The position numbers and the translations under genes were made by a program. Source: Planctomycetota bacterium (lineage in GTDB: Bacteria; Planctomycetota; Planctomycetia; Planctomycetales; Planctomycetaceae). Taken from it: a stretch of 64,000 nt of DNA. The stretch is taken from NCBI GenBank assembly GCA_003388505.1, contig QQVO01000007.1, forward strand, positions 124,001 through 188,000, in the 5' to 3' direction. Positions within the stretch are counted from its first letter, which is position 1. The number at the start of each line of letters is the position of its first letter. A model generated the notes under the pieces. That model saw only the letters and a program-made list of their open reading frames with translations, searched no databases and was not told the origin of the DNA. Positions 1-64,000 of the stretch are shown piece by piece.

Positions 1-75
1 GTCAAGTCTCAGCGACCAACGGGAGCGGGCGCCCGCCGGCGAGCGGCGGCTCGTATCGTCCCTGGCGTTGCCTCG

Positions 76-870
76 TCAGATGGTCATCGCCGTGAATCCG
101 CCGTCGACAACGATGTTGGCGCCGGTGACGAAGCCGCCCGCGGCATTGGACGCCAGCAGCAGGATCGCGCCGGCCAGTTCGTGCGGTTCGCCGAAGCGGT
201 CCATCGGCGTGTGCCGCATGATGTTTTCGACGCGATCGGGAGTGAGAACCTTGCGGTTCTGCTCGGCGGGAAAGAACCCGGGCGAAATGGCGTTGACGCG
301 AATCCGGTGCGGCGCCCATTCGCGGGCGAGGTTCTGCGTGAGGTTGAGCACGGCGGCCTTCGTGGCCGAATAGGTGAAGACCCGCGACAGGGCGGTCATT
401 CCGGAGAGCGACGCGACGTTGATGATCGAGCCGGGTGTTTTGGAGGCGATCATTTCCTTGCCGAGCACCTGGCAGGCGAGGTGCACGCTGCGGAGATTGA
501 TGTTGAGCATGCGGTCCCACTCGTCGTCATCGATCTCGAGGAAGGGGGTCGCCGAGTTGATGCCGGCGCCGTTGATGAGGATGTCGCAGTTTCGATCGGC
601 GGACTTGAGATGCGCTGCGAGCGATTCCAGATCGGCTCGCCTGGTTGAGTCCGCGCGGCAGAATTCGGCCGAGCCGCCCCGGGAGTTGATGCGCTTTGCA
701 ACGCCCTGTCCATGATCCTCGTTGCGTCCGACCACCAGCACGTGCGCGCCCGCGCCGCCCAGGGCATCGCAGAACGCTCCGCCGAGCGTTCCTGTGCCTC
801 CGATGACAACGGCCGTCTTGCCCTCCAATCCGAAGACCGACTCCAGATACGCTTTCGCTTGCTCACTCAT
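76..870 (-). CDS. SDR-family NAD(P)-dependent oxidoreductase
   Basis: This 264-residue protein is a classical short-chain dehydrogenase/reductase. The N-terminal dinucleotide-binding motif GGTGTLGG is at residues 24-31, NGAG at 100-103, and the catalytic set is Ser154 or Ser156, Tyr167 and Lys171 (YSATK). The C-terminal part has the usual NAISPGFF and GEPHELAGAILLLAS motifs. Length is normal for the family. Substrate cannot be read from the sequence. The general look resembles gluconate 5-dehydrogenase and SDR-type mannonate oxidoreductases, so a sugar-acid substrate is a reasonable guess only. It lies 46 bases downstream of mqnD on the same strand and may be co-transcribed with it, although no menaquinone role is implied. 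Predicted cytoplasmic. Confidence 0.9.
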   Translation of the reverse strand: MSEQAKAYLESVFGLEGKTAVVIGGTGTLGGAFCDALGGAGAHVLVVGRNEDHGQGVAKRINSRGGSAEFCRADSTRRADLESLAAHLKSADRNCDILINGAGINSATPFLEIDDDEWDRMLNINLRSVHLACQVLGKEMIASKTPGSIINVASLSGMTALSRVFTYSATKAAVLNLTQNLAREWAPHRIRVNAISPGFFPAEQNRKVLTPDRVENIMRHTPMDRFGEPHELAGAILLLASNAAGGFVTGANIVVDGGFTAMTI

Positions 871-916
871 CGCTGTCCACTCTTGTGCCGACCCGCTTTG
901 AAACTCATCTCGCTGC

Positions 917-1819
917 TCAGCCGATGAATTCGAGATTCACCGGATTCGGGATAATGCCGGCGCGGTGTCCGCGGTCCAGCAGTTCCGCGACGGCCTTGCG
1001 TCCCCGTTCGCCGAAGTCGATTGTCCAGTCGTTGACGTACATGCCTACGAATTCGTCCGCCTTGCGCTGGTCGAGGTCGCGACCGTATTGCAGGGCGTGT
1101 GAGAGCGCTTCGTCCCGGTGCTCGAGGCCGTACTCGATGCTCTGCTTCAGAAGCGCCGTGACTTCCTGCATGGTTTCGCGTCCGAGATCCTTGCGGATGG
1201 CGTTTGCGCCGAGCGGCAGCGGCAGGCCGGTTTGTTCCATCCACCACTTTCCGAGATCGACCACCAGGTGCAGTCCCTGATTGCCATAGGTCAATTGGCC
1301 TTCATGAATGATCAGACCGGCGTCCGCCTCGCCGGCGGCCACTCGATCCAGAATCTCGTCGAATGGGCGGACGACGTACCGGAAGGTCTGTGCATTGCCG
1401 CTGCTGCCCTGCTCACGGTCGCGAACTTCATCGGGGACTCCCCCGAGGCAGAGGTTCAGCGCGAGAAACGCGGTCGTGAGAGTCCCCGGGACGGCGATTG
1501 TCTTGCCGTGCAGGTCGTCGATCGACATTGGTTCGCGAGTGACGACCATCGGGCCGTAGCCGTCGCCCATGCTCGCTCCGCACGCACAGAGGGCGTAGGT
1601 CTCGGTGAGATAAGCGTAGCCGTGGAGACTGACGGCGGTCAGTTCGAGATCGGCGGCGAATGCGCGGCGGTTGAGCGTCTCGATGTCCTGGAGTTCGTGC
1701 GAAAACTCGTATCGGCCGGTATCGATCTTGTCGTTGGCCAACGCGTGAAACATGAAGGCGTCGTCCGGATCCGGGCTGTGCCCGACGCGGATCGCCAGCT
1801 TTTCGGTCGTCGTGGTCAT
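917..1819 (-). CDS. mqnD: 1,4-dihydroxy-6-naphthoate synthase MqnD (menaquinone, futalosine pathway)
   Basis: The 300-residue product begins with a short leader and then the motif GHSPDPDDAFMFHAL near residues 13-27, characteristic of MqnD. This enzyme converts cyclic dehypoxanthinyl futalosine into 1,4-dihydroxy-6-naphthoate in the alternative menaquinone pathway. The fold is that of periplasmic binding proteins, but no signal peptide is present, so it should be cytoplasmic. Other supporting segments are GDGYGPMVV, the IAVPGTLTTAFLAL region and LIIHEGQLTY. Length is slightly above the usual 270-285 residues. No other mqn gene is in the window. It is divergent from the ABC-F gene, with about 200 bases between the two starts. 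Confidence 0.9.
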   Translation of the reverse strand: MTTTTEKLAIRVGHSPDPDDAFMFHALANDKIDTGRYEFSHELQDIETLNRRAFAADLELTAVSLHGYAYLTETYALCACGASMGDGYGPMVVTREPMSIDDLHGKTIAVPGTLTTAFLALNLCLGGVPDEVRDREQGSSGNAQTFRYVVRPFDEILDRVAAGEADAGLIIHEGQLTYGNQGLHLVVDLGKWWMEQTGLPLPLGANAIRKDLGRETMQEVTALLKQSIEYGLEHRDEALSHALQYGRDLDQRKADEFVGMYVNDWTIDFGERGRKAVAELLDRGHRAGIIPNPVNLEFIG

Positions 1820-2021
1820 GATGCTCGCTGTGTTTTCGGGTCTTGAGAGCCAGCCTATCGGTCAGTCTGGAACCCCGCAAGGAACAAACCGATTGATCCG
1901 TGCAGGACGAATTCCCTACGATCCCGTTCCGCCGGGTTGCGCGGTTCCGGTCTCAAATGGTCTGATTGCGCTCGCGTGCTGGCAGAACCGCACTCAGGCG
2001 CGGAGTTTCACCCGTTCGACG

Positions 2022-3953
2022 ATGATTTTGCTCACCGCCAGCGACCTGTCGCGACAATTCGACGCCGATCCCGTGTTTCGCGGAGTCTCGCTGGAGGTTC
2101 ACGACGGCGAAAAGATCGGGCTGGTCGGGCCGAATGGTTGCGGAAAGACGACGCTGCTGAACATTCTGGCCGGCCGGGATGAACCGGACGTCGGCGTGAT
2201 CGAGCGTCACCCTTCGGCGTCGGTCGGCATGCTCGAACAGGAGATTGCGTTTGCGAGCGGGCGGACGCTGCGGGAGGAGGTGCAGTCGGGCCTGGAACAT
2301 CTCTATTCGCTTCAGCGGCGGGCGCACGCCGTCGCCGAGCAGATCGCGACCACCGAGGACGAGGCTCATCGCGAGAAACTGCAAAGGCAATATGACGATC
2401 TTCATCAGGCGCTGGACCGGCTGGACGCATACCACGTTGAGCACCGCGTGGATGAGGTGCTGCACGGTCTCGGATTCGAGGAATCCGACTACGAGCGGGA
2501 TCTGAATACCTTCAGCGGCGGTCAGCAGAACCGCGCGATTCTGGGACGACTGCTGCTGGCGTCGCCGGACGTGATGCTGCTCGATGAACCCACCAATCAC
2601 CTTGACATTGCCACGACCGAGTGGCTCGAAGGATTTCTCATTCGGTCCAGACAGGCGGTGATTGTCGTCAGCCACGACCGGTACTTTCTCGATCGGGTGA
2701 CTCAGCGAACGGTGGAGATCTACCGCGGCGGAGTGAACGAGTATACGGGCAATTTTTCCGCGTATTGGAGGCAGCGGAAGGAACGGCACGAACTGCAGCA
2801 GCGGACGTACGAGAAGCAGCAGGAGTTCATCGCCCGCACGGAGGACTTTATCCGCCGGAACGCTTACGGGCAGAAGCATGCGCAGGCGAAGGATCGAGAG
2901 AAGAAGCTGGAGCGTCTGGAGCGAGTCGCACCGCCGCCCGGCATTGACGAGCCTCCGATTACATTTCCCAAGCCGACACGCACCGGCGACTGGGTGCTGC
3001 GGTGCGAAGGGCTGTCGAAATCGTTTTCGGGGAACGGTGATGAAAATGGGCCGCTGTTTGACGATCTGCACCTGCAGGTGGACCGCGGCGATCGGCTGGC
3101 GATCTTCGGTCCGAACGGATCGGGCAAGACCACGCTGGTTCGCATCCTGACGGGTGAGCTTTCGCCCGATACCGGGCAGGTCCGCCAGGGGACGGGAGTC
3201 CGCATTGCGTATTTCGATCAGCAATTGACCAGCATCGATCCGGAACTCTCTGCGGTGGACGCCGTGCGGCCGGTGCATGATCCGAGTGTCACACCGGGCG
3301 AATTGCGGAAACTGCTGGCGCGGTTCGGTGTGCGGGGAGACCTGGCTCTGCAGACCGTGGGCGCGATGAGCGGGGGGGAGAAGACGCGGGTGGCGCTGGC
3401 GAAGCTGGCGTCCGCGGAGCCGAACGTGCTGATCCTGGATGAACCGACCAACCACCTCGATTTCTGGTCGGCTGCGGCGCTGGAACAGGCGTTGGGCGAC
3501 TACCCGGGCACGGCGATCGTAGTGAGTCACGACCGGTTCTTTCTCGATCGCGTCGCGACGAAAATGCTCGTCCTCGAACACGGGGGGTGGCGGCTCTTCG
3601 AAGGCAACTATTCAGACTATCTGCATCTGTCGAAGGTGACGGGTGAGCCTGCTGCGGCGACGGCGTCTGAAAAGTCACGGTCCACCCAGACGACCGCGCG
3701 GCGTGGATCGACTCAAGAAAAGGAAGACGCGCCGAAACGTCGGCGCCGGTTTCCGTATCGCAAGGTGCATGACATCGAAGAGGACATCGCCAGCCTCGAA
3801 GCACGCATTGCGGAACTTCAGACGCAGATGGCTGATCCGGACGTGTTGCGCAACGGGGAGACGATCCGGCAGGTGACGAGTGAACACAAGCAGGCGGAGG
3901 AGGAACTGGCAAAGCTGGTTGAGCACTGGGAGGAGGCGTTGGAACTCAATTGA
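2022..3953 (+). CDS. ABC-F family ATP-binding protein (Uup/EttA-like)
   Basis: A soluble protein of 643 residues with two ABC domains and no membrane segment, as in ABC-F ribosome-associated translation factors. Domain 1 has Walker A GPNGCGKTT, signature FSGGQQNR and Walker B MLLDEPTNHLD. Domain 2 has GPNGSGKTT, signature MSGGEKTR and LILDEPTNHLDF. The inter-domain linker is long and charged (around nt 2740-2960), and the C-terminus has a basic stretch followed by a coiled coil, as in Uup. I chose the ATG at 2022 (MILLTASDLSRQF) because the frame open from 1752 only adds a sequence unlike the family and overlaps the start of mqnD. The exact ABC-F subfamily is not certain. A terminator-like hairpin and repeat A copy 1 follow the stop. 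Confidence 0.92.
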   Translation: MILLTASDLSRQFDADPVFRGVSLEVHDGEKIGLVGPNGCGKTTLLNILAGRDEPDVGVIERHPSASVGMLEQEIAFASGRTLREEVQSGLEHLYSLQRRAHAVAEQIATTEDEAHREKLQRQYDDLHQALDRLDAYHVEHRVDEVLHGLGFEESDYERDLNTFSGGQQNRAILGRLLLASPDVMLLDEPTNHLDIATTEWLEGFLIRSRQAVIVVSHDRYFLDRVTQRTVEIYRGGVNEYTGNFSAYWRQRKERHELQQRTYEKQQEFIARTEDFIRRNAYGQKHAQAKDREKKLERLERVAPPPGIDEPPITFPKPTRTGDWVLRCEGLSKSFSGNGDENGPLFDDLHLQVDRGDRLAIFGPNGSGKTTLVRILTGELSPDTGQVRQGTGVRIAYFDQQLTSIDPELSAVDAVRPVHDPSVTPGELRKLLARFGVRGDLALQTVGAMSGGEKTRVALAKLASAEPNVLILDEPTNHLDFWSAAALEQALGDYPGTAIVVSHDRFFLDRVATKMLVLEHGGWRLFEGNYSDYLHLSKVTGEPAAATASEKSRSTQTTARRGSTQEKEDAPKRRRRFPYRKVHDIEEDIASLEARIAELQTQMADPDVLRNGETIRQVTSEHKQAEEELAKLVEHWEEALELN

Positions 3954-3958
3954 GGCTC

Positions 3959-3992
3959 GCGGCGTTCCCCAGTTCCAGTTGCCGCAATTTTT
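3959..3992 (+). terminator. Putative intrinsic terminator after the ABC-F gene
   Basis: GCGGC at 3959-3963 can pair with GCCGC at 3981-3985, followed by AATTTTT at 3986-3992. The stem is short (5 bp) with a 17-base loop, so this is a modest prediction. It starts 5 bases after the stop codon and its T-run abuts repeat A copy 1. Confidence 0.45.
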
Positions 3993-4095
3993 AGAGCAAA
4001 TTGCTCTACCATGTGTCCGCGTCGAGCGGTATCCGGACTGTCGAGGACGAGAATCCGCGAGACAGATCGCCAACACTGAATTTGCAAATCGCTCT
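3993..4095 (+). repeat. Repeat A, copy 1 (MITE-like interspersed repeat)
   Basis: This stretch of about 103 bases is nearly identical to the reverse complement of 52669-52769, apart from about a dozen substitutions and small indels. It opens with AGAGCAAATTGCTCT, itself an imperfect palindrome. Its end, read in reverse complement as AGAGCGATTTGC, matches the start AGAGCAAATTGC at 10 of 12 positions, so the element has imperfect terminal inverted repeats. An internal stem GTCCG/CGGAC is kept in both copies (G-C in one, G-U wobble in the other). It has no coding potential. It lies 39 bases after the ABC-F stop codon in the same orientation as the gene. Similarity may extend to about 4108. Confidence 0.8.
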
Positions 4096-4187
4096 CATCG
4101 TGCGTTAAGATGCTGGCCGGGAAGGAGTCCGCATTGCTGGTCGGCGGCGTCTGTGATGCTCCGGCTTGCGCTCAGCAGGGATGATTC

Positions 4188-7139
4188 ATGACGGACGCGA
4201 CGCACGAGAAGGGCGGGCTGCCGCTTGTGCCGCTGTTGCTGCGCCGCCTGACGGGCGTCGTCACGCGATCCCCCGGTACGGCCCTGTTCGTCATCGCGCT
4301 GTTCACGATTCTGTCGTTGGCTGTCAGCGCGCGGTTCCTGGCGTTCAAGACGAATCGAGCGGATCTGATCGATCCCGACGCGTCGTTTCACCAACGCTGG
4401 CTGGACTACGTCGAGCGGTTCGGGGACACGGCCGACGCCGTAGTTGTCCTGGAAGGGGAATCGGCCCGGCCGCTCCAACGGGCCGCCGATGCGATCGGCG
4501 CGGCGCTGGAGGCGGAACCGCAGCTCTTTCACAGGGTGCTGTACCGGATTGATCCCGGACGCCTGAAGGCGAAGGGATTGCAGTACCTGTCTCCTGCCGA
4601 CCTGCAGGGTCTCGTTGCACAGATTGAGGCATCGGCTCCCGTTCTGGAGGGGCAGTGGGACCAGGCCGGCCTCGAAGCGTACGCACAGCAATTGACGCTG
4701 GAGTTGACGAGCGGCTCTCTCGGCGAAACCGGTGCGGGGAAACTGGCCGCTGCGCACCGCGCAGAGCGGCTGGCTGACAGCTTGAGCCGGTTTCTGAGTG
4801 AACCGGCCGATTTTGTGTCGCCCTGGCCGGCGCCGGGTGGATCGTCGGAGTTCGCTCATGCCGACGAGGCCGATCGCTTCTCGCCGCAGTATCTGCTGAA
4901 TGACGGCGGCACGCGAGCCTTTGTACTGGCGACTCCGGTGGCGGCCGCCGACAGCCTGTCCGGTTCCTCCGAGCCGATCGACCGCATGCGGGCAATCATC
5001 CGGGCGGCGTCGGATGAATTCCCCGAATTGAGGATTTCGCTGACAGGGTTGCCGATCCTCGAGGCGGACGAGATGCATCGCTCGCAAGCGGACATGACGC
5101 GCGCGTCGGTCATCGCGTTCGTGGGAGTCGGCATCGTCTTGCTGTTGGGCTTTCGCGGATTCCGTCATCCCGTGCTGGCGCTGGCGACACTGGCGATTGC
5201 TGTGGCCTGGTCGCTGGGGTGGACGACGCTCGCGATCGGCCATCTGAACATTCTTTCGATATCGTTCGCCGCGATTCTGATCGGGCTCGGGATCGACTAT
5301 GCGATCCACTATCTGGCGCGATATCTGGAGCATCGGCATCAGCAGAAAGCGTTGCGGCCGGCGCTCAAGTTGACGTCGATTGAAGTCGGGACCGCGATCG
5401 CCACTTCGGCCGTGACCACGGCTGCGGCCTTTCTCAGCGCGAAACTGACGAATTTTCTGGGCGTTGCTGAGTTGGGCGTGATCGCGGCGGGGGGGATTCT
5501 GCTCTGTGCGATCGCAACGTTCTCGCTGCTTCCCGCGCTGGTGGCGATTGCCGATCGCAAGGTGAAACCGCGGCGGTTGCCAACGCCGTTTGAAGGCCAT
5601 GGACTGAGGCGGTTGATCGACCGCCGCCCGTGGTTGACGGGACTGAGTTCGCTGGCCATGGTGCTCGCCGTGGGAGCGTGCAGCCTGCGGGTTGAGAATG
5701 GGGAGGTGACATCCCGCGTGAAGTACGACGCGAACCTGCTCAAGTTGCAGGCGGAGGGGATCGAGTCGGTCGAGACGCTCAACCGCGTTTTTCGCGACTC
5801 CGACGAGTCGCTGCTGTTTGCTGTTTCGATCGCCGAGAGCCGGGAGGAAGTGCGAGAACTCCGGCGAGAATTCGAGTCGCTGCCTGCGGTGGGCCGAATC
5901 GAAGAGGCGGCTTCGATGCTGCCGGAATTTCCGCCGGAGAGGACGCAACTATTGGTGCAGGCGATTCACGCGCGGCTCAACCATATTCCGCAACTCTCGC
6001 CGCCGCGGGAGGTGAATCCGGCTCGGATCGGGGTGGCGCTCGAGAATCTGTATCTGCAACTCAGGGAGCAGTCCGGTCCGGTGGCGGAGAACGCGGCAGC
6101 CGCTCTGGACGGGGCGCTAACACGGATGGACGCTCTTCCGCTCGAATCGCAGGTTCAGGTTCTTTCGAGTTACGAGCAGGGCATGCTCATGGCGCTGCGG
6201 GAGCAACTCGTCGCGATCGCCGCAATCTCCGACCCGGCCCCTGTCAGCGCAGCGGATCTTCCCGAGCCGATCAGGGAACGGTTCGTCAGCCCGCAGGGGG
6301 ACTGGCTGCTGAAAGTGCATGCAACGAGTTCCTTGTGGGACGAGCGGCCGCTGGACGACTTTGTGCACCAGGTTCGTTCCGTCGATCCCGATGCAACCGG
6401 AACGCCGTTTCAGAACTTCGAGGCGGCCCGTCAGATTCGGGAGAGCTACCTGTCGGCGGCGATTTACGCGCTGCTGGTGATTTTCGTGGTGCTGCTGATC
6501 GATTCGCTGGAGCGGTCGACGCTGCGGATCGCGCTGCTTGCTCCGTGCGGGGTGGTGTTGTTCGCCGTGTTGCTTCTGAATGAACCGGGCCGGTCGATCA
6601 ACCCGCTGTGGCTGGCCTGTCTCTACACGGCGGTGGCTGCTTCGATCGCCGCGCTGTTTGACGTTCGGAACGTCGGTTACACGCTGCTGGCGATGTTGCC
6701 TCCGGTGGGGGGAGGATTCCTGCTGTCCGGATTTCTGGGGATCACGGGGATTGATCTCAACCCGGCAAACCTGATTATTCTGCCGTTGATTCTGGGCATC
6801 GGGGTGGACTACGGCGTGCACGTGGTCCACGACTACCGGCACCAAAGCGGGGTCGGCTACAGCATGTCGCCGAGCACGATGAATGCGATCGTGCTGACGT
6901 CGGTGACGTCGATGGTGGGCTTTGGGAGTCTGCTGGGCGCCGCCCACCGGGGGCTGGTCAGCCTCGGGCTCGTGCTGCTGATCGGAATCGGCTGCTGTCT
7001 GTTTCTGTCGCTGATCACGATGCCGGCTTTGCTGACGGTGATCGGTCGTCGAAGAGGCGAGGCAGGTGAAGAAGAGTCTGAGGCCGATCAGCATGACATT
7101 CTCCCACTCGCGTCCTCCGATCGTCGCCGCAGCGCGTGA
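4188..7139 (+). CDS. MMPL/RND-family transporter (HpnN-like)
   Basis: An inner-membrane protein of 983 residues made of two repeated halves, each with one membrane helix, a large extracytoplasmic domain and a bundle of five or so helices. The MMPL hallmark appears in both halves: GIDYAIH near residue 368 (Asp370) and GVDYGVH near residue 872 (Asp874). These acidic residues are expected to carry protons in RND-type transport. The overall size and layout resemble the hopanoid-associated transporter HpnN, but no hopanoid gene is visible nearby, so the cargo (lipid or other hydrophobic molecule) is unknown. The ATG at 4188 has AGGGA upstream at a suitable distance. The gene stands alone on this strand until the phosphoesterase gene 88 bases downstream. 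Confidence 0.88.
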   Translation: MTDATHEKGGLPLVPLLLRRLTGVVTRSPGTALFVIALFTILSLAVSARFLAFKTNRADLIDPDASFHQRWLDYVERFGDTADAVVVLEGESARPLQRAADAIGAALEAEPQLFHRVLYRIDPGRLKAKGLQYLSPADLQGLVAQIEASAPVLEGQWDQAGLEAYAQQLTLELTSGSLGETGAGKLAAAHRAERLADSLSRFLSEPADFVSPWPAPGGSSEFAHADEADRFSPQYLLNDGGTRAFVLATPVAAADSLSGSSEPIDRMRAIIRAASDEFPELRISLTGLPILEADEMHRSQADMTRASVIAFVGVGIVLLLGFRGFRHPVLALATLAIAVAWSLGWTTLAIGHLNILSISFAAILIGLGIDYAIHYLARYLEHRHQQKALRPALKLTSIEVGTAIATSAVTTAAAFLSAKLTNFLGVAELGVIAAGGILLCAIATFSLLPALVAIADRKVKPRRLPTPFEGHGLRRLIDRRPWLTGLSSLAMVLAVGACSLRVENGEVTSRVKYDANLLKLQAEGIESVETLNRVFRDSDESLLFAVSIAESREEVRELRREFESLPAVGRIEEAASMLPEFPPERTQLLVQAIHARLNHIPQLSPPREVNPARIGVALENLYLQLREQSGPVAENAAAALDGALTRMDALPLESQVQVLSSYEQGMLMALREQLVAIAAISDPAPVSAADLPEPIRERFVSPQGDWLLKVHATSSLWDERPLDDFVHQVRSVDPDATGTPFQNFEAARQIRESYLSAAIYALLVIFVVLLIDSLERSTLRIALLAPCGVVLFAVLLLNEPGRSINPLWLACLYTAVAASIAALFDVRNVGYTLLAMLPPVGGGFLLSGFLGITGIDLNPANLIILPLILGIGVDYGVHVVHDYRHQSGVGYSMSPSTMNAIVLTSVTSMVGFGSLLGAAHRGLVSLGLVLLIGIGCCLFLSLITMPALLTVIGRRRGEAGEEESEADQHDILPLASSDRRRSA

Positions 7140-7227
7140 ACGGGGGCGCGGTCGCTTCTCACCCCTGGCCCGCTCGCGTACTCTGGCGGCGGCGACGAAC
7201 CAGAGTCTTTTGAACGGGAATTCCTCG

Positions 7228-8598
7228 ATGATTGACGTGAGAGCTGAGTTGGGGTCGATTGCCCTGATTTTCTTTCTGGCCGGCTTTGTGTTTGCTCACG
7301 ACGGGCACGACCACGATCACAAACCCAGGAAGGCGGAAGATGCGGAGACCTATCGTCCGACTGTGGTGCCGGATCGCATTGTGCTGACCTGGTCAGACGA
7401 CCCGGCGACGACGCAGAGCGTGACCTGGAGGACCGACGCCACGGTCGAGAAGGCCTTCGCTGAAATCGCGATTGCGGAAGACGGTCCGAAATTCCGGGAC
7501 AGCGCGGATCGACACTCTGCGAAGACGGTCCTGTATGAGTCCAACCTCGGGCCGGCGCATTACCATTCGACCACGTTCACCGGTTTGCAGCCGAAGACGC
7601 GGTACGCCTATCGCGTCGGCGACGGCGTCAACTGGAGCGAGTGGAACCAGTTTCTGACGGCGAGCGATACGCCGGAGCCGTTTTCTTTCGTGTACTTCGG
7701 CGATGCGCAGAACGACGTCAAATCGATGTGGTCGCGCGTGGTGCGCGAGGCGTATCGCGACGCGCCAAAGGCCGCGTTTCTGCTGCATGCGGGTGATCTG
7801 GTCAACGACGCGCACAGCGACGGTGAATGGGGAGAGTGGTTTTATGCGGGGGGGCATATTCACCGGATGGTCCCCTGCGTGCCGACGCCGGGGAACCATG
7901 AATACGATCCGATCATCGAAGACGGCCTGCCAACGATTGAAGATTATCTTTCGGAAAACTGGCGGCCGACCTTTACCTTGCCGGAAAACGGCCCCGAGGG
8001 TCTGGAAGAGACGGCCTACTGGTTCGACTACCAGGGGGCGCGGATTGTCTCGCTCAACTCCAACCGGAAGATCAGGCAGCAGGCGGAGTGGCTGGGGGGA
8101 GTGCTGGAGAATAATCCGCAAGAGTGGACGATCGTGACCTTCCATCACCCGATCTATTCGGCGAAGCCGGAGCGGGACAATCCCCACATCCGGGCGGCGT
8201 GGCAGCCGATCTTTGACAAGTACCAGGTCGACATCGTGCTGCAGGGACACGATCACAGCTATGCGCGAACCGGCATGGTGAGCGCGGGAGAAAATGTGCC
8301 GACGGGCGTGACAGCCCGCAGCGAAGAAGGGGGCACTGTCTACGTGGTTTCGGTCAGCGGACCGAAGATGTACGACGTCGACCCGCAGAAATTCATGCGG
8401 CGTGTCGGTGAGGACACGCAGCTCTATCAGATCATTCACGTCGACGGCGACGAACTCCGTTACGAAGCGCGTACGGCGATCGGACGGTTGTACGACGCGT
8501 TTACGCTCAGAAAGCGGGAGGGGCAGGTCAACGAGATCATCGAGCAGGTCCCGGAGACGCCGGAACGGCGGCGTCCGCCGGAGGCACGTGATCGTTGA
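7228..8598 (+). CDS. Secreted metallophosphoesterase, purple acid phosphatase-like
   Basis: The product has 456 residues from the ATG at 7228. This start gives a signal peptide (IALIFFLAGFVFA) followed directly by a His/Asp-rich stretch (HDGHDHDHK), whereas the longer open frame from 7066 overlaps the transporter gene. After the leader comes a fibronectin-III-like N-terminal domain (WRTD, YHSTTFTGLQPKTRYAYRVG), then the calcineurin-type metal-binding motifs FGDAQND, HAGDLVND, GNHEYDP, FHHPIYS and QGHDHSY. This order matches purple acid phosphatase-type enzymes. It is expected to act outside the cytoplasmic membrane on phosphate esters of unknown identity. The His-rich N-terminus may help capture metal. 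Confidence 0.88.
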   Translation: MIDVRAELGSIALIFFLAGFVFAHDGHDHDHKPRKAEDAETYRPTVVPDRIVLTWSDDPATTQSVTWRTDATVEKAFAEIAIAEDGPKFRDSADRHSAKTVLYESNLGPAHYHSTTFTGLQPKTRYAYRVGDGVNWSEWNQFLTASDTPEPFSFVYFGDAQNDVKSMWSRVVREAYRDAPKAAFLLHAGDLVNDAHSDGEWGEWFYAGGHIHRMVPCVPTPGNHEYDPIIEDGLPTIEDYLSENWRPTFTLPENGPEGLEETAYWFDYQGARIVSLNSNRKIRQQAEWLGGVLENNPQEWTIVTFHHPIYSAKPERDNPHIRAAWQPIFDKYQVDIVLQGHDHSYARTGMVSAGENVPTGVTARSEEGGTVYVVSVSGPKMYDVDPQKFMRRVGEDTQLYQIIHVDGDELRYEARTAIGRLYDAFTLRKREGQVNEIIEQVPETPERRRPPEARDR

Positions 8599-8660
8599 TT
8601 CCCGCCGGATGCAGCAATCACGAACAAGCGCAATCGGCACCTTCACTCAGAGCGAAGCCC

Positions 8661-8790
8661 GCTCAGGGCTGTCTTGGGGGGGGTGGTTGGACTGCCGATT
8701 CGCACGAAACCCTGCGGGATTCGTTCTCCCGTGAGAACCCTTCTTCCTCAAGAATCTGGATGGACGGATCAGTCATCGTTCTGGGGGGAC
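8661..8790 (+). repeat. Repeat B, copy 1
   Basis: An intergenic sequence between two convergent genes that aligns with copies at 14203-14312 and 18889-19006, and more weakly with 12626-12700. The best conserved core is GATTCGCACGAAACCC, a short GC-rich junction, then CGGGATTCG (from 8715), CTCCCG and TGAGAAC. CGGGA and TCCCG can form a 5-bp stem around a 7-base loop. No coding potential is seen. The ends of the element are approximate. Confidence 0.65.
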
Positions 8791-8808
8791 TCGGTGAACG
8801 CCGCCGCA

Positions 8809-10203
8809 TCAGACATCGAACGTCTGATACAGTTCGGGAACGATCGGCTCTTCGTCGCAGTAGTCCCGCAGGATGGACGCCAACGCGTGAGCGGAGTCCG
8901 GTTCGCCGTGGACCAGGAAGGCCTGGCCGATGTGGCTGTCCTCGGACATCTTGCTGAACCACCACTTGAAGTCTTCGACGTCGGCGTGCGCGGAGAGGCC
9001 TTCGAGTTGCACGACGTCCGCCCGCAGCGGCGTGTCGCGGTCGAAGATTTTCACGTATTTGCGGCGTTCGGCGATCTGCCGGCCGAGGGTGTGGGGCGCC
9101 TGATACCCCATGAGGACGATGGTGTTTCGCTCTTCGCCGACGCCGTGTTTGAGGTGATGGACGATCCGGCCCCCTTCGCACATACCGCTGGCCGAGATGA
9201 CAACCAGCGGCTCGTCGAGTTGGTTGATCGCGATCGATTCCTTGCGGGAATCGGTGTAAGTGAGCGAGTCGAAACCGAACGCGTCCCGGTCCCGGCGGAG
9301 CGTGCGGTGCACGTCGGCGTCGAGGGTGTGGTCGTAGCGTCGGAAAATCTTTGTGATTCGCGTGGCCAGCGGACTGTCGACGAAGATGGGAATCCGGGGC
9401 AACTTGCGTTCATTGAACAGCTCGTTCAGGTAGTAGACGACCTGCTGCGTCCGTCCCAGGCTGAACGCGGGGATGATGACCCGACCCTGCGCTCTGACGG
9501 TGTTTTCAATGATCTTCAGCAGTTCCTGTTTGAGATCTCCCGGGGGAGGATGGATGCGATTACCGTAGGTTGACTCGGTGATGAGCACGTCGCAGCCCTG
9601 CACCGGCGCGGGATCAACGAGCAACGGCATGTCGCGGCGGCCGAGGTCTCCGGAGAAGACGACGCGTTTGACGTCGCCCTGGTCCTCGATCTCGATTTCG
9701 ATGATCGCGGAGCCGAGGATGTGGCCGGCCGGATGGAACCTGAGCCGGAAGTCATCGCTCAAATCGTGCCACTCGCCGAAGTCCAGAGGCTGCATCCGCT
9801 TCAGGAGCGAGACAACATTGTCTTCCGTGTAGAGTGGAAAGACCGGCGGATGTCCCGGCTTGAGCCGGTGCGCGAGGTAGGCCGCGTCCTCGGCCTGGAT
9901 GCGGGCCGAGTCCATCAGCATCATTTCGGCAATGTCGGCGGTGGCGTCGGTGCAGAACACCGAACCGCGGAACCCCTGGGCGTACAACCGCGGGAGCAGC
10001 CCGCAGTGGTCGATATGGGCGTGCGAAAGAATGACGGCGTCGACATCTTTGGGGACACAGCGAAAGGTCTCGTTTTTTCGGCGGGCCTCCGCGCGCGGCC
10101 CCTGAAACATTCCGCAGTCCAGCAAGACGCGCAGATTTCGCGTTTCAATCAGATGCTGGCTGCCGGTGACTTCGCTCGCAGCACCGAGAAAGGTGATTTT
10201 CAT
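8809..10203 (-). CDS. Beta-CASP metallo-beta-lactamase-fold RNA nuclease
   Basis: This 464-residue cytoplasmic protein belongs to the beta-CASP group of metallo-beta-lactamase-fold nucleases. The zinc motif HAHIDH is at residues 61-66, followed by the family's GHILGSAIIEIE and SGDLGRRDMPLL segments. The beta-CASP insertion contains STYGNRIH and IPAFSLGRTQQVV, the domain continues with SASGMCEGGRIVHH, and the C-terminus has LSAHAD and VHGEPDSAHAL (RMMBL-type) motifs. Related bacterial proteins are annotated as RNA exonucleases or endonucleases, which supports a role in RNA turnover. Length is typical for the single-domain bacterial form without extra RNA-binding domains. Start at 10203 is supported by the MKITFLGAASEVTGS opening. 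Divergent from the quinoprotein gene. Confidence 0.9.
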   Translation of the reverse strand: MKITFLGAASEVTGSQHLIETRNLRVLLDCGMFQGPRAEARRKNETFRCVPKDVDAVILSHAHIDHCGLLPRLYAQGFRGSVFCTDATADIAEMMLMDSARIQAEDAAYLAHRLKPGHPPVFPLYTEDNVVSLLKRMQPLDFGEWHDLSDDFRLRFHPAGHILGSAIIEIEIEDQGDVKRVVFSGDLGRRDMPLLVDPAPVQGCDVLITESTYGNRIHPPPGDLKQELLKIIENTVRAQGRVIIPAFSLGRTQQVVYYLNELFNERKLPRIPIFVDSPLATRITKIFRRYDHTLDADVHRTLRRDRDAFGFDSLTYTDSRKESIAINQLDEPLVVISASGMCEGGRIVHHLKHGVGEERNTIVLMGYQAPHTLGRQIAERRKYVKIFDRDTPLRADVVQLEGLSAHADVEDFKWWFSKMSEDSHIGQAFLVHGEPDSAHALASILRDYCDEEPIVPELYQTFDV

Positions 10204-10408
10204 GCGGCGTGTTGTCTTCGATCCGGAGCGATCTGTCGAGACAAGACCGGGAGAGCCGAGAGATTCGGTCCTGTCCGCTGACGCCGGCGAGCGACGGGTG
10301 ATATCATCACGAACAGCCGCAGGAGGCGCGGCGGTGTTTCGGTCCGTAAACGAGCAGGACGTGCGACTGACCGTGTTCTTTCGTCAGATTCGGGTAGACG
10401 GTTTTTCC

Positions 10409-12625
10409 ATGAGATTGACTGCGTTCTTCATGTGCGTTTTGAATATCGGCGTGCTGCAATCGACGCCGATTCTCGCGGGAGGCATTACTCGCGACGCGGA
10501 CGGCAATCTGGCGCGGGTTCCCTGGAACGATTCCCGCGTCGTGGGCTCGCCTGAGCCGCCGCTGCCGTATCGCGTGACGAAGGCCTATCCGCAACTCGAG
10601 CTGACCCAGCCGGTCTACGTGCGGGCTGAGCCGGGGACGGACCGGATGCTGCTGGCCCTGCACGTCGGCACTGGGCAAGGTCCGGGGAAGATCGTGACAT
10701 TCCGCGATGCGGCGGATGCTTCGGAGACGCAGCCGCTGCTGGAGATCGATCGCTTGATCTACGGGTTTACGTTTCATCCGCAGCACGAGGAGAATGGATA
10801 CCTGTATGTCATCTGCAACGGGCCGGCGGAGGCCGAGAACAAGCAGAATCGCATCTCGCGGTTCACGATCGACCGAGAGCCGCCGCATGCCGTGGTTCCC
10901 GAGAGCGAACTCGTCATCCTTGAGTGGGATTCCAACGGCCACAACGGGGGCGACCTGGCGTTCGGCCCGGACGGCTATCTGTACTGTCCCACCGGCGACG
11001 GGACGAGTGACAGCGATCCGCTGAAGACCGGGCAGGGTCTGGACGATCTGCTGGCCGTGCTGTTGCGGATCGACGTCGATCACCCGAGCGACGGCAAACA
11101 GTACTCGGTTCCACCGGACAATCCGTTCGTGGACGTTCCCGGCGCGCGTCCGGAGATCTGGGCCTACGGTTTCCGAAATCCGTGGCGAATGGACTACGAC
11201 CACGAGTTGGATCAGTTGTGGGTCACGCAGAACGGTCAGGATCTGTGGGAGCAGGTCTATCTGGTCAGGAAGGGCGAAAACTACGGCTGGAGCGTCTATG
11301 AGGGGTCGCACCCCTTCTATCTCGAACGTCCCCTGGGGCCGCAGCCGCACACCCCGCCGACGACCGAGCATCACCACTCCGAGGCCAGAAGCCTGACCGG
11401 GGGCATCGTGTACCACGGGGAGGCGCTGCCGGAACTGCACGACACCTACATCTACGGCGACTACTCGACGGGAAAGATCTGGGGCGTGCGTCACGATGGG
11501 GACGCTGTGACGTATCACGAAGAGCTGGCCGATACGACTTTGCAGATCACCGGATTCGCAGAGAACAGGGCCGGAGAACTCCTGGTCGTTGACTACGGCG
11601 GAGCGATCTACCGACTGGAACCGGCGCCGCCGCCGGAGGAAGGCCACGAGTTTCCGCGGAGGCTGAGTGAGACCGGTTTGTTTGCATCGGTTCCCGAGCA
11701 TGAGATGCATCCGGCTCTGATTCCCTACTCAGTGAACGCCGAGTTGTGGTCCGACGGGGCGCATAAGGAGCGATGGATGGCGATTCCGGGCGAAGGTCAG
11801 ATCGGGTACGAGCGGGAGCGGGGGTGGGAGTTCCCCGAGGGGACGGTGCTGGTGAAGAGCTTCGCGCTGGACGTGACGGAAGGAAATCAGACGTCCCGGC
11901 GATGGATCGAAACGCGGCTGCTGACCCGGCAGCAGGGCGAGTGGGTCGGGTACTCGTACGAGTGGGACGAACGCCAGCAGGACGCGCAGCTCGTCGAAAA
12001 ATCGGGCAAGGACGTCGGTTTCGACGTTGCGGACTCCGAGGGCGAGCGGCGGCAGACGTGGCATTTTCCCAGCCGCGCGGAGTGCATGGTGTGTCATTCG
12101 CGGGCTGCGAAATTCGTGCTCGGACCGCAGGAGCATCAGATGAACCGCGTACACGACTATGGCGATTTTGAGATGAACCAGATCGAGGCGTTCGCCAAGG
12201 CGGGTTTGTTTACGGGCGAGTTGCCGGTTGAGATTACCGACGCGGAACGGATCGTCGACCCGTACGATGCAGACCATGCGCTCGACATGCGAGCACGCTC
12301 TTACCTGCACGCGAATTGCGCGTTTTGTCATGTCCAGGCGGGCGGCGGGAATTCGGCGATGGATCTGGAGATCACCGCCGGGCCGGACGAAGCGATGTTT
12401 ATTGATGAGCCGCCGGTGCACACGAAGTTCGGAATCAAAGATGCGCGAATCGTCGCCTCCGGCGATTCCCAACGATCGATTCTGCTCCATCGGGTCAGGC
12501 AACGGGGCCGCGGTCAGATGCCGCCGCTGGCGACGACACGGGTTGATGAGCGAGCCGTTGAATTACTTCGTGAATGGATCAGCGAACTGTCTCCACCGGG
12601 GCCGGAAGCCGAGACGGAAGAGTAG
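10409..12625 (+). CDS. Secreted quinoprotein sugar dehydrogenase-like propeller fused to SO2930-type diheme cytochrome c
   Basis: From the ATG at 10409 the 738-residue product begins with a signal peptide (MRLTAFFMCVLNIGVLQS). Residues about 60-420 resemble the soluble glucose/sorbosone dehydrogenase beta-propeller, with GPDGYLYCPTGDG, YGFRNPWRMD, KGENYGWSVYEG and GGIVYHGEALPEL. Residues about 425-735 resemble the SO2930-family diheme cytochrome domain, with CMVCH starting at residue 559 and CAFCH at residue 637, both CxxCH heme-c sites. The likely role is periplasmic oxidation of a sugar or alcohol with PQQ and direct transfer of electrons to the two hemes. The substrate is unknown and PQQ binding is inferred from family resemblance. 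The frame is open from 10166, but the earlier part has no export signal. Confidence 0.85.
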   Translation: MRLTAFFMCVLNIGVLQSTPILAGGITRDADGNLARVPWNDSRVVGSPEPPLPYRVTKAYPQLELTQPVYVRAEPGTDRMLLALHVGTGQGPGKIVTFRDAADASETQPLLEIDRLIYGFTFHPQHEENGYLYVICNGPAEAENKQNRISRFTIDREPPHAVVPESELVILEWDSNGHNGGDLAFGPDGYLYCPTGDGTSDSDPLKTGQGLDDLLAVLLRIDVDHPSDGKQYSVPPDNPFVDVPGARPEIWAYGFRNPWRMDYDHELDQLWVTQNGQDLWEQVYLVRKGENYGWSVYEGSHPFYLERPLGPQPHTPPTTEHHHSEARSLTGGIVYHGEALPELHDTYIYGDYSTGKIWGVRHDGDAVTYHEELADTTLQITGFAENRAGELLVVDYGGAIYRLEPAPPPEEGHEFPRRLSETGLFASVPEHEMHPALIPYSVNAELWSDGAHKERWMAIPGEGQIGYERERGWEFPEGTVLVKSFALDVTEGNQTSRRWIETRLLTRQQGEWVGYSYEWDERQQDAQLVEKSGKDVGFDVADSEGERRQTWHFPSRAECMVCHSRAAKFVLGPQEHQMNRVHDYGDFEMNQIEAFAKAGLFTGELPVEITDAERIVDPYDADHALDMRARSYLHANCAFCHVQAGGGNSAMDLEITAGPDEAMFIDEPPVHTKFGIKDARIVASGDSQRSILLHRVRQRGRGQMPPLATTRVDERAVELLREWISELSPPGPEAETEE

Positions 12626-12700
12626 CGGCCTGTGGTCCGGTTGGCTGGACCGAGTCTCTGCGCTCAACCCGTCGGGATTCGTGCTGCAATCGAAGACACT
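12626..12700 (+). repeat. Repeat B, divergent copy 2, in the 12626-12929 gap
   Basis: The 304-base gap between the quinoprotein and the ACT gene starts with a diverged version of repeat B. GGTTGGCTGGACCG and CGGGATTCGTGCT (from 12673) match copy 3, while the middle differs. The rest of the gap (12701-12929) shows no gene or clear regulatory signal. Confidence 0.45.
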
Positions 12701-12929
12701 TGCGGCAGTCGATGAACTCACCGATCGGCCGATGACGCCATTGAAATGCTGTGCTTTCGACCGCCGGGCTGGTTCCACGTCCGAGAGGGGATGTTGACGC
12801 GAGACCGACCGTCGGGAAAGCCAGATTGACTCATCCGGGGCTGCTGTCTAGAGTCGGCGGCATCAGCGGCCATTGTGCCGACGGGAAGCGGCTGCTGAGG
12901 TCATTTGGCTGCCGGGGGATCAGGGAACG

Positions 12930-13436
12930 ATGTCGAGCGGCTTCTCAGACAACACGGCGACTCCGCCTGCGACGATGCGGGGGAAATCGTGGCCTTGTCT
13001 GAGGCAGTTCTGCATCTTCATGGAGAACCGCGTCGGTCGCCTGCATGAACTGCTGCGACTTCTGGAAGGACGGGATCTGCGGATCATCGCGCTGAGCGTC
13101 GTGGACACCGTTGATTTCGCCGTCGCCCGGGTGATGGTGGACGACGCCGACCGGGTGCGGGAGGTGTTTGACCTGTCGGGCTTCACCTACATGGAGAACG
13201 ACATCCTGGGCGTGGAGTTGCCGTCGGAGAGCGATCCGTTCGCCCGCGTGTTTTCGGCCCTGCTGAGCGCGGAACTCAACATCAACTACACCTACCCGCT
13301 CCTATATCGCCGTCACGGGCAAGCGGCCATCGCGATGCACCTCGACGACATCGACCAGGCCGGAGAGGTGCTGACGCAACTCGGCTATCGTCTGGTCACC
13401 GAGAACGACCTGATGGACAACGACGACTGTTACTGA
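12930..13436 (+). CDS. Tandem ACT-domain protein
   Basis: The 168-residue product contains two ACT-type regulatory modules. The first is at about residues 28-95 (FMENRVGRLHELLRLLEGRDLRI), the second at about 100-165 and less conserved. ACT domains bind amino acids or related small ligands. Because there is no catalytic domain, a regulatory or sensory role is likely. The ligand is unknown. I prefer the ATG at 12930 because AGGGA lies a few bases upstream. The ATG at 12975 (MRGKSW) is an alternative that still keeps both domains. It stands alone, with the neighbouring minus-strand STAS gene convergent. Predicted cytoplasmic. Confidence 0.75.
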   Translation: MSSGFSDNTATPPATMRGKSWPCLRQFCIFMENRVGRLHELLRLLEGRDLRIIALSVVDTVDFAVARVMVDDADRVREVFDLSGFTYMENDILGVELPSESDPFARVFSALLSAELNINYTYPLLYRRHGQAAIAMHLDDIDQAGEVLTQLGYRLVTENDLMDNDDCY

Positions 13437-13496
13437 CGGTCGTCCCTCGTCGCATCGCCGGCCGGCGGGTCCGCTGTGCTCGTCACTTCGTGCTCG

Positions 13497-13871
13497 TCAC
13501 TTCAATCGCTTGCGGACGAACTTGACGGCCGCTTTCCGGGTGTCGAACATCGGCCAGCGGGTGTCGAGCTTCATGACGCGCAGCACCTGTTGCATGTCGT
13601 CGGAGACGAGGCACGCCGCGAACGCGCCGCCCCGCTCCCGGACGCGGACTTCGAATGCGCTGACTGCTCCGATCATGGAGCTGCCGAAGTAGTTCGCCCG
13701 GCCCAGATCGGCGACGACGCCGGGCGGGGACATCTTGTCGATCTTCGCGAGTACGGCCTCGACTTCGCGAGCGATGTCGATGTCGCGGTATCCGGCCGCG
13801 TCACCCAGCGGCGAAACCACGAGAACCCCGCGGGTTTCCTCGACGTCGAAGACCGCTTGTGTGGTGACCAT
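13497..13871 (-). CDS. STAS-domain protein (anti-sigma factor antagonist-like)
   Basis: A 124-residue single-domain protein with the STAS fold pattern: alternating beta strands (VLVVSPLGDAAG) and helices, and the switch-loop region DLGRANYFGSSMIGAVSAF at about residues 66-84. In anti-sigma antagonists such as SpoIIAA a serine in this loop is phosphorylated by a partner kinase. Two adjacent serines are present here. No anti-sigma kinase or sigma factor gene is nearby, so the partner is unknown. It follows the 82-residue gene at 13944-14192 by 72 bases on the same strand and may share a transcript with it. Confidence 0.8.
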   Translation of the reverse strand: MVTTQAVFDVEETRGVLVVSPLGDAAGYRDIDIAREVEAVLAKIDKMSPPGVVADLGRANYFGSSMIGAVSAFEVRVRERGGAFAACLVSDDMQQVLRVMKLDTRWPMFDTRKAAVKFVRKRLK

Positions 13872-13943
13872 GGCTGCCGCCTGTCTGCTGCCCGGTTGTG
13901 GTGCGAACGGCGATGCGTCGCGGCCGGTCGCCGGCCCGGCCTG

Positions 13944-14192
13944 TCAGGAGGCCTGGTATTCTTCTTCGTAGAGCCGGGCGACGTCGTCTGCGTGAATCGT
14001 AATTTCCCGTGTGAACCCGGTGTGGGTCCGCTCGTAGTTGATCGTGCCGGCGAGATGCGGCCGCTGATGAATCTGGCGGGCGAGCCAGCGGCGATCTTCC
14101 TCGGACAATTCTGCCACATCGTCTCCCCAAAATGTGCGGGTTTCGACAACCAGAGACTCCAATCGGCGGTCGTATTTGTTATAGCCGGCCAT
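13944..14192 (-). CDS. Small hypothetical protein, 82 residues
   Basis: An acidic and aromatic-rich 82-residue protein with no signal peptide or membrane segment. I do not recognise the family. Notable segments are DRRLESLVVETRTFWGDD and LSEEDRRWLARQIHQRP. It lies directly upstream of the STAS gene on the same strand, so it could be a partner of that protein, but this rests on position only. Coding is supported by typical codon use and by fitting neatly between its neighbours. Confidence 0.6.
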   Translation of the reverse strand: MAGYNKYDRRLESLVVETRTFWGDDVAELSEEDRRWLARQIHQRPHLAGTINYERTHTGFTREITIHADDVARLYEEEYQAS

Positions 14193-14202
14193 GTGACGTT
14201 AC

Positions 14203-14312
14203 TGCCCTGTCAGCGATTTGTTTTCGGGTTGGCTGGACCGCAGATTCACCCGAACCCCGGCGGGATTCGTGCTCCGGTGAGAACGGCTCAACCCGGGAGT
14301 TTTCGATTGACA
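14203..14312 (+). repeat. Repeat B, copy 3
   Basis: It begins TGCCCTGTCAG, exactly as copy 4 does, then GACCGCAGATTC, CCCGGCGGGATTCGTGCTCC (ending at 14275), TGAGAAC and a TTCGATTGAC-like tail. It lies between two minus-strand genes (downstream of aroH, upstream of the 82-residue gene), so it is read antisense to them. Non-coding. Confidence 0.7.
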
Positions 14313-14444
14313 CCACGACTGAAAACAGGTGCGTCTGCGAGCCCGCGTTCGCACATCTGTGACGGCAGAGTATAACTCGACTTCAGCCGGCGCGACAGAG
14401 AACGGGGCGCCTGCCGGCGGCCGCTTCCCGCGATGGAACCGCTT

Positions 14445-14816
14445 TCACTGGGCGCTCTTCATGTCGGGTCTCAAACGGGCGGCGTCCTTCAGGTAGACAT
14501 GCACCATCTCGGCGGCATTCCGGTCGGTATTGACGTGCAGCAGAATGCGGATGCAATGCCGCATGCTGCCGGGCACGTTGATCTCCGTCGCGCAGAGCAG
14601 CGGAACGCGGTGCATTCCCAGTTCTCGGGCTGCTTCGGCGGGAAACGCCGCGTCGAGATCCTGAGTCGTGGTGAACACTGCGGAGACGATGTCGTCGAAA
14701 CAATCGAGGCTGTTGGCGCGGATGATCTCTTGCAGCAACTCCCGAGTCGCCTCGAGGATGCTCTGAGCCGTGTTGTCGTCGGCGTTCACTGCGCCGCGAA
14801 TTCCGCGCACCGGCAT
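14445..14816 (-). CDS. aroH: Chorismate mutase, AroH class
   Basis: A 123-residue protein matching the monofunctional AroH-type chorismate mutase, which converts chorismate to prephenate on the way to phenylalanine and tyrosine. The active-site residues known from the Bacillus subtilis enzyme fall at identical numbers: Arg7, Cys75, Glu78, Arg90 and Tyr108. The fold forms trimers with active sites at subunit interfaces. Predicted cytoplasmic. It lies 85 bases downstream of the ThDP decarboxylase beta subunit on the same strand, so co-transcription is possible, but no other shikimate gene is nearby. Confidence 0.95.
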
Positions 14817-14901
14817 GGTTGAACTTCAGCGGTTCCGATTCGTCTCACCTGGAAGGACACCCCATCAGGGGAGGGGAGTCTACTCGATTTGACGAATTGC
14901 T

Positions 14902-15558
14902 TCACGTCCCCGGCTCTGGGGATTGCGATGAATCTGGAGGGTGCCGGGGCGCGTCGTCGCCTTGCAGCGCGGCGGCGAATGCTCTGGCTCTTTCGCCCGC
15001 CGGGGGAAGGCGATCGACCGGACCGGCGGATGGGTTCGCCTGGACGCGCAGGACAAGGCAGACTGGGCCGGGCAAGTGAATAAGCTGCGAGGCCTGGTTC
15101 CGCCAGTCTGCCAGGTTGTCGAGTGATTCGACTTCCGCGAAGCCGGCGGCGCGCGCAGTCATTGCGAAGTCAAACTGCGGGGCGCCTCCGGCGACGGGAG
15201 TCGGTTGACCGCCTGTCACTTCGTAGGCCCCGTTGTCGAACACGATGAGAACGAAGTTTTCCGGTTTCGCGGCCGCGATGGTTGCGAGGCAGCCGAGGTT
15301 CATCAGCAGCGAGCCGTCGCCGACGCAGGTGATGACGCGTCTGGCTGGTTGGGCGAGCGCGATGCCGAGTCCGATGGCGGGGGTCTGCCCCATGCTGGAC
15401 GGGACGTGTACGAAATCGAACGGATGCGGGTCGAAGCGACGCACCCATTCGCGGGCTGAGCCCATTGACGTCACGACGACCGCATTTTCACGGACTTCGC
15501 TCAGCACATCGAGCGCCTGGACGAGATGTATTGGCGCCTGGGCGCGGGCTTTCGGCAT
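14902..15558 (-). CDS. ThDP-dependent decarboxylase, beta (ThDP-binding) subunit, ComE-like
   Basis: This 218-residue protein is the C-terminal, cofactor-binding half of a ThDP decarboxylase. The ThDP/Mg motif begins GDGS at residues 80-83 and ends at Asp108-Asn109 (VFDNGAYE). It resembles the beta subunit of sulfopyruvate decarboxylase (ComE) and the equivalent half of phosphonopyruvate decarboxylase. Which 3-substituted pyruvate is used cannot be told from the sequence. No coenzyme M or phosphonate gene is present in the window. It begins 6 bases after the alpha-subunit stop codon, which indicates translational coupling and an alpha-beta complex. Confidence 0.85.
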   Translation of the reverse strand: MPKARAQAPIHLVQALDVLSEVRENAVVVTSMGSAREWVRRFDPHPFDFVHVPSSMGQTPAIGLGIALAQPARRVITCVGDGSLLMNLGCLATIAAAKPENFVLIVFDNGAYEVTGGQPTPVAGGAPQFDFAMTARAAGFAEVESLDNLADWRNQASQLIHLPGPVCLVLRVQANPSAGPVDRLPPAGERARAFAAALQGDDAPRHPPDSSQSPEPGT

Positions 15559-15564
15559 GCCGGT

Positions 15565-16062
15565 TCACCCTCGTCCCTCGGCCACCAACGCGACGCCGGG
15601 AACTGCATCCCGGCGGGAGTTTCGATGATGGTCCTTGAGAAGTCCGATCTGATCCGGCGACTCGATCAGGACGTAGTCGATTCCCCAAGCCAGGAGGATC
15701 GGCTCGGTGAAGCGGAGCGTGGAATCGGACGAGGCAGCACGATTGAGGTAGTTGCGGTAGCCGATGATTGCGTAGAGGGGCAGGCCGAGATCGTACAGCA
15801 TGTTCCGGAGCGCATCCCCCGATTCGAAGAGGCCGGTGCATTGGATCAGGACGAGCGGTATTGCACCGCCCAGGTGCAAGCCAGCGGCCACTCCCCAGGC
15901 TTCGCCTTCGCGACAGACGGGAACGAGGCGTATCTCGCTGGACGTTCTGAGTTCGTCGAACCAGGGGCCGAACGTGGAGTCAGGAACTCCCGTGACGTGG
16001 GTGACGCCCATGTCGACGAGATGGGTGCGAATCTCGGCCGGAGTCCACATTGGCCACTTCAC
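15565..16062 (-). CDS. ThDP-dependent decarboxylase, alpha (PYR) subunit, ComD-like
   Basis: A 165-residue protein with the pyrimidine-binding half of a ThDP enzyme. GVPDSTFGPWFDEL (residues 25-38) and the segment CREGEAWGVAAGLHLGG carry the glutamate (Glu54 or Glu52) that activates the cofactor. TGLFESGDALRNML is also typical of this group. It is the natural partner of the beta subunit encoded immediately downstream. In many bacteria the two halves are a single polypeptide, while here they are split. Substrate is likely sulfopyruvate or phosphonopyruvate, by family resemblance only. Confidence 0.83.
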   Translation of the reverse strand: MKWPMWTPAEIRTHLVDMGVTHVTGVPDSTFGPWFDELRTSSEIRLVPVCREGEAWGVAAGLHLGGAIPLVLIQCTGLFESGDALRNMLYDLGLPLYAIIGYRNYLNRAASSDSTLRFTEPILLAWGIDYVLIESPDQIGLLKDHHRNSRRDAVPGVALVAEGRG

Positions 16063-16123
16063 TCGGTAGATGGACCGGGCGGCTTGAACTTTCGCCCGAC
16101 AAGCGACAGTCGGCGGAGCGCCG

Positions 16124-17221
16124 TCACTTACTGGGGACCTTGGGCTCGAACGGGTAAACGTACACGAACGGTTGTCCCGCCTCGTCGATCAGGAGGCTGC
16201 GGGTCAACTTTGCCCGGGCCGTCACGTCGCGGACGAGCAACGCCCACGCCGTTCGCTTGCGAGGAAAACTGACCGCCACTTCCCGGGGATCGATTTCTTT
16301 CGCCAGAGCGCGTTCGTAGTTGATGACAACGGGCGTTTCTGAAGCCTGCGCCACGGCATCGAGCACATCCTGGAGCGGCAAGTCCTCAAACCCCGCGGTG
16401 ACCATCGCAAAGTATTTCGGCGCGACTTTGTTCCGGGCTTGCGAGGCTTCGATCTCCCAGCCGACCGGCCAGGGTTCCGTGACGTCTGCGAGCGGCTGAA
16501 CGACGAGTTCAATATCACCCTGCGGCGTCCGGAGGGGACGAAATCCGAGCCCGAAGTCGGCCAGAAGGATGGCCAGCCCCGTACCGCGGCTCAGCGATTC
16601 CACGTCGACGCGGACGGGATGCCGCGCGGCGGCGGACCTCAGATGTTCTTCAGCGGACGTGTGCAGCCGGACGGGGTAGTCTTCGGAGAATTCGATCACA
16701 GCAAGGGCTTCTGTGAGCTTGAGATCGCGAACGCTGGCGGAGATGGGGCGGCTTAATTCTTCGTAGACAGCGGCGAACTGGTCCCTGGTGAGCCCCCAGA
16801 CCGGCTTCCCTTCCGGAGAACCCTGGGCGCCATAGGTTTTGAGTTCATCGATCCATTCCGTGAGCTTTGCGCCGTCCGAGGGAGAATACTCTTGCTGATC
16901 AAAATGAAGTGATCCGCTGGCGTCCATTGCTCCCGTCACGGTCACAATTCTCAACGTCCCGCGGGTCCGTTCCTCGATGCCGGGCTTATCGTCGCCGATC
17001 GCCTGCCGAAATCGCACGGAGACATCGAGACGATCAAAGACCTCCTGCCACTCCTGGGCTTTGAGCGCCGCCCCGAACTGCGGCATGAGAATCTCAAACT
17101 CGACGATGGTTTTTGACTCATCGCGCCGGCTGCGCTCGTTGAATCGCTGGGCCTCGGCCTGCTCGATCTGAAAGAACAGCGGGAAGAGACAGGTCACGCA
17201 GATGAGTCTTCTGGAAAACAT
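16124..17221 (-). CDS. Secreted protein with possible STN-like C-terminal domain
   Basis: The 365-residue product has an N-terminal signal peptide (LICVTCLFPLFFQIEQAEA) and no other clear membrane segment, so it is probably exported. The C-terminal region, about residues 275-355, has the pattern LQDVLDAVAQASETPVVINY ... VSFPRKRTAWALLVRDV, which looks like the STN fold found at the start of secretins and some TonB receptors. I did not recognise the N-terminal 250 residues. No secretin or TonB gene accompanies it. It is in a minus-strand series with a zinc-ribbon membrane protein upstream and the ThDP decarboxylase genes 61 bases downstream. Confidence 0.6.
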   Translation of the reverse strand: MFSRRLICVTCLFPLFFQIEQAEAQRFNERSRRDESKTIVEFEILMPQFGAALKAQEWQEVFDRLDVSVRFRQAIGDDKPGIEERTRGTLRIVTVTGAMDASGSLHFDQQEYSPSDGAKLTEWIDELKTYGAQGSPEGKPVWGLTRDQFAAVYEELSRPISASVRDLKLTEALAVIEFSEDYPVRLHTSAEEHLRSAAARHPVRVDVESLSRGTGLAILLADFGLGFRPLRTPQGDIELVVQPLADVTEPWPVGWEIEASQARNKVAPKYFAMVTAGFEDLPLQDVLDAVAQASETPVVINYERALAKEIDPREVAVSFPRKRTAWALLVRDVTARAKLTRSLLIDEAGQPFVYVYPFEPKVPSK

Positions 17222-17384
17222 CGTCGCCTTTCGGAAATGACCCGGTGGTCTCGCTGGCGCGTGCAGCGAACGGCGTCAGGCCTGCATCGTACGCGGCCTG
17301 CGGGAATTGTCACAAGACGGCTTGTCGCTGCGGGCGACCGAGGCCCTCGTGATCAACCAGATCAGCAATGACCATCGCCGTCGA

Positions 17385-18506
17385 TCAACGGGAAAACGTG
17401 TGATCGCGCGGCGCGGGCGGGCCGCCCCGGTAGCGAAAGTCACTGAGTTCATAGGCAACCGACCCGATCAGGCCGGTCGGCCGATCGAAGTAGTCTTCCA
17501 GGATCCGCTGGAGTCCCGGCCGAAGGAATTCCCCCTCGTCTCGGGGCTGGTGGCGGGAGATCAAGAGAACGTGATATTTTTCCGCCGCCGGGAGTTGAAT
17601 GGTGTATCGCCCGTCTGCATCCGCGACGGCGAAATCGCCACCGGCTTCCCGGAGCGCGCTGCGAGCGAATTGTTGATCGGCGGCCGATGCGCCGGAGCGG
17701 AAACCGACGACAGAGAGCTTGTGATCTCCCTGCCGCTGTTCCGGCAGGACAATGATCCGCGCGCCGTCGTCCGGGCGGGGAACGCCGTCAGCGGTGACGT
17801 AGAGGATCCGCCCGGTCAGGGCGGGTGAAAACCCGGACAGATTCTCCAGCGGGAGCGGCGGGCGGGACTCGTTTGCGGGGACGAGGGCCGAGGACGCGGG
17901 AGCTTGATCGATGTCGCTTCCGTTTGCATTCAGAGGATTGCTGCCTGCGCGGCCCAGGAAGAATCCGGAGGCGAACAGCAGCAACCCCCCGGCAAAGAGG
18001 GCGAAGAGCGTCGCCGGCGGCCAGGTTCGCGGCCTGCCACCCGACGGGGAATCACGCTGGGGGGCCCGACTCGCTGCGCGAGCCAGATCCTCGAGGGGAT
18101 CAACGCCGTCCCCGCGCGAGTCGTCGTCGGTTTTCGGGGGCGCTGGAGAGACGACAATTTCGGCAGGCAGCGGAGGTTCGACTTCGACCGGCTCGGGCAA
18201 GGGGACCGGCCCGGCGTCATCCACAGAAACAACGACAGCGGGACCGGCTGATTCGGGCTCACTCCGAACGGCGTCTGCGGATTCGTGAGACTCGTTTGCG
18301 TTGAGTCTCGCGAGCGCCTCCAGCGCGTTCACAAGCCCGGTGTCCTGCAGGTTCAACTCGGCTTTGGGCAGCGGCAGCACGCTGCCGTCGAGGTTCGGAA
18401 CGCGCAACGCACGCCCGCAAGTCGGACAGTCAGTGACCGTGCCGGCTTTGGACCGGGAAATCCCCAGAAACTGTTTGCATTGCGGGCAGCGAAACTTGAT
18501 CGGCAT
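17385..18506 (-). CDS. Zinc-ribbon, single-membrane-span protein of unknown function
   Basis: The 373-residue protein opens with a zinc ribbon, with cysteines at residues 7, 10, 27 and 30 (CPQC and CPTC). A low-complexity Pro/Glu/Val linker follows, then one membrane helix (TLFALFAGGLLLFASGFFLG) near residue 170. The C-terminal domain after about residue 220 contains LTGRILYVTADGVPRPDDGA and DADGRYTIQLPAAEKYHVLLI, resembling carboxypeptidase-regulatory-like beta-sandwich domains. The layout (zinc ribbon inside, beta-domain outside) is a recurring planctomycete type of unknown role. It is 74 bases downstream of a small membrane protein gene. Confidence 0.65.
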   Translation of the reverse strand: MPIKFRCPQCKQFLGISRSKAGTVTDCPTCGRALRVPNLDGSVLPLPKAELNLQDTGLVNALEALARLNANESHESADAVRSEPESAGPAVVVSVDDAGPVPLPEPVEVEPPLPAEIVVSPAPPKTDDDSRGDGVDPLEDLARAASRAPQRDSPSGGRPRTWPPATLFALFAGGLLLFASGFFLGRAGSNPLNANGSDIDQAPASSALVPANESRPPLPLENLSGFSPALTGRILYVTADGVPRPDDGARIIVLPEQRQGDHKLSVVGFRSGASAADQQFARSALREAGGDFAVADADGRYTIQLPAAEKYHVLLISRHQPRDEGEFLRPGLQRILEDYFDRPTGLIGSVAYELSDFRYRGGPPAPRDHTFSR

Positions 18507-18580
18507 GATTGGACCCTGTCAGGACAGGGTGGGGCTGTGCAGAGGATGTCATGGTCGATCCGGACGACGACTCGATTCAA

Positions 18581-18859
18581 TCAACCTCGATCTTCATTGT
18601 CACGCAGGATGCGGTCGCACGCCAGAAGAACGACCATGGCAACGATGCATGCGGCCCATCCGAGCGCGGCGACGACGGTTACGCTCCGTGCGCCCTGGGC
18701 GCCCGCAGCGTCTCCCATCGCGGCGAGCAGTTTCCAGAGCGCCCCAGAGACAAGGCAGACGAACGCGAAGCCGCCGCCAACGACGAGAGAGCGCCGAATC
18801 CAGCGGGGATAGATGTTTCCGCTATCAGTCATCGTCTGATCGGTGGAATTGACCATCAA
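18581..18859 (-). CDS. Small two-helix membrane protein
   Basis: A 92-residue protein with two predicted membrane helices, SLVVGGGFAFVCLVSGALWKL and VTVVAALGWAACIVAMVVLLA, separated by a short Gly/Ala-rich loop, with a charged C-terminus. I do not recognise the family. It precedes the zinc-ribbon protein gene on the same strand with a 74-base gap, so the two may be made together. The first codons contain two Met options (MMVNS); either gives the same protein within one residue. Confidence 0.6.
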   Translation of the reverse strand: MMVNSTDQTMTDSGNIYPRWIRRSLVVGGGFAFVCLVSGALWKLLAAMGDAAGAQGARSVTVVAALGWAACIVAMVVLLACDRILRDNEDRG

Positions 18860-18888
18860 GAGAAAGAGAGGCGCGGGAAAGTTCCTCG

Positions 18889-19006
18889 TGCCCTGTCAGG
18901 GCTGTTGTTGGGGGCGGCGGAACCGCAGATCCGCACGAAACCCGGCGGGATTCGCGCCCCCGTGAGAACCCCTCAACCCCAATAACCTGAATTGACGGAC
19001 CACTCG
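18889..19006 (+). repeat. Repeat B, copy 4
   Basis: It starts TGCCCTGTCAGGGCTGT and continues with ACCGCAGATCCGCACGAAAC, CGGCGGGATTCG (CGGGA at 18946-18950), CCCCCGTGAGAACCCCTCAA and a GAATTGACGGACCACTCG tail. The tail matches copy 1 (GGATGGACGGATCAGTCATCG) and the head matches copy 3, so the element is about 110-120 bases long. Non-coding, between two minus-strand genes. Confidence 0.7.
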
Positions 19007-19017
19007 AATGCAAACGA

Positions 19018-19371
19018 TCACTTTGCGTCGGGGATTTCTTCCGCCGTCTGGGCCGCCTCTCCGAGCCGCCGCAGATAGTCGATTGAGTAGATTCCGGTTG
19101 TGTGACCGTCGCTGAACTGGATTCCGTAAGCATAGTTGCCCACCTGCTTCATTCCGAGTCCGCGCAGCGGTTGTGCTTCTGCGGCGGAGATGACCGGAAG
19201 CGTTCCGGGCGTTTCCTCAGGCTGAGTTTTTTCTTCCCGGCACGTTGCGCAGGGGCAGGCCTCCCGCAGCAGCCGCCAGGACATTTCGTGCCTCGCGCCG
19301 TCGCTCCAGGCAATTTGCAGCTTCGTCTGGTCGCCTTTGAGCGACACGATTGTCGGCGGGTTGTGGTTCAT
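19018..19371 (-). CDS. DUF971-domain protein
   Basis: A 117-residue soluble protein of the DUF971 family, related to the N-terminal domain of gamma-butyrobetaine hydroxylase. The signature LREACPCATCREEK contains the Cys residues that, with a downstream His, are thought to bind zinc. The C-terminal motif is GNYAYGIQFSDGHTTGIYSIDYLRRL. These proteins often occur near iron-sulfur carrier genes, but their biochemical role is not settled. The suf cluster is about 2.5 kb away, which may be coincidence. It is 20 bases downstream of the UspA gene on the same strand, suggesting an operon. Confidence 0.88.
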   Translation of the reverse strand: MNHNPPTIVSLKGDQTKLQIAWSDGARHEMSWRLLREACPCATCREEKTQPEETPGTLPVISAAEAQPLRGLGMKQVGNYAYGIQFSDGHTTGIYSIDYLRRLGEAAQTAEEIPDAK

Positions 19372-19391
19372 CCGGATCGGGTCAGGGGTTG

Positions 19392-19832
19392 TCAGTCGGC
19401 GTCTCTGCGACGGAGGACCAGCACGGCACAGTTGGCGTGGCGAATGACCTGTTCGGCAACGGAGCCGAGCACGAACCGCTTGAGCCCGTGGAATCCGTGG
19501 GACGGGATGACAATCAGGTCCGCCTGTTTGGAGTCGGCGTATTCGATGATTTCATCGCCGGGGTGGCCGAATCGCACGTCGAAGGGAGTCTCCTCGATGC
19601 CGGCGGTCGCGAAGAACTCTTTGGCGTAGGTCCGCACGTGTTTTTCGCGAGTTTCATCGCTGGTTTGACCGAAGGCCACGCCCGGCGACACGGCGTCCAG
19701 CGGAACGAGCACGTGCACCAGATGCACATGGGACGGATCGTCCGCCAGTTCGTTCGCCGTGCGGATGGCGTCTGCGGCCGATTCGGAGAAGTCGATGGGC
19801 ACGACGATGGAGTTACGGGGCTGCCAGGACAT
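19392..19832 (-). CDS. Universal stress protein (UspA family)
   Basis: A 146-residue single-domain universal stress protein. It has the opening IVVPIDFSESAADAIRTA and the C-terminal nucleotide-binding pattern GFHGLKRFVLGSVAEQVIRH (G-x2-G ... G-S), so it belongs to the ATP-binding type. A role in stress or energy-limitation responses is likely but not specific. It shares a probable transcript with DUF971, 20 bases downstream. Confidence 0.92.
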   Translation of the reverse strand: MSWQPRNSIVVPIDFSESAADAIRTANELADDPSHVHLVHVLVPLDAVSPGVAFGQTSDETREKHVRTYAKEFFATAGIEETPFDVRFGHPGDEIIEYADSKQADLIVIPSHGFHGLKRFVLGSVAEQVIRHANCAVLVLRRRDAD

Positions 19833-19987
19833 TGTCAGAACCTTCGTGTTGGATAGCGCCGACGCCGGCGTGGACGAAATCTATTTTCGGCTGCCTGGTC
19901 GCCGTCTGGCAAGTCACGGTTTCTGCATCGGTGTCCGAACTCTTTCTGTGGACGAAAACGCAGAGCCGATGCCGGGGCTGCATTCGA

Positions 19988-21709
19988 TTACGCCTTCAAT
20001 TTCGCTTCGGCGTCGAGTTCGCCGGACTTGTACCGGCTCCAGTAGTCGTCGAGCTGACGTTTGACCTTGTTGGAGAGCAGCAACACGCCCAGGATGTTCG
20101 GGAAGGCCATCCCGAGAATCATGAGGTCGCTCAAGTCGAGTACGTTCGTGGAGGAAACGATCGAGCCCAGAAAGACCACGGCAAGGAACAGGATGCGGTA
20201 GCCCATCGCCGAACGGTCGCCGAACAGGTAGGACCAGCAGCGTTCGCCGTAGTACGACCAGGAAATCATGGTCGAGTAAGCGAACAGGATGACAGCTCCG
20301 GAAAGGACGTAAGGAAACCAGGAGATGTGTTCACCCATCGCGTTGGAGGTCAGCGCGCCGCCTTCGTTGGCCTCGATCAGTTGCGCGTATTCCGGGTTGT
20401 TGTAGGCGCCGGTGATGACAATCACGAGAGCTGTCATTGTGCAGACGACAACGGTATCGATAAACGGTTCGAGCAGGGCGACGATTCCCTCGCGGACCGG
20501 GTAGGCGCATCGGGCTGCCGAGTGGGCGATCGCCGCTGAACCGATCCCCGCTTCATTGGAAAACGCGGCGCGGCGGAAGCCCTGAACGAGAACTCCGAGG
20601 AATCCTCCGTAGCCGGCCTCGGGCGTGAACGCACCCCGAACGATCTCGCCGAACGCACCCGGGATGTGGCTCACGTTGGTCAACAGGATGAAGAGGCAGG
20701 CGAGGACGTAAACGCCGCACATCAGCGGCACGATCCTCTCCGCGGTGGCGGCGATGCGTCGAATACCGCCAATGATGACGATTCCCACGAGCACCACCAT
20801 CAGCAATCCGTAGGCTGCGGGGTAGTCGTTGAAGAAGGGAACCGATTCCTGAATTGTCTTGAGCGACTGATTGACCTGAAAAGCGCAGCCTCCGCCGAAG
20901 GATCCCCCGATGCAGAGGACCGTGAAGACGATCGCGAGCACCACCCCGACCGGTTTCAGCCCCAACTCCGTAAGGCCCTTGGAGAGGTAATGCATGGCCC
21001 CTCCCATCACGTGACCGTCGGGGCGCACTTCGCGGTACATCTGACCGAGCGTACATTCCGCAAACTTGGACGACATCCCCAGCAGCCCGGCGATAATCAT
21101 CCAGAACGTCGCACCGGGCCCCCCGACCGATACGGCGATGGCGACGCCGGCGATGTTGCCCAATCCGACGGTCGCCGACAAGGCGGCGGTCAGGGCCTGA
21201 AAGTGGCTGACCTCCCCTTCCGAGCCCGGTCTGTCGTAACGGCCCATCGTCACCAGAATGGCATGTTTGAAGGCTCGAAGATTGATGAAACCCATGCGGA
21301 GCGTAAAAAAGATCGCGCCGAAAACGAGCCAGACGACGGCAAGCGGGATGTTGTAGTCGTCGGTAAACCAAGCGAGGTCAAAAAAAATCACCAGGACGAG
21401 CCAACCGACGAGCGTTCCCGCGGCGTCGTCGACCCGCTTTTCGAAGCGACGGAACAGGCTCGGTTCTTGCCGCGCGGAGTCGGAAGACGCCGCATCATCG
21501 TCGATTGAGTTTGGCTCGTCGGCTGTGGATGAGGTCTCGGGATCTGCGTCCGTCGATTGCTCGGTCGGAGTGGCGTCGCCCTCTGCCGGCTGAATTTGAG
21601 CGGGAGGATTCGCCGCTTCTTCCTGGGCGTTGGCACTGGAGAGAAGCAGGTGAGCGCACGCCACCGTCGTGATGCAAAGCAGCATGCTGACTGGAAATCG
21701 TCGAAACAT
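19988..21709 (-). CDS. Sodium:alanine symporter (AGCS family)
   Basis: A polytopic membrane protein of 573 residues in the alanine-or-glycine:cation symporter family. Typical segments are VGLGNIAGVAIAVSVGGPGATFWM, GMSSKFAECTLGQMYRE, GGAMHYLSKGL and NEAGIGSAAIAHSAAR. The N-terminus is longer than in most relatives: a signal-peptide-like stretch (SMLLCITTVACAHLLLSSANA) is followed by about 60 residues rich in Glu, Ala, Asp and Thr before the first transport helix. The expected reaction is sodium-coupled uptake of alanine or glycine. The gene is divergent from sufR, and the inverted repeat at 21827-21854 lies 117 bases upstream of its start, so shared control is possible. Confidence 0.92.
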   Translation of the reverse strand: MFRRFPVSMLLCITTVACAHLLLSSANAQEEAANPPAQIQPAEGDATPTEQSTDADPETSSTADEPNSIDDDAASSDSARQEPSLFRRFEKRVDDAAGTLVGWLVLVIFFDLAWFTDDYNIPLAVVWLVFGAIFFTLRMGFINLRAFKHAILVTMGRYDRPGSEGEVSHFQALTAALSATVGLGNIAGVAIAVSVGGPGATFWMIIAGLLGMSSKFAECTLGQMYREVRPDGHVMGGAMHYLSKGLTELGLKPVGVVLAIVFTVLCIGGSFGGGCAFQVNQSLKTIQESVPFFNDYPAAYGLLMVVLVGIVIIGGIRRIAATAERIVPLMCGVYVLACLFILLTNVSHIPGAFGEIVRGAFTPEAGYGGFLGVLVQGFRRAAFSNEAGIGSAAIAHSAARCAYPVREGIVALLEPFIDTVVVCTMTALVIVITGAYNNPEYAQLIEANEGGALTSNAMGEHISWFPYVLSGAVILFAYSTMISWSYYGERCWSYLFGDRSAMGYRILFLAVVFLGSIVSSTNVLDLSDLMILGMAFPNILGVLLLSNKVKRQLDDYWSRYKSGELDAEAKLKA

Positions 21710-21826
21710 GGCGAAATCTCCGTTTTCCTCCCGCGAGAGCGGGGATGATTCTAGAGGGCAACGAGTTATGGCGAAACTCCGAGACGGCGGCGAGCAACCT
21801 GCCGCCGCCTGACTCTCGAAACGGGG

Positions 21827-21854
21827 AATTTTGACAGTTCAAGTTGTCAAAATT
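21827..21854. promoter_or_regulatory. Perfect 10-bp inverted repeat upstream of sufR (candidate operator)
   Basis: AATTTTGACA, an 8-base spacer, then TGTCAAAATT: a perfect 10-bp dyad centred about 105 bases before the sufR start. The right arm overlaps TTGTCA (21844-21849), which with TACAAA (21867-21872) at 17-base spacing makes a plausible promoter for sufR. A second perfect dyad, CACTAC-N12-GTAGTG (21864-21887), covers the -10 region. Either could be the SufR binding site. The sequence differs from the cyanobacterial CAAC-N6-GTTG site, so assignment to SufR is inference from position. Confidence 0.6.
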
Positions 21855-21945
21855 GTCGAAAACCACTACAAATACAAAGCAGTAGTGCCGCTGGATTCAG
21901 TAGCGCTGCACAGGGCTGACTTGTTACACAGTTTTCGCGACTACG

Positions 21946-22587
21946 ATGCGACCGGGACTCTCGGAATCAGATCGAACGGTTCTCGATTGCCTGCACCGGC
22001 TGGTGAAGGCTTCGGTTCCGGAATTGTCTGAGTCGCTTGGAGTTACGCCTTCCGCCGTCCGCCAAAAGCTGGCCCGGATGGAGGCTGCCGGGCTGGTCTC
22101 GAAAGAAACGATTCGGGAGGGTCGCGGACGTCCACACCATGAGTTCCGCCTCACAGACAATGGGCTGGATTCTCTGGGGGGCAACTATCGGGAACTGGCG
22201 CTCCTGTTATGGCGGGAAGTGACGGCGATTGAGGACGAAGCCATTCGGAGTCGGATTCTGGATCGACTGCGTGAGGCGATGGTCCACGAATTGGGACGTG
22301 CTGTGACGGCTCAGTCGATGCCCGAGCGAATGCGGCAGTTGAGCACGGCTCTGGAAGCGCGCGGAGTCGACGTGGATGTGCACGGATTCGGGGAAGGCGG
22401 AACATTGCCGATCCTGACCGAGTACAATTGCCCGTTTCATGCGGTCGCGAGCGAGGATTCGTCGATTTGTGATCTTGAACAGGCGGTCTTTGCGGAGATT
22501 CTGGGAACCGACGTCGAGTTGACGAGTTGCTGCCAGAAGGAGGGGAGTTGCTGTGAGTTTACCGTGACCGGGAGTTTCGGTTCGTGA
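21946..22587 (+). CDS. sufR: SufR-like iron-sulfur-sensing transcriptional repressor
   Basis: A 213-residue DNA-binding protein. Residues about 8-70 form a winged helix-turn-helix (VPELSESLGVTPSAVRQKLARM ... GRGRPHHEFRLT), and the C-terminal half contains the cysteines that hold an iron-sulfur cluster in SufR. These are Cys162 (NCPFH), Cys175, Cys195/196 and Cys202/203. The Cys162-x12-Cys175 spacing matches SufR. In this family the cluster-loaded form represses the suf genes, and loss of the cluster derepresses them. It is the first gene of the plus-strand series nuoB, uma2, sufC, uma2, sufB, which fits autoregulation of the operon. Confidence 0.9.
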   Translation: MRPGLSESDRTVLDCLHRLVKASVPELSESLGVTPSAVRQKLARMEAAGLVSKETIREGRGRPHHEFRLTDNGLDSLGGNYRELALLLWREVTAIEDEAIRSRILDRLREAMVHELGRAVTAQSMPERMRQLSTALEARGVDVDVHGFGEGGTLPILTEYNCPFHAVASEDSSICDLEQAVFAEILGTDVELTSCCQKEGSCCEFTVTGSFGS

Positions 22588-22701
22588 AACCGGGAACAAG
22601 GACTCCGGCTGTTTCCAACCGCGATGCCGGGGAGTACAGTGCCGGTCCCCGTTGGACGTGGTGATGCATCATCAGGAAGACACGAGGTTGAGGAACGAAG
22701 A

Positions 22702-23289
22702 ATGAGCTGGATTGAAGGACGATTCGAAGAGAACGTCGTGACGACGACGCTCGAGCAGGCGATGAACTGGGCCCGCGAGTCGAGCGTGTGGCCGATGACC
22801 TTCGGGCTTGCCTGCTGTGCAATCGAGATGATGGCGACTGGAGCGAGTCGGTTTGACATCGACCGCTTCGGCGCGGGCGCATTCCGGGCGACGCCGAGGC
22901 AAGCCGATCTGATGATTGTGGCGGGGACTGTGACGTACAAGATGGCCAGCCGGGTGCGCCGATTGTATGAACAGATGCCCGATCCCAAGTACGTGATCGC
23001 GATGGGCGCTTGCACGGTGGGCGGCGGCCCGTATTTCAAATACGGGTATCACGTCGTCAAGGGGGTTGACCTGGTGGTTCCCGTCGATGTTTACGTGCCA
23101 GGTTGTCCACCACGGCCGGAAGCTCTCTTGGAAGGGCTGATGCGGGTCCAGGACAAGATCAAGGGCCGCAGGATCGGCAAACAGACGGGATCGGCGGCCT
23201 GGCTCAAGCAGGGCCAGAAAATGGCGGACGAACTCGCCGTGCCGCATCACACCGGCTACGTGCAGGAACCGGAAGTGATTGACGCGTAG
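22702..23289 (+). CDS. nuoB: NADH-quinone oxidoreductase subunit B (NuoB), stand-alone
   Basis: From the ATG at 22702 the 195-residue protein matches NuoB/PSST of respiratory complex I. The four ligands of cluster N2 are present: the adjacent Cys38-Cys39 (LACCAIEMM), Cys104 (GACTVGG) and Cys135 ([15 protein letters not shown]). RFDIDRFG and [15 protein letters not shown] are also family motifs. The other nuo genes are not in this window, so the subunit is encoded away from its partners. Its place right after sufR, 114 bases downstream, suggests co-regulation with iron-sulfur assembly. The C-terminus ([17 protein letters not shown]) extends beyond the core domain. Confidence 0.92.
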
Positions 23290-23366
23290 CCAACGAGAGG
23301 AATTGAGGCAGAGACGCGCTGGAGGTGAAGCGCGGGTCAGAGCGTTGAACTCGAAACTGCAAGGCC

Positions 23367-23948
23367 ATGTCCACCGACACCCAACTCATCACGGCTGACG
23401 AATTCGCGGAGATGGACTTTCCCGACGACGATCCGGTCGAACTGGTTCGTGGGCGGATTGTTCATCTGTGGGGAGAGGACGGGATGGTCAAACCGGGCCC
23501 GAGTCACGGTGCAATTTGCGCAAACATTGCTGGGATCATTCGGAATTGGGCCAGATCAACCGGCGCCGGAAGGACGGTTTCCAACGACAGTTGGGCTCAG
23601 ACGGAATTCGATCCCGACACGGTGCGCGGGCCGGACGTGGCGTTCTATCGCATGGAGCGGCTGCCGGACGGAAAGGTTCCGAACGACGAGCAGAAGTCGG
23701 ATTATTTTCCGGACTTGTGCGTGGAAGTGCTCTCACCGTCGAACCGACCCAAAGAAGTGGCCGAGAAGCAGGGCGAGTATCTCGCCGCCGGCGCGGAAGA
23801 GGTGTGGATCGTCGACCCCGCATCGCGGCGAGTCGACATTGTTCGCTCTGACGGGAAAGGCCGGGGGTTCGGCGAGAGCGAACAGATCACGAGCGAAGTT
23901 TTGCCGGGGTTTTCGGCCAATGTCGCCGATTTTTTCGAGGGCGTCTGA
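23367..23948 (+). CDS. Uma2-family (DUF820) putative endonuclease, first copy
   Basis: A 193-residue protein of the Uma2 family, which has the PD-(D/E)XK nuclease fold. The key stretch is RGPDVAFYRMERLP followed by PDLCVEVLSPSNRPKEVAEK and the helix YLAAGAEEVWIVDP. This Asp, Glu and Lys-containing pattern fits the active site. Uma2 genes are greatly expanded in planctomycetes and cyanobacteria, and their biological role is unknown. It sits between nuoB and sufC in the same direction. A second, only distantly similar Uma2 gene lies after sufC. Confidence 0.9.
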   Translation: MSTDTQLITADEFAEMDFPDDDPVELVRGRIVHLWGEDGMVKPGPSHGAICANIAGIIRNWARSTGAGRTVSNDSWAQTEFDPDTVRGPDVAFYRMERLPDGKVPNDEQKSDYFPDLCVEVLSPSNRPKEVAEKQGEYLAAGAEEVWIVDPASRRVDIVRSDGKGRGFGESEQITSEVLPGFSANVADFFEGV

Positions 23949-24034
23949 CCGTTCCACGATGTGCACCCGTGTGCGAAGCGGCCGGTCCTCGATGGAAGAA
24001 ATTGAAACTGCAATTCCACTGAACTGAATCCAAC

Positions 24035-24877
24035 ATGGCTGATCAACCATCGACATTGAAAATTGAAGACCTGCACGTCGCCGTCGACGGGACTCCCATC
24101 CTGCGGGGCGTCGATCTCGAAATCCGGCAGGGAGAAATCCACGCCCTGATGGGACCGAACGGGTGCGGCAAGAGTACGCTCGCCTACGCGCTGGTCGGGC
24201 ATCCCAAGTACGAGGTCACGCAGGGCCGCGTCACGATCGACGGGCGGGACCTGGCAGACCTTGATCCGGCTGAGCGAGCCCGGTTGGGGATGTTTCTCGC
24301 CTTCCAGTACCCGGTGACGATTCCGGGCGTCAAGGTCGCTGATTTTCTGAGGCATGCGATCTCGAACGTGCGGAACCCTGAAAGAAAAGAGGGGGAGGAA
24401 CTGGTCTCGATGCGGGAGTTCCGCAAGGAGCTGCGGGAGACGATGCAGCAGCTCAACATCGACGCCGAGTTCGCACGCCGGTACTTAAATGAAGGGTTTT
24501 CCGGCGGCGAGAAGAAGCGGATGGAGATTCTGCAGCTCGCGATGCTCAAACCGCGGTTTGCGATTCTGGACGAGACCGACTCCGGGCTGGACAGCGACGC
24601 CGTGCGGGTGGTGAGCCAGGGGCTGAAGGAACTCTCCGGACCGCACATGGGGGTATTGATTATCACTCACCACGAACGGCTGCTGGAATACAATATTCCC
24701 CAGTTCACGCACGTGATGCTGGCCGGAAAGATCGTCGAAACAGGCGACGCCGCGCTGGCGCATGATCTTCACGCCAACGGTTACGCCGGCGTGAGGGAAC
24801 GCCACCCGACCGAGGCGGCTGAGGAAGCGGCGGCGAAAGAGAGCCACGAGGAGGCTGTTGCGTCGCCTGCTACCTGA
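24035..24877 (+). CDS. sufC: Fe-S cluster assembly ATPase SufC
   Basis: A soluble ABC-type ATPase of 280 residues that forms the SufBCD scaffold complex for iron-sulfur cluster assembly. Walker A GPNGCGKST, the Suf-specific signature NEGFSGGEKKRMEILQLA and Walker B FAILDETDSGLDSDA are intact. ITHHERLLEYNIPQFTHVM is also characteristic. The C-terminal 25 residues are an Ala/Glu-rich tail not needed for the fold. The gene lies between two Uma2 genes, 20 bases before the second, in the same transcriptional direction as sufB and sufD. Confidence 0.97.
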   Translation: MADQPSTLKIEDLHVAVDGTPILRGVDLEIRQGEIHALMGPNGCGKSTLAYALVGHPKYEVTQGRVTIDGRDLADLDPAERARLGMFLAFQYPVTIPGVKVADFLRHAISNVRNPERKEGEELVSMREFRKELRETMQQLNIDAEFARRYLNEGFSGGEKKRMEILQLAMLKPRFAILDETDSGLDSDAVRVVSQGLKELSGPHMGVLIITHHERLLEYNIPQFTHVMLAGKIVETGDAALAHDLHANGYAGVRERHPTEAAEEAAAKESHEEAVASPAT

Positions 24878-24897
24878 TGTGACTTGATTCGAGACAA

Positions 24898-25575
24898 GTG
24901 ATGGCTACCGCCCTGATCACACCTCCTGAAGAGGCGTCACTCTCGTCCGTCGAGACGGTGGCGGACCTCGTGCGCCGGTTGGGCGACATTCCGCTGTACC
25001 GGATCCGGACCCAGCCTCCGATCGGAACAGCTACGGAGAACGACGTCGTCCGCCACAAGTGTTGTGAGTTGATCGACGGTGTGATCGTGGAGAAGGGTAT
25101 GGGCTGGGAAGAATCGATTCTGGAAATCGAAATCGCTGCACTCATACGTAACTACCTGCAGCAGAGCTGTATCGCCGTGGTTGCCGGGGCTGACGGTTAT
25201 GCCCGGATGAGGCCGGGGCGTGTTCGCGTGCCGGACGTCGGCGTGTATCTGCTCAACCGGTTTCCGACGAACAAGGCTCCACGCGTTGCGATCTGCGATG
25301 TTGCACCTGACTGGGCGATTGAGGTCCTGAGCCGATCGAACACGAAGAAGGAAATGGAACTCAAGCGAGCCGACCTGTTCGAGGCCGGCACTCGGCTGAT
25401 CTGGATCGCCGACCCGCGCAAGCGGAAGGTAGAAGCATGGACAGCGGTGGACGAGATGGATCTATTGACTCCGCAAGACACGGCTAACCTGGACGAAATC
25501 CTGCCCGGATTCACAGTCAGCATCGGCGACTGGTTCGGGCAACTTGATCGCGTGATGGAATCGGGTGACTCGTAA
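24898..25575 (+). CDS. Uma2-family (DUF820) putative endonuclease, second copy
   Basis: A 225-residue Uma2-family protein with RVPDVGVYLLNR, PDWAIEVLSRSNTKKEMELK and LFEAGTRLIWIADPRKRKVE, giving the Asp, Glu and Lys pattern of the PD-(D/E)XK fold. The N-terminal 60 residues, including an acidic leader, differ from the first copy, so the two are distant paralogues and not a recent duplication. The start is either the GTG at 24898 or the overlapping next codon ATG at 24901. It is 20 bases after sufC and 69 bases before sufB, which strongly suggests a shared transcript. Confidence 0.9.
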   Translation: MMATALITPPEEASLSSVETVADLVRRLGDIPLYRIRTQPPIGTATENDVVRHKCCELIDGVIVEKGMGWEESILEIEIAALIRNYLQQSCIAVVAGADGYARMRPGRVRVPDVGVYLLNRFPTNKAPRVAICDVAPDWAIEVLSRSNTKKEMELKRADLFEAGTRLIWIADPRKRKVEAWTAVDEMDLLTPQDTANLDEILPGFTVSIGDWFGQLDRVMESGDS

Positions 25576-25644
25576 AGCCCGGGTTCCTGAGCGTCAGACC
25601 TTAAACAACCACGCAATCCCGACTTTCACTCGGAGAGAGCAATC

Positions 25645-27069
25645 ATGGCGACTACAGAAGCACTCAAGACCGGCAAGTCAAAAGTTGACGTCGGTGAATA
25701 TCAGTATGGATTTCACGATCCGACCGACAAGTACGCGTTCACCTCCCGCAAGGGGCTCGATGCGGAGATGGTGGCGCAGATTTCGGAGATGAAGGGCGAA
25801 CCGGACTGGATGCGCGAGTTCCGGCTGAAGTCGTTCGAGATCTTCGAGTCGAAGCCGATGCCGGACTGGGGCGGCGACATGTCGGGCATCGATTTTCAGG
25901 ACATCTACTACTACGTGAAGGCGTCGAACCAGCAGGAAAAGTCATGGGATGACGTGCCGGAGGACATCCGCCGCACGTACGAGCGGCTCGGCATACCGGA
26001 AGCCGAGCAGAAGTATCTCTCCGGGGTGAAGGCGCAGTACGAGTCGGAAGTGGTCTACGGCTCGCTGATCGAAGATCTGGAGAAGCAGGGAGTTCTGTTC
26101 ACCGACACCGACTCCGCACTCAAGTTGTATCCCGAGATCTTCCGCGAGTATTTCGGGACGATCATCCCGCCGAGCGACAACAAGTTCGCCGCGCTCAACT
26201 CGGCGGTCTGGTCGGGCGGTTCGTTTATCTACGTGCCGCCGGGCGTGCAGGTCGAGTTCCCGCTGCAGGCCTACTTCCGCATCAACACGCAGAACATGGG
26301 GCAGTTCGAGCGGACGCTGATCATCGTCGACGAAGGCGCGAACGTGCATTACGTCGAAGGTTGTACGGCCCCCACCTACAGCAGCGACTCGCTGCATTCG
26401 GCGGTCGTGGAGATTCTCGTCAAGCGCGGCGGACGCTGCCGGTACACGACGATCCAGAACTGGTCGAACAATGTCTACAACCTGGTGACCAAACGGGCGA
26501 TGGCCTACGGCGACGCGCTGATGGAGTGGATCGACGGCAACCTCGGTTCAAAGCTGACGATGAAGTATCCCGCCGTGTACCTGATGGAGCCGGGAGCGCG
26601 GGGCGAGACGCTCTCGATCGCCTTCGCAGGCGACGGGCAGCATCAGGATGCGGGCTCCAAGATGGTGCACTGCGCTCCGCACACGTCCAGCCGCATCGTG
26701 TCGAAGTCGATCAGCAAGGACGGTGGACGCAGCAGCTACCGGGGGCTGGTGAAGGTGCAGGACGGCGCGACCGACTGCAAGAGCAACGTGGTGTGCGACG
26801 CGTTGATTCTCGACGCGCAAAGTCGCAGCGACACGTATCCCTACATCGAAGTGATGGAGGACGACGTGGCGATCGAGCACGAGGCGAGCGTCTCGAAGAT
26901 CGCCGAAGAGCAGTTGCTGTACCTGATGTCGCGCGGGCTGACGGAAGCGGAAGCGTCCGCCATGATCGTCACCGGGTTCATCGAGCCTCTCGTGAAAGAG
27001 TTGCCGATGGAGTATGCGGTTGAACTGAACCGGTTGATCGAACTGCAGATGGAAGGCAGCGTGGGCTAG
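25645..27069 (+). CDS. sufB: Fe-S cluster assembly scaffold SufB
   Basis: A 474-residue SufB protein, the scaffold on which clusters are built together with SufC and SufD. It has the beta-helix core with [40 protein letters not shown] and the C-terminal block [20 protein letters not shown] followed by [20 protein letters not shown]. The conserved late Cys and the region needed for SufC binding are present. Length is normal. GGAGAG upstream of ATG 25645 supports the start. Cytoplasmic. Confidence 0.98.
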
Positions 27070-27114
27070 AGTTCTGAAGGGGCACGACCACAACGGCACA
27101 AAGAACACCAAGAC

Positions 27115-27762
27115 ATGAAACAGATTGTCGACGGCATCCGTGATTTTCAGGCGAATGTTTTCAAGGGACAGCAGAAGCTGTTCGAGGAATTGGCGGCCGG
27201 GCAGCATCCGGAGGTGCTGTTCATCACGTGCTCGGATTCGCGGATCGACCCGAACCTGATCACGCAGACCCATCCGGGGGAACTGTTCGTGATCCGCAAC
27301 GCCGGGAATATCGTCCCTCCTTACAGTTCAGCCAACGGAGGCGAGGCGGCGACGATCGAGTACGCGGTCAAGGCTTTGAAGGTTCAGCACATCGTCGTTT
27401 GCGGCCACTCCAAGTGCGGGGCGATGCAGGGACTGCTCAATCCGGACGGACTCGCCGCTTTGCCGGTCGTTGCGGAGTGGCTCGGTTTCGCGGCGGAGAC
27501 GGCGAGCGTCGTCGGGGAGAAGTTCCGGGATCTTTCCGGAGCGGAACTCCTCGACCAGACGATCGCCCAGAATGTGCTCGTGCAATTGAAGAACCTGCGG
27601 ACGCATCCGAGCGTTGCTGATGCACTGGGCGAGGGCGGCCTTACGCTGCATGGCTGGGTTTACCAGTTCGAGACAGGTACGATCACTGCGTACGATCCTG
27701 TCGACGAGAGGTTCGCCTCAGTCACGGAGGTTCCGGCCGATCGACTGGGGCTGCGGGCGTAG
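27115..27762 (+). CDS. Beta-class carbonic anhydrase
   Basis: A 215-residue beta-carbonic anhydrase, catalysing interconversion of CO2 and bicarbonate. The zinc ligands and catalytic dyad are Cys39, Asp41 and Arg43 (CSDSRIDPN) together with His98 and Cys101 (HSKCGAM). The segment VIRNAGNIVPPY is also typical. No export signal is present, so the enzyme is cytoplasmic. It lies 45 bases after sufB and before sufD, an unusual place. The SulP transporter gene two positions downstream is a plausible bicarbonate-transport partner. A terminator-like hairpin follows it. Confidence 0.95.
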   Translation: MKQIVDGIRDFQANVFKGQQKLFEELAAGQHPEVLFITCSDSRIDPNLITQTHPGELFVIRNAGNIVPPYSSANGGEAATIEYAVKALKVQHIVVCGHSKCGAMQGLLNPDGLAALPVVAEWLGFAAETASVVGEKFRDLSGAELLDQTIAQNVLVQLKNLRTHPSVADALGEGGLTLHGWVYQFETGTITAYDPVDERFASVTEVPADRLGLRA

Positions 27763-27870
27763 CGGCGGTGACAGAGATCCGCCCTCGCGTGACCTTGCGG
27801 TAAGGTGATTGTTGAACAGCGCCTGCGCTGGGTGCGGATGCGGTTCCCATGAGCGGGACATTTCCTGGAC

Positions 27871-27900
27871 GCGTACGCCGCCGAGTATCGCATTTTTTTT
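27871..27900 (+). terminator. Putative intrinsic terminator between carbonic anhydrase and sufD
   Basis: GCGTAC (27871-27876) can pair with GTA and CGC around one bulged T (27885-27891) over an 8-base loop, followed by A and eight T residues (27893-27900). The T-run is the longest in the surrounding intergenic region. If active, it would limit read-through into sufD and give sufD/sulP separate control. The rest of the 287-base gap has no convincing gene. Confidence 0.5.
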
Positions 27901-28049
27901 CAGCGTTCGCTGTCGTGATGACGCCTGCGGAACACGCTTGCGAGCTGTCCGGGTGTTCGTTGACGTGCGACCGCTCTACGGCGGCCAAACTGGTGTCGGC
28001 ATAGTCCTCAAGTTTCGCGATCACGTGGCTGAAGAGTGATGGAATTGAC

Positions 28050-29375
28050 ATGACAGTTGCCGAAAACGCACGGGTCTTGACCGGTTTCGGTCAGGCTCAA
28101 TTCGACGTGTTTCTCGCGGATCGCGGAGAACCTGACTGGCTCGCCGACCGCCGGCGCGCCGCGTTTGGGGAGTACCTGCGGCAACTGGAAGCGCCGCTCG
28201 ATCCGGAAGAATTCAAGCGGCTCGATCTGCGGACGTTTCGTCCCGAGCGATACGGCCTGGTCGCAGGTGAGTCATCGGCCGATGCGGCGTCGTTTCAGAC
28301 GTTGATGCAGGACCGGGCGGAGTTCGGCGGCGCTGTCGCGCATGTCGACGGTTCGTGCGTCCGGTCGTCGCTGAATGAGGAATTGGCTGCGCAGGGCGTG
28401 CTGTTCGGCGACCTGGCCGAGTTGCTGGTCAGCCATCGCAGCACGCTGGAACCGCATTTTTTCTCCGCCGTCTCTGCGGAAGCGGATCGCTTTGCCTCGT
28501 GGCATGCGGCGTTCTGGACGGGGGGGACGGTGCTGTACGTCCCGCGCAACGTGGAAATCGACGTTCCGCTCTACAGTCTCATCGGGTTGTCGTCTCCCGA
28601 GGCGGCCGATTTCGGGCATACGCTGGTCATCCTCGAGGACGGCGCGTCCGCCACGCTGCTTGAAGAAACCGGCTGCACGGACCGTGAGACGGACGGCCTG
28701 CACTGCGGCGCGATTGAATTGATTGTCGGCCAGGGCGCGAGGTTGCGTTACGTTCAATTGCAGAACTGGAACCACAAGGTGCGTCACTTCGCCAGGCAGT
28801 GCGGGCGCGTCGCACGGGACGGGATGCTGCAATGGACGGTCGGCGGGCTGGGCGCCCGGTTTGCCCATATCCACCAGGATGTGCATCTCGACGGCACGGG
28901 GGCTGAGGCCCAGGTCAACGGAGTGACTTTTGCCACTGACCGGCAACTCCTTTCGTATTACACTCAGCAGTCGCACAACGCGGCGGATACTCGTTCGGAC
29001 CTGCTGTATAAGCAGGTTTGCCGGGATCGGTCGCGGGCCGTGTGGCGGGGCATGATCAAGGTCGAGCCGGAGGCTCAGCGGACCGACGGCTATCAGCGCA
29101 ACGACGCGCTCATGATGAGCCGCGATGCGCGGGCGGACGCCATCCCGGGTCTCGAGATCGAAGCCGACGACGTGCGGTGCACCCACGGGGCGACGGCGGG
29201 GCGAGTCGATGAGGAACAGATCTTCTACGCGATGTGCCGCGGCATCTCGCGGTACGAGGCGATGCACATGATTGTGGAAGGGTTTTTCGCGGAGGTGTAC
29301 GACCGCATTCCGGTCGAACTGGTTCGCGAGACGTTGAGCCAGGCCGTGGAACGGAAACTGGGGATCGGAGACTGA
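28050..29375 (+). CDS. sufD: Fe-S cluster assembly protein SufD
   Basis: A 441-residue SufD protein, the SufB paralogue that completes the SufBCD complex. The central beta-helix includes GGTVLYVPRNVEIDVPLYSLI, and the C-terminal domain has NDALMMSRDARADAIPGLEI and CTHGATAGRVDEEQIFYAMCRGI, the SufD hallmark. Length is normal. In this window sufD is separated from sufB by the carbonic anhydrase gene and a terminator-like hairpin. GATGGA lies upstream of the ATG at 28050. Confidence 0.95.
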   Translation: MTVAENARVLTGFGQAQFDVFLADRGEPDWLADRRRAAFGEYLRQLEAPLDPEEFKRLDLRTFRPERYGLVAGESSADAASFQTLMQDRAEFGGAVAHVDGSCVRSSLNEELAAQGVLFGDLAELLVSHRSTLEPHFFSAVSAEADRFASWHAAFWTGGTVLYVPRNVEIDVPLYSLIGLSSPEAADFGHTLVILEDGASATLLEETGCTDRETDGLHCGAIELIVGQGARLRYVQLQNWNHKVRHFARQCGRVARDGMLQWTVGGLGARFAHIHQDVHLDGTGAEAQVNGVTFATDRQLLSYYTQQSHNAADTRSDLLYKQVCRDRSRAVWRGMIKVEPEAQRTDGYQRNDALMMSRDARADAIPGLEIEADDVRCTHGATAGRVDEEQIFYAMCRGISRYEAMHMIVEGFFAEVYDRIPVELVRETLSQAVERKLGIGD

Positions 29376-29425
29376 CATCCCCGAGTTGTAGAGACGCCCC
29401 GGGGTGACGGATCGCGCCGCCGATT

Positions 29426-31420
29426 ATGGAGGGCGAAACGCAAGACTCCCAACGATTGAAAGCAGGGCCCATGCCGGACGACGCGACCAACGCAACCTCC
29501 AATCGGCCGACGCGACAGGATCTTCTCGCCTCAGTCGTTGTCTTCCTCGTGGCCCTGCCGCTCTGCATGGGAATCGCCCTTGCCTCCGGGGTGCCTATCG
29601 CCGCCGGGCTGATCACGGGAATCGTCGGCGGGCTGGTCGTGGGAGTGCTCGGGGGGGCGCCGCTTCAGGTGAGCGGTCCTGCCGCCGGCCTGACAGTGCT
29701 CGTTCTGGCGTTCGTGAACGATCCCGATCTGGGGTATCCGCTGTTGGGGACGGCCGTTCTGCTGGCGGGCGTGCTGCAGTTCGCGGCGGGGACGTTGAAG
29801 CTCGGGCAGTGGTTCCGCGCGGTTTCGCCGGCGGTGATCCGGGGGATGCTGGCCGGGATCGGCGTGCTGATCTTCGCGAGCCAGTTTCACGTGATGGTGG
29901 ACGACAAACCGCGCGACTCCGGCTGGAAGAACCTGTTGACGATTCCGGAGGCGATCGAAAAAGGCGCGCCGCTGCCGGAAATCGGAACACAGGAAAGCCG
30001 GCGTTTTCAGACGAAGCAGTTGATCGCCGTTGGAATCTTGCACGAGCATCAGGAGGAAGTGCACGAACTGGTGGAGGAGGTCGTTTCACGGGAACCGCAC
30101 GAGGAGCAGGCGGAGCAACAAGCCGCCCGGCTCAAAGAACTGGCGCCGCGTCAGTCCGAGATTCATGAGTCGCTGGAAGAACAACTGTATGCGATTGAGT
30201 CGACGGAGAATGCGTTCGTCAATGAGAGCCGCCGGGAGCGTACAGCAAACGCGATGCGTCTGGCGCTCGCGGCGACGGAGCGCGCGGAAATCGACCTTGT
30301 CGAGGGTCGGATCGACACGGCCCGCGAATCGCAGAAGGAAGCGGCCGCGGCATTAGCCAACGTGCTGTCGAAACTGAAGAACCATGAGTGGGCGGCCAAG
30401 ATCGGTCTGCTGGCGATCCTCATTATCGTCGGCTGGCAGTCGCTCAAGATGAAGGCGCTCAAGTTTCTGCCGCCTCCGTTGGTAGCGATCGTCGTCGTGA
30501 CGTTCCTGACGGCGGTGTTCAAACTCCCCGTGCTGTTCGTCGAAGTCCCCGACCGGCTCATCGACGGCGTCCATTTGCCGAGTTGGACTGTTCTGCAAGA
30601 CGCCCCGTGGGGGCAGGTCTTCAAGGGGGCGGTTGTCTTCGCCATTGTGGCGAGCGCCGAAACGCTGCTGTGCGCGACGGCAGTGGACAAGATGCACACC
30701 GGGACGCGCACGAACTACGATCGAGAACTGGCCGCACAGGGTGTGGGCAACGTCTGCTGCGGCGTGCTCGGCGCACTCCCGATGACGGGTGTGATCGTCC
30801 GCAGCGCAGCGAACGTGCAGGCCGGCGGCCGCACCCGCTGGTCCGCGATCCTGCACGGGCTCTGGCTGCTCCTCTTCGTGGCGGCGCTCGGATTCGTGTT
30901 GCGGCTGATTCCGACGGCTGCGCTCGCCGCGATCCTGGTCTACATCGGCTGGAAGCTGATGAACTTCAAGGGGATCAAGGAATTGATGCAGTACGGTTGG
31001 GGAGAGGTGGTGGTGTTCTTCGCGACCGTCATCATGATCGTCGCGACCGACCTCTTGACCGGCGTGATTACGGGAGTCGTGCTGGCCGCGGCCAAGCTGC
31101 TGTTCACGTTTTCCCATTTGAAGATCGACACGGAACATGACGCCGATCAGAACCGGACCGTGATGCACCTGCACGGCGTGGCGACGTTCATCCGGCTGCC
31201 TGCTCTCGCGGCTGCGCTGGAAGAGATCCCCCCAGGGACGGAACTGCATGTCGAGTTGCACAATCTGCAGTACGTCGACCACGCCTGTCTGGAATTGCTG
31301 ATGGACTGGGCGAAGCAGCACGAGTCGACCGGGGGCCGGCTGGTGATCGACTGGGACACGCTGCACGCCAGTTTTCGCCGCGACGCGCCCGACGCTGCGC
31401 AAAACCGCAAGTCGGCCTGA
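29426..31420 (+). CDS. SulP-family anion transporter with STAS domain and helical insertion
   Basis: A 664-residue SulP (SLC26-like) membrane transporter. The N-terminal membrane part begins DLLASVVVFLVALPLCMGIALASG, and the C-terminal STAS domain is at about residues 575-650 (MHLHGVATFIRLPALAAALEE). A highly charged, Glu/Arg-rich helical stretch of about 155 residues (about 160-318) interrupts the membrane domain after GMLAGIGVLIFASQFHV. Ordinary members have a short loop there. The adjacent carbonic anhydrase gene makes bicarbonate the most likely substrate, by analogy with BicA-type proteins; sulfate or another anion cannot be excluded. Start is ATG 29426 or ATG 29471. Confidence 0.85.
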   Translation: MEGETQDSQRLKAGPMPDDATNATSNRPTRQDLLASVVVFLVALPLCMGIALASGVPIAAGLITGIVGGLVVGVLGGAPLQVSGPAAGLTVLVLAFVNDPDLGYPLLGTAVLLAGVLQFAAGTLKLGQWFRAVSPAVIRGMLAGIGVLIFASQFHVMVDDKPRDSGWKNLLTIPEAIEKGAPLPEIGTQESRRFQTKQLIAVGILHEHQEEVHELVEEVVSREPHEEQAEQQAARLKELAPRQSEIHESLEEQLYAIESTENAFVNESRRERTANAMRLALAATERAEIDLVEGRIDTARESQKEAAAALANVLSKLKNHEWAAKIGLLAILIIVGWQSLKMKALKFLPPPLVAIVVVTFLTAVFKLPVLFVEVPDRLIDGVHLPSWTVLQDAPWGQVFKGAVVFAIVASAETLLCATAVDKMHTGTRTNYDRELAAQGVGNVCCGVLGALPMTGVIVRSAANVQAGGRTRWSAILHGLWLLLFVAALGFVLRLIPTAALAAILVYIGWKLMNFKGIKELMQYGWGEVVVFFATVIMIVATDLLTGVITGVVLAAAKLLFTFSHLKIDTEHDADQNRTVMHLHGVATFIRLPALAAALEEIPPGTELHVELHNLQYVDHACLELLMDWAKQHESTGGRLVIDWDTLHASFRRDAPDAAQNRKSA

Positions 31421-31463
31421 ACTCCCGTTTCGAGAGTTGGAATAAGTGGTGCGGGGCGCCGTT

Positions 31464-33719
31464 TCAGGAGCGAGTCACGTAAACCGGGCTGCTCCAGGCC
31501 ATCGACTGGTCAATCTGCACCACGCGGATCCAGTAGGGCGTCGTGCCGGCCGGCGGCTCTTTGTCGATGAAGCTTTGCTGGAATTCACGCGGCCCATCGG
31601 CGGCTGGTGGGATTCCGAGGCGGACGATCCGATTCACTCCCCCGGCGTCCCACGTGAGTTCGCCGCCCATGAGATCGCTGACTGAAAAAGAGATCGATTT
31701 CGGTCCAGTTTGAAAGTGCAGCGCAGCGCTGTTCCCTCCATCGAGCGCGACCACGATTCCCGCCATGTTGCCGGCAGTCTTGCTGGACCATTCGATTCGG
31801 TCTGGAGCCGTCGAGCGGGCTGAATCGGCGATCGATTGGAAATTCACGGTCTCGATCAGAGTCAGCCCGCCTTGTTCAATGGTGAGTGAACCGTCCCAGT
31901 CGACGCGTTGCAGTCTCGCAGTCCCTTTGCGTTCCGTTCCGCCCCACAGCAGGCGCAATCGCCGTTCCGTATCAAATGCGACCGGAGGGGCGACCTGCCA
32001 CGTCTTGAGACACTTCGTACCGCGAAACAGGTCGACCCGTTCGACGGCACATGTCCCGACGATCTCGAAATCGACGCGGGGAGGGTCATCGGTAGTGATC
32101 TCCGAGCCCATCGGGCTGCCGTTCACTTCAAATCGCAACCGGATTCGCTCCCCGGTTGTCGCGTAGCATCGCCGGTGTTGCAGCGCTTGCCAGATCGCCT
32201 CGCGGGTGAGTTCCGTCGCATAGACGGCGGTAAGTCCGTTTCTGAGGTTGCGGATCAGCCTCCGTCCGGGGTGACAGGCTCCGGGGCGGCCCATCACGCC
32301 GTCCGTGCCGGCTGTCAGACCGACGCGGCAGCCGCGCTGGAGCGCATCCATGAAGAACCACTCGACCGTCCCGTGGGTGGAGTGGGTTTCACAGAGGCGT
32401 TCGATCCGCTGGTCGTACCACTGGAGGTTGGTCATGCGACCGCCGACGTGGATGTTGACCAGGACATCGAGATCCCGGAACGCCTCATGGAATTCGGGGG
32501 CTGTTCGTGCATCGGGCGAGGGATCGGGCTCAGCCTCGCGAAAAAACCGGTCGCTGCGGCGGAGCACCGGTTCGTCACTGCGGTAAAAGACATTGCGGTC
32601 GCCGCCGTCCTTGGTCAGCGGACTCCATTCGCATCCGAGGAATGTGACGTAACGCCCGGGTTCGTAGAACTCTTCGGTGACCTGCCGCGTATGTTCCCAA
32701 TCGTCGCGCGTGACGTAGTGGTCGTTCGCCTGGTGCGTGATGAACTGCAATCCTGCGCAGTCTCTGGCGAAGGCGTAATGTTCCGCGAGCGAACCGTTTC
32801 CGCAGCCGATCTCCGTCTGGCCGGAGTGCAGGTCGCCCCAGAAGATCTGCTGTTCCGGGAGTGAAGCATGGACCCTGACTGGATTCGAAACCGCTGCCAA
32901 GAGGCCGGCCTCGGCTCGGAGACAGGACACGCCCGCTGACGGAACACGGACGTGAAGCCGGATCGTCCGTCCGGACGACTCCGTCGAAAGCACTTCGATG
33001 TCACGGACGGTTTCGCCGTCGATGCGGATCTGCGGTGACGCCGGCGGCTCCGTGGGATTGCCCCATTCGTCGTCGGCGCGGACGATCAATTCGATCGGTT
33101 CATTCGCGACGGCGTCCGAGGGCGCCAGGATGGTCAACCCAGCAGGCGAACCGGCGACGATCCGGAATGAAGGTTCTTGGACGAGCCGCGCACGGCGATT
33201 TTTTCCCTGATGGTCGATCAGCATCAGGAACCGGCATCTCGCGGCCGCACAGGTGGGGGCCCGCCAGCCGCCGCCCCCCTGCGACCGATCGCCGCAGGTG
33301 AGGGTCACGCGATCTCCCTGCCGGAGTTCTCCGCGTCGCACGCGAATCTGAATCTGGTGATGCCAAGGCTCAATGCCCGCGATCCAGTTGTAGCGGAGGC
33401 CGAGTTCGACGTCGGACGCGCTGCGGCCGGCGGCGGGAAAGAAATCGGCCCGCATGAAACCATCGCCGGCAGGATCTTCCGCCTGCAGATCGCTCCAGTC
33501 GAACGGCCACCGCCAGACGATGAGCAGTTCTCCACCGGTTGCCACTGGCTCGCTGCCGACGACGAAATCGAAGTCGACCGTCGTTGCCTCGGAAACGGTC
33601 AGTGTTCCGATGTTCGTGTGCGTCCCCGTGCCGTGGCGTTGCCGGCGTTCGTCGTCGGGAACGTCCGGGAAGTGCAGGATCTCGGGCTTTCCGGGAGCCA
33701 CCTGGCTGGCAACGAGCAT
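31464..33719 (-). CDS. DUF3604-like protein (PHP-type metal-dependent domain)
   Basis: From the ATG at 33719 the protein has 751 residues. The centre contains FWGDLHSGQTEIGCGNGSL, FITHQANDHYVTRDDWE and LVNIHVGGRMTNLQWYDQ, which resemble the His/Asp metal-binding motifs of the DUF3604 family, related to PHP phosphoesterases. RCYATTGERIRLRFEVNGSPM is also typical. The flanking regions are beta-rich and unassigned. I chose the start at 33719 because GGAG lies upstream and the extra N-terminal residues available from 33833 look non-coding. No signal peptide is seen. It is divergent from the secreted 613-residue protein, 147 bases apart, and the two could be functionally linked. Confidence 0.65.
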   Translation of the reverse strand: MLVASQVAPGKPEILHFPDVPDDERRQRHGTGTHTNIGTLTVSEATTVDFDFVVGSEPVATGGELLIVWRWPFDWSDLQAEDPAGDGFMRADFFPAAGRSASDVELGLRYNWIAGIEPWHHQIQIRVRRGELRQGDRVTLTCGDRSQGGGGWRAPTCAAARCRFLMLIDHQGKNRRARLVQEPSFRIVAGSPAGLTILAPSDAVANEPIELIVRADDEWGNPTEPPASPQIRIDGETVRDIEVLSTESSGRTIRLHVRVPSAGVSCLRAEAGLLAAVSNPVRVHASLPEQQIFWGDLHSGQTEIGCGNGSLAEHYAFARDCAGLQFITHQANDHYVTRDDWEHTRQVTEEFYEPGRYVTFLGCEWSPLTKDGGDRNVFYRSDEPVLRRSDRFFREAEPDPSPDARTAPEFHEAFRDLDVLVNIHVGGRMTNLQWYDQRIERLCETHSTHGTVEWFFMDALQRGCRVGLTAGTDGVMGRPGACHPGRRLIRNLRNGLTAVYATELTREAIWQALQHRRCYATTGERIRLRFEVNGSPMGSEITTDDPPRVDFEIVGTCAVERVDLFRGTKCLKTWQVAPPVAFDTERRLRLLWGGTERKGTARLQRVDWDGSLTIEQGGLTLIETVNFQSIADSARSTAPDRIEWSSKTAGNMAGIVVALDGGNSAALHFQTGPKSISFSVSDLMGGELTWDAGGVNRIVRLGIPPAADGPREFQQSFIDKEPPAGTTPYWIRVVQIDQSMAWSSPVYVTRS

Positions 33720-33866
33720 GAATTGACGTCTCCGATTCGACAATGAATTGCTGTTCAGGCGGGCGCAGCGTGCGGCTGAGGACGCGGGGCTCTGCAACTT
33801 TGCCGCTGGCCTCATTAGGATAGGACAACGCACACGATTCGTTGGCTTTCCCGGAGGTTTTCACCC

Positions 33867-35708
33867 ATGCCGCCGCTCGCACGCATCGCGCTTTCGATTG
33901 CTGTGATTCTGTTCGCATTCTGTTGTACATCGCATGAATCCGAGACGCGAGCGGATGACACGACGGTGGCGCTCGAGGTCGACACACCGATGTCGCCCCC
34001 GGAGTGGGCGCTGCTGCAACGGGAACTGTTGCGAGCCAACTCGGCTGCGTGCGAAGAGTTCTATGGGAAGTACTTCGATGAGCGCGGGTTTCTGCTGTGC
34101 GTCGAGCGCTGGGGCGGCGACGACGGGCCCGACGACGCGATCGAGAACTGCCTTTACTGGCCGATCCTGCATTCGCTGGGAGGAGACGACCGTGTGTTGG
34201 AACTGTACAAGTCCGCGTGGGAAGGCCACGTCCGACAGTACACCTTGGCCCGCACGAGAGATGTTCCTTACGCGCGCGACGGCATGTACTACAAGGAGTT
34301 CCCGGTCAAGATGGACTGGTTTCACAACTCGGAAGGGCTGACCGTGTTCTGCCTGGAGGGGCTGTCTGATCCGAATGACGACGCTCTGATCCGCCGCACC
34401 CGCCGCTTCGCCGGGTTCTATCTCAATGACGATCCGCAGGCGGCCAATTACGATCCCGAGCACCGCATCATCCGCAGCATGTTCAACGGCAGCCGCGGGC
34501 CGTTGCTGCGGAAGGCGAACGCGCTTGACTGGGCGGGAGACCCGATCGAAGTCGAAGGCCGGTTCGACCTGGGCCACGGCGAACGGAGTTATGAAGAGAT
34601 GCTGGCCCACTTCAAGGACTACACCGACATCGTCGGCGATCACCCGCAGAACCTGCTTTCGACGGCCCTCCCCCTCAACGCGTTCATGCTGACCGGGGAG
34701 GAGCGGTATCGGGACTGGATCCTGGAATACGTCGACGCGTGGCGGGACCGGATGATCGCGAATGGGAACATCATTCCGACCAACATCGGCCTCGACGGGA
34801 CGATCGGCGGCGAGACGGAAGGCAAGTGGTATGGCGGCGTCTATGGCTGGTCGTTCAGTGTGGAAGTGCCGCAGACCGGTGAACTGGCCCACCGCAACAG
34901 TCACGACCGCGGGCTGGCCGGATTCATGGCGGCCTACCTGCTCACCGGAGACGACAGGTATCTGGAGCCGTGGCGGAAGCAGGTCGAGGTGGTCAATTCT
35001 CAGATGAAGATGATCGACGGCGCACCGCATTACCCGCACATGTACGGGGACGACGGATGGTACCAGTTTACGCGAGAGCCTTATTCGGCCGGCCTCGAAG
35101 AAATCGCCTGGCTGACGCAGAAGCCTGACGACGTGAGCAAGATGCGCGGCGGGTGGTGGGAATTCATCAAAGAGCAGGGACCAGCGAGTTTTCCGGTGCA
35201 GGCGTTGCGCGCCGATCTGGAGCGCGTCAGAAGGCGGATTGCCGCCATGCGAACGGACGAGACAACTCCCGATACGCGGCTGTCCGATGATCCCAACAAG
35301 TACAACCCCGCGAGCGTTCGTTCGCTGGTCCGTTTGATGCTCGGCGGACTCCCGACGAACAAGCAGGGGCTCGTGCTGTACACGCGGTTGCGGTACTTCG
35401 ATCCGGTTGCGCGTCGGGCCGGCATCCCGGACGACTGCGCGGCTCTGGTTGAGGACATGGACGGCGAATCGGTGACCGTGACGCTGGTGAACATCAATCA
35501 GTTGGAAGCGCGAACGGTGACGATTCAGGCCGGTGGATACGCGGCACACGATTTCAAGCGCATCGGCGTCGCTGATGAATCGATGGCGATCAGCGGACGC
35601 AGCGTCACGGTGAGATTGCGACCGGGAGCGGGCGCTCGCCTCCGGCTGGAGATGGATCGATACGTCAACCAGCCGACGATGGCGTTTCCCTGGGATCGCC
35701 GCGACTGA
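33867..35708 (+). CDS. Secreted protein of unknown function, likely alpha/alpha barrel
   Basis: A 613-residue protein with an N-terminal signal peptide (IALSIAVILFAFCCTSHESETRA); the two Cys after the hydrophobic stretch might also suggest a lipoprotein. The body is rich in helical repeats with aromatic residues (NCLYWPILHSLGGDDRVLEL, HRNSHDRGLAGFMAAYLLTGD, MYGDDGWYQFTREPYSAGLEE), which looks like an (alpha/alpha) toroid of the kind seen in glycoside hydrolases and lyases. The last 90 residues are beta-rich. I cannot assign a family. GGAGG upstream of ATG 33867 supports the start. Confidence 0.6.
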   Translation: MPPLARIALSIAVILFAFCCTSHESETRADDTTVALEVDTPMSPPEWALLQRELLRANSAACEEFYGKYFDERGFLLCVERWGGDDGPDDAIENCLYWPILHSLGGDDRVLELYKSAWEGHVRQYTLARTRDVPYARDGMYYKEFPVKMDWFHNSEGLTVFCLEGLSDPNDDALIRRTRRFAGFYLNDDPQAANYDPEHRIIRSMFNGSRGPLLRKANALDWAGDPIEVEGRFDLGHGERSYEEMLAHFKDYTDIVGDHPQNLLSTALPLNAFMLTGEERYRDWILEYVDAWRDRMIANGNIIPTNIGLDGTIGGETEGKWYGGVYGWSFSVEVPQTGELAHRNSHDRGLAGFMAAYLLTGDDRYLEPWRKQVEVVNSQMKMIDGAPHYPHMYGDDGWYQFTREPYSAGLEEIAWLTQKPDDVSKMRGGWWEFIKEQGPASFPVQALRADLERVRRRIAAMRTDETTPDTRLSDDPNKYNPASVRSLVRLMLGGLPTNKQGLVLYTRLRYFDPVARRAGIPDDCAALVEDMDGESVTVTLVNINQLEARTVTIQAGGYAAHDFKRIGVADESMAISGRSVTVRLRPGAGARLRLEMDRYVNQPTMAFPWDRRD

Positions 35709-35756
35709 CAGGATGCACGCAGTTCGCCTCCGCAGGCATGACGGCGATTCGGCCGA

Positions 35757-36707
35757 CTACTTTTCGAGATCCCAACTCGGATCGATCACCGGGTTGTCGT
35801 TCGGTCGTCCGAGGATGTGTCGGTAGAGTTCGGGGCGGCGGGCTGCCAGATGCTTGCGGCCCATGGCCGTCTCGAGTTTTGCGGGCGTACAGCAGCCGAC
35901 GACCACGCCGTCGCCCAGCGTGTTGCATTCGGCGATCACGTCGCCGTTGGGATCGACAATCATCGCATTGCCGTTACGGACCTGGTCGTCGTCAAGGCCG
36001 ACCGGATTGGTGAAGACCGCGTAGAGCCCGTTATCGTACGCGCGGGCCGGAACCCACTTCATCAGCCATTCTCGTCCCTTGGGGCCCTGAAATTCCTGCC
36101 GCAGCGACACGGGGTCGGCGTCGCGGTTCTCCCACAACTCGCGCGAGACAAGACCCGAACCGGGAATCGGCCATTCCAGACAGCAGGTGACGTGCGGCAT
36201 GAAGAGGATGTCGGCCCCCAACTCCGCAACCGCCTGGACGTTGCAGGCGAGATTGTTGTCGTAGCAGATGAGAATGCTGCATCTCCAGCCTTTGAGATCG
36301 AACGTCACATACTCGTTCCCGCAGGAGATGTGCGGGCTGATGAAGGCATGCAGCTTGCGGAATTTGGCGACGAGCCGGTCGCCGTCGACGCAAACGTACG
36401 TGTTGTACAGCCGCTCGCCGTCGCGCTCGACGAGCCCCGCGAGAATCGGGACGTCGAAGCGGGACGACATGTCCTTCAGCCGCCGCGTGCTGGGGCCTTC
36501 GGGCACAGGTTCCGCGAGAGCTTCGATCGTGTCCCGCTCGGCGTGCCGCATGAAGGAGTAGGCGGGAACGCAGACTTCATGGAACGAGACGACATCGGCC
36601 TTGAGCCCGACCGCCTGTTTCACCAGCCGCTCCATGGCGTCGAGATTGTACTCCTTGTCGCCGTTGCGCGTTTCGAACTGAGCGGCGGCGATTCGGATCG
36701 GCGTCAT
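35757..36707 (-). CDS. Nitrilase-superfamily carbon-nitrogen hydrolase
   Basis: From the ATG at 36707 (MTPIRIAAAQFE) the product has 316 residues and the catalytic triad of the nitrilase superfamily: Glu44 (FHEVCVP), Lys118 (FRKLHAF) and Cys148 (LICYDNN). These enzymes hydrolyse nitriles, amides or N-carbamoyl compounds. The exact substrate is not evident. The frame is open up to 36818, but the extra residues do not fit the family. No partner genes stand next to it. A TACAAT sequence on the minus strand at 36805-36810 could be part of its promoter. Predicted cytoplasmic. Confidence 0.9.
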   Translation of the reverse strand: MTPIRIAAAQFETRNGDKEYNLDAMERLVKQAVGLKADVVSFHEVCVPAYSFMRHAERDTIEALAEPVPEGPSTRRLKDMSSRFDVPILAGLVERDGERLYNTYVCVDGDRLVAKFRKLHAFISPHISCGNEYVTFDLKGWRCSILICYDNNLACNVQAVAELGADILFMPHVTCCLEWPIPGSGLVSRELWENRDADPVSLRQEFQGPKGREWLMKWVPARAYDNGLYAVFTNPVGLDDDQVRNGNAMIVDPNGDVIAECNTLGDGVVVGCCTPAKLETAMGRKHLAARRPELYRHILGRPNDNPVIDPSWDLEK

Positions 36708-37077
36708 GAGGCTGCTTTCTGATTGCTGTTCGGAGCGCGGGGTATCCGTGACGGGCGCCGCTGACGCCTGGTGTGCGTGCCGAGGAAGCGCCCAAGTCTG
36801 TTCCATTGTACGGCACATCGCCTCACGGTTGCGATCCGCGAAGTGGCGGTAAACCCTTGGCCCGGCGGCGCCTGCGGGGCCGCTCCGAGTTCCACGCGAT
36901 CCGCCGGTCCCGCAGATTGTGGATGGGAATCGACGCTGATTTTGTGGACCGGTCGTAGCGGGTGTGACGAATGTAGGGATGGGCGGAATTGCTGCGCGCG
37001 ATCAGGCTGCGCATTCCGGCAAGAACTGCCGTTCCGCATGAACGAGTCCCGGTCCACCGTTCGAAGCGAGTTTCGAG
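36708..37077. other. Intergenic region, 370 bases, divergent promoters expected
   Basis: This gap separates the divergent nitrilase and ExbB-like genes. I see no gene, RNA or copy of repeats A or B. The only weak signal is TACAAT on the minus strand at 36805-36810, without a good -35 box. Confidence 0.5.
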
Positions 37078-38562
37078 ATGGTCGAGCAGAAAACGCACTC
37101 CACATCCGCTCCTGCGTTCGAGATCGCAGAGGAGGGAAGCATCAAGCAGGCGCTGATGTCCCCGCTGCTCTGGGGCGGGCTGGCGACCTTCGGGTTCTAT
37201 CAACTGATCCCGCTGCTGCCGATGCACCGCGAGTTGGCACAACGGTACTTTTGTGGGCACCCGCTGGAGTACGTACAGACCGCGATGTTTTTTGTCGGCA
37301 TGGCGCTGCTCGCGAGCCGGATGATTGGTCTGCGGCGCGAACGAAGCGCCCTGGCCGAATGCCGGCTGGCGACGCCGCAGTCTCTGGAGGAAGGCGAAAT
37401 CGACGCGTGCAGTGAACTTGATTCCGCCGTGAGTCGGCTTCCCGCCCGCTTGCACAACACGCAGATTGCCAGGCGACTGAGGGACCTGAGCGCCTACCTG
37501 CGGCATCGCCAGTCAGCCGGGGGCGTGGAAGAACAGATGCGCTATCTCGACCAGGCAGCCGCCGATCGAGTGTATGAGAGTTATTCCCTACTGCAGACGA
37601 TCAACTGGGCCGTGCCGATCATCGGATTTCTCGGCACAGTGATGGGCATCACCCTTGCGATCGCCAATCTGAACGTCGATTCCGGTCAACTGGACGACTC
37701 GCTCAACCATGTCACGGTCGCTCTCGCGGTTGCGTTCGATACGACCGCGCTGGCTCTCTCGTATTCGATCGTGCTCGTTTTCGGTTATTTCTTCGTCAAG
37801 AAGGCGGAGGGAGGCGTGCTGACCGAAGTTGAAGAATTCGGCCAGAGATGCGTCCTTCCATTGATTCCGCAGGCGCATTCGGCCGGAAGCCCGCTGCTCG
37901 AAGCCGAGACCGAAGCGGCACAGAAACTGATAGACCGGACCGAGTCGCTGATCGAGGGGCAGACTCGAATGTGGCAGGAATCGGTCGAGTCGTTGCGGAC
38001 GCGTTGGACCGGAACGCTCGAAGACCAGCAGGCCCGGCTTGCCGGAGCGCTGACCAAGGGAACGCGGCAGACTCTGAGCGACCACGCCGCCCAACTCGCG
38101 GAACTTCGACAACAACTGGCGGGCACGCTCGGGGAAATTGCGACGGAATTGTCGCGCCAGATGGAGCGTTCCAGTCGTGTGCGGCACGAACAGGACGAGT
38201 CGTTGACGCGCCGTATGGAAACATTCGCCGATGATTTGTCACGATCGCTGGCGAGCGCACAGGCCTCGGCGGACGAGCGCAACGAGGCGATGATCGCCGC
38301 CATGACGGAACAGATCACCGGGTGGCAGCAACAATTGCAGCATGCCACGAACGCGGTTGAGGCGCAACTCGCCGGATTGACGGCTCAAACGCAGGCACTG
38401 ACGGATCTGGTTGAGCAGGAGGGGGGGATTGCTGCGCTGCAGAGCCGACTGACGGACAATCTCGAGGCGTTGCGGACGGCGGAGACGTTCGAACAGACGA
38501 TGCACAGTCTCAGCGCGGCGGTGCACATGTTGACCGTCCACGCGCGACCGAAGGCGGCCTGA
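37078..38562 (+). CDS. MotA/TolQ/ExbB-family stator-like membrane protein with long coiled-coil tail
   Basis: A 494-residue inner-membrane protein. Membrane helices are at about residues 27-48, 66-84, 173-198 and 213-241. The last two carry the proton-channel family motifs AVPIIGFLGTVMGITLAIANL and VTVALAVAFDTTALALSYSIVLVFG. A long Gln/Glu/Arg-rich coiled coil follows (about 260-490), much longer than in ExbB or TolQ. In known systems such proteins form a pentamer around ExbD/MotB-type helices and use the proton gradient. The next two genes, 40 and 86 bases apart, encode just such single-span partners, so the three genes probably make one machine. No TonB, TolA or flagellar gene is present. 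Confidence 0.82.
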   Translation: MVEQKTHSTSAPAFEIAEEGSIKQALMSPLLWGGLATFGFYQLIPLLPMHRELAQRYFCGHPLEYVQTAMFFVGMALLASRMIGLRRERSALAECRLATPQSLEEGEIDACSELDSAVSRLPARLHNTQIARRLRDLSAYLRHRQSAGGVEEQMRYLDQAAADRVYESYSLLQTINWAVPIIGFLGTVMGITLAIANLNVDSGQLDDSLNHVTVALAVAFDTTALALSYSIVLVFGYFFVKKAEGGVLTEVEEFGQRCVLPLIPQAHSAGSPLLEAETEAAQKLIDRTESLIEGQTRMWQESVESLRTRWTGTLEDQQARLAGALTKGTRQTLSDHAAQLAELRQQLAGTLGEIATELSRQMERSSRVRHEQDESLTRRMETFADDLSRSLASAQASADERNEAMIAAMTEQITGWQQQLQHATNAVEAQLAGLTAQTQALTDLVEQEGGIAALQSRLTDNLEALRTAETFEQTMHSLSAAVHMLTVHARPKAA

Positions 38563-38602
38563 CGCAGGCTTCAGCGTGTTTCACTCGGGGGGGTGAGTAC
38601 TT

Positions 38603-40537
38603 ATGGCGAGCAGTCGCCGACAATCGGCGCCATCGGTCTCGTTGTTTCCATTTCTGGCGGTGATGGTCTGCGCGATGGGAGCGCTGATCTTCCTGCTGGT
38701 GATCACAACGCGACGGATTCGCGAGCAGACGGTCGCCGGAGCGCAACTTGACGCCCGGATTGTGGATCAATCGGTCGAGCCGGATTCGGCTGTGCCGCCT
38801 GTTCCGGCTCCGGTAATCGCCCCGTCTGAGACCAGGCCGCCAATCGAGCCGGCGCCCCCTGAACCGGAGCAGCCCTGGCTGCCGCTCCCGGAACGGGCCG
38901 AGGAGTCGCCGCCGCAACCGGACCGCGCCGTCGAGGCGGCTGCGTTGGCAGAGGCGATCCGGAAGGAATGGCAAGCAACGGTTGACGCACTGAGTAAGGA
39001 ACTGGACGGGCTGCTTGATACGGCCTCGGCTTATTCGGATGCAACCGATCGTGAACTGGCCGAACTGGCAGAAACCGAAGCTCTCATCGCGAAACTTGAA
39101 CGTCGCGAACAGGAACTCCGGACTGAGCGCGAAACGATTGATGAAGTCGACCGCGCGACTGAACAACGGTTGGCGGAACTGACCAGCGAGATTCGAACGA
39201 CGGAAAACGAACTGAAGGAAGCCCGGGAGGCGCAGGCCGCCGCCGAAACCCGATATCGGATTCTGCCCTACGACGGCCGGCTCGGCACGGTGCGGAGGCC
39301 GATCATCATCGAATGTACCGAGACAGGGCTGACGTTCGCATCCGAAGAGATCACACTCACGCCGGAACAACTGAACGGGTTCCCACCCATTCGAAATCCA
39401 CTTCGCGCCGGCGCGGACGCGCTCATCAACTATTGGACGGCGAAGGACTTTCAAGAGAGGCTGAACGGAGAATCGGCAGGTCAGCCTTATGTGCTGCTGG
39501 TCGTCAGGCCGCGCGGGACCGTGGCCTACTACGTTGCCCGACGACTGCTGGAGTCGATGAATTCTCCGTTCGGCTATGAACTGGTCAAGCAGGAGCAGGA
39601 GTTCGAGTGGCCGGAAACGACTCCCGCAGCGGTCGAACTCTGCCGCACCGCGGTCGACGCTGTGCTTCGAGAACGGGATCGATTGCTGGCGCAGACTTCC
39701 TCCGGCAGGCTCCCCGTCGCGCGGCAATTGCAGTTCGACGATGGAGAAGGGCGTTTCTACCTCGAAGAGGTTGAACGGTTGAGGGGAGGGGGAAATACGG
39801 TCCACTTCGGGGGCCGCCGGTGGGATCGCAACGCTGGAACGACGGGGGGACCGAGAGTCGTTGAGCCGGCGACTCGGCCGCGCGTGATTGAGTTTCCCGA
39901 CTATGCATCACGGTTAAGTCAAGCGGACTCGGCAACCGGTCTGGCGGGGGAACCGGCATCGAAAGCCTACGATTCCCGAGCCGAACTGTACGACGAACAG
40001 GTCCGACAGGAAGCAATCGTTCCGCGAGCGGCTCCGAACCAGACCGACTGGGAGAGCGCCGGCCGCGAAACCGGAGATGGCGACTCTTCCAGGCGCGCGA
40101 ATCGCGCCGGCCCGGAGTCATCGAGAGGCGGATCGGCGAATCGCGGTTCGCCGCAGCCGACACGAAGAACCGGCGCCGGTAGTCCGGATTCCGCGAACCT
40201 TGATCCCGAATCTCCGCCTTTCAGCCGGGCTTCTCGCAGCGACAAGATCGGTCTGGAACGCGACATCCTGATCCGGGTCAATGATTCCGCAGTGATTGTG
40301 GAGAATGAAACTCCGATTCAGATCACAAGCGGAATATCTCGCGAACAACTGCAGTATGAACTGGCCGTCACGCTGGACGGCCTTGTCAAGAGTTGGGGGG
40401 AACCTCCGCGGGGATTCGACTGGATTCCGACCGTGGAACTCGAGGTTCTGCCCGGTGGAAATCAGTATCAGGATCGCCTGATGGCCGTGGTCACCGGCTG
40501 GGGACTCAAGTCCAGGGTGGAACACGTCCTCGAATGA
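38603..40537 (+). CDS. ExbD-like single-span protein lacking the membrane aspartate
   Basis: A 644-residue protein anchored by one N-terminal helix (residues about 14-34, SLFPFLAVMVCAMGALIFLL). The stretch PFLAVM aligns with E. coli ExbD PFIDVM, which places Ala19 where the proton-carrying Asp should be. After a Pro/Glu-rich linker come a coiled coil (about 110-215) and a globular part (YVLLVVRPRGTVAYYVARRLLE) reminiscent of the ExbD periplasmic fold. A low-complexity Arg/Ser/Gly region (about 440-550) and a final beta-rich domain follow. It lies between the ExbB-like gene and a second ExbD-like gene that keeps the Asp. Function is inferred from context. Confidence 0.65.
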   Translation: MASSRRQSAPSVSLFPFLAVMVCAMGALIFLLVITTRRIREQTVAGAQLDARIVDQSVEPDSAVPPVPAPVIAPSETRPPIEPAPPEPEQPWLPLPERAEESPPQPDRAVEAAALAEAIRKEWQATVDALSKELDGLLDTASAYSDATDRELAELAETEALIAKLERREQELRTERETIDEVDRATEQRLAELTSEIRTTENELKEAREAQAAAETRYRILPYDGRLGTVRRPIIIECTETGLTFASEEITLTPEQLNGFPPIRNPLRAGADALINYWTAKDFQERLNGESAGQPYVLLVVRPRGTVAYYVARRLLESMNSPFGYELVKQEQEFEWPETTPAAVELCRTAVDAVLRERDRLLAQTSSGRLPVARQLQFDDGEGRFYLEEVERLRGGGNTVHFGGRRWDRNAGTTGGPRVVEPATRPRVIEFPDYASRLSQADSATGLAGEPASKAYDSRAELYDEQVRQEAIVPRAAPNQTDWESAGRETGDGDSSRRANRAGPESSRGGSANRGSPQPTRRTGAGSPDSANLDPESPPFSRASRSDKIGLERDILIRVNDSAVIVENETPIQITSGISREQLQYELAVTLDGLVKSWGEPPRGFDWIPTVELEVLPGGNQYQDRLMAVVTGWGLKSRVEHVLE

Positions 40538-40623
40538 CCGCGCCTGTCATTCCGCCTGGTCATATTGCACGACGGTGAAACCCCGTCCCCCAGAACCTCC
40601 AGTCCGCCGAAACTGAGCACAAA

Positions 40624-41823
40624 ATGTCAAAGTCGTCGAAACGGGAGTCGCTCGAATTCGGTTCCGATTCGTTTCTGGACATCGTTGCGAATGTCGTTGG
40701 CATTCTGATTATCTTGATCGTCATCGCCGGTTTGCGCGTCAGCCGCGCTCCGATTGGGGAGGCCCCGGTCGATCCGCCAGGACGTTCCGGGGCGACATCC
40801 GTGGAATTCCAGTTCACCCCGCCGTTGGACCTCGTGGTTCTCGGCCCCGAATCGCCACCTGTTGTTGAAGAGTCCGAGCTGGTCGACGTGGGCGCCCTCA
40901 AAGATCCGGCGATGCCCAGCGACCTCTTCGAAACGGCTTCGTCGGGTGAAGTTCTCGACGAACCGCCCCTCGGTCCGCCGGAGCCTCCTCGCGAACTGGT
41001 GGCGCTTGCAGATCGTCTGAAGTCGGAGATTTCTGCCGCCGCTGATGATCGTGACTGGCAGCGGCAAAGATTGGCGCATGTTCGCGAACGTGCTGCATCA
41101 ACGCGTGATCGGCTTCCGCGTCTTCAACAGACCGTCGAGCAGGAGGCCGAGGCCCTCGCGCAGGCAAAGCTGGCAGCGGTCGAACGAGACGAGGACCGGA
41201 ATCGCGCGGAAAGGCGCTTGCAGGAGATGCGGTCCGCCGTCCGCCTCACGCGGGACCAGCCGCCCACGACGCAAGTGCTCAACCATCGCGTAACGCCCGT
41301 CGGAAGAGCAGTTGAAGGTTCGGAGGTCCATTTCCGACTGGCGGCCGGGCGCGTCTCCGTCGTCCCTATTCAGTCGTTGACCGTATCGCTCAAGGACCGG
41401 ATCGAGCGCAACAAGGACATGCTGTTTCGTCTCGAGCGGTACGAGGGAACCGTCGGTCCGCTGAACGGGTACCTGTTGCATTACACGGTGCAACGACAGC
41501 AACTCTCAGTGCTCGAAGAGTTGCGAAACGGCGGTCCGGTATTGCGGATCGGGCTCTCCTATTACGAAATTGAACCGCTGCCAGGCGCGCCGACCGAATC
41601 GGCGGAAGAGGCGTTGGCTGCAGGGTCGCGATTCCGGGAGGCGCTCCAGTTGGCCGGTGCGAGTTCGACGTTGACCTTCTGGATCTATCCGGACAGTTTC
41701 GACCTGCATCAACGTCTGCAGGAATACGCCCACTCGATCGGCTTCGACGTGGCCGCGAGACCACTTCCGCAGGGCGTTCCGATCGCGGGATCGCCCAACG
41801 GATCCCGGTCGGTGGCCCAGTAA
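40624..41823 (+). CDS. ExbD-like single-span protein with conserved membrane aspartate
   Basis: A 399-residue protein with one N-terminal membrane helix (residues about 18-37). The motif FLDIVANVVGILIILIVI places Asp19 at the position of the proton-carrying Asp25 of ExbD. A linker and a coiled coil (about 115-210) follow, then a C-terminal domain with TLTFWIYPDSFDLHQRLQEY that resembles the ExbD periplasmic fold. It is the third gene of the stator-like cassette. The gene ends 28 bases before the end of the convergent giant gene. The substrate or target of the machine is unknown. Confidence 0.7.
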   Translation: MSKSSKRESLEFGSDSFLDIVANVVGILIILIVIAGLRVSRAPIGEAPVDPPGRSGATSVEFQFTPPLDLVVLGPESPPVVEESELVDVGALKDPAMPSDLFETASSGEVLDEPPLGPPEPPRELVALADRLKSEISAAADDRDWQRQRLAHVRERAASTRDRLPRLQQTVEQEAEALAQAKLAAVERDEDRNRAERRLQEMRSAVRLTRDQPPTTQVLNHRVTPVGRAVEGSEVHFRLAAGRVSVVPIQSLTVSLKDRIERNKDMLFRLERYEGTVGPLNGYLLHYTVQRQQLSVLEELRNGGPVLRIGLSYYEIEPLPGAPTESAEEALAAGSRFREALQLAGASSTLTFWIYPDSFDLHQRLQEYAHSIGFDVAARPLPQGVPIAGSPNGSRSVAQ

Positions 41824-41851
41824 CGCCGGTTCACCCGCGATCTTGCCGCAT

Positions 41852-44800
41852 TCACGACCCGGCTGCGGCTGACCCGACATTCCGCCGCCACGTGAGACAT
41901 TGCAGGACGGCAGCCCATAGCGCGATCAACAGTCCCAACGTTCCCGCGTGGAACCACATCCACCACAAAACTCCCGCAACAAACATTCCCACATACGACC
42001 CGTTGACCGGAATCAATCGACCGGATGGCATCCGTCTGCGCAGAATGATCATCGCGATTCCTGCGATCAGGCAGCACATGATGATTCCCGCGGCGAAGAA
42101 CACCCGCCCGAGAGAGCGATCGATCACCAGAAACTGCTGTGAAGGCTTCGAATCGCCGGCCCGCAGCAGGACGACACGATCGTCGCCCATTGCGGTGGCG
42201 TACGGTGAACTCACCGTCGATGCCGGCGGGGACGCTCCGGGTGAAGATCGACTCTCATCGCCGCCGACCCGCTCGCGGATCAACGCGATCCGGCTGCGCA
42301 GCGCTTTTTCATGGTCGCTCGACTCAGCGGACCGGATCACCGTCAATGAGTCGTCCAACAGCTTCATGACCGCAGCCGAGGCATTGTCCTTGTCGGGGCG
42401 CCAGTCCTCTCCCAGGGCGTTCAGCAGCGACTCCGCACGAATCCACGCGTACTCACGCGGTGTCAGCATTGGTTTTCCTCCGATGCGGACCAGTTTCTGA
42501 GATTGCGGCGGCACATGGATCACGAGGCGACGAGACGGCGGGCCGCCAGTCGTTGCGGGAATCGCATCGTCGGTTTCCTCCGGTCCGCCTGAAGTCCCCT
42601 GGTTCGTACGCCAATCGATCTCAGCAACGCAAACTCTTGCGCCGTGCGTGTGCTGGAGCGGAATCGCAATGGTCGATTCGTCAATCTTTGAAAAACGTGT
42701 GTCGTTGCCATCAATGCGACTGCCGACGATCTCGACACCGCTGGGAACTCGAATCTCCAACTTGCTTGTTGAATCAGGACTCGCGATGTAAGCGGTCAAG
42801 AGCCCGTAGCGGCCGCCGTCGGTTGCGTGCCAGACGATCGATTCCTCAAGCGCCGTGACGTAACCGGGTTCCTGTGCTTCGTTGCGGATGAGCACCAGCG
42901 GTTCGGATTGCTCCGATCTCCGGTAGATGCGTGAGTCCGGCGATGAGGCGATCTGCCGCAGGCGGGCTCGCAGAAGCGGATTCAGGTCCGCCTCGGCGAC
43001 CGCTTCGGTTCCGCCCTCACCTGGCGAGTATTCACAATCAACGGGAACGATCAGCAAATGATCGCCGACCTTCATGTCGAGCAGATCGATGCGGGGGATC
43101 GCGAGTTCGGGAGCGGTCGGATCCAGGGGCCCGAATGTCAGACGTCCATGCAGCGGTTCCTCCGGTTTCTGCCTGACGAACTCGATTCGCACATCGCCGT
43201 CGGCAGTCCTGGTTCTTGACGCTTCCGATTCGGATGACGCGTCTTCGAGACGGCTCACATCATCGCGCGACACGCCGACGATGAAGCGATCAAGGTGGGC
43301 GTCCGATTCATGCGGAAAGAATCGCATTTCCTGTCGCCACCGGCCGTCCGCAGGGACAAGAAAAGTGACGATGTCGACCGGAAGAGAATTCGTCTTCGGT
43401 ACTGCGCGAAACGCAACGGGGACCGGACCTGACTCAGTGGAGAACCTGCGTATCGACGGTCCAGTCGAAGACTCCTGGCTGTCAGTTTCGACACTGGAGG
43501 CGTCGATTTCGGTGCGGTCGGAGGAATACAAAGTGACGAGGTGTCCGGGCGACGCAATCACGACTTCGGACGCAAGGACTTGCGCCGCTGGAAACTGGAG
43601 GGCTGGAAGCGGTGTGAACTCGTCCATCTCGAACGACGACCAGCCGTCGATTGTGATCTCATACCGACCCGGTTGCCCGTCCCTCAGGTGCACGAGAAGT
43701 TTGTCCTCGGAGCGTGACCAGTCGAGCAGACGGTCGACCTGATTCTGAACGACCATGACCGAGTCAACGCGAACGGCGCCTGGCAACCGGAACTCGTGCC
43801 GGAATGCCGCGGCATCTTTCACATCGACGGTCACCTCCGCGTGCCACTCCAGACGATGCGACCTTAACCGGACGCTGTTCTCAATCCGTGCTTCACGCAC
43901 AGGTTGGATGCGGTCGACCAGGACCGGTATGGCGGAAGCGTGATGCAGCAGAAAGGCTTCGGCGGGTTCCGGCCAACCGGTTTCCTCGGGAGCAACCGAT
44001 CCAAACAACTGTGGAAGGACTTCGTCCACTGCTTCTGAAAGTGATGCAGTCCGGTCCACCTGCAGGGTCAACCCGCGCGCCGCGACCAGCCCCACGTGAT
44101 GTTGCACTTGTGCGCTGTCGCCCAGAAGGGGAATCGGGGGAATGACGATCTGCCGCTCGCGGTGTTCCGGCGGAAACGCAAAGTCGAGATGAACCAGCGA
44201 ACCAGCTTGCAGCGGCACATCGAACTCGAGCGACATTAACGTCTCGCCGGTCTGGATCTGCCGGGTGGAGAATCGTCGCAAGCGGTCGCCCGCGGCTTCC
44301 CGGACGACCGCGGTCGCGGGGAGACGGAGGTGCAGGGTTCGCCGGGAAGAAACGACCGACCCCGGACTGGACTCGAGCAGCGTGAGACGTGTCCGGACGC
44401 GTAGTTTCAGTGGATGCACTTCGACCAGGGAAACGGCTTCCGCCTTGACGTCCGTCGACGGTTCGTCACGTTCCGTGTCTGCTGCCGATGGCCGGCTCCG
44501 AACCCGGAGTGTATCGGTAAATCCGATCGACCAGTACGACATCTCAGCCGTCGCATCCTGAGGGGGAGCGAGGCGAACGGGCGATGGTTCAATCCTGCGG
44601 TCGGAGATGCTCTGAGGCAATATGAGGCGGGAGTCGGCGATTCTCGGCAGGCCGATCGTCCACTCGCTGTGATCTTCAATGGCGATCGGAGTAAACCAGA
44701 CCTCGACGGTGGCGTTCCGGTAGGCATTCGATTCAGCATCCTCCTGTGACGCGCCATCGGCGGTTGCACGTCGAGGAGCGATTTCAACGAGATAGGACTG

Positions 44801-47800
44801 CGAGTCCGCCGCCGGGCGCAACACCGCTGGCTGGCCGTCAACGCGACAGTCGTCAGCGCTCTCGAAACTGACGCCACGCAGCGCGAGTGAGACTCTCACG
44901 GGGGCGTCTGGTTTGAGCAGCAGGACGCTGAATTGTGCGTGAATTTTGCCGCGCGTGGGATCGGTAAGCGTGTAGCTTGCCGTCGAAAGAAGGTAGGCGG
45001 GCCGGGGATGCTCACGGTTTCTCCACTCGAGGAAATCCGGCCACCAGCGTTCGTGAAGGTATCCGCGGTCCCCTTCCGGAAAATCAATCGGCTCACCGCT
45101 GGACTCGTCAGGCGGCAGGAGCACGTCGACGTCGTCCCAGCGCGGTTGCGACTCAACGCTGTCGGAGGCCGTTGTCGCCGCGGGCGTGGTTTCCTGCGCC
45201 AAGCCCGCGGTCTGCTGGGACATCCCAACTGCCAACAGAACCGCGCTCGCGATCTGCGATGCCCGAGCGATGCTGGAGTGCGTTCCGGTCCGGGGCCCGA
45301 GTCTGGAAAGCAGATCCCGCCGCACAAGCCATTTGCGGGGAGTGAGCGAACCGATGATCGCACCGACGAAGGCCCCGCCGGCAATGGGAGCGTAATAAAC
45401 GGGAGCGAGAACGGCGATCAGCAGGCAGGCCACGACAAGGAACGCCGAAATGGCGCCGCTTCGTTTGGCTTGCAACCACCGCAATCCGGCGATCGCCGTC
45501 ATGACGGTAAACATGGCGAGCCACGCAAGAGAGCGTGAGCGATCGCGGTTCCACAGTTCAAGCTTCCCATCCGCAGGGAAGGCGACCGTTTGCACGATGA
45601 TCGGGATTGAACTGTTCGGCGACGAAGATCGAGGAGACTGTTCGTCGCGCCCCCAGAGCAACGACCAATGCGATCCGTCGAACGGATTGAATCGAGCTTT
45701 CCTCGCATCGCGGGCGAGGGGCCCGAAAACTCTTTCCATCCATGAAAGTTCGCGGGCGCCCTCCCAGACGGCAGAATCGACGGGACAGCGAGTCAACTCT
45801 GTGGAAGCGGGAAGGTCGAGTCGCCAGGTGAATTGCTGCACATCCCGATCTAACTCCGGGAAGACGATGGGAACCGTGCGTCGCAACCGGGCGCCGTCGT
45901 CGGAAGCGGGCGTGCGATAGCGGACTTCGAATTCCCGCACGCCGCCGGGCAACGAAGGCAATTCGTACGTGTCAGTTGCCTTGAGCACCGCCTGAGTCAC
46001 CCCAGCCGCCCGTACGCTGTCAAGCACGGCGGGATGATCGAGTCGAAAACGGACCTGCTGTCCCGCCAGATCGCCTGAGGATACGAACCGCGCCTGATGC
46101 AGATGCCACTTGCCGGAATCGCCGGTGATCGACGACGCGAGCCACAGCTCGATCCGGGGCGGAGTGCTTCTCGCCGACGAACGCAGGTCGCTTTCATCGG
46201 GGTCCGAAGACGCCGGAGCGCTCCGCGGCGCATTATCCGACCCCTGGGTTTCCGCTTCGATCAAGTGCGTGCCGGCGGGCTTCGGCGGCCCGTCCAGCCA
46301 GATCAGATCGTCGTCGCCTCGAATCCCGAGCAACGAGGCAAGGTCCGACCAATCCGCGCCGGCGTCACTTGTGCCGGACGCCGTATTCCAGCCATCCGCA
46401 CGCTGCCATTCCGCCGAGAGCCCCCCTCGAATGACGGTCCGCGACTGCCAGTCTGCAAAGTTCAGCGGCGTCAGTGCATCCGGTTCATCGAATCTCCGCT
46501 GAGACAAACGGGCGGAAACGACGAGTCGACAGGGGGAATTCGGGGTCAGCGCTCTGCCAAGGCTGATCAGGAGACGCGATCCGTTTCCCTGACGGGTCTG
46601 GCGCCAACCGGCGATCGGCCTTTCATCGGCACCGCCGGCGGGCTCAACATCGGTGACCGTCCAGTGAGGTGGAACGTCAAAAGTCAGCGCGAACGTTGAA
46701 CCGGACCGGTTGCGGAGGTCGACTGCAGCCGTTCCGGTGGTGGGCTTGCCGGAGAAATCCAGGAATTGCAGCAGCCGACCGCTTAGCTCGGGTCGCCTGC
46801 GGCTCGCGCGAACAATGAGTTCACCGTCCTCACGAATATCCTCAAACGACCAGACTGTTCCCGTCAGATCCGCGTCCACATTCGTCTCTCGCAAAGCGAC
46901 TTCACGGAGTCGCTCGAGCCTCATGGGGCTCGAAAACTCGATGGCCCTGCGACCGCTGATCAAGGTGCTCCGCTCCAGCACAATCCGCGGCGCGGGCCAC
47001 TCCTCGTCTTCCGGATACACGTATTCTCCCATGATTCGAATCGGACCGATTTTCCCCGGCGGCAACGAGGGAAGTGGAACGACCAGGCGATTGAAACCTC
47101 CGGCCGGTTCGCTTCGCCCAGTGAGCCCCGCCCCCCCCAAGGTCACTCGCAAGTCCGACAATTGAAGGGGAACCTGAAAGACCAGGGAATCAGGGACGGA
47201 ATCGTAGGCATGCACAACGAAATCCGCCTGAACGCGACAACGATCGACGAGGACCGCGTATCGCAACGTTCGCTCAGCCGCGAGTGTCGGCGCCGCCCGC
47301 TCGACGGCAGGCTCCAGAGTCAGAATCCCGCGGCTTTGCCGTCCGAGATCGATCGTCCACAACCGCTCGTCTGCATCGCCACCGCCATCGACGACACCAA
47401 CATGCCCGGCGTGGCAGGCGAGTTGCCATCGATTCGGAATCCGCAATTCCATCCGCGAAGATTCGCAATGCGGCAGCAGAAACTCGAACTCGATCGAATC
47501 AGCGACAACCCGGCCGGCAAGCGACCAGTTTCCCGTGACTAGTCGGTCGTTGTCATCAGCGAACAGCAAGACGCGCCCGTCGCGAGAGGTGCCCCAGATC
47601 GCCGGCTGACCATTCCAGCCCAGGTCGGACACGGAGCCGCGTACGTCTCCCAACTGCATCCAGGGTGAGGCGTCCTGCGGTTTCGAAATCTCCGCCTCGA
47701 GCTGGCCAGACAGCGCCCCTGCGTCGGTCATCGCGCCGCGAAAGACGGCCCGGCTGAAGACGGTTCGCGGACTGGACCGGTCATCCTCCGGGTCGACGAC

Positions 47801-48004
47801 GTTCAGAAACTCCTGCAATTCGTCGATCGGGACAGCCGCCCATCGATCGGACGGTGGTGATTGAGTGCGGCCGTCTAGAAGATAGGCGCGACGAATTCGC
47901 TTGTCGCTCGACTGTGCGACGGTCGACCGAGAGAACAACGAGCACAGCGCCAGCCATGCCATTGCCAGGCAAAGAAGGTTCCCGGCCACGGACTTCCCGC
48001 GCAT
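41852..48004 (-). CDS. Giant secreted membrane-anchored protein, probable two-module fusion
   Basis: From the ATG at 48004 (MRGKSVAGNLLCLAMAWLAL, a clear signal peptide) the product has 2050 residues; ATG 48025 is an alternative. Module 1 (about 1-905) is a beta-rich extracytoplasmic region ending in membrane helices at about 825-895. Module 2 starts with a second signal-peptide-like stretch (IASAVLLAVGMSQQTAGLAQ, about 912-935), continues as beta-rich domains and ends with helices near 1965-1985 and 2005-2041. No enzymatic motif was recognised. It lies 32 bases downstream of the related 1162-residue gene, so both are probably expressed together, and it converges with the stator-like cassette. 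Confidence 0.7.
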   Translation of the reverse strand: MRGKSVAGNLLCLAMAWLALCSLFSRSTVAQSSDKRIRRAYLLDGRTQSPPSDRWAAVPIDELQEFLNVVDPEDDRSSPRTVFSRAVFRGAMTDAGALSGQLEAEISKPQDASPWMQLGDVRGSVSDLGWNGQPAIWGTSRDGRVLLFADDNDRLVTGNWSLAGRVVADSIEFEFLLPHCESSRMELRIPNRWQLACHAGHVGVVDGGGDADERLWTIDLGRQSRGILTLEPAVERAAPTLAAERTLRYAVLVDRCRVQADFVVHAYDSVPDSLVFQVPLQLSDLRVTLGGAGLTGRSEPAGGFNRLVVPLPSLPPGKIGPIRIMGEYVYPEDEEWPAPRIVLERSTLISGRRAIEFSSPMRLERLREVALRETNVDADLTGTVWSFEDIREDGELIVRASRRRPELSGRLLQFLDFSGKPTTGTAAVDLRNRSGSTFALTFDVPPHWTVTDVEPAGGADERPIAGWRQTRQGNGSRLLISLGRALTPNSPCRLVVSARLSQRRFDEPDALTPLNFADWQSRTVIRGGLSAEWQRADGWNTASGTSDAGADWSDLASLLGIRGDDDLIWLDGPPKPAGTHLIEAETQGSDNAPRSAPASSDPDESDLRSSARSTPPRIELWLASSITGDSGKWHLHQARFVSSGDLAGQQVRFRLDHPAVLDSVRAAGVTQAVLKATDTYELPSLPGGVREFEVRYRTPASDDGARLRRTVPIVFPELDRDVQQFTWRLDLPASTELTRCPVDSAVWEGARELSWMERVFGPLARDARKARFNPFDGSHWSLLWGRDEQSPRSSSPNSSIPIIVQTVAFPADGKLELWNRDRSRSLAWLAMFTVMTAIAGLRWLQAKRSGAISAFLVVACLLIAVLAPVYYAPIAGGAFVGAIIGSLTPRKWLVRRDLLSRLGPRTGTHSSIARASQIASAVLLAVGMSQQTAGLAQETTPAATTASDSVESQPRWDDVDVLLPPDESSGEPIDFPEGDRGYLHERWWPDFLEWRNREHPRPAYLLSTASYTLTDPTRGKIHAQFSVLLLKPDAPVRVSLALRGVSFESADDCRVDGQPAVLRPAADSQSYLVEIAPRRATADGASQEDAESNAYRNATVEVWFTPIAIEDHSEWTIGLPRIADSRLILPQSISDRRIEPSPVRLAPPQDATAEMSYWSIGFTDTLRVRSRPSAADTERDEPSTDVKAEAVSLVEVHPLKLRVRTRLTLLESSPGSVVSSRRTLHLRLPATAVVREAAGDRLRRFSTRQIQTGETLMSLEFDVPLQAGSLVHLDFAFPPEHRERQIVIPPIPLLGDSAQVQHHVGLVAARGLTLQVDRTASLSEAVDEVLPQLFGSVAPEETGWPEPAEAFLLHHASAIPVLVDRIQPVREARIENSVRLRSHRLEWHAEVTVDVKDAAAFRHEFRLPGAVRVDSVMVVQNQVDRLLDWSRSEDKLLVHLRDGQPGRYEITIDGWSSFEMDEFTPLPALQFPAAQVLASEVVIASPGHLVTLYSSDRTEIDASSVETDSQESSTGPSIRRFSTESGPVPVAFRAVPKTNSLPVDIVTFLVPADGRWRQEMRFFPHESDAHLDRFIVGVSRDDVSRLEDASSESEASRTRTADGDVRIEFVRQKPEEPLHGRLTFGPLDPTAPELAIPRIDLLDMKVGDHLLIVPVDCEYSPGEGGTEAVAEADLNPLLRARLRQIASSPDSRIYRRSEQSEPLVLIRNEAQEPGYVTALEESIVWHATDGGRYGLLTAYIASPDSTSKLEIRVPSGVEIVGSRIDGNDTRFSKIDESTIAIPLQHTHGARVCVAEIDWRTNQGTSGGPEETDDAIPATTGGPPSRRLVIHVPPQSQKLVRIGGKPMLTPREYAWIRAESLLNALGEDWRPDKDNASAAVMKLLDDSLTVIRSAESSDHEKALRSRIALIRERVGGDESRSSPGASPPASTVSSPYATAMGDDRVVLLRAGDSKPSQQFLVIDRSLGRVFFAAGIIMCCLIAGIAMIILRRRMPSGRLIPVNGSYVGMFVAGVLWWMWFHAGTLGLLIALWAAVLQCLTWRRNVGSAAAGS

Positions 48005-48036
48005 CGTGCAGACGCCCCGCAGCATGACTCGGCCGA

Positions 48037-51000
48037 TCACGACGCGCCCCCGGATTCCGACGGCGCGGAAGGCTGGTACACCGCCGTTGGCGCCTGACTC
48101 CGTGGAGCGGCGGAGGAGGATCCGTATACCGAGGATCGCTGTTCCCGTCCAACTGCGGAGGGAGGGGGTTCCACGGGTGTCTCTCTCAGTCGACGGCGCG
48201 GGCGGCGGCGGGCGGCGGTGTCGAAAGTTGTCGCCACCAGCGCCAACAACAAGCCGAGCAGCGCCGGTTGCAGCAGAAGTTGCATCAGCTCCAGCCGCCA
48301 CAAGCTGGCCAGCGAGAACACGAAGCCCAACACGAGGATCGAGAAAACGTTTCGTGTCGTGGGGATCCTGCCGAATACGAAACCCAACAACAGCGTGACT
48401 CCGGCTCCAATCAGGACGATGAACGTCTGAGCCATCGAACCGAATTGCGCCGCCTGCAGACTCCCGACCGCACGATAGGCGTACACGTTTCCTCCCTGCG
48501 AAACGGGAGGGGCTCCTGAGCCGGACGCTATGAAGTTGGCGCGGCGGTCGCGGTACGCGCGCGTGGGACGCCGCATCCAGACGGCGACCGTGCGTTCCCA
48601 GGTGTATTGGGGCACCATTCCGTCGGGCGATTCAAACAACTGATGACCAAGCGGCAGCCCGATCTCCCAGATCGTCTCTTCGATCCAGACCCTTTGCGGA
48701 AACCTGGGAAACTGCACTGTTCGTTGCGAGATGAAATTCAGGACGCCGTGACTTTGTGAGCGAAATCTGACTGAGAGGCGTCCCGAGAGCGCCTCGAGTT
48801 CCCCGTCCTCGATGGCCAGGAGATACTGGCCCGGTTCTCCGGTATAGGGTCGAACTTCACGATCGCTGGTCAGTTTGCGGCCGTTCCAGTAGAAGTCCGC
48901 CGCGCCTGTGTCTTGGGGCAACATGATCAGCAACCGTGCGGGCGCCTCTCGGACGTCGTAGTCGGCGTAGGTCGTCGTTTGGCCCTCGTCTCCAATCAAT
49001 GTGCGCAGGAACGCGGTTTCGATCGTGTATTGCTGCGGCACGTTGACGATGGATTCATCCCGCGACAGCCGTACGAACTCGCGCGGCGTCCGTGTCGACC
49101 AGGCTTCGCCGCTGGTTCGTGTCAACTCGGGCTGCCATCCGGTTTCCTTTGCGTCAAGGCGAAGCACGTCTTCGTCGACGATCTGCAGCACGGTGCTGCC
49201 GTATTCGGCGTCAATCGACGGGAGGATCGGGACGTCGAAACTCACCGTATGTTCATCAGATCGTCCGGGAACCGGCAACAGGTAGTCGATAAAGATGCTG
49301 AAATCACCGTGCCGCGGTTCATCCAGATTGACCTTCAGATGTCCCTCAACGATCTCCGCCTGGAGCGGCGTCCCGTCTCTCAACCGGAAACGGGGGCCGA
49401 TCTCCGAATAGTCGTCTCCCAACGCAATAGAATCGGAATTGATCACGCTGCTGAGCGATTCGGGACGATCGAACAGAACCGACTCGATGCGGCCGTAGGC
49501 CACTGAAAAGGCGACCTCCTGGATCACCCGCAGCCGGGCGGGACGCAGGTCCGTGACTGCCACCATCACATTCGCCTCGATCGATCGCTGGTGGCGAGTG
49601 ACGTCGATGTTCAACGTCTGGTCCGGAGAATCGATCCTGTACAGCGTGATCGGCGAACTCGCCGGCTCCGTGACTTCTTCCGGAAAGCCGGGCGCCAACC
49701 GGGCATCGGCCGGCGGTGCTGGCAGCGGACCGCTTTCACCGACGACGTCAAACTCGAAGTCAATCGGTCCGGCGACCGCCAGTGTCCTCGACCGCTGCGA
49801 AACTCCGTTGAGCAGCGGAAGAGGGCCGGCAAATCCGTCAGCGTCTGATGCAGACGTTCTTTCAAAGTGCAGCAGGAATGACAAACGGCCCGTGCAGGGT
49901 TCATCGATCCGGACCGACAACAGATCCTGCGAGTCGTCGTCGATTCCTGTCTCGAGGATCGCTTCGTGCTCTGTCGACGACGTTTGTTCACCGACGTGAA
50001 CCGGAATGGTCGTTCGTGCGGGTCGCCATCCATCCTCCCGATGCCCCGGCCAGGTCAACTCGACGCGGTCGACGCTGCCGCTCAACACTTCGATTTGCAC
50101 AGCCGCGTAGAGGTCCGCCTTCCCTTCGTTGAGTCGGATCAGATAGTCCGCCGTGCCGTCAGTCTCTGCATCGATCTGCGAAAACCGGAGGTCGAGATCG
50201 ATGGGCTGATGCGAGAATTTGAATGCGTAGGCGATGTTTGCGGCCCCGGGCCGGTCGTCCGGTGGGTCCACTTGCGTGACGGGGGAGTCTTCGTAGTTCA
50301 CCCAATCCAGGAAGTATCCCGGAATCGCTTCGATTTCGATGCTTCCCGACTGACTCCCGGCGTCCGCAATCTCAAGCCCGTCCAGCCGAATGACCTCGCC
50401 GTCGTCTGGAAACGGACGAGACAGTTCCCATTGAAGTTCCACGCGGTCCTGGACATCGTCAGTCAGTGAGACCTTGATCCAGCCTGGTTCGCCAGAAACG
50501 CCCTCAAACCGCAAAGGTTGCGAGGAGTCTGACTGCATTTGACGGACTGCTTCGATCTCGAAACCCTCGGGAATGCGGACCCTCAGGTGGTCGACGTCCG
50601 CCCAGGCGATCCGACACTCCTGGAGAGCGGAAACTTGCAAACGATTGCTGCTCCGAGTCACTCGCAAGAGAGTCGTGACCGCTCCAATCGTCGGTGCATC
50701 GTCGCGTCGAATTCGCCAGGAGACGTCCCACCGGATCCCGGAAACTTCGCATTCAAGACTCAACCCCTTGCTTTCCGTCGCATTCGTGGAGCTGATCGTC
50801 GTGCCCTGACCCGCCGTTCCCCGAACGGCGCGAGCGTCGTCGACGCGCAGGTTGGCAATCGCGCGAAATCCGTTCGGGAGTTCGGGAATCGTCAACTGCA
50901 ACTGTCGACCGGTCGCCGTGCGGCGAACCGGCACGCGCAATTGGAATGTCAACTGGTGCCGCCCTTTGCCGCGGAACACCCAGCGTTGGCCCGATCCCTG

Positions 51001-51525
51001 CCGTTCGGCGCCCTCTGGAGCAGCATCGCCAGGTCCCTCGTATCGCGAACTCAGCAGGCTGGCCTGATCGAAACCGAGCGGCAACACGTACCAGTCGCCG
51101 GTCGCCCGCGTCAATTCAACGTCCACAGCAGCCGTCACTTCAGCGGTGTCGCCTTGAACCACACCGTTCAGCTCCAGCCTCGAGATATAAATCGCCTTGG
51201 GACGATCGGCCAAATGCTCGGCGTCCGCTTCGAAAATCTCGGTGAATGTTTCGGCGCGTCGATTCTCGTTGTCCGACTGCGGAAGGCGACCCTCATCGGT
51301 TGGGGGAACGGCGTCACTCTCGGCATTGGCTCGATCGGTCGACGAGGACGCGCTTTCTCTCGCAGAGGGGCTGTTTCCATCGTCAGACCAAGCCCGACCG
51401 GGAGTCACAGCAGACAAGCCAAAGGCAACGGAAGTCGCTGCCAGAATGATCAGAACGCGCAGCACGTTCGGAAATCCCTTCGGCGGGCGTGGTCGATGAC
51501 TGTCCCGGAGATTACACAACAACAC
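48037..51525 (-). CDS. Large secreted membrane-anchored protein, beta-rich
   Basis: A protein of up to 1162 residues. The GTG at 51465, preceded by AAGGGA, would give a clean signal peptide (VLRVLIILAATSVAFGLSAV) and 1142 residues; the ATG at 51525 is the other option. The bulk is beta-rich, with segments such as YISRLELNGVVQGDTAEVTA and GRHQLTFQLRVPVRRTATGR. Several membrane helices at about 1022-1110 (FIVLIGAGVTLLLGFVFG and following) are succeeded by a basic, Pro/Ser-rich tail. The architecture (signal peptide, long beta-rich part, C-terminal helix cluster) is the same as each half of the downstream 2050-residue protein. Function unknown. Confidence 0.7.
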   Translation of the reverse strand: MLLCNLRDSHRPRPPKGFPNVLRVLIILAATSVAFGLSAVTPGRAWSDDGNSPSARESASSSTDRANAESDAVPPTDEGRLPQSDNENRRAETFTEIFEADAEHLADRPKAIYISRLELNGVVQGDTAEVTAAVDVELTRATGDWYVLPLGFDQASLLSSRYEGPGDAAPEGAERQGSGQRWVFRGKGRHQLTFQLRVPVRRTATGRQLQLTIPELPNGFRAIANLRVDDARAVRGTAGQGTTISSTNATESKGLSLECEVSGIRWDVSWRIRRDDAPTIGAVTTLLRVTRSSNRLQVSALQECRIAWADVDHLRVRIPEGFEIEAVRQMQSDSSQPLRFEGVSGEPGWIKVSLTDDVQDRVELQWELSRPFPDDGEVIRLDGLEIADAGSQSGSIEIEAIPGYFLDWVNYEDSPVTQVDPPDDRPGAANIAYAFKFSHQPIDLDLRFSQIDAETDGTADYLIRLNEGKADLYAAVQIEVLSGSVDRVELTWPGHREDGWRPARTTIPVHVGEQTSSTEHEAILETGIDDDSQDLLSVRIDEPCTGRLSFLLHFERTSASDADGFAGPLPLLNGVSQRSRTLAVAGPIDFEFDVVGESGPLPAPPADARLAPGFPEEVTEPASSPITLYRIDSPDQTLNIDVTRHQRSIEANVMVAVTDLRPARLRVIQEVAFSVAYGRIESVLFDRPESLSSVINSDSIALGDDYSEIGPRFRLRDGTPLQAEIVEGHLKVNLDEPRHGDFSIFIDYLLPVPGRSDEHTVSFDVPILPSIDAEYGSTVLQIVDEDVLRLDAKETGWQPELTRTSGEAWSTRTPREFVRLSRDESIVNVPQQYTIETAFLRTLIGDEGQTTTYADYDVREAPARLLIMLPQDTGAADFYWNGRKLTSDREVRPYTGEPGQYLLAIEDGELEALSGRLSVRFRSQSHGVLNFISQRTVQFPRFPQRVWIEETIWEIGLPLGHQLFESPDGMVPQYTWERTVAVWMRRPTRAYRDRRANFIASGSGAPPVSQGGNVYAYRAVGSLQAAQFGSMAQTFIVLIGAGVTLLLGFVFGRIPTTRNVFSILVLGFVFSLASLWRLELMQLLLQPALLGLLLALVATTFDTAARRRPRRRLRETPVEPPPSAVGREQRSSVYGSSSAAPRSQAPTAVYQPSAPSESGGAS

Positions 51526-51849
51526 GAAGCGGCGACGAAGGTCGCCGCCCAGCAGCGCCGATTGCGAAGTGATACCGGATGACAGTCGCTGAGCGATGAC
51601 GTCGTTGAACGGCTCAGGGAGGTGATGCGAGCGCCCAACGTCGCAACCGTAAACCCTGTCGTATCATACCTCTTGGGACAGGTGCGAAAAAGAAGGAAAG
51701 GCGAACTCCCGTCAAATTCGCCCGGTTTTCTGCCGCTCGACGTGTGACAACGAATGGTCTGGCGTGTTGAAAAGCACCAACACGCGGCACAGTCTCGCAC
51801 TCCGCGATTCTCGCACTGCAACGTTCACTCGACGACCACCGGCGGTCGG
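51526..51849. other. Intergenic region, 324 bases
   Basis: It contains a possible minus-strand -10 hexamer TATGAT within the palindrome GTATCATAC (51661-51669), which could serve the 1162-residue gene; the -35 region is poor. No gene or repeat copy is visible. Confidence 0.4.
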
Positions 51850-52626
51850 TCAGAACTCAGGCCCGGCCAGGTGCCTGACCAGTGCCGCAGTCAACTCGGT
51901 CCCATTCGTCGCCAGCAGATCGGGCGAATTCACATCGAAAGCCCGCCCGTCGGTCTTCGTCGCTTCGCCGCCGGCCTCTCTGACGATGAGCACGCCGGCC
52001 GCCATGTCCCACGGATGGAGGCTCGTCGACCAGAACGCATCCACCCGTCCGCAGGCAACGCCGCAGAGATTCAGCGCCGCCGACCCGGTCCGCTGGACAT
52101 GTTGAGCGGCCTCGAGAACTCGCAGGAACCGCTGAACCGCCGGATCCCCCCGATTCGATTTCACCGGCAGAGACGCCATACAGAGTGCGTCCGACAGGTC
52201 CGTCGCGTCTGAAACCTGGATCGGTTCATCGTTCCGTGTGGCGCCGCCTCCGGCTTCCGCGGAGAACATCTCGTCGCGGCAGGGGTCGTAGATCGCGCCG
52301 GCAATCAACCGTCCCATTTGTTCGAGCCCGATCGACACCGCGTAGTACGGAAAGCCGTGCACATAATTTGACGTACCGTCCAGCGGGTCGATGATCCAGC
52401 GAAACGGCGAGTCCCCCTCGTCGTGGCAAAGACCCTCCTCGCCGAGGAACCGGTGGTCAGGGCAACGCTCCCGGATGAACTCGAAGATCGCCTGCTGCGA
52501 CGCAAGATCGGCTTCGGTGACGAGATTGGACGGACTTTTCTCGCGGGCCGTGAACTTCGGCCGCCATTCTTCCAGAATCCGGCCGCCGAGCCGGGCCGCG
52601 TCGACGGCGATTTCGCGAAATGACAT
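51850..52626 (-). CDS. Inositol monophosphatase-family phosphatase
   Basis: A 258-residue enzyme of the inositol monophosphatase family, which uses magnesium to hydrolyse sugar or nucleotide phosphates. The metal-binding motifs are LGEEG (residues 61-65), IIDPLDGTSNYVHG (Asp80, Asp83) and WDMAAGVLIVREAGG near residue 207. Related bacterial enzymes act on myo-inositol-1-phosphate, PAP or fructose-1,6-bisphosphate, and the substrate here is not known. A 10-bp hairpin lies 15 bases upstream of the ATG, then AGGGA as a ribosome-binding site. It is downstream of purL on the same strand. Confidence 0.93.
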   Translation of the reverse strand: MSFREIAVDAARLGGRILEEWRPKFTAREKSPSNLVTEADLASQQAIFEFIRERCPDHRFLGEEGLCHDEGDSPFRWIIDPLDGTSNYVHGFPYYAVSIGLEQMGRLIAGAIYDPCRDEMFSAEAGGGATRNDEPIQVSDATDLSDALCMASLPVKSNRGDPAVQRFLRVLEAAQHVQRTGSAALNLCGVACGRVDAFWSTSLHPWDMAAGVLIVREAGGEATKTDGRAFDVNSPDLLATNGTELTAALVRHLAGPEF

Positions 52627-52641
52627 AAGTCCCTGCTTGTT

Positions 52642-52668
52642 TAGCGACGCACCGACGATGCGTCGCTA
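52642..52668 (-). promoter_or_regulatory. Strong hairpin just upstream of the inositol-phosphatase gene
   Basis: TAGCGACGCA and TGCGTCGCTA form a perfect 10-bp stem around a 7-base loop. It lies between the end of repeat A copy 2 and the ribosome-binding site of the downstream gene, with no T-run. It could act on mRNA processing, purL 3' end stability or translation of the next gene. It may also be the outer end of the repeat. Confidence 0.6.
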
Positions 52669-52767
52669 TAGCGCTTTGCAAATCAGTGTTGGCGATCTGT
52701 CTCGCGGATTCACGTCCTCGACAGTCCAAACACCGCTCGACGCGGACACATGGTAGAGCAATTCGCT

Positions 52768-52769
<2 letters not shown>
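52669..52769 (-). repeat. Repeat A, copy 2 (supplies the purL stop codon)
   Basis: Read on the minus strand, this is nearly identical to 3993-4095 (copy 1). It starts AGAGCGAATTGC and contains ACCATGTGTCCGCGTCGAGC and CGCGAGACAGATCGCCAACA. Its first two bases (AG) form the end of the purL TAG stop codon, so the element abuts the gene exactly. The right end is approximate because of a further possible match into the adjacent hairpin. Confidence 0.8.
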
Positions 52770-55710
<2,941 letters not shown>

Positions 55711-55888
55711 CCGCTGCGCCCCTGATTCCGGCTCCGGCTGATTGACTCCGATCCGGAACGAATCTTACAGAAGCCGGCAGGCGGAGCGAAGAGAGCGACG
55801 AATCGACTTTGCAGGCGCAAGGCGTAAGCAATCACTGTTCAGAGACTGATGCAGAAAAGGCGATCAACCATCGTCAGAACAGTCGTGG

Positions 55889-56794
55889 TCACGGAGTTTT
55901 CACCAGCGGAGAACCCTCCGGCAGAGTCATCTGCAACTGTTGCGGCGCTACGCTGAATTCGAACCGTGTCCCGAAAATCGGTCCGCCGTCCAGATTGATC
56001 TGTAGACTGTCGGGCGCTTCGATAGTCAGTTCCGGCAACTGCCGGTAAATGACTTCTTCCGGGGGCTCCCCCGTCTCGCCCGTGCGGAACTCGTGCAGAA
56101 TGTGCGGCCATTCCGAAAACGGGAGGTCCGGCAGGATCATCAGGTCCAGCAGGCCGTCGTTCAGAATCGCGTGGGGTCCGACGTGAAATCCGCCGCCGGC
56201 CAGTCGTCCGTTGCAGACGGCAAACGCCAACAGGTCGCCTTCCCACTCAAGGCCGGGGCCTTGCAGCCGGAGATGGCGCGGCCCGCTCGCGTCCATGTTC
56301 GTCAGCCCGGTCAGGAAATAGGCGAAGCCGCCGAGCACCCGCTTGAGGGACGGATCCGTCGCCGTGGTCACCTCCGCACCGTATCCTCCGCTGACGACAT
56401 TGACGAAATGCCGATCGTTGACGCGCCCCACGTCAATCCGCGTTGGTGGTCGCTCGACGACGATCCGCAGCGCCGCATACGGGTCGTCCGTCGGGATTCC
56501 GGCTGCGGTCGCAAAATCGTTGGCGGTTCCCAAGGGAAGCACGCCGAAAACGACGTCGTTTGCCCGATCCGTTTCGAGCAGTGCGTTGCACACCTCATTA
56601 ATCGTTCCATCTCCTCCACCGGCGACGACCGTCTCGGCGCCGGCCTGGACCGCTTCCAGCGCCAAGCGGTGCGCGTCGCCGTCTTCCCACGTGACGCGAA
56701 CCTCTACCGCATGGCCCTCAGATCGCAACCGTCTGACGGCGTCTCGAATGAGCGGTTCGTCGGCTCGCAGTCCGTGCAGAATCAGTCGCATCAT
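55889..56794 (-). CDS. Diacylglycerol kinase-family lipid kinase (YegS/BmrU-like)
   Basis: From the ATG at 56794 (MMRLILHGLRADEP) the 301-residue protein shows the DAGK catalytic motifs GGGDGTINEVCNAL and PLGTANDFATAAGI, followed by GGYGAEVTT and a beta-sandwich C-terminal domain (LLDLMILPDLPFSEWP). These enzymes phosphorylate diacylglycerol, ceramide or related lipids at the cytoplasmic face of the membrane. AAAGGCGA before the ATG supports this start; the frame is open upstream to 56944, but those residues do not fit the family. It is 178 bases downstream of the purL start in position but transcribed separately, and divergent from the MscS-like gene. Confidence 0.9.
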   Translation of the reverse strand: MMRLILHGLRADEPLIRDAVRRLRSEGHAVEVRVTWEDGDAHRLALEAVQAGAETVVAGGGDGTINEVCNALLETDRANDVVFGVLPLGTANDFATAAGIPTDDPYAALRIVVERPPTRIDVGRVNDRHFVNVVSGGYGAEVTTATDPSLKRVLGGFAYFLTGLTNMDASGPRHLRLQGPGLEWEGDLLAFAVCNGRLAGGGFHVGPHAILNDGLLDLMILPDLPFSEWPHILHEFRTGETGEPPEEVIYRQLPELTIEAPDSLQINLDGGPIFGTRFEFSVAPQQLQMTLPEGSPLVKTP

Positions 56795-57041
56795 TCGCCT
56801 TTGATTCGATGACAGCCGCCGGCAGCATTCGTTGCGGGTCGGCGTCGTCTGCCAGAATATCAATTTCCTGCGCTCCGGGGAGAGGGGGAGACCCGCTCCG
56901 CAGAACCGGGACAGACCGGGCCTCCCGATGATGAAGATTCGCAACTCGTGAGATGTCCCGCAAAGATGGCCCGACGAAGGATTGGTCTCCGACCCATCCG
57001 CCTCGATGGGACCACGTTGACGCCCGTTTCGTTGTTTGCCA

Positions 57042-57074
57042 CGATTCTCGAAGAATCGACCCGGAGGCCTCCGG
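57042..57074 (+). promoter_or_regulatory. Two tandem palindromes in the leader of the MscS-like gene
   Basis: CGATTCT-CGA-AGAATCG (57042-57058) is a perfect 7-bp hairpin and CCGGAGGCCTCCGG (57061-57074) a perfect 14-base palindrome, separated by two bases and ending 21 bases before the GTG start. They might be operators or leader RNA structures. The rest of the 56795-57095 gap shows no gene. Confidence 0.5.
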
Positions 57075-57095
57075 TCGTGACAGGAAGGAGCCGTT

Positions 57096-60000
57096 GTGTC
57101 TGCTGGAATGAGCCGCCGTCACGGTCTTTTGTTTGCATTTCTGTTCGCCGTTGCGACGGTGCTTGCGGCGCCCTCCGCACGCGCCCAGACGGCTGGTCCC
57201 GCCGAGACTCGGCAGGAGGGCGACGCACCGGCGGAGCCCGACCGGGTCGCCGACTTGCAGGCGACTGTCCAGAAGCTTCAACAGGAGGCGCAGCGCCTGA
57301 CCGAAGCGCTGAGCAACGCAACCGACCTCGAACCCGAACAGCGCACCAAGGCGGAGGAAGCGCTGCGCCGCGCCGGAATCGAAATTGCCACACTCCAGAC
57401 GCTGGTGACCGACGCGCAGCAGTTCTCGCAACGAGCCGCCGCGGCCCAGTCCGACAGCGAAAAGCTCCTGGCGGAGATTCAGGAACTCCAGAAGCGGACC
57501 GATCCGTCGATCTCCGATGAAATGGTGTTGCCCGAACTCGAAGCCACGCTGGCGGAAGCGAAGCAGCGCCTGGAGGAGTTGAGGGCGGCCGGGCAGGTGC
57601 GCGGCGATTCGCGAACTCGCGCCTCGCGCCGCAAGGACCTCCGCGAACAACTCGTCACACTTCCCTCCGATATCGAGCAGATCAAGGCGTCGCTGGCCGC
57701 AGAACCTGCGGCGGGCGAACCTCAACTGGTCACGCAAGCCGTTCGATTCGAGCTTCAGTGTCGCCTTGCGGTGCTGGAGGCGAAACTCGACGCTGCCCGC
57801 AGCGAACTCGCGCTCTACGACGCGGAGGACGCCTACGAGGTGGCGAATTTGCGCGGCGATCTGAACCGTGAACTTGTCAAGCAGGCGGAAAAACAGATCG
57901 CATCCCTGTCGGCTGAAATCGGGCGTCGACGCCGCTCCGACGCCCGCGAGCGGGTCCGGCAGGCGGAAGCCTCGCTGCGGCATGCCACACCGGACATCCG
58001 GCCCGTGATCGAAGGCCCCATTCGGCTGGACGACCGCGAATTTGAAGGCAGCCTCCAGATCGCCCGCGAAGAAGTTCGCGTTCGGCAGGAAAATCAGAAG
58101 TATCTCGCCCGCCTCGAAGCCGTGAAGTCCGAACTGGACGAGGTGACGCGATGGCACGAGCAGGCGATGGCGCGCATTGAGAGCATCGGCCCCACATCCG
58201 CACTCGGATTGCGCCTGCGGCAACAACGGGAACTGCTTCCCAACGTCGATACGATTAAGCGGCGATTGACGGCCCGGCTGGCTGCCATTGAGGAGGCCCA
58301 AAACGGCTTTCTCGATTTCACCGAACAGGTGGATGTGTGGGCCGACGACGAAGCGATCGTCCATGACTACGCGACCAGCTTCACCCCTCGGCTCGATCCC
58401 GAGCGCCTCGCAGAAAGCGACGAGTGGACGGCGGCGGTTCAGCAACGACAGGAGTACCTTCGCGAACTCGTTGAAGCCTACAACGATTACACGAAGACCC
58501 TCGATGACCTGGATCAGGAGGAGCAGCAACTGATCGATGAAGTCGAGGCGTTCGCCGAATTCATCGACGAGCACATTCTCTGGATTCGAAGCCACGAGCC
58601 GCTTTCGCTCGATTCGCTGCGGCGCGACAAGTTGACGCTGATCTGGCTGCTCGAAGGCCGATTCGTACGGGATTTCAGCGAAGCGATCGCCGTCGACGTC
58701 GCCGCGCATCCCACCTACTGGGTGATTGCCGGGTTGCTGTTTCTCGGCACCCTCTGGCGCGGCCGGAAGCTGCGCAAGCAGTTAAGAGTGCTGTCCAAAG
58801 TCGCCCGTGGTCGGGCGCAAACGTCGCTGAAACCGACGATGGAGGTCTGGCTGATCACGGTTCTGATCTCGCTGCCGTGGCCCGGCATTCTGCTGTTTCT
58901 CGCATGGCGGATGAACGTATCCGGAGGGGAGTCGAGTTCGATTCAGAGCTTTTCGAGCGGTTTGGCGCGTCTCAGCCTGCTGTATCTTGTCTGGGAGTTT
59001 TTCCGGCAGACATGCCGGCCGGGAGGGTTGGCGGATGCCCACTTCGAGTGGCCCGATCGGACGATCATCCTGCTCCGCCGCACGTTCCGCGGCCTGATCT
59101 TTGTCGTCTTCCCCGCAGGTCTCGTCACGTTTCTGCTGCACTCGTACGAAGCCGAATCCGGGACCGACAGTGACGCCATCGAGATTCTGGCGTTCGTGGT
59201 CACGATTCTGCTGATGCTGTTCTTCGCGCATCGACTGCTGCGGCCGCGCGGCGGAGTCTTTCTCGATCTGGCCGCCTACAATCAGGGGGGGTGGATTGAC
59301 CACAGCCGGCACGTGATCTATCTGGCCGTTGTTTGCGTTCTGCTGTACCTGGTCGGTCAGGCTGTCCTGGGCTACTACTACACCGCGCAGAAGATACTGG
59401 CCAAGGCGCAGTGGACGGTCTGGCTGTTTCTCTCCGTCGTCTTCGTCCGCGCGATGCTGATGCGCTTGCTGAACCTGCGTCGTCGTCGGCTGGCGATGGA
59501 ACAGGCGCGGCAGCGACGGGCGGCCGCTATGGAGGCTGAGGCGTCCGGCGGCGGGACTTCGAATATGCCTGAAGTTCCGGCCGATACGGGGGCCGATCTG
59601 GGACAAATCAGCCGTCAGACGCAGAAAGTGGTGAATACAACCCTCGTCGTCGCCGCATGCACCGTACTCTGGGTGGTGTGGAACGACATCACACCGGCGC
59701 TCAACTATCTCGACAAGTGGGAATTGTGGGACACCACGACCACCGTCGCCGACGAAACGCCGGGACTTGAGGGAGCGACGCGCACGGTGACGGAACCGGT
59801 CTCGATCATTGACTTGATCGCGGCCGTGCTCGTCGGCGTGCTGACGATCACTGCGGCCCGCAATATCCCCGGATTGCTGGAAATCATGCTGCTGGAGCGA
59901 TTGCCGCTCGACCCCTCCGTCCGCTACGCAACGACCGCCATCACGCGCTACCTGATCGTCCTGCTGGGGGTGATCATCGGAAGTCACATGGTAGGGGTCG

Positions 60001-60644
60001 GGTGGGGCCAGGTTCAGTGGCTGGCGGCGGCGCTCACGTTCGGACTCGGGTTCGGCCTGCAGGAGATCTTCGCCAATTTCGTCTCGGGCATCATCATCCT
60101 GTTCGAGCAACCGGTGCGGGTCGGCGACGTCGTCACGCTCGACTCCGTTTCAGGAGTGGTCAGCCGCATCCGCATTCGCTCGACGACAATCACCGACTGG
60201 GATCGCAAGGAATACATCGTTCCCAACAAGGAGTTCATTACGGGGCGGCTGTTGAACTGGACGCTCTCCGACACGACAAACCGGGTGGTGATCAATGTGG
60301 GCGTGGCTTACGGGAGCGACATCAATGCCGTGCTCGATGTGATGACCCGCGCCGCAGCCGAACACCCGGTCGTGCTGGACGATCCGGCGCCGATTGTCAC
60401 GTTCGAGGCCTTTGGTGAGAGTTCGCTCGACTTCGTCCTGCGCGCCTACCTCCCGGCGCTCGACAATCGGCTCAAGACAATCTCTGAGCTTCACGCGTCG
60501 ATCTACAACGAACTGGCCCAGGCCGGCATCGAGATTCCGTTCCCCCAACGGGATTTGCATCTGCGAACTGAGACGATCGGGCTGCAGGCGGCCCTGTCGG
60601 ATGCGCACGCCTCGGAGAATTCGGTCCGCTCCCGGCGGGCCTGA
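57096..60644 (+). CDS. Large MscS-family mechanosensitive channel (MscK-like)
   Basis: A 1182-residue membrane protein. A signal peptide (LLFAFLFAVATVLAAPSARA) is followed by a long extracytoplasmic coiled coil rich in Glu, Gln, Arg and Ala (about 40-530). Several membrane helices (about 540-950) follow, and the MscS pore and beta domain are at about 970-1165 (FGLGFGLQEIFANFVSGIIILFEQPVRVGD, and the PNKEFITGRLLNW stretch). The design is that of MscK/KefA-type channels that open under membrane tension to release solutes. Start is GTG 57096, well placed after AGGAAGGAG. An internal ATG at 57108 is the alternative. The stretch RQRRAAAMEAEASGGG is an additional cytoplasmic loop. Confidence 0.92.
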   Translation: MSAGMSRRHGLLFAFLFAVATVLAAPSARAQTAGPAETRQEGDAPAEPDRVADLQATVQKLQQEAQRLTEALSNATDLEPEQRTKAEEALRRAGIEIATLQTLVTDAQQFSQRAAAAQSDSEKLLAEIQELQKRTDPSISDEMVLPELEATLAEAKQRLEELRAAGQVRGDSRTRASRRKDLREQLVTLPSDIEQIKASLAAEPAAGEPQLVTQAVRFELQCRLAVLEAKLDAARSELALYDAEDAYEVANLRGDLNRELVKQAEKQIASLSAEIGRRRRSDARERVRQAEASLRHATPDIRPVIEGPIRLDDREFEGSLQIAREEVRVRQENQKYLARLEAVKSELDEVTRWHEQAMARIESIGPTSALGLRLRQQRELLPNVDTIKRRLTARLAAIEEAQNGFLDFTEQVDVWADDEAIVHDYATSFTPRLDPERLAESDEWTAAVQQRQEYLRELVEAYNDYTKTLDDLDQEEQQLIDEVEAFAEFIDEHILWIRSHEPLSLDSLRRDKLTLIWLLEGRFVRDFSEAIAVDVAAHPTYWVIAGLLFLGTLWRGRKLRKQLRVLSKVARGRAQTSLKPTMEVWLITVLISLPWPGILLFLAWRMNVSGGESSSIQSFSSGLARLSLLYLVWEFFRQTCRPGGLADAHFEWPDRTIILLRRTFRGLIFVVFPAGLVTFLLHSYEAESGTDSDAIEILAFVVTILLMLFFAHRLLRPRGGVFLDLAAYNQGGWIDHSRHVIYLAVVCVLLYLVGQAVLGYYYTAQKILAKAQWTVWLFLSVVFVRAMLMRLLNLRRRRLAMEQARQRRAAAMEAEASGGGTSNMPEVPADTGADLGQISRQTQKVVNTTLVVAACTVLWVVWNDITPALNYLDKWELWDTTTTVADETPGLEGATRTVTEPVSIIDLIAAVLVGVLTITAARNIPGLLEIMLLERLPLDPSVRYATTAITRYLIVLLGVIIGSHMVGVGWGQVQWLAAALTFGLGFGLQEIFANFVSGIIILFEQPVRVGDVVTLDSVSGVVSRIRIRSTTITDWDRKEYIVPNKEFITGRLLNWTLSDTTNRVVINVGVAYGSDINAVLDVMTRAAAEHPVVLDDPAPIVTFEAFGESSLDFVLRAYLPALDNRLKTISELHASIYNELAQAGIEIPFPQRDLHLRTETIGLQAALSDAHASENSVRSRRA

Positions 60645-60689
60645 TCCGCCGGGTCGTGCGCGCTTGCAGTGAGGGGCTGCGGTCCCTCG

Positions 60690-60890
60690 TCACTTTGTCA
60701 GAATCAGCCCGCCCTTTCTCGTTTTTCGCAGGCGGTAGAGCTGTTTGTTGTAGATGACCTGAATCTCGACATTCCCTGCTGAGAGTTCCTCAAATTGGAA
60801 GGTTGGGGAAGCTGGCAGGGAATGTTGCGACGGCGTTTCCTCGCTCGTCGTTTCGTGCGGCTCTCCCGGTGCGTCTTGGGGACGGCTCAT
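60690..60890 (-). CDS. hemP: Hemin uptake protein HemP
   Basis: A 66-residue protein whose last 30 residues match HemP: VEIQVIYNKQLYRLRKTRKG ending in GLILTK (Tyr and LRKTR core). HemP is usually linked to haem uptake genes and, in some proteobacteria, acts as an activator of them; its mechanism here is unknown. The first half is polar, Pro/Glu/Ser-rich and probably disordered. It converges with the MscS-like gene (45 bases between stops) and is divergent from the DUF1559 gene. A Fur-box-like palindrome lies 99 bases upstream of its start, consistent with iron control. No TonB-dependent haem receptor is in the window. Confidence 0.85.
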   Translation of the reverse strand: MSRPQDAPGEPHETTSEETPSQHSLPASPTFQFEELSAGNVEIQVIYNKQLYRLRKTRKGGLILTK

Positions 60891-60988
60891 AAGTCATTTC
60901 TTTGATGGTTGTTATGAGTTTCCTGGGGAAACCGGGAGATTTTTCTGCCGGTCCATTGACGTCCCCGCGCTCGGCGATAACCTATTGC

Positions 60989-61009
60989 AATTGAGACTCA
61001 GTGTCAATT
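60989..61009. promoter_or_regulatory. Fur-box-like palindrome between hemP and the DUF1559 gene
   Basis: A 21-base palindrome with arms AATTGA and TCAATT and a core GACT-C-AGTG. Nine of ten base pairs match around one central base, with a single G/G mismatch. It fits the 7-1-7 shape of Fur sites (GAnACT-n-AGTnTC). On the minus strand it contains TTGACA, a good -35 element for hemP, so binding could block transcription under iron-replete conditions. Confidence 0.65.
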
Positions 61010-61127
61010 CACCGAGGCCGCAGCTAGCCTTCCCTGCCCGTCGGCAGCGCCAGCCACGCTCGGGAGCCTCTCGTTCCAGGGGGAACGGGAGGGTTCTTCG
61101 TGGTCCTGCTATTGGAGGAGGTGACGC

Positions 61128-62063
61128 ATGCTCGCGCCGACCAGGCCGCAACAGAAACGCGGCTTCACGCTGATTGAACTTCTCGTCGTGATCGCGATCA
61201 TCGCGATCCTGATCGCTCTGCTGCTGCCCGCCGTGCAACAGGCCAGAGAAGCCGCACGCCGCACGCAGTGCAAGAACAACCTCAAGCAGATCGGTCTGGC
61301 GATCCACAACTATCACGACGTCTACCTGGTCTTGCCGAATGTGAACTGCGGCGGAATCGCCTATTCGACGCTGCAAGGATCCAGCCTGTTCGCCAGCATT
61401 CTGCCGATGATCGACCAGGCCGCCTCGTACAACCTCTACGATTTCAACCTGGCGAACACTGATCCGTACAACCTGCAGGTTGTCAGCCAGCAATTGCCGT
61501 TTTACCTCTGTCCGACTTCGCCCACGCGGCGTCAGGTTCCGAGTTGCGACAGTGATTCAGGTCGCGCTCCCGGCAACTATGCGGTCTGTATCGGTTCACT
61601 GGACTTCGATCAGTACTGGCCCTTTTCCCCTCCGTTCGCGAAACCTGTGCTGAACGGGGCGATCGTCTACACCGACAGTTCTCCCGGCAAGACTTCGTTT
61701 CGCGACTTCCTCGATGGAACCAGCAATACGTTGCTCGTGGGTGAGACGGCGTACAATCTTCCCGATTACCTCTTCAGTTCCGGCAGTTGTGTCGGTGAGT
61801 CGCGCTACTCATTCACCTACTGGTCGAATCCCTACCCCGGTTCGACCGCCTGCACCACGCAGTACGGCTTCAACCCTCAAGACGTGGCGAACGACGGCCT
61901 GTTCGACCCCAACTGGGTTCGTTGTTTCCGCAGCGACCACGAAGGGGGCGTGCAGTTCGTCCTGACCGACGGTTCGGTTCACTTTCTCTCGGAGAATATC
62001 GACGCCGCCCTGCTCGACGCATTGGCGACGCGCGCCGGAGGGGAGGTGGTCGGTGAATTCTAA
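61128..62063 (+). CDS. DUF1559-domain protein with type IV pilin-like N-terminus
   Basis: A 311-residue protein of the DUF1559 family that is hugely expanded in planctomycetes. The N-terminus has a prepilin-peptidase site ([19 protein letters not shown], cleavage after Gly11) and the family helix [20 protein letters not shown]. The C-terminus has the H-x9-DG signature, [16 protein letters not shown]. The middle is a Cys- and Tyr-containing domain of unknown role. It is assumed to be displayed on or outside the membrane. GGAGGAGGTGA precedes ATG 61128, an unusually strong ribosome-binding site. The next gene overlaps its end by 11 bases. Confidence 0.95.
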
Positions 62064-62535
62064 ACCGCTCAATTACACGGTTGGGACCGCTGCGATGCAA
62101 GTTGCCGTTCTGCCGGCGCTCCTTGCCCTGTTGCCCGGATGCGCCGGGCCACAGACGGAAGCGCTGCCCCGCGCCGGTGTGCGCGGCACGGTGACGCTCG
62201 ACGGCGCCCCGCTCGAAGAGGGGATCATTCGTTTCGTTCCCATCGAGGAGACCAGGGGGCCCAAGACGTCCGTTCCGATCGCGGAAGGCCGGTTCGAAGT
62301 CGATGAGGAGTTCGGGCCGCTGGTCGGCTCGCATCGAGTCGAAATCGAATCGACCGACGACGGTGGGTACGCTGCAGACGACGAACAGGCGTTGCAAAGA
62401 CTGCTCGAGAATCCACAATCGATTGAAGTCGTTACCATTCCGTCCGAGTACAACAGGCGGAGCAAGTTGCGGGCCGACGTGACGGACGAGGGGCCGAACG
62501 AGATGACTTACCAATTGGTTTCTCAGTCGAATTGA
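62053..62535 (+). CDS. Small lipoprotein with carboxypeptidase-regulatory-like fold
   Basis: A 160-residue lipoprotein-like protein. It has a hydrophobic N-terminus ending in a lipobox-like LALLPGC, then a beta-sandwich region ([20 protein letters not shown] ... [20 protein letters not shown]) resembling carboxypeptidase regulatory-like domains. This type commonly follows DUF1559 genes in planctomycetes. The GTG at 62053, with GGAGGTG a few bases upstream, overlaps the DUF1559 stop and indicates translational coupling. The ATG at 62095 would also give a lipoprotein start. Confidence 0.8.
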
Positions 62536-62690
62536 GGGGCGACATGCCGGAGTTGCAGCCGACTGTCGGCCAGCACTCCGGCCGTCGCCGACACGTTGAA
62601 TTGTCCCTGCGCGGCACCGTGGTTCGATCGGCGCCTCCCCGTCGATCGTTCCCGGTTCCGCGTGCCAAACAAGATTCAGGAAAGAACACA

Positions 62691-64000
62691 ATGCGAATGC
62701 TGATGGCGACTGCGGCGCTTCTCACAATGACGGCGTCTGCGCGGGCGCACTTCATCTGGCTCGTCCCCGAAACCGACGACGACGGGACGACAACCGTTCA
62801 GGTCTACTTCGGCGAGGACGCGTCGCCGGATGATCCGGAATACCTCGGACGCATCAAGGACATGAACCTGCAGCGCGTCAGCGGTGACGATGCGCCCGTT
62901 CCGCTGGAACTTGTTCATACCGACGACTCGCTCTCCGCAAAGCTCGACGATTTCCGCGGTCAGTCGCTGTTCATTGCCTCCCACGATCTGGGCGTTTTCG
63001 ATCGCGGCGATTCCGTCTTCCGGCTGAAGTACTACGCCAAATCGGGGCCGGCCGTGACCAGCCGCGCATGGCAGCAGACGGACTGTGCGGACGATCTGCA
63101 ACTCGACGTGGTCCCGTCGTTTGAAGACGGGCGGGTGACGGTCGAAGTTCGGTTTAACGAGAAACCTGTCGCGGGCGCTGAAGTGAAGGCGTCGGGGCCC
63201 GGTCTGGACGAAATTACCGCCGAGACGGACGAAGAGGGGCACGCGGCATTTGAGTCGGCCGACGCCGGTCTGTACTCGATTCGCGCTCGTCATATCGAAG
63301 ACGAACCGGGAGAATTGAACGGCAAGGAGTATCCCGAGACGCGGCACTACTGCACCGTCGCCGTCAATGTCCCCGCGAATCCGTCTCCCGTTCCCTTTGA
63401 AGAGGTCGCCATGATTTCAACACCCGTGACGAGCTTCGGCGCGGCGATCATCGACGGCGACCTCTACCTCTACGGCGGACATACCGGCGACGCGCACAGT
63501 TACTCGCTGGAGGAGCAATCCAACCACCTGACCCGGCTCGATCTCTCGACCGGTGAATGGGAGACGGTCGCAGAAGGGCCCCACCTGCAGGGCCTGGCTC
63601 TCGTCGCTCACGACGGCAAGCTCTACCGCATCGGCGGATTCACGGCGAAAAACGCCAAGGGCGAAGACCACGACCTGTGGTCTCAATCTTCGGTCGCCCG
63701 TTTCGATCCGCAGCACGGCGAGTGGTCGGAGATGCCGCCGCTCCCGGAGCCGCGCTCGTCGTTCGATGCGGCCGTGCTGGGAGACTCGATTTATGTCGTC
63801 GGGGGCTGGTCGATGGAGGGCGAGGGCGAACATGTCTGGCACAATTCGGCCTGGCGGCTCGACTTAAGTCAGGAGTCTCCGGAGTGGCAGGCGCTCCCCA
63901 CGCCTGAATTTCACCGCCGCGCGCTCGCTGTCGCGGCACACGACGGAAAGCTGTACGCCATCGGCGGAATGCAGGAGGAAGGCGGTCCGACGCGCCGGGT
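62691..64000 (+). CDS. Secreted DUF4198-like and Kelch-repeat protein (runs off right edge)
   Basis: A gene open from ATG 62691 to the end of the window (436 complete codons), without a stop. It begins with a signal peptide (MRMLMATAALLTMTASARA). The N-terminal region, with AHFIWLVPETDDDGTTTVQV, TVEVRFNEKPVAGAEVKASG and ETDEEGHAAFESADAGLYSI, resembles DUF4198 proteins, often found with metal transport. From about residue 245 there are Kelch-type beta-propeller repeats (DGDLYLYGGHTGD, DGKLYRIGGFTAK, GDSIYVVGGWSME, DGKLYAIGGMQEE). At least four blades are visible. It is likely periplasmic or surface-exposed and co-transcribed with the two preceding genes. Function unknown. Confidence 0.85.
   Translation, partial: MRMLMATAALLTMTASARAHFIWLVPETDDDGTTTVQVYFGEDASPDDPEYLGRIKDMNLQRVSGDDAPVPLELVHTDDSLSAKLDDFRGQSLFIASHDLGVFDRGDSVFRLKYYAKSGPAVTSRAWQQTDCADDLQLDVVPSFEDGRVTVEVRFNEKPVAGAEVKASGPGLDEITAETDEEGHAAFESADAGLYSIRARHIEDEPGELNGKEYPETRHYCTVAVNVPANPSPVPFEEVAMISTPVTSFGAAIIDGDLYLYGGHTGDAHSYSLEEQSNHLTRLDLSTGEWETVAEGPHLQGLALVAHDGKLYRIGGFTAKNAKGEDHDLWSQSSVARFDPQHGEWSEMPPLPEPRSSFDAAVLGDSIYVVGGWSMEGEGEHVWHNSAWRLDLSQESPEWQALPTPEFHRRALAVAAHDGKLYAIGGMQEEGGPTRR

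Follow-up and report, generated by a model that had tools for sequence, protein, structure and literature searches.

A planctomycete membrane-motor-like gene trio with two unlike single-span partners, of which mostly one carries the anchor aspartate

A three-gene cassette resembling a membrane motor was identified in the window, a 64,000-nucleotide stretch of planctomycete DNA. The genes follow one another on the + strand: P1 (37078..38562), encoding an ExbB/ZorA-like ring protein of 494 aa; P2 (38603..40537), encoding a 644 aa single-span partner without an Asp in its membrane anchor; and P3 (40624..41823), encoding a 399 aa single-span partner with this Asp. The cassette probably encodes a pmf motor of the ExbB-ExbD/MotA-MotB class (5:2), in which the core is a heterodimer with a single proton site and the stalk is matched in length. 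An earlier sequence-only reading of this DNA had placed an ExbB-like protein and two single-span proteins of 644 and 399 residues at 37078-41823, with FLDIV in the helix of the shorter one and PFLAVM, with Ala for Asp, in that of the longer one. The three open reading frames were confirmed at these places; anchor position 19 is Asp in P3 (SFLDIV, codon gac, 40678-40680) and Ala in P2 (PFLAVM, codon gcg, 38657-38659). The asymmetry between the two anchors extends well past the source genome.

P1 matched the Pfam family MotA_ExbB (PF01618) with 45.6 bits against a cut-off of 22.9 (E 7.4e-12), in agreement with the ExbB-like character read from its pore motifs GFLGTVMG and AFDTT. The P1 sequence alone gave zero matches in the PDB; the best solved relatives of its profile were ZorA of Zorya types I and II (8vvn_C, E 5e-7; 8vvi_F, E 8.7e-7). 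By its likeness to ZorA, the C-terminal tail of about 225 residues was taken as cytoplasmic and helical, and the final residue, A494, was invariant across 40 rows. The AFDTT motif (residues 219-223, 37732..37746, + strand) contains Asp221, which lies next to a pore Thr in the second of the ring's pore helices. Both pore-lining helices carry Thr, T187 in 67 and T222 in 66 of the 68 P1 proteins beside an Ala-type P2, and we read these residues as equivalent to Thr148 and Thr181, the ExbB pore residues named in a passage of PMC12905483. Of the two ZorA structures, 8vvn carries Thr at both positions and 8vvi at the first only. Among 120 distinct labelled loci, 80 had P1 upstream on the same strand and 7 had it downstream; it was on the other strand in 2 and was not seen in 31, many of which are cut by contig ends.

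P2 begins with an anchor helix (residues 14-40, 38642..38722, + strand, LFPFLAVMVCAMGALIFLLVITTRRIR) that includes Ala19. It is followed by a long helix in the AlphaFold2 model (residues 108-213, 38924..39241, + strand), a first periplasmic domain (residues 232-412, 39296..39838, + strand) and a C-terminal domain (residues 541-644, 40223..40534, + strand) for which VIA-align pointed to an ExbD-type periplasmic fold. For residues 552-641, E. coli ExbD took ranks 1, 2 and 4 with Z 7.9, 7.8 and 7.3, the best match being 8p9r_A (Z 7.9, rmsd 2.6, 71/74 residues); the same list held a ribosomal entry (Z 7.3) and a kinase (Z 7.1), and the ExbD Z values lie inside the range of common arrangements. Residues 229-331 were homologous to the C-terminal domain (hhalign probability 96.6, E 5.9e-10, 89 columns), and P2 thus has two putatively ExbD-like heads, together with a long disordered stretch. 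P3 consists of an anchor helix (residues 14-41, 40663..40746, + strand) and, in the AlphaFold2 model, a long helix (residues 123-210, 40990..41253, + strand) and a periplasmic alpha/beta domain with a conserved C-terminal end (residues 232-399, 41317..41820, + strand). The long helices, predicted at 106 residues in P2 and 88 in P3, were taken as coiled-coil stalks; both profiles matched coiled-coil proteins, which supports the very long coiled-coil extensions described before. The fold search with the P3 domain listed only weak hits to assorted folds (best Z 6.2), with no ExbD row among them, and Foldseek gave no match at E <0.001 for the models of P2 and P3. P2 and P3 of the window did not match Pfam ExbD (PF02472) at E up to 1. 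When 40 P2 and 41 P3 members were compared with Pfam at E 0.01, ExbD was not among the best 25 of 26 families, and the anchor and domain profiles matched none of five of the source genome's nine ordinary ExbDs.

Alignment of the anchor helices identified P2 and P3 as paralogs with their anchors in register. The two profiles aligned with a probability of 98.6 (E 6.7e-16, coiled coil included), Asp19 standing opposite Ala19, and the 31-column anchor alone gave a probability of 83 (E 8.9e-6). Of 59 relatives, 53 had P2 and 52 had P3, more than chance would explain, and P2 was present in 37/37 sampled genomes of one planctomycete family. The trio is kept together in other planctomycetes: 100 loci longer than 8 kb, the window included, contained P3 in 98, P2 in 94 and P1 in 80 cases, and the next family in 34. 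Apart from the window, 121 distinct loci were collected; 118 belong to this first trio and 3 to a second, paralogous one. Loci were counted as distinct when their P2 or P3 differed within the C-terminal 150 residues, a rule under which near relatives remain. The single N-terminal anchor of P3 carried Asp19 in all 101 distinct first-trio loci with a readable anchor, and that of P2 was without Asp in 82 of 93 (Ala 77, Thr 5, Asp 11). One of the three patterns in the pattern scan includes the P3 Asp, a possible source of bias; the loci from the whole-protein search alone (duplicates kept) read Asp in 42/42 P3, and Ala 39, Thr 3 and Asp 2 in P2. The pattern-scan loci, which were not chosen by P2, read Ala 52, Thr 2 and Asp 11 (duplicates kept). 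D19, N23 and G26 of P3 were each present in 104/104 distinct loci read, three of them from the second trio. Loci cut by contig ends were left out of the anchor counts, as were eight loci from seven genomes of one family (f2) with unalignable anchors. The P2 and P3 retained in these seven genomes show neither anchor motif, and their periplasmic parts may therefore function independently of this motor.

The stalks of P2 and P3 were found to vary together. Stalk length was defined as the profile-mapped distance from anchor to domain in 89 loci; this measure replaced a proline-count heuristic for coiled-coil length, which was rejected (Spearman -0.15, 21 of 23 pattern-caught rows). P2 and P3 stalk lengths were correlated (Spearman 0.78, 89 loci), and independent contrasts gave r 0.82 (86 contrasts, 0/10000 permutations as high) and 0.74 without the three largest contrasts. 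Control contrasts were 0.07 for the P2 stalk and 0.19 for the P3 stalk against the rest of P2 (the latter 0.24 by rank, p 0.02), and 0.04 and -0.02 for the stalks against the P1 tail. Species-wide periplasm width as the reason for the match was rejected on a weak comparison of nine genomes only, in which the whole second-trio lengths from the anchor were near constant (339-363 and 253-261 aa) and the first-trio stalks ranged over 142-214 residues without correlation to them; P2 and P3 stalks within this set correlated at 0.56 (p 0.11). With start codons chosen by rule, the P2 and P3 genes overlap in 63/102 loci, 54 of them by exactly 4 nt, and the P1 and P2 genes in 10/75. The window is an exception, its P2 and P3 genes lying 86 bases apart with no overlap. 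Covarying stalk lengths and gene overlap together suggest that P2 and P3 pair with each other; alternatively, two homodimers reaching the same layer could have matched stalks.

What we infer from these results is the placement of P2 and P3 in one pore, the ion flow, the stroke pattern and a target of the stalk. In the proposed motor, the ring would consist of five P1 chains and its pore would hold one helix each from P2 and P3, with the ion-carrying Asp supplied by P3 only. The Ala helix of P2 would be a passive bearing that brings extra periplasmic heads, and the parallel P2 and P3 coiled coils of matched length would make a single stalk across the periplasm. One core site would give at most five 72-degree strokes per turn, or a two-state lever swing, in place of ten alternating 36-degree strokes, and the ring Asp221 may join the proton relay. 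The built-in heterodimer first suggested by the sequence-only reading is indirectly supported by trio conservation, the paralogous anchors in register, the anchor asymmetry, matched stalks and gene overlap, but the Asp in some P2 anchors speaks against it.

Asp in homologues of P2 had been named in advance as an observation that would refute the heterodimer, and it occurs in the 11 of 93 distinct first-trio loci given above and in one further case (G008), indicating that the pore would tolerate two Asp. This Asp arises repeatedly, though, requiring six changes on the P2 tree, and mostly beside a different ring protein, P1', with Asn in the place of Asp221. Seven independent pairs differed in ring type; P2 changed in the same way in five, against it in none, and was unchanged in two (p 0.06). 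As counter-cases, P1' was the only ring protein found in two lineages with an Ala-type P2, and one lineage (L163) combined an Asp-type P2 with P1. The comparisons are suggestive only of a link between ring type (P1 or P1') and Asp in P2. That the P2 Asp is neither universal nor always absent is also consistent with a symmetric motor, in which the P1 ring would enclose two P3 chains with two Asp, as in ExbBD, and P2 would be an edge-bound accessory or transducer, or separate. Passages of PMC12215075 and PMC12204202 describe binding of TonB and TolA to the outer side of the ring, and the two ExbD-like heads and long disordered stretch of P2 would suit a transducer. However, the P2 anchor is a paralog of the P3 anchor in register with it, the stalks are matched, and P2 position 19, on leaving small residues, becomes exactly Asp about six times, as would be expected of a helix inside the pore rather than one at the edge. 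A passage of PMC12204202 describes an SHLS motif with an essential His in the TonB/TolA membrane helix; this motif was not recognized in P2, with no His shown at positions 14-36 in 96 loci. We consider the symmetric motor unlikely.

Asp221 was found in 65/68 P1 proteins beside an Ala-type P2 and in 5/5 beside a Thr-type P2 (70/73 together), and Asn replaced it in 9/9 P1' beside an Asp-type P2. Such a distribution could mean that the main ion site now lies in the ring, where Asp221, at five per ring, would be the working acid, with P3 Asp19/P2 Ala19 as counterpart and a mechanism other than that of the ExbD Asp. The two ZorA proteins, which carry Leu or Trp at this place, also fit this reading. 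On the other hand, P3 Asp19 is invariant, and D221 is missing from three Ala-type cassettes. The second trio, comprising 15 ring proteins with 14 P2b and 13 P3b found beside them, also disagrees: its rings carry Asp in 12/15 and Asn in 3/15 at the Asp221 place, yet the anchors read Ser in 14/14 P2b (and Asp in 13/13 P3b). Mixed rings next to a constant Ser indicate that D221 and the type of partner are not strictly coupled, and a main ion site in the ring appears distinctly improbable.

Returning to the heterodimeric motor, we propose tentatively, with slightly more doubt than confidence, that a natural one-site 5:1:1 (P1:P2:P3) engine exists in the two trios (Ala/Asp and Ser/Asp) and is evolutionarily convertible to a two-Asp form by a ring swap (Asp221 to Asn) together with Asp in P2.

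If P3 and P2 homodimers exchanged in the pore of one ring, the P2 pair being inactive or regulatory, matched stalks would also allow both kinds of pair to act on one target. Stator exchange is known in flagella and would be a precedent. Against this, the frequent overlap of the P2 and P3 genes suggests equal synthesis, and retention of an Asp-free P2 pair over several families would be hard to explain; such exchange is very improbable. Elsewhere, the source genome has seven further matches of ExbB type and nine to Pfam ExbD. All nine ordinary ExbDs have Asp in the anchor, seven reading TP[ML][IV]D and two [MT]GD, and eight of the nine sit in four ExbB-ExbD-ExbD sets. Although ExbD pairs are common there, decay of a duplicated ExbD, with Asp loss in P2 as meaningless drift, can be dismissed, since F15, P16, L21 and G26 are invariant in the non-acidic P2 anchors (85 rows, three from the second trio), so that the helix with Ala shows no decay, and a like asymmetry is retained in the second trio.

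Divergently upstream of the cassette, a protein of about 1300 aa was encoded in 33/100 loci, 23 of them within 600 bases, and a 34th match was placed otherwise. Three copies had no Pfam match, with no vWA or TPR match listed, and two copies had no PADLOC match. The protein is on another contig in the source genome and thus gives no target.

The statement that known machines have two identical chains was too strong, as unlike pairs have been published. AglR-AglQ-AglS of Myxococcus xanthus gliding resembles the cassette in having one MotA-type and two MotB/TolR-type partners; according to passages of PMC9389320, it is not known whether AglQ and AglS form hetero- or homodimers, and both are said to have the conserved Asp, whereas the cassette has mostly one, and long matched stalks. 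Heterologous tolR-like pairs of the PVC group, partly planctomycete, are described in passages of PMC12204202, where a tolQ-like gene stands with two unlike partners; TPH-vWA pairs are described there as well. For the TPH-vWA pairs a conserved Asp is stressed in each monomer, and the section is silent on the Asp of the tolR-like pairs. The matches listed for P1-P3 included neither vWA nor TPR. Some of the published tolR-like clusters could be relatives of the present one. Where the proton-binding Asp of unlike pairs is discussed in the passages of these two sources, the chains do carry it.

In Zorya anti-phage defence, ZorA-ZorB is similar in that ZorA has a long C-terminal extension and gave the best matches of the P1 profile among solved structures, and P1 matches ZorA models weakly. 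P1 scored 35.5 bits against the NCBIfam ZorA cut-off of 100, Zorya has one partner where two are present here, and, unlike a defence island, P2 occurs throughout the sampled genomes of its family. Zorya was rejected as the family of the cassette on the score far under the cut-off and the near-universal presence. ExbB-ExbD, TolQ-TolR and MotA-MotB share with the cassette the ring family, the Asp of the P3 anchor and Thr in both pore helices, and ExbD possibly also the fold of the last P2 domain. The cassette differs from them in its unlike core chains with mostly one Asp, in the Asp of the second ring pore helix and in its stalks of 140-290 residues. Among the matches listed from open-licence PMC text, no one-Asp or heterodimeric stator was recognized. 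The main text of an essential-gene paper on Planctopirus limnophila (PMC10632474) contained none of the terms ExbB, ExbD, TolQ, MotA, 'proton channel' and 'biopolymer'.

Rotary models of this motor class, as described in passages of PMC12215075, assume 36 degrees per proton with two essential Asp that alternate, and in one model rotation occurs only with both Asp protonated (a passage of PMC10659934). If the proposed motor is correct, a 5:2-type motor would need no alternation between two Asp and could be a device of fixed polarity, with 72-degree strokes or a lever swing. A one-Asp core with close two-Asp relatives would be a natural experiment on the two-Asp assumption, and a heterodimer would let each core chain be altered separately, which homodimers do not. 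The cassette points to an unrecognized trans-envelope machine in 37/37 sampled genomes of one planctomycete family.

The cassette (the first trio) comprises three plus-strand genes separated by gaps of 40 and 86 bases, which encode the ring protein P1 and its single-span partners P2 and P3 (494, 644 and 399 amino acids, respectively). Homologues were collected at 140 loci, of which 121 were distinct (last 150 residues of P2 or P3 not identical), 3 of these belonging to a paralogous second trio. At position 19, the anchor-helix site that matches the proton-carrying Asp of ExbD, P3 of the first trio had Asp in all 101 sequences read, and the 93 P2 sequences read had Ala (77), Thr (5) or Asp (11). 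Residues F15, P16, L21 and G26 were invariant across the 85 non-acidic P2 rows. The P3 Asp was also found in 42 of 42 anchors read in loci from whole-protein searches alone, which carry no pattern bias; 14 more of these loci were unreadable at the P3 anchor, including 8 loci of family f2 with other anchors. As a control, nine of nine Pfam-ExbD proteins elsewhere in the window's genome had Asp, and eight of them were arranged as four ExbB-ExbD-ExbD sets.

P2 was found in 53 of 59 relatives: 37/37 in its own family (window's genome included), 7/7 in f2, 3/3 in f4, 4/4 in f5, 1/1 each in f6 and f7, and 0/6 in f3. P3 was found in 52 of the 59. Across an even draw of the phylum, 21 of 294 genomes carried P3 at E 1e-8, namely 16 of the own family, 4 others of the class and 1 outside the class with a weak match; in this draw, with six candidates scored per genome, P3 was not found in the complete own-family genome G175. 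Scanning the GTDB collection with the P3 alignment gave at least 435 relatives, and all 80 kept had planctomycete titles. The scan patterns derive from P3 and therefore favoured no P2 residue, but one of them contains the P3 Asp itself. In 33 of 100 loci (L111:1433-5404, L153:50-4126 and others) a divergent gene upstream of the cassette encoded a conserved protein of about 1300 amino acids with no Pfam match, and in 23 of them it lay within 600 bases; in the window's own genome this protein is encoded on a different contig (C14:114299-118210).

P1 scored above the Pfam cut-off as a MotA/TolQ/ExbB ring protein, and among relatives of solved structure its profile was closest to the ZorA proteins of type I and type II Zorya; by its sequence it is a member of this known ring family. 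In the predicted models (mean pLDDT 75 for P2 and 82 for P3), each partner had one membrane helix, at the N-terminus, and a disordered linker, together with a long helix read as a coiled coil (106 residues in P2, 88 in P3) and alpha/beta domains. The E. coli ExbD periplasmic domain ranked first, second and fourth against the last domain of P2 (Z 7.9, rmsd 2.6, 71/74 residues); unrelated folds in the same list reached Z 7.3, so this match is support rather than proof. By profile comparison the first domain of P2 is related to the last (prob 96.6, E 5.9e-10), and P2 thus appears to have two ExbD-like heads. Both partners failed the Pfam ExbD test, and the term ExbD-like is therefore used for them on the basis of anchor and context, plus fold in the case of P2. 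Beside the cassette lie two overlapping, very long minus-strand ORFs, 41852-48301 (2149 aa; the nearer, convergent with the cassette) and 48037-51525 (1162 aa); none of their matches exceeded a curated cut-off, and neither was among the 25 commonest neighbour families of the cassette.

P2 and P3 are paralogs with anchors in register (whole profiles, prob 98.6, E 6.7e-16; anchors only, prob 83, E 8.9e-6). The stalk, from anchor to periplasmic domain, ranged from 140 to 290 residues, and its length in P2 followed that in P3 (Spearman 0.78, 89 loci; contrasts on the P2 tree, r 0.82). Four control comparisons involving the rest of P2 and the P1 tail gave -0.02 to 0.19; the highest, P3 stalk against the rest of P2, reached 0.24 on ranks (p 0.02) and 0.37 when no correction for the tree was made. 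With start codons set by rule, 63 of 102 loci had overlapping P2 and P3 genes, the overlap being exactly four bases in 54, and P1 and P2 genes overlapped in 10 of 75; the window's own P2 and P3 genes do not overlap. Paralogy, matched stalks and gene overlap are compatible with a P2-P3 heterodimer on a common stalk, as a fit and not a proof: two homodimers extending to one layer would likewise have to agree in stalk length.

The second trio had the same gene order and occurred in the window's own genome (L050, contig C35) as well as in others (L070, L089, L190, L193-L202). Beside its 15 ring proteins (ExbB, most with a zinc-ribbon-like start), the anchor had Ser in 14 of 14 P2b and Asp in 13 of 13 P3b found. 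P2b was short, and protein lengths were near constant among nine genomes.

A P2 tree of 92 rows, from which the anchor was omitted, had many weak forks; on it Asp required six changes, and Asp rows were nested among Ala rows. Ten Asp-type cassettes had an adjoining ring gene, and nine of their ring proteins fell in one separate clade, P1' (support 100), with Asn at P1's Asp221 and His at P1's Gly190 in 9/9 and the gene downstream or on the opposite strand in eight. Asp221 was kept in 70 of 73 P1 adjoining Ala- or Thr-type P2. P1' (AFNTT, mostly GTVxHFG; L165, L143, L156, L115, L130, L133-L135, L172, L188, L189, L191, L090) sometimes adjoined P2-P3 and sometimes stood alone in the genome. In G008, an Asp-type P2 adjoined a P1 lacking both pore Thr, with P1' elsewhere in the genome. 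Counter-examples were L163, with Asp-type P2 and P1, and two lineages (G034, G059, G060 and G061; G062) with Ala-type P2, where a lone P1', recognised by the motifs AFNTT and GTVxHFG, was the only ring protein found. Independent pairs of ring type and P2 residue gave 5 for, 0 against and 2 unchanged (p 0.06), so the association of Asp-type P2 with P1' is suggestive only.

Seven f2 genomes retained P2 and P3, but the anchors were eroded and no P1 stood alongside; in these homologues (L067, L072, L075, L078, L079, L081, L083, L088) the periplasmic parts were kept, whereas the two anchor motifs and the neighbouring ring gene were gone. Another ring protein was encoded elsewhere in these genomes. 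At L205-L211, in f2 genomes, an ExbB-like protein had Glu in the pore helix (GFIGTVEGIS, 7/7), followed in 6/7 by a single-span protein of 240-315 amino acids whose anchor, EDSFVAVVVTKLTGALLF, lacks Asp at the usual site but has a Lys within the helix. This pair is possibly a charge-swapped motor.

Unlike partner pairs are already known, as the consulted parts of the sources describe: AglQ/AglS (PMC9389320), and the PVC tolR-like and TPH-vWA pairs (PMC12204202). These differ in having Asp in the chains wherever those texts address it, and no match to a conserved partner pair with one Asp was found in the portions of the literature searched. The most likely reading of the cassette is a 5:2-type motor whose core is mixed. 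P3 would be the ion-carrying chain and P2 a second pore helix with no ion site of its own, and ring Asp221 may be part of the ion path. In published schemes, as given in the sections consulted, two Asp alternate in 36-degree steps (PMC12215075, PMC10659934, PMC12905483); a one-Asp core would be incapable of this alternation and would be expected to make five strokes of 72 degrees or to swing like a lever.
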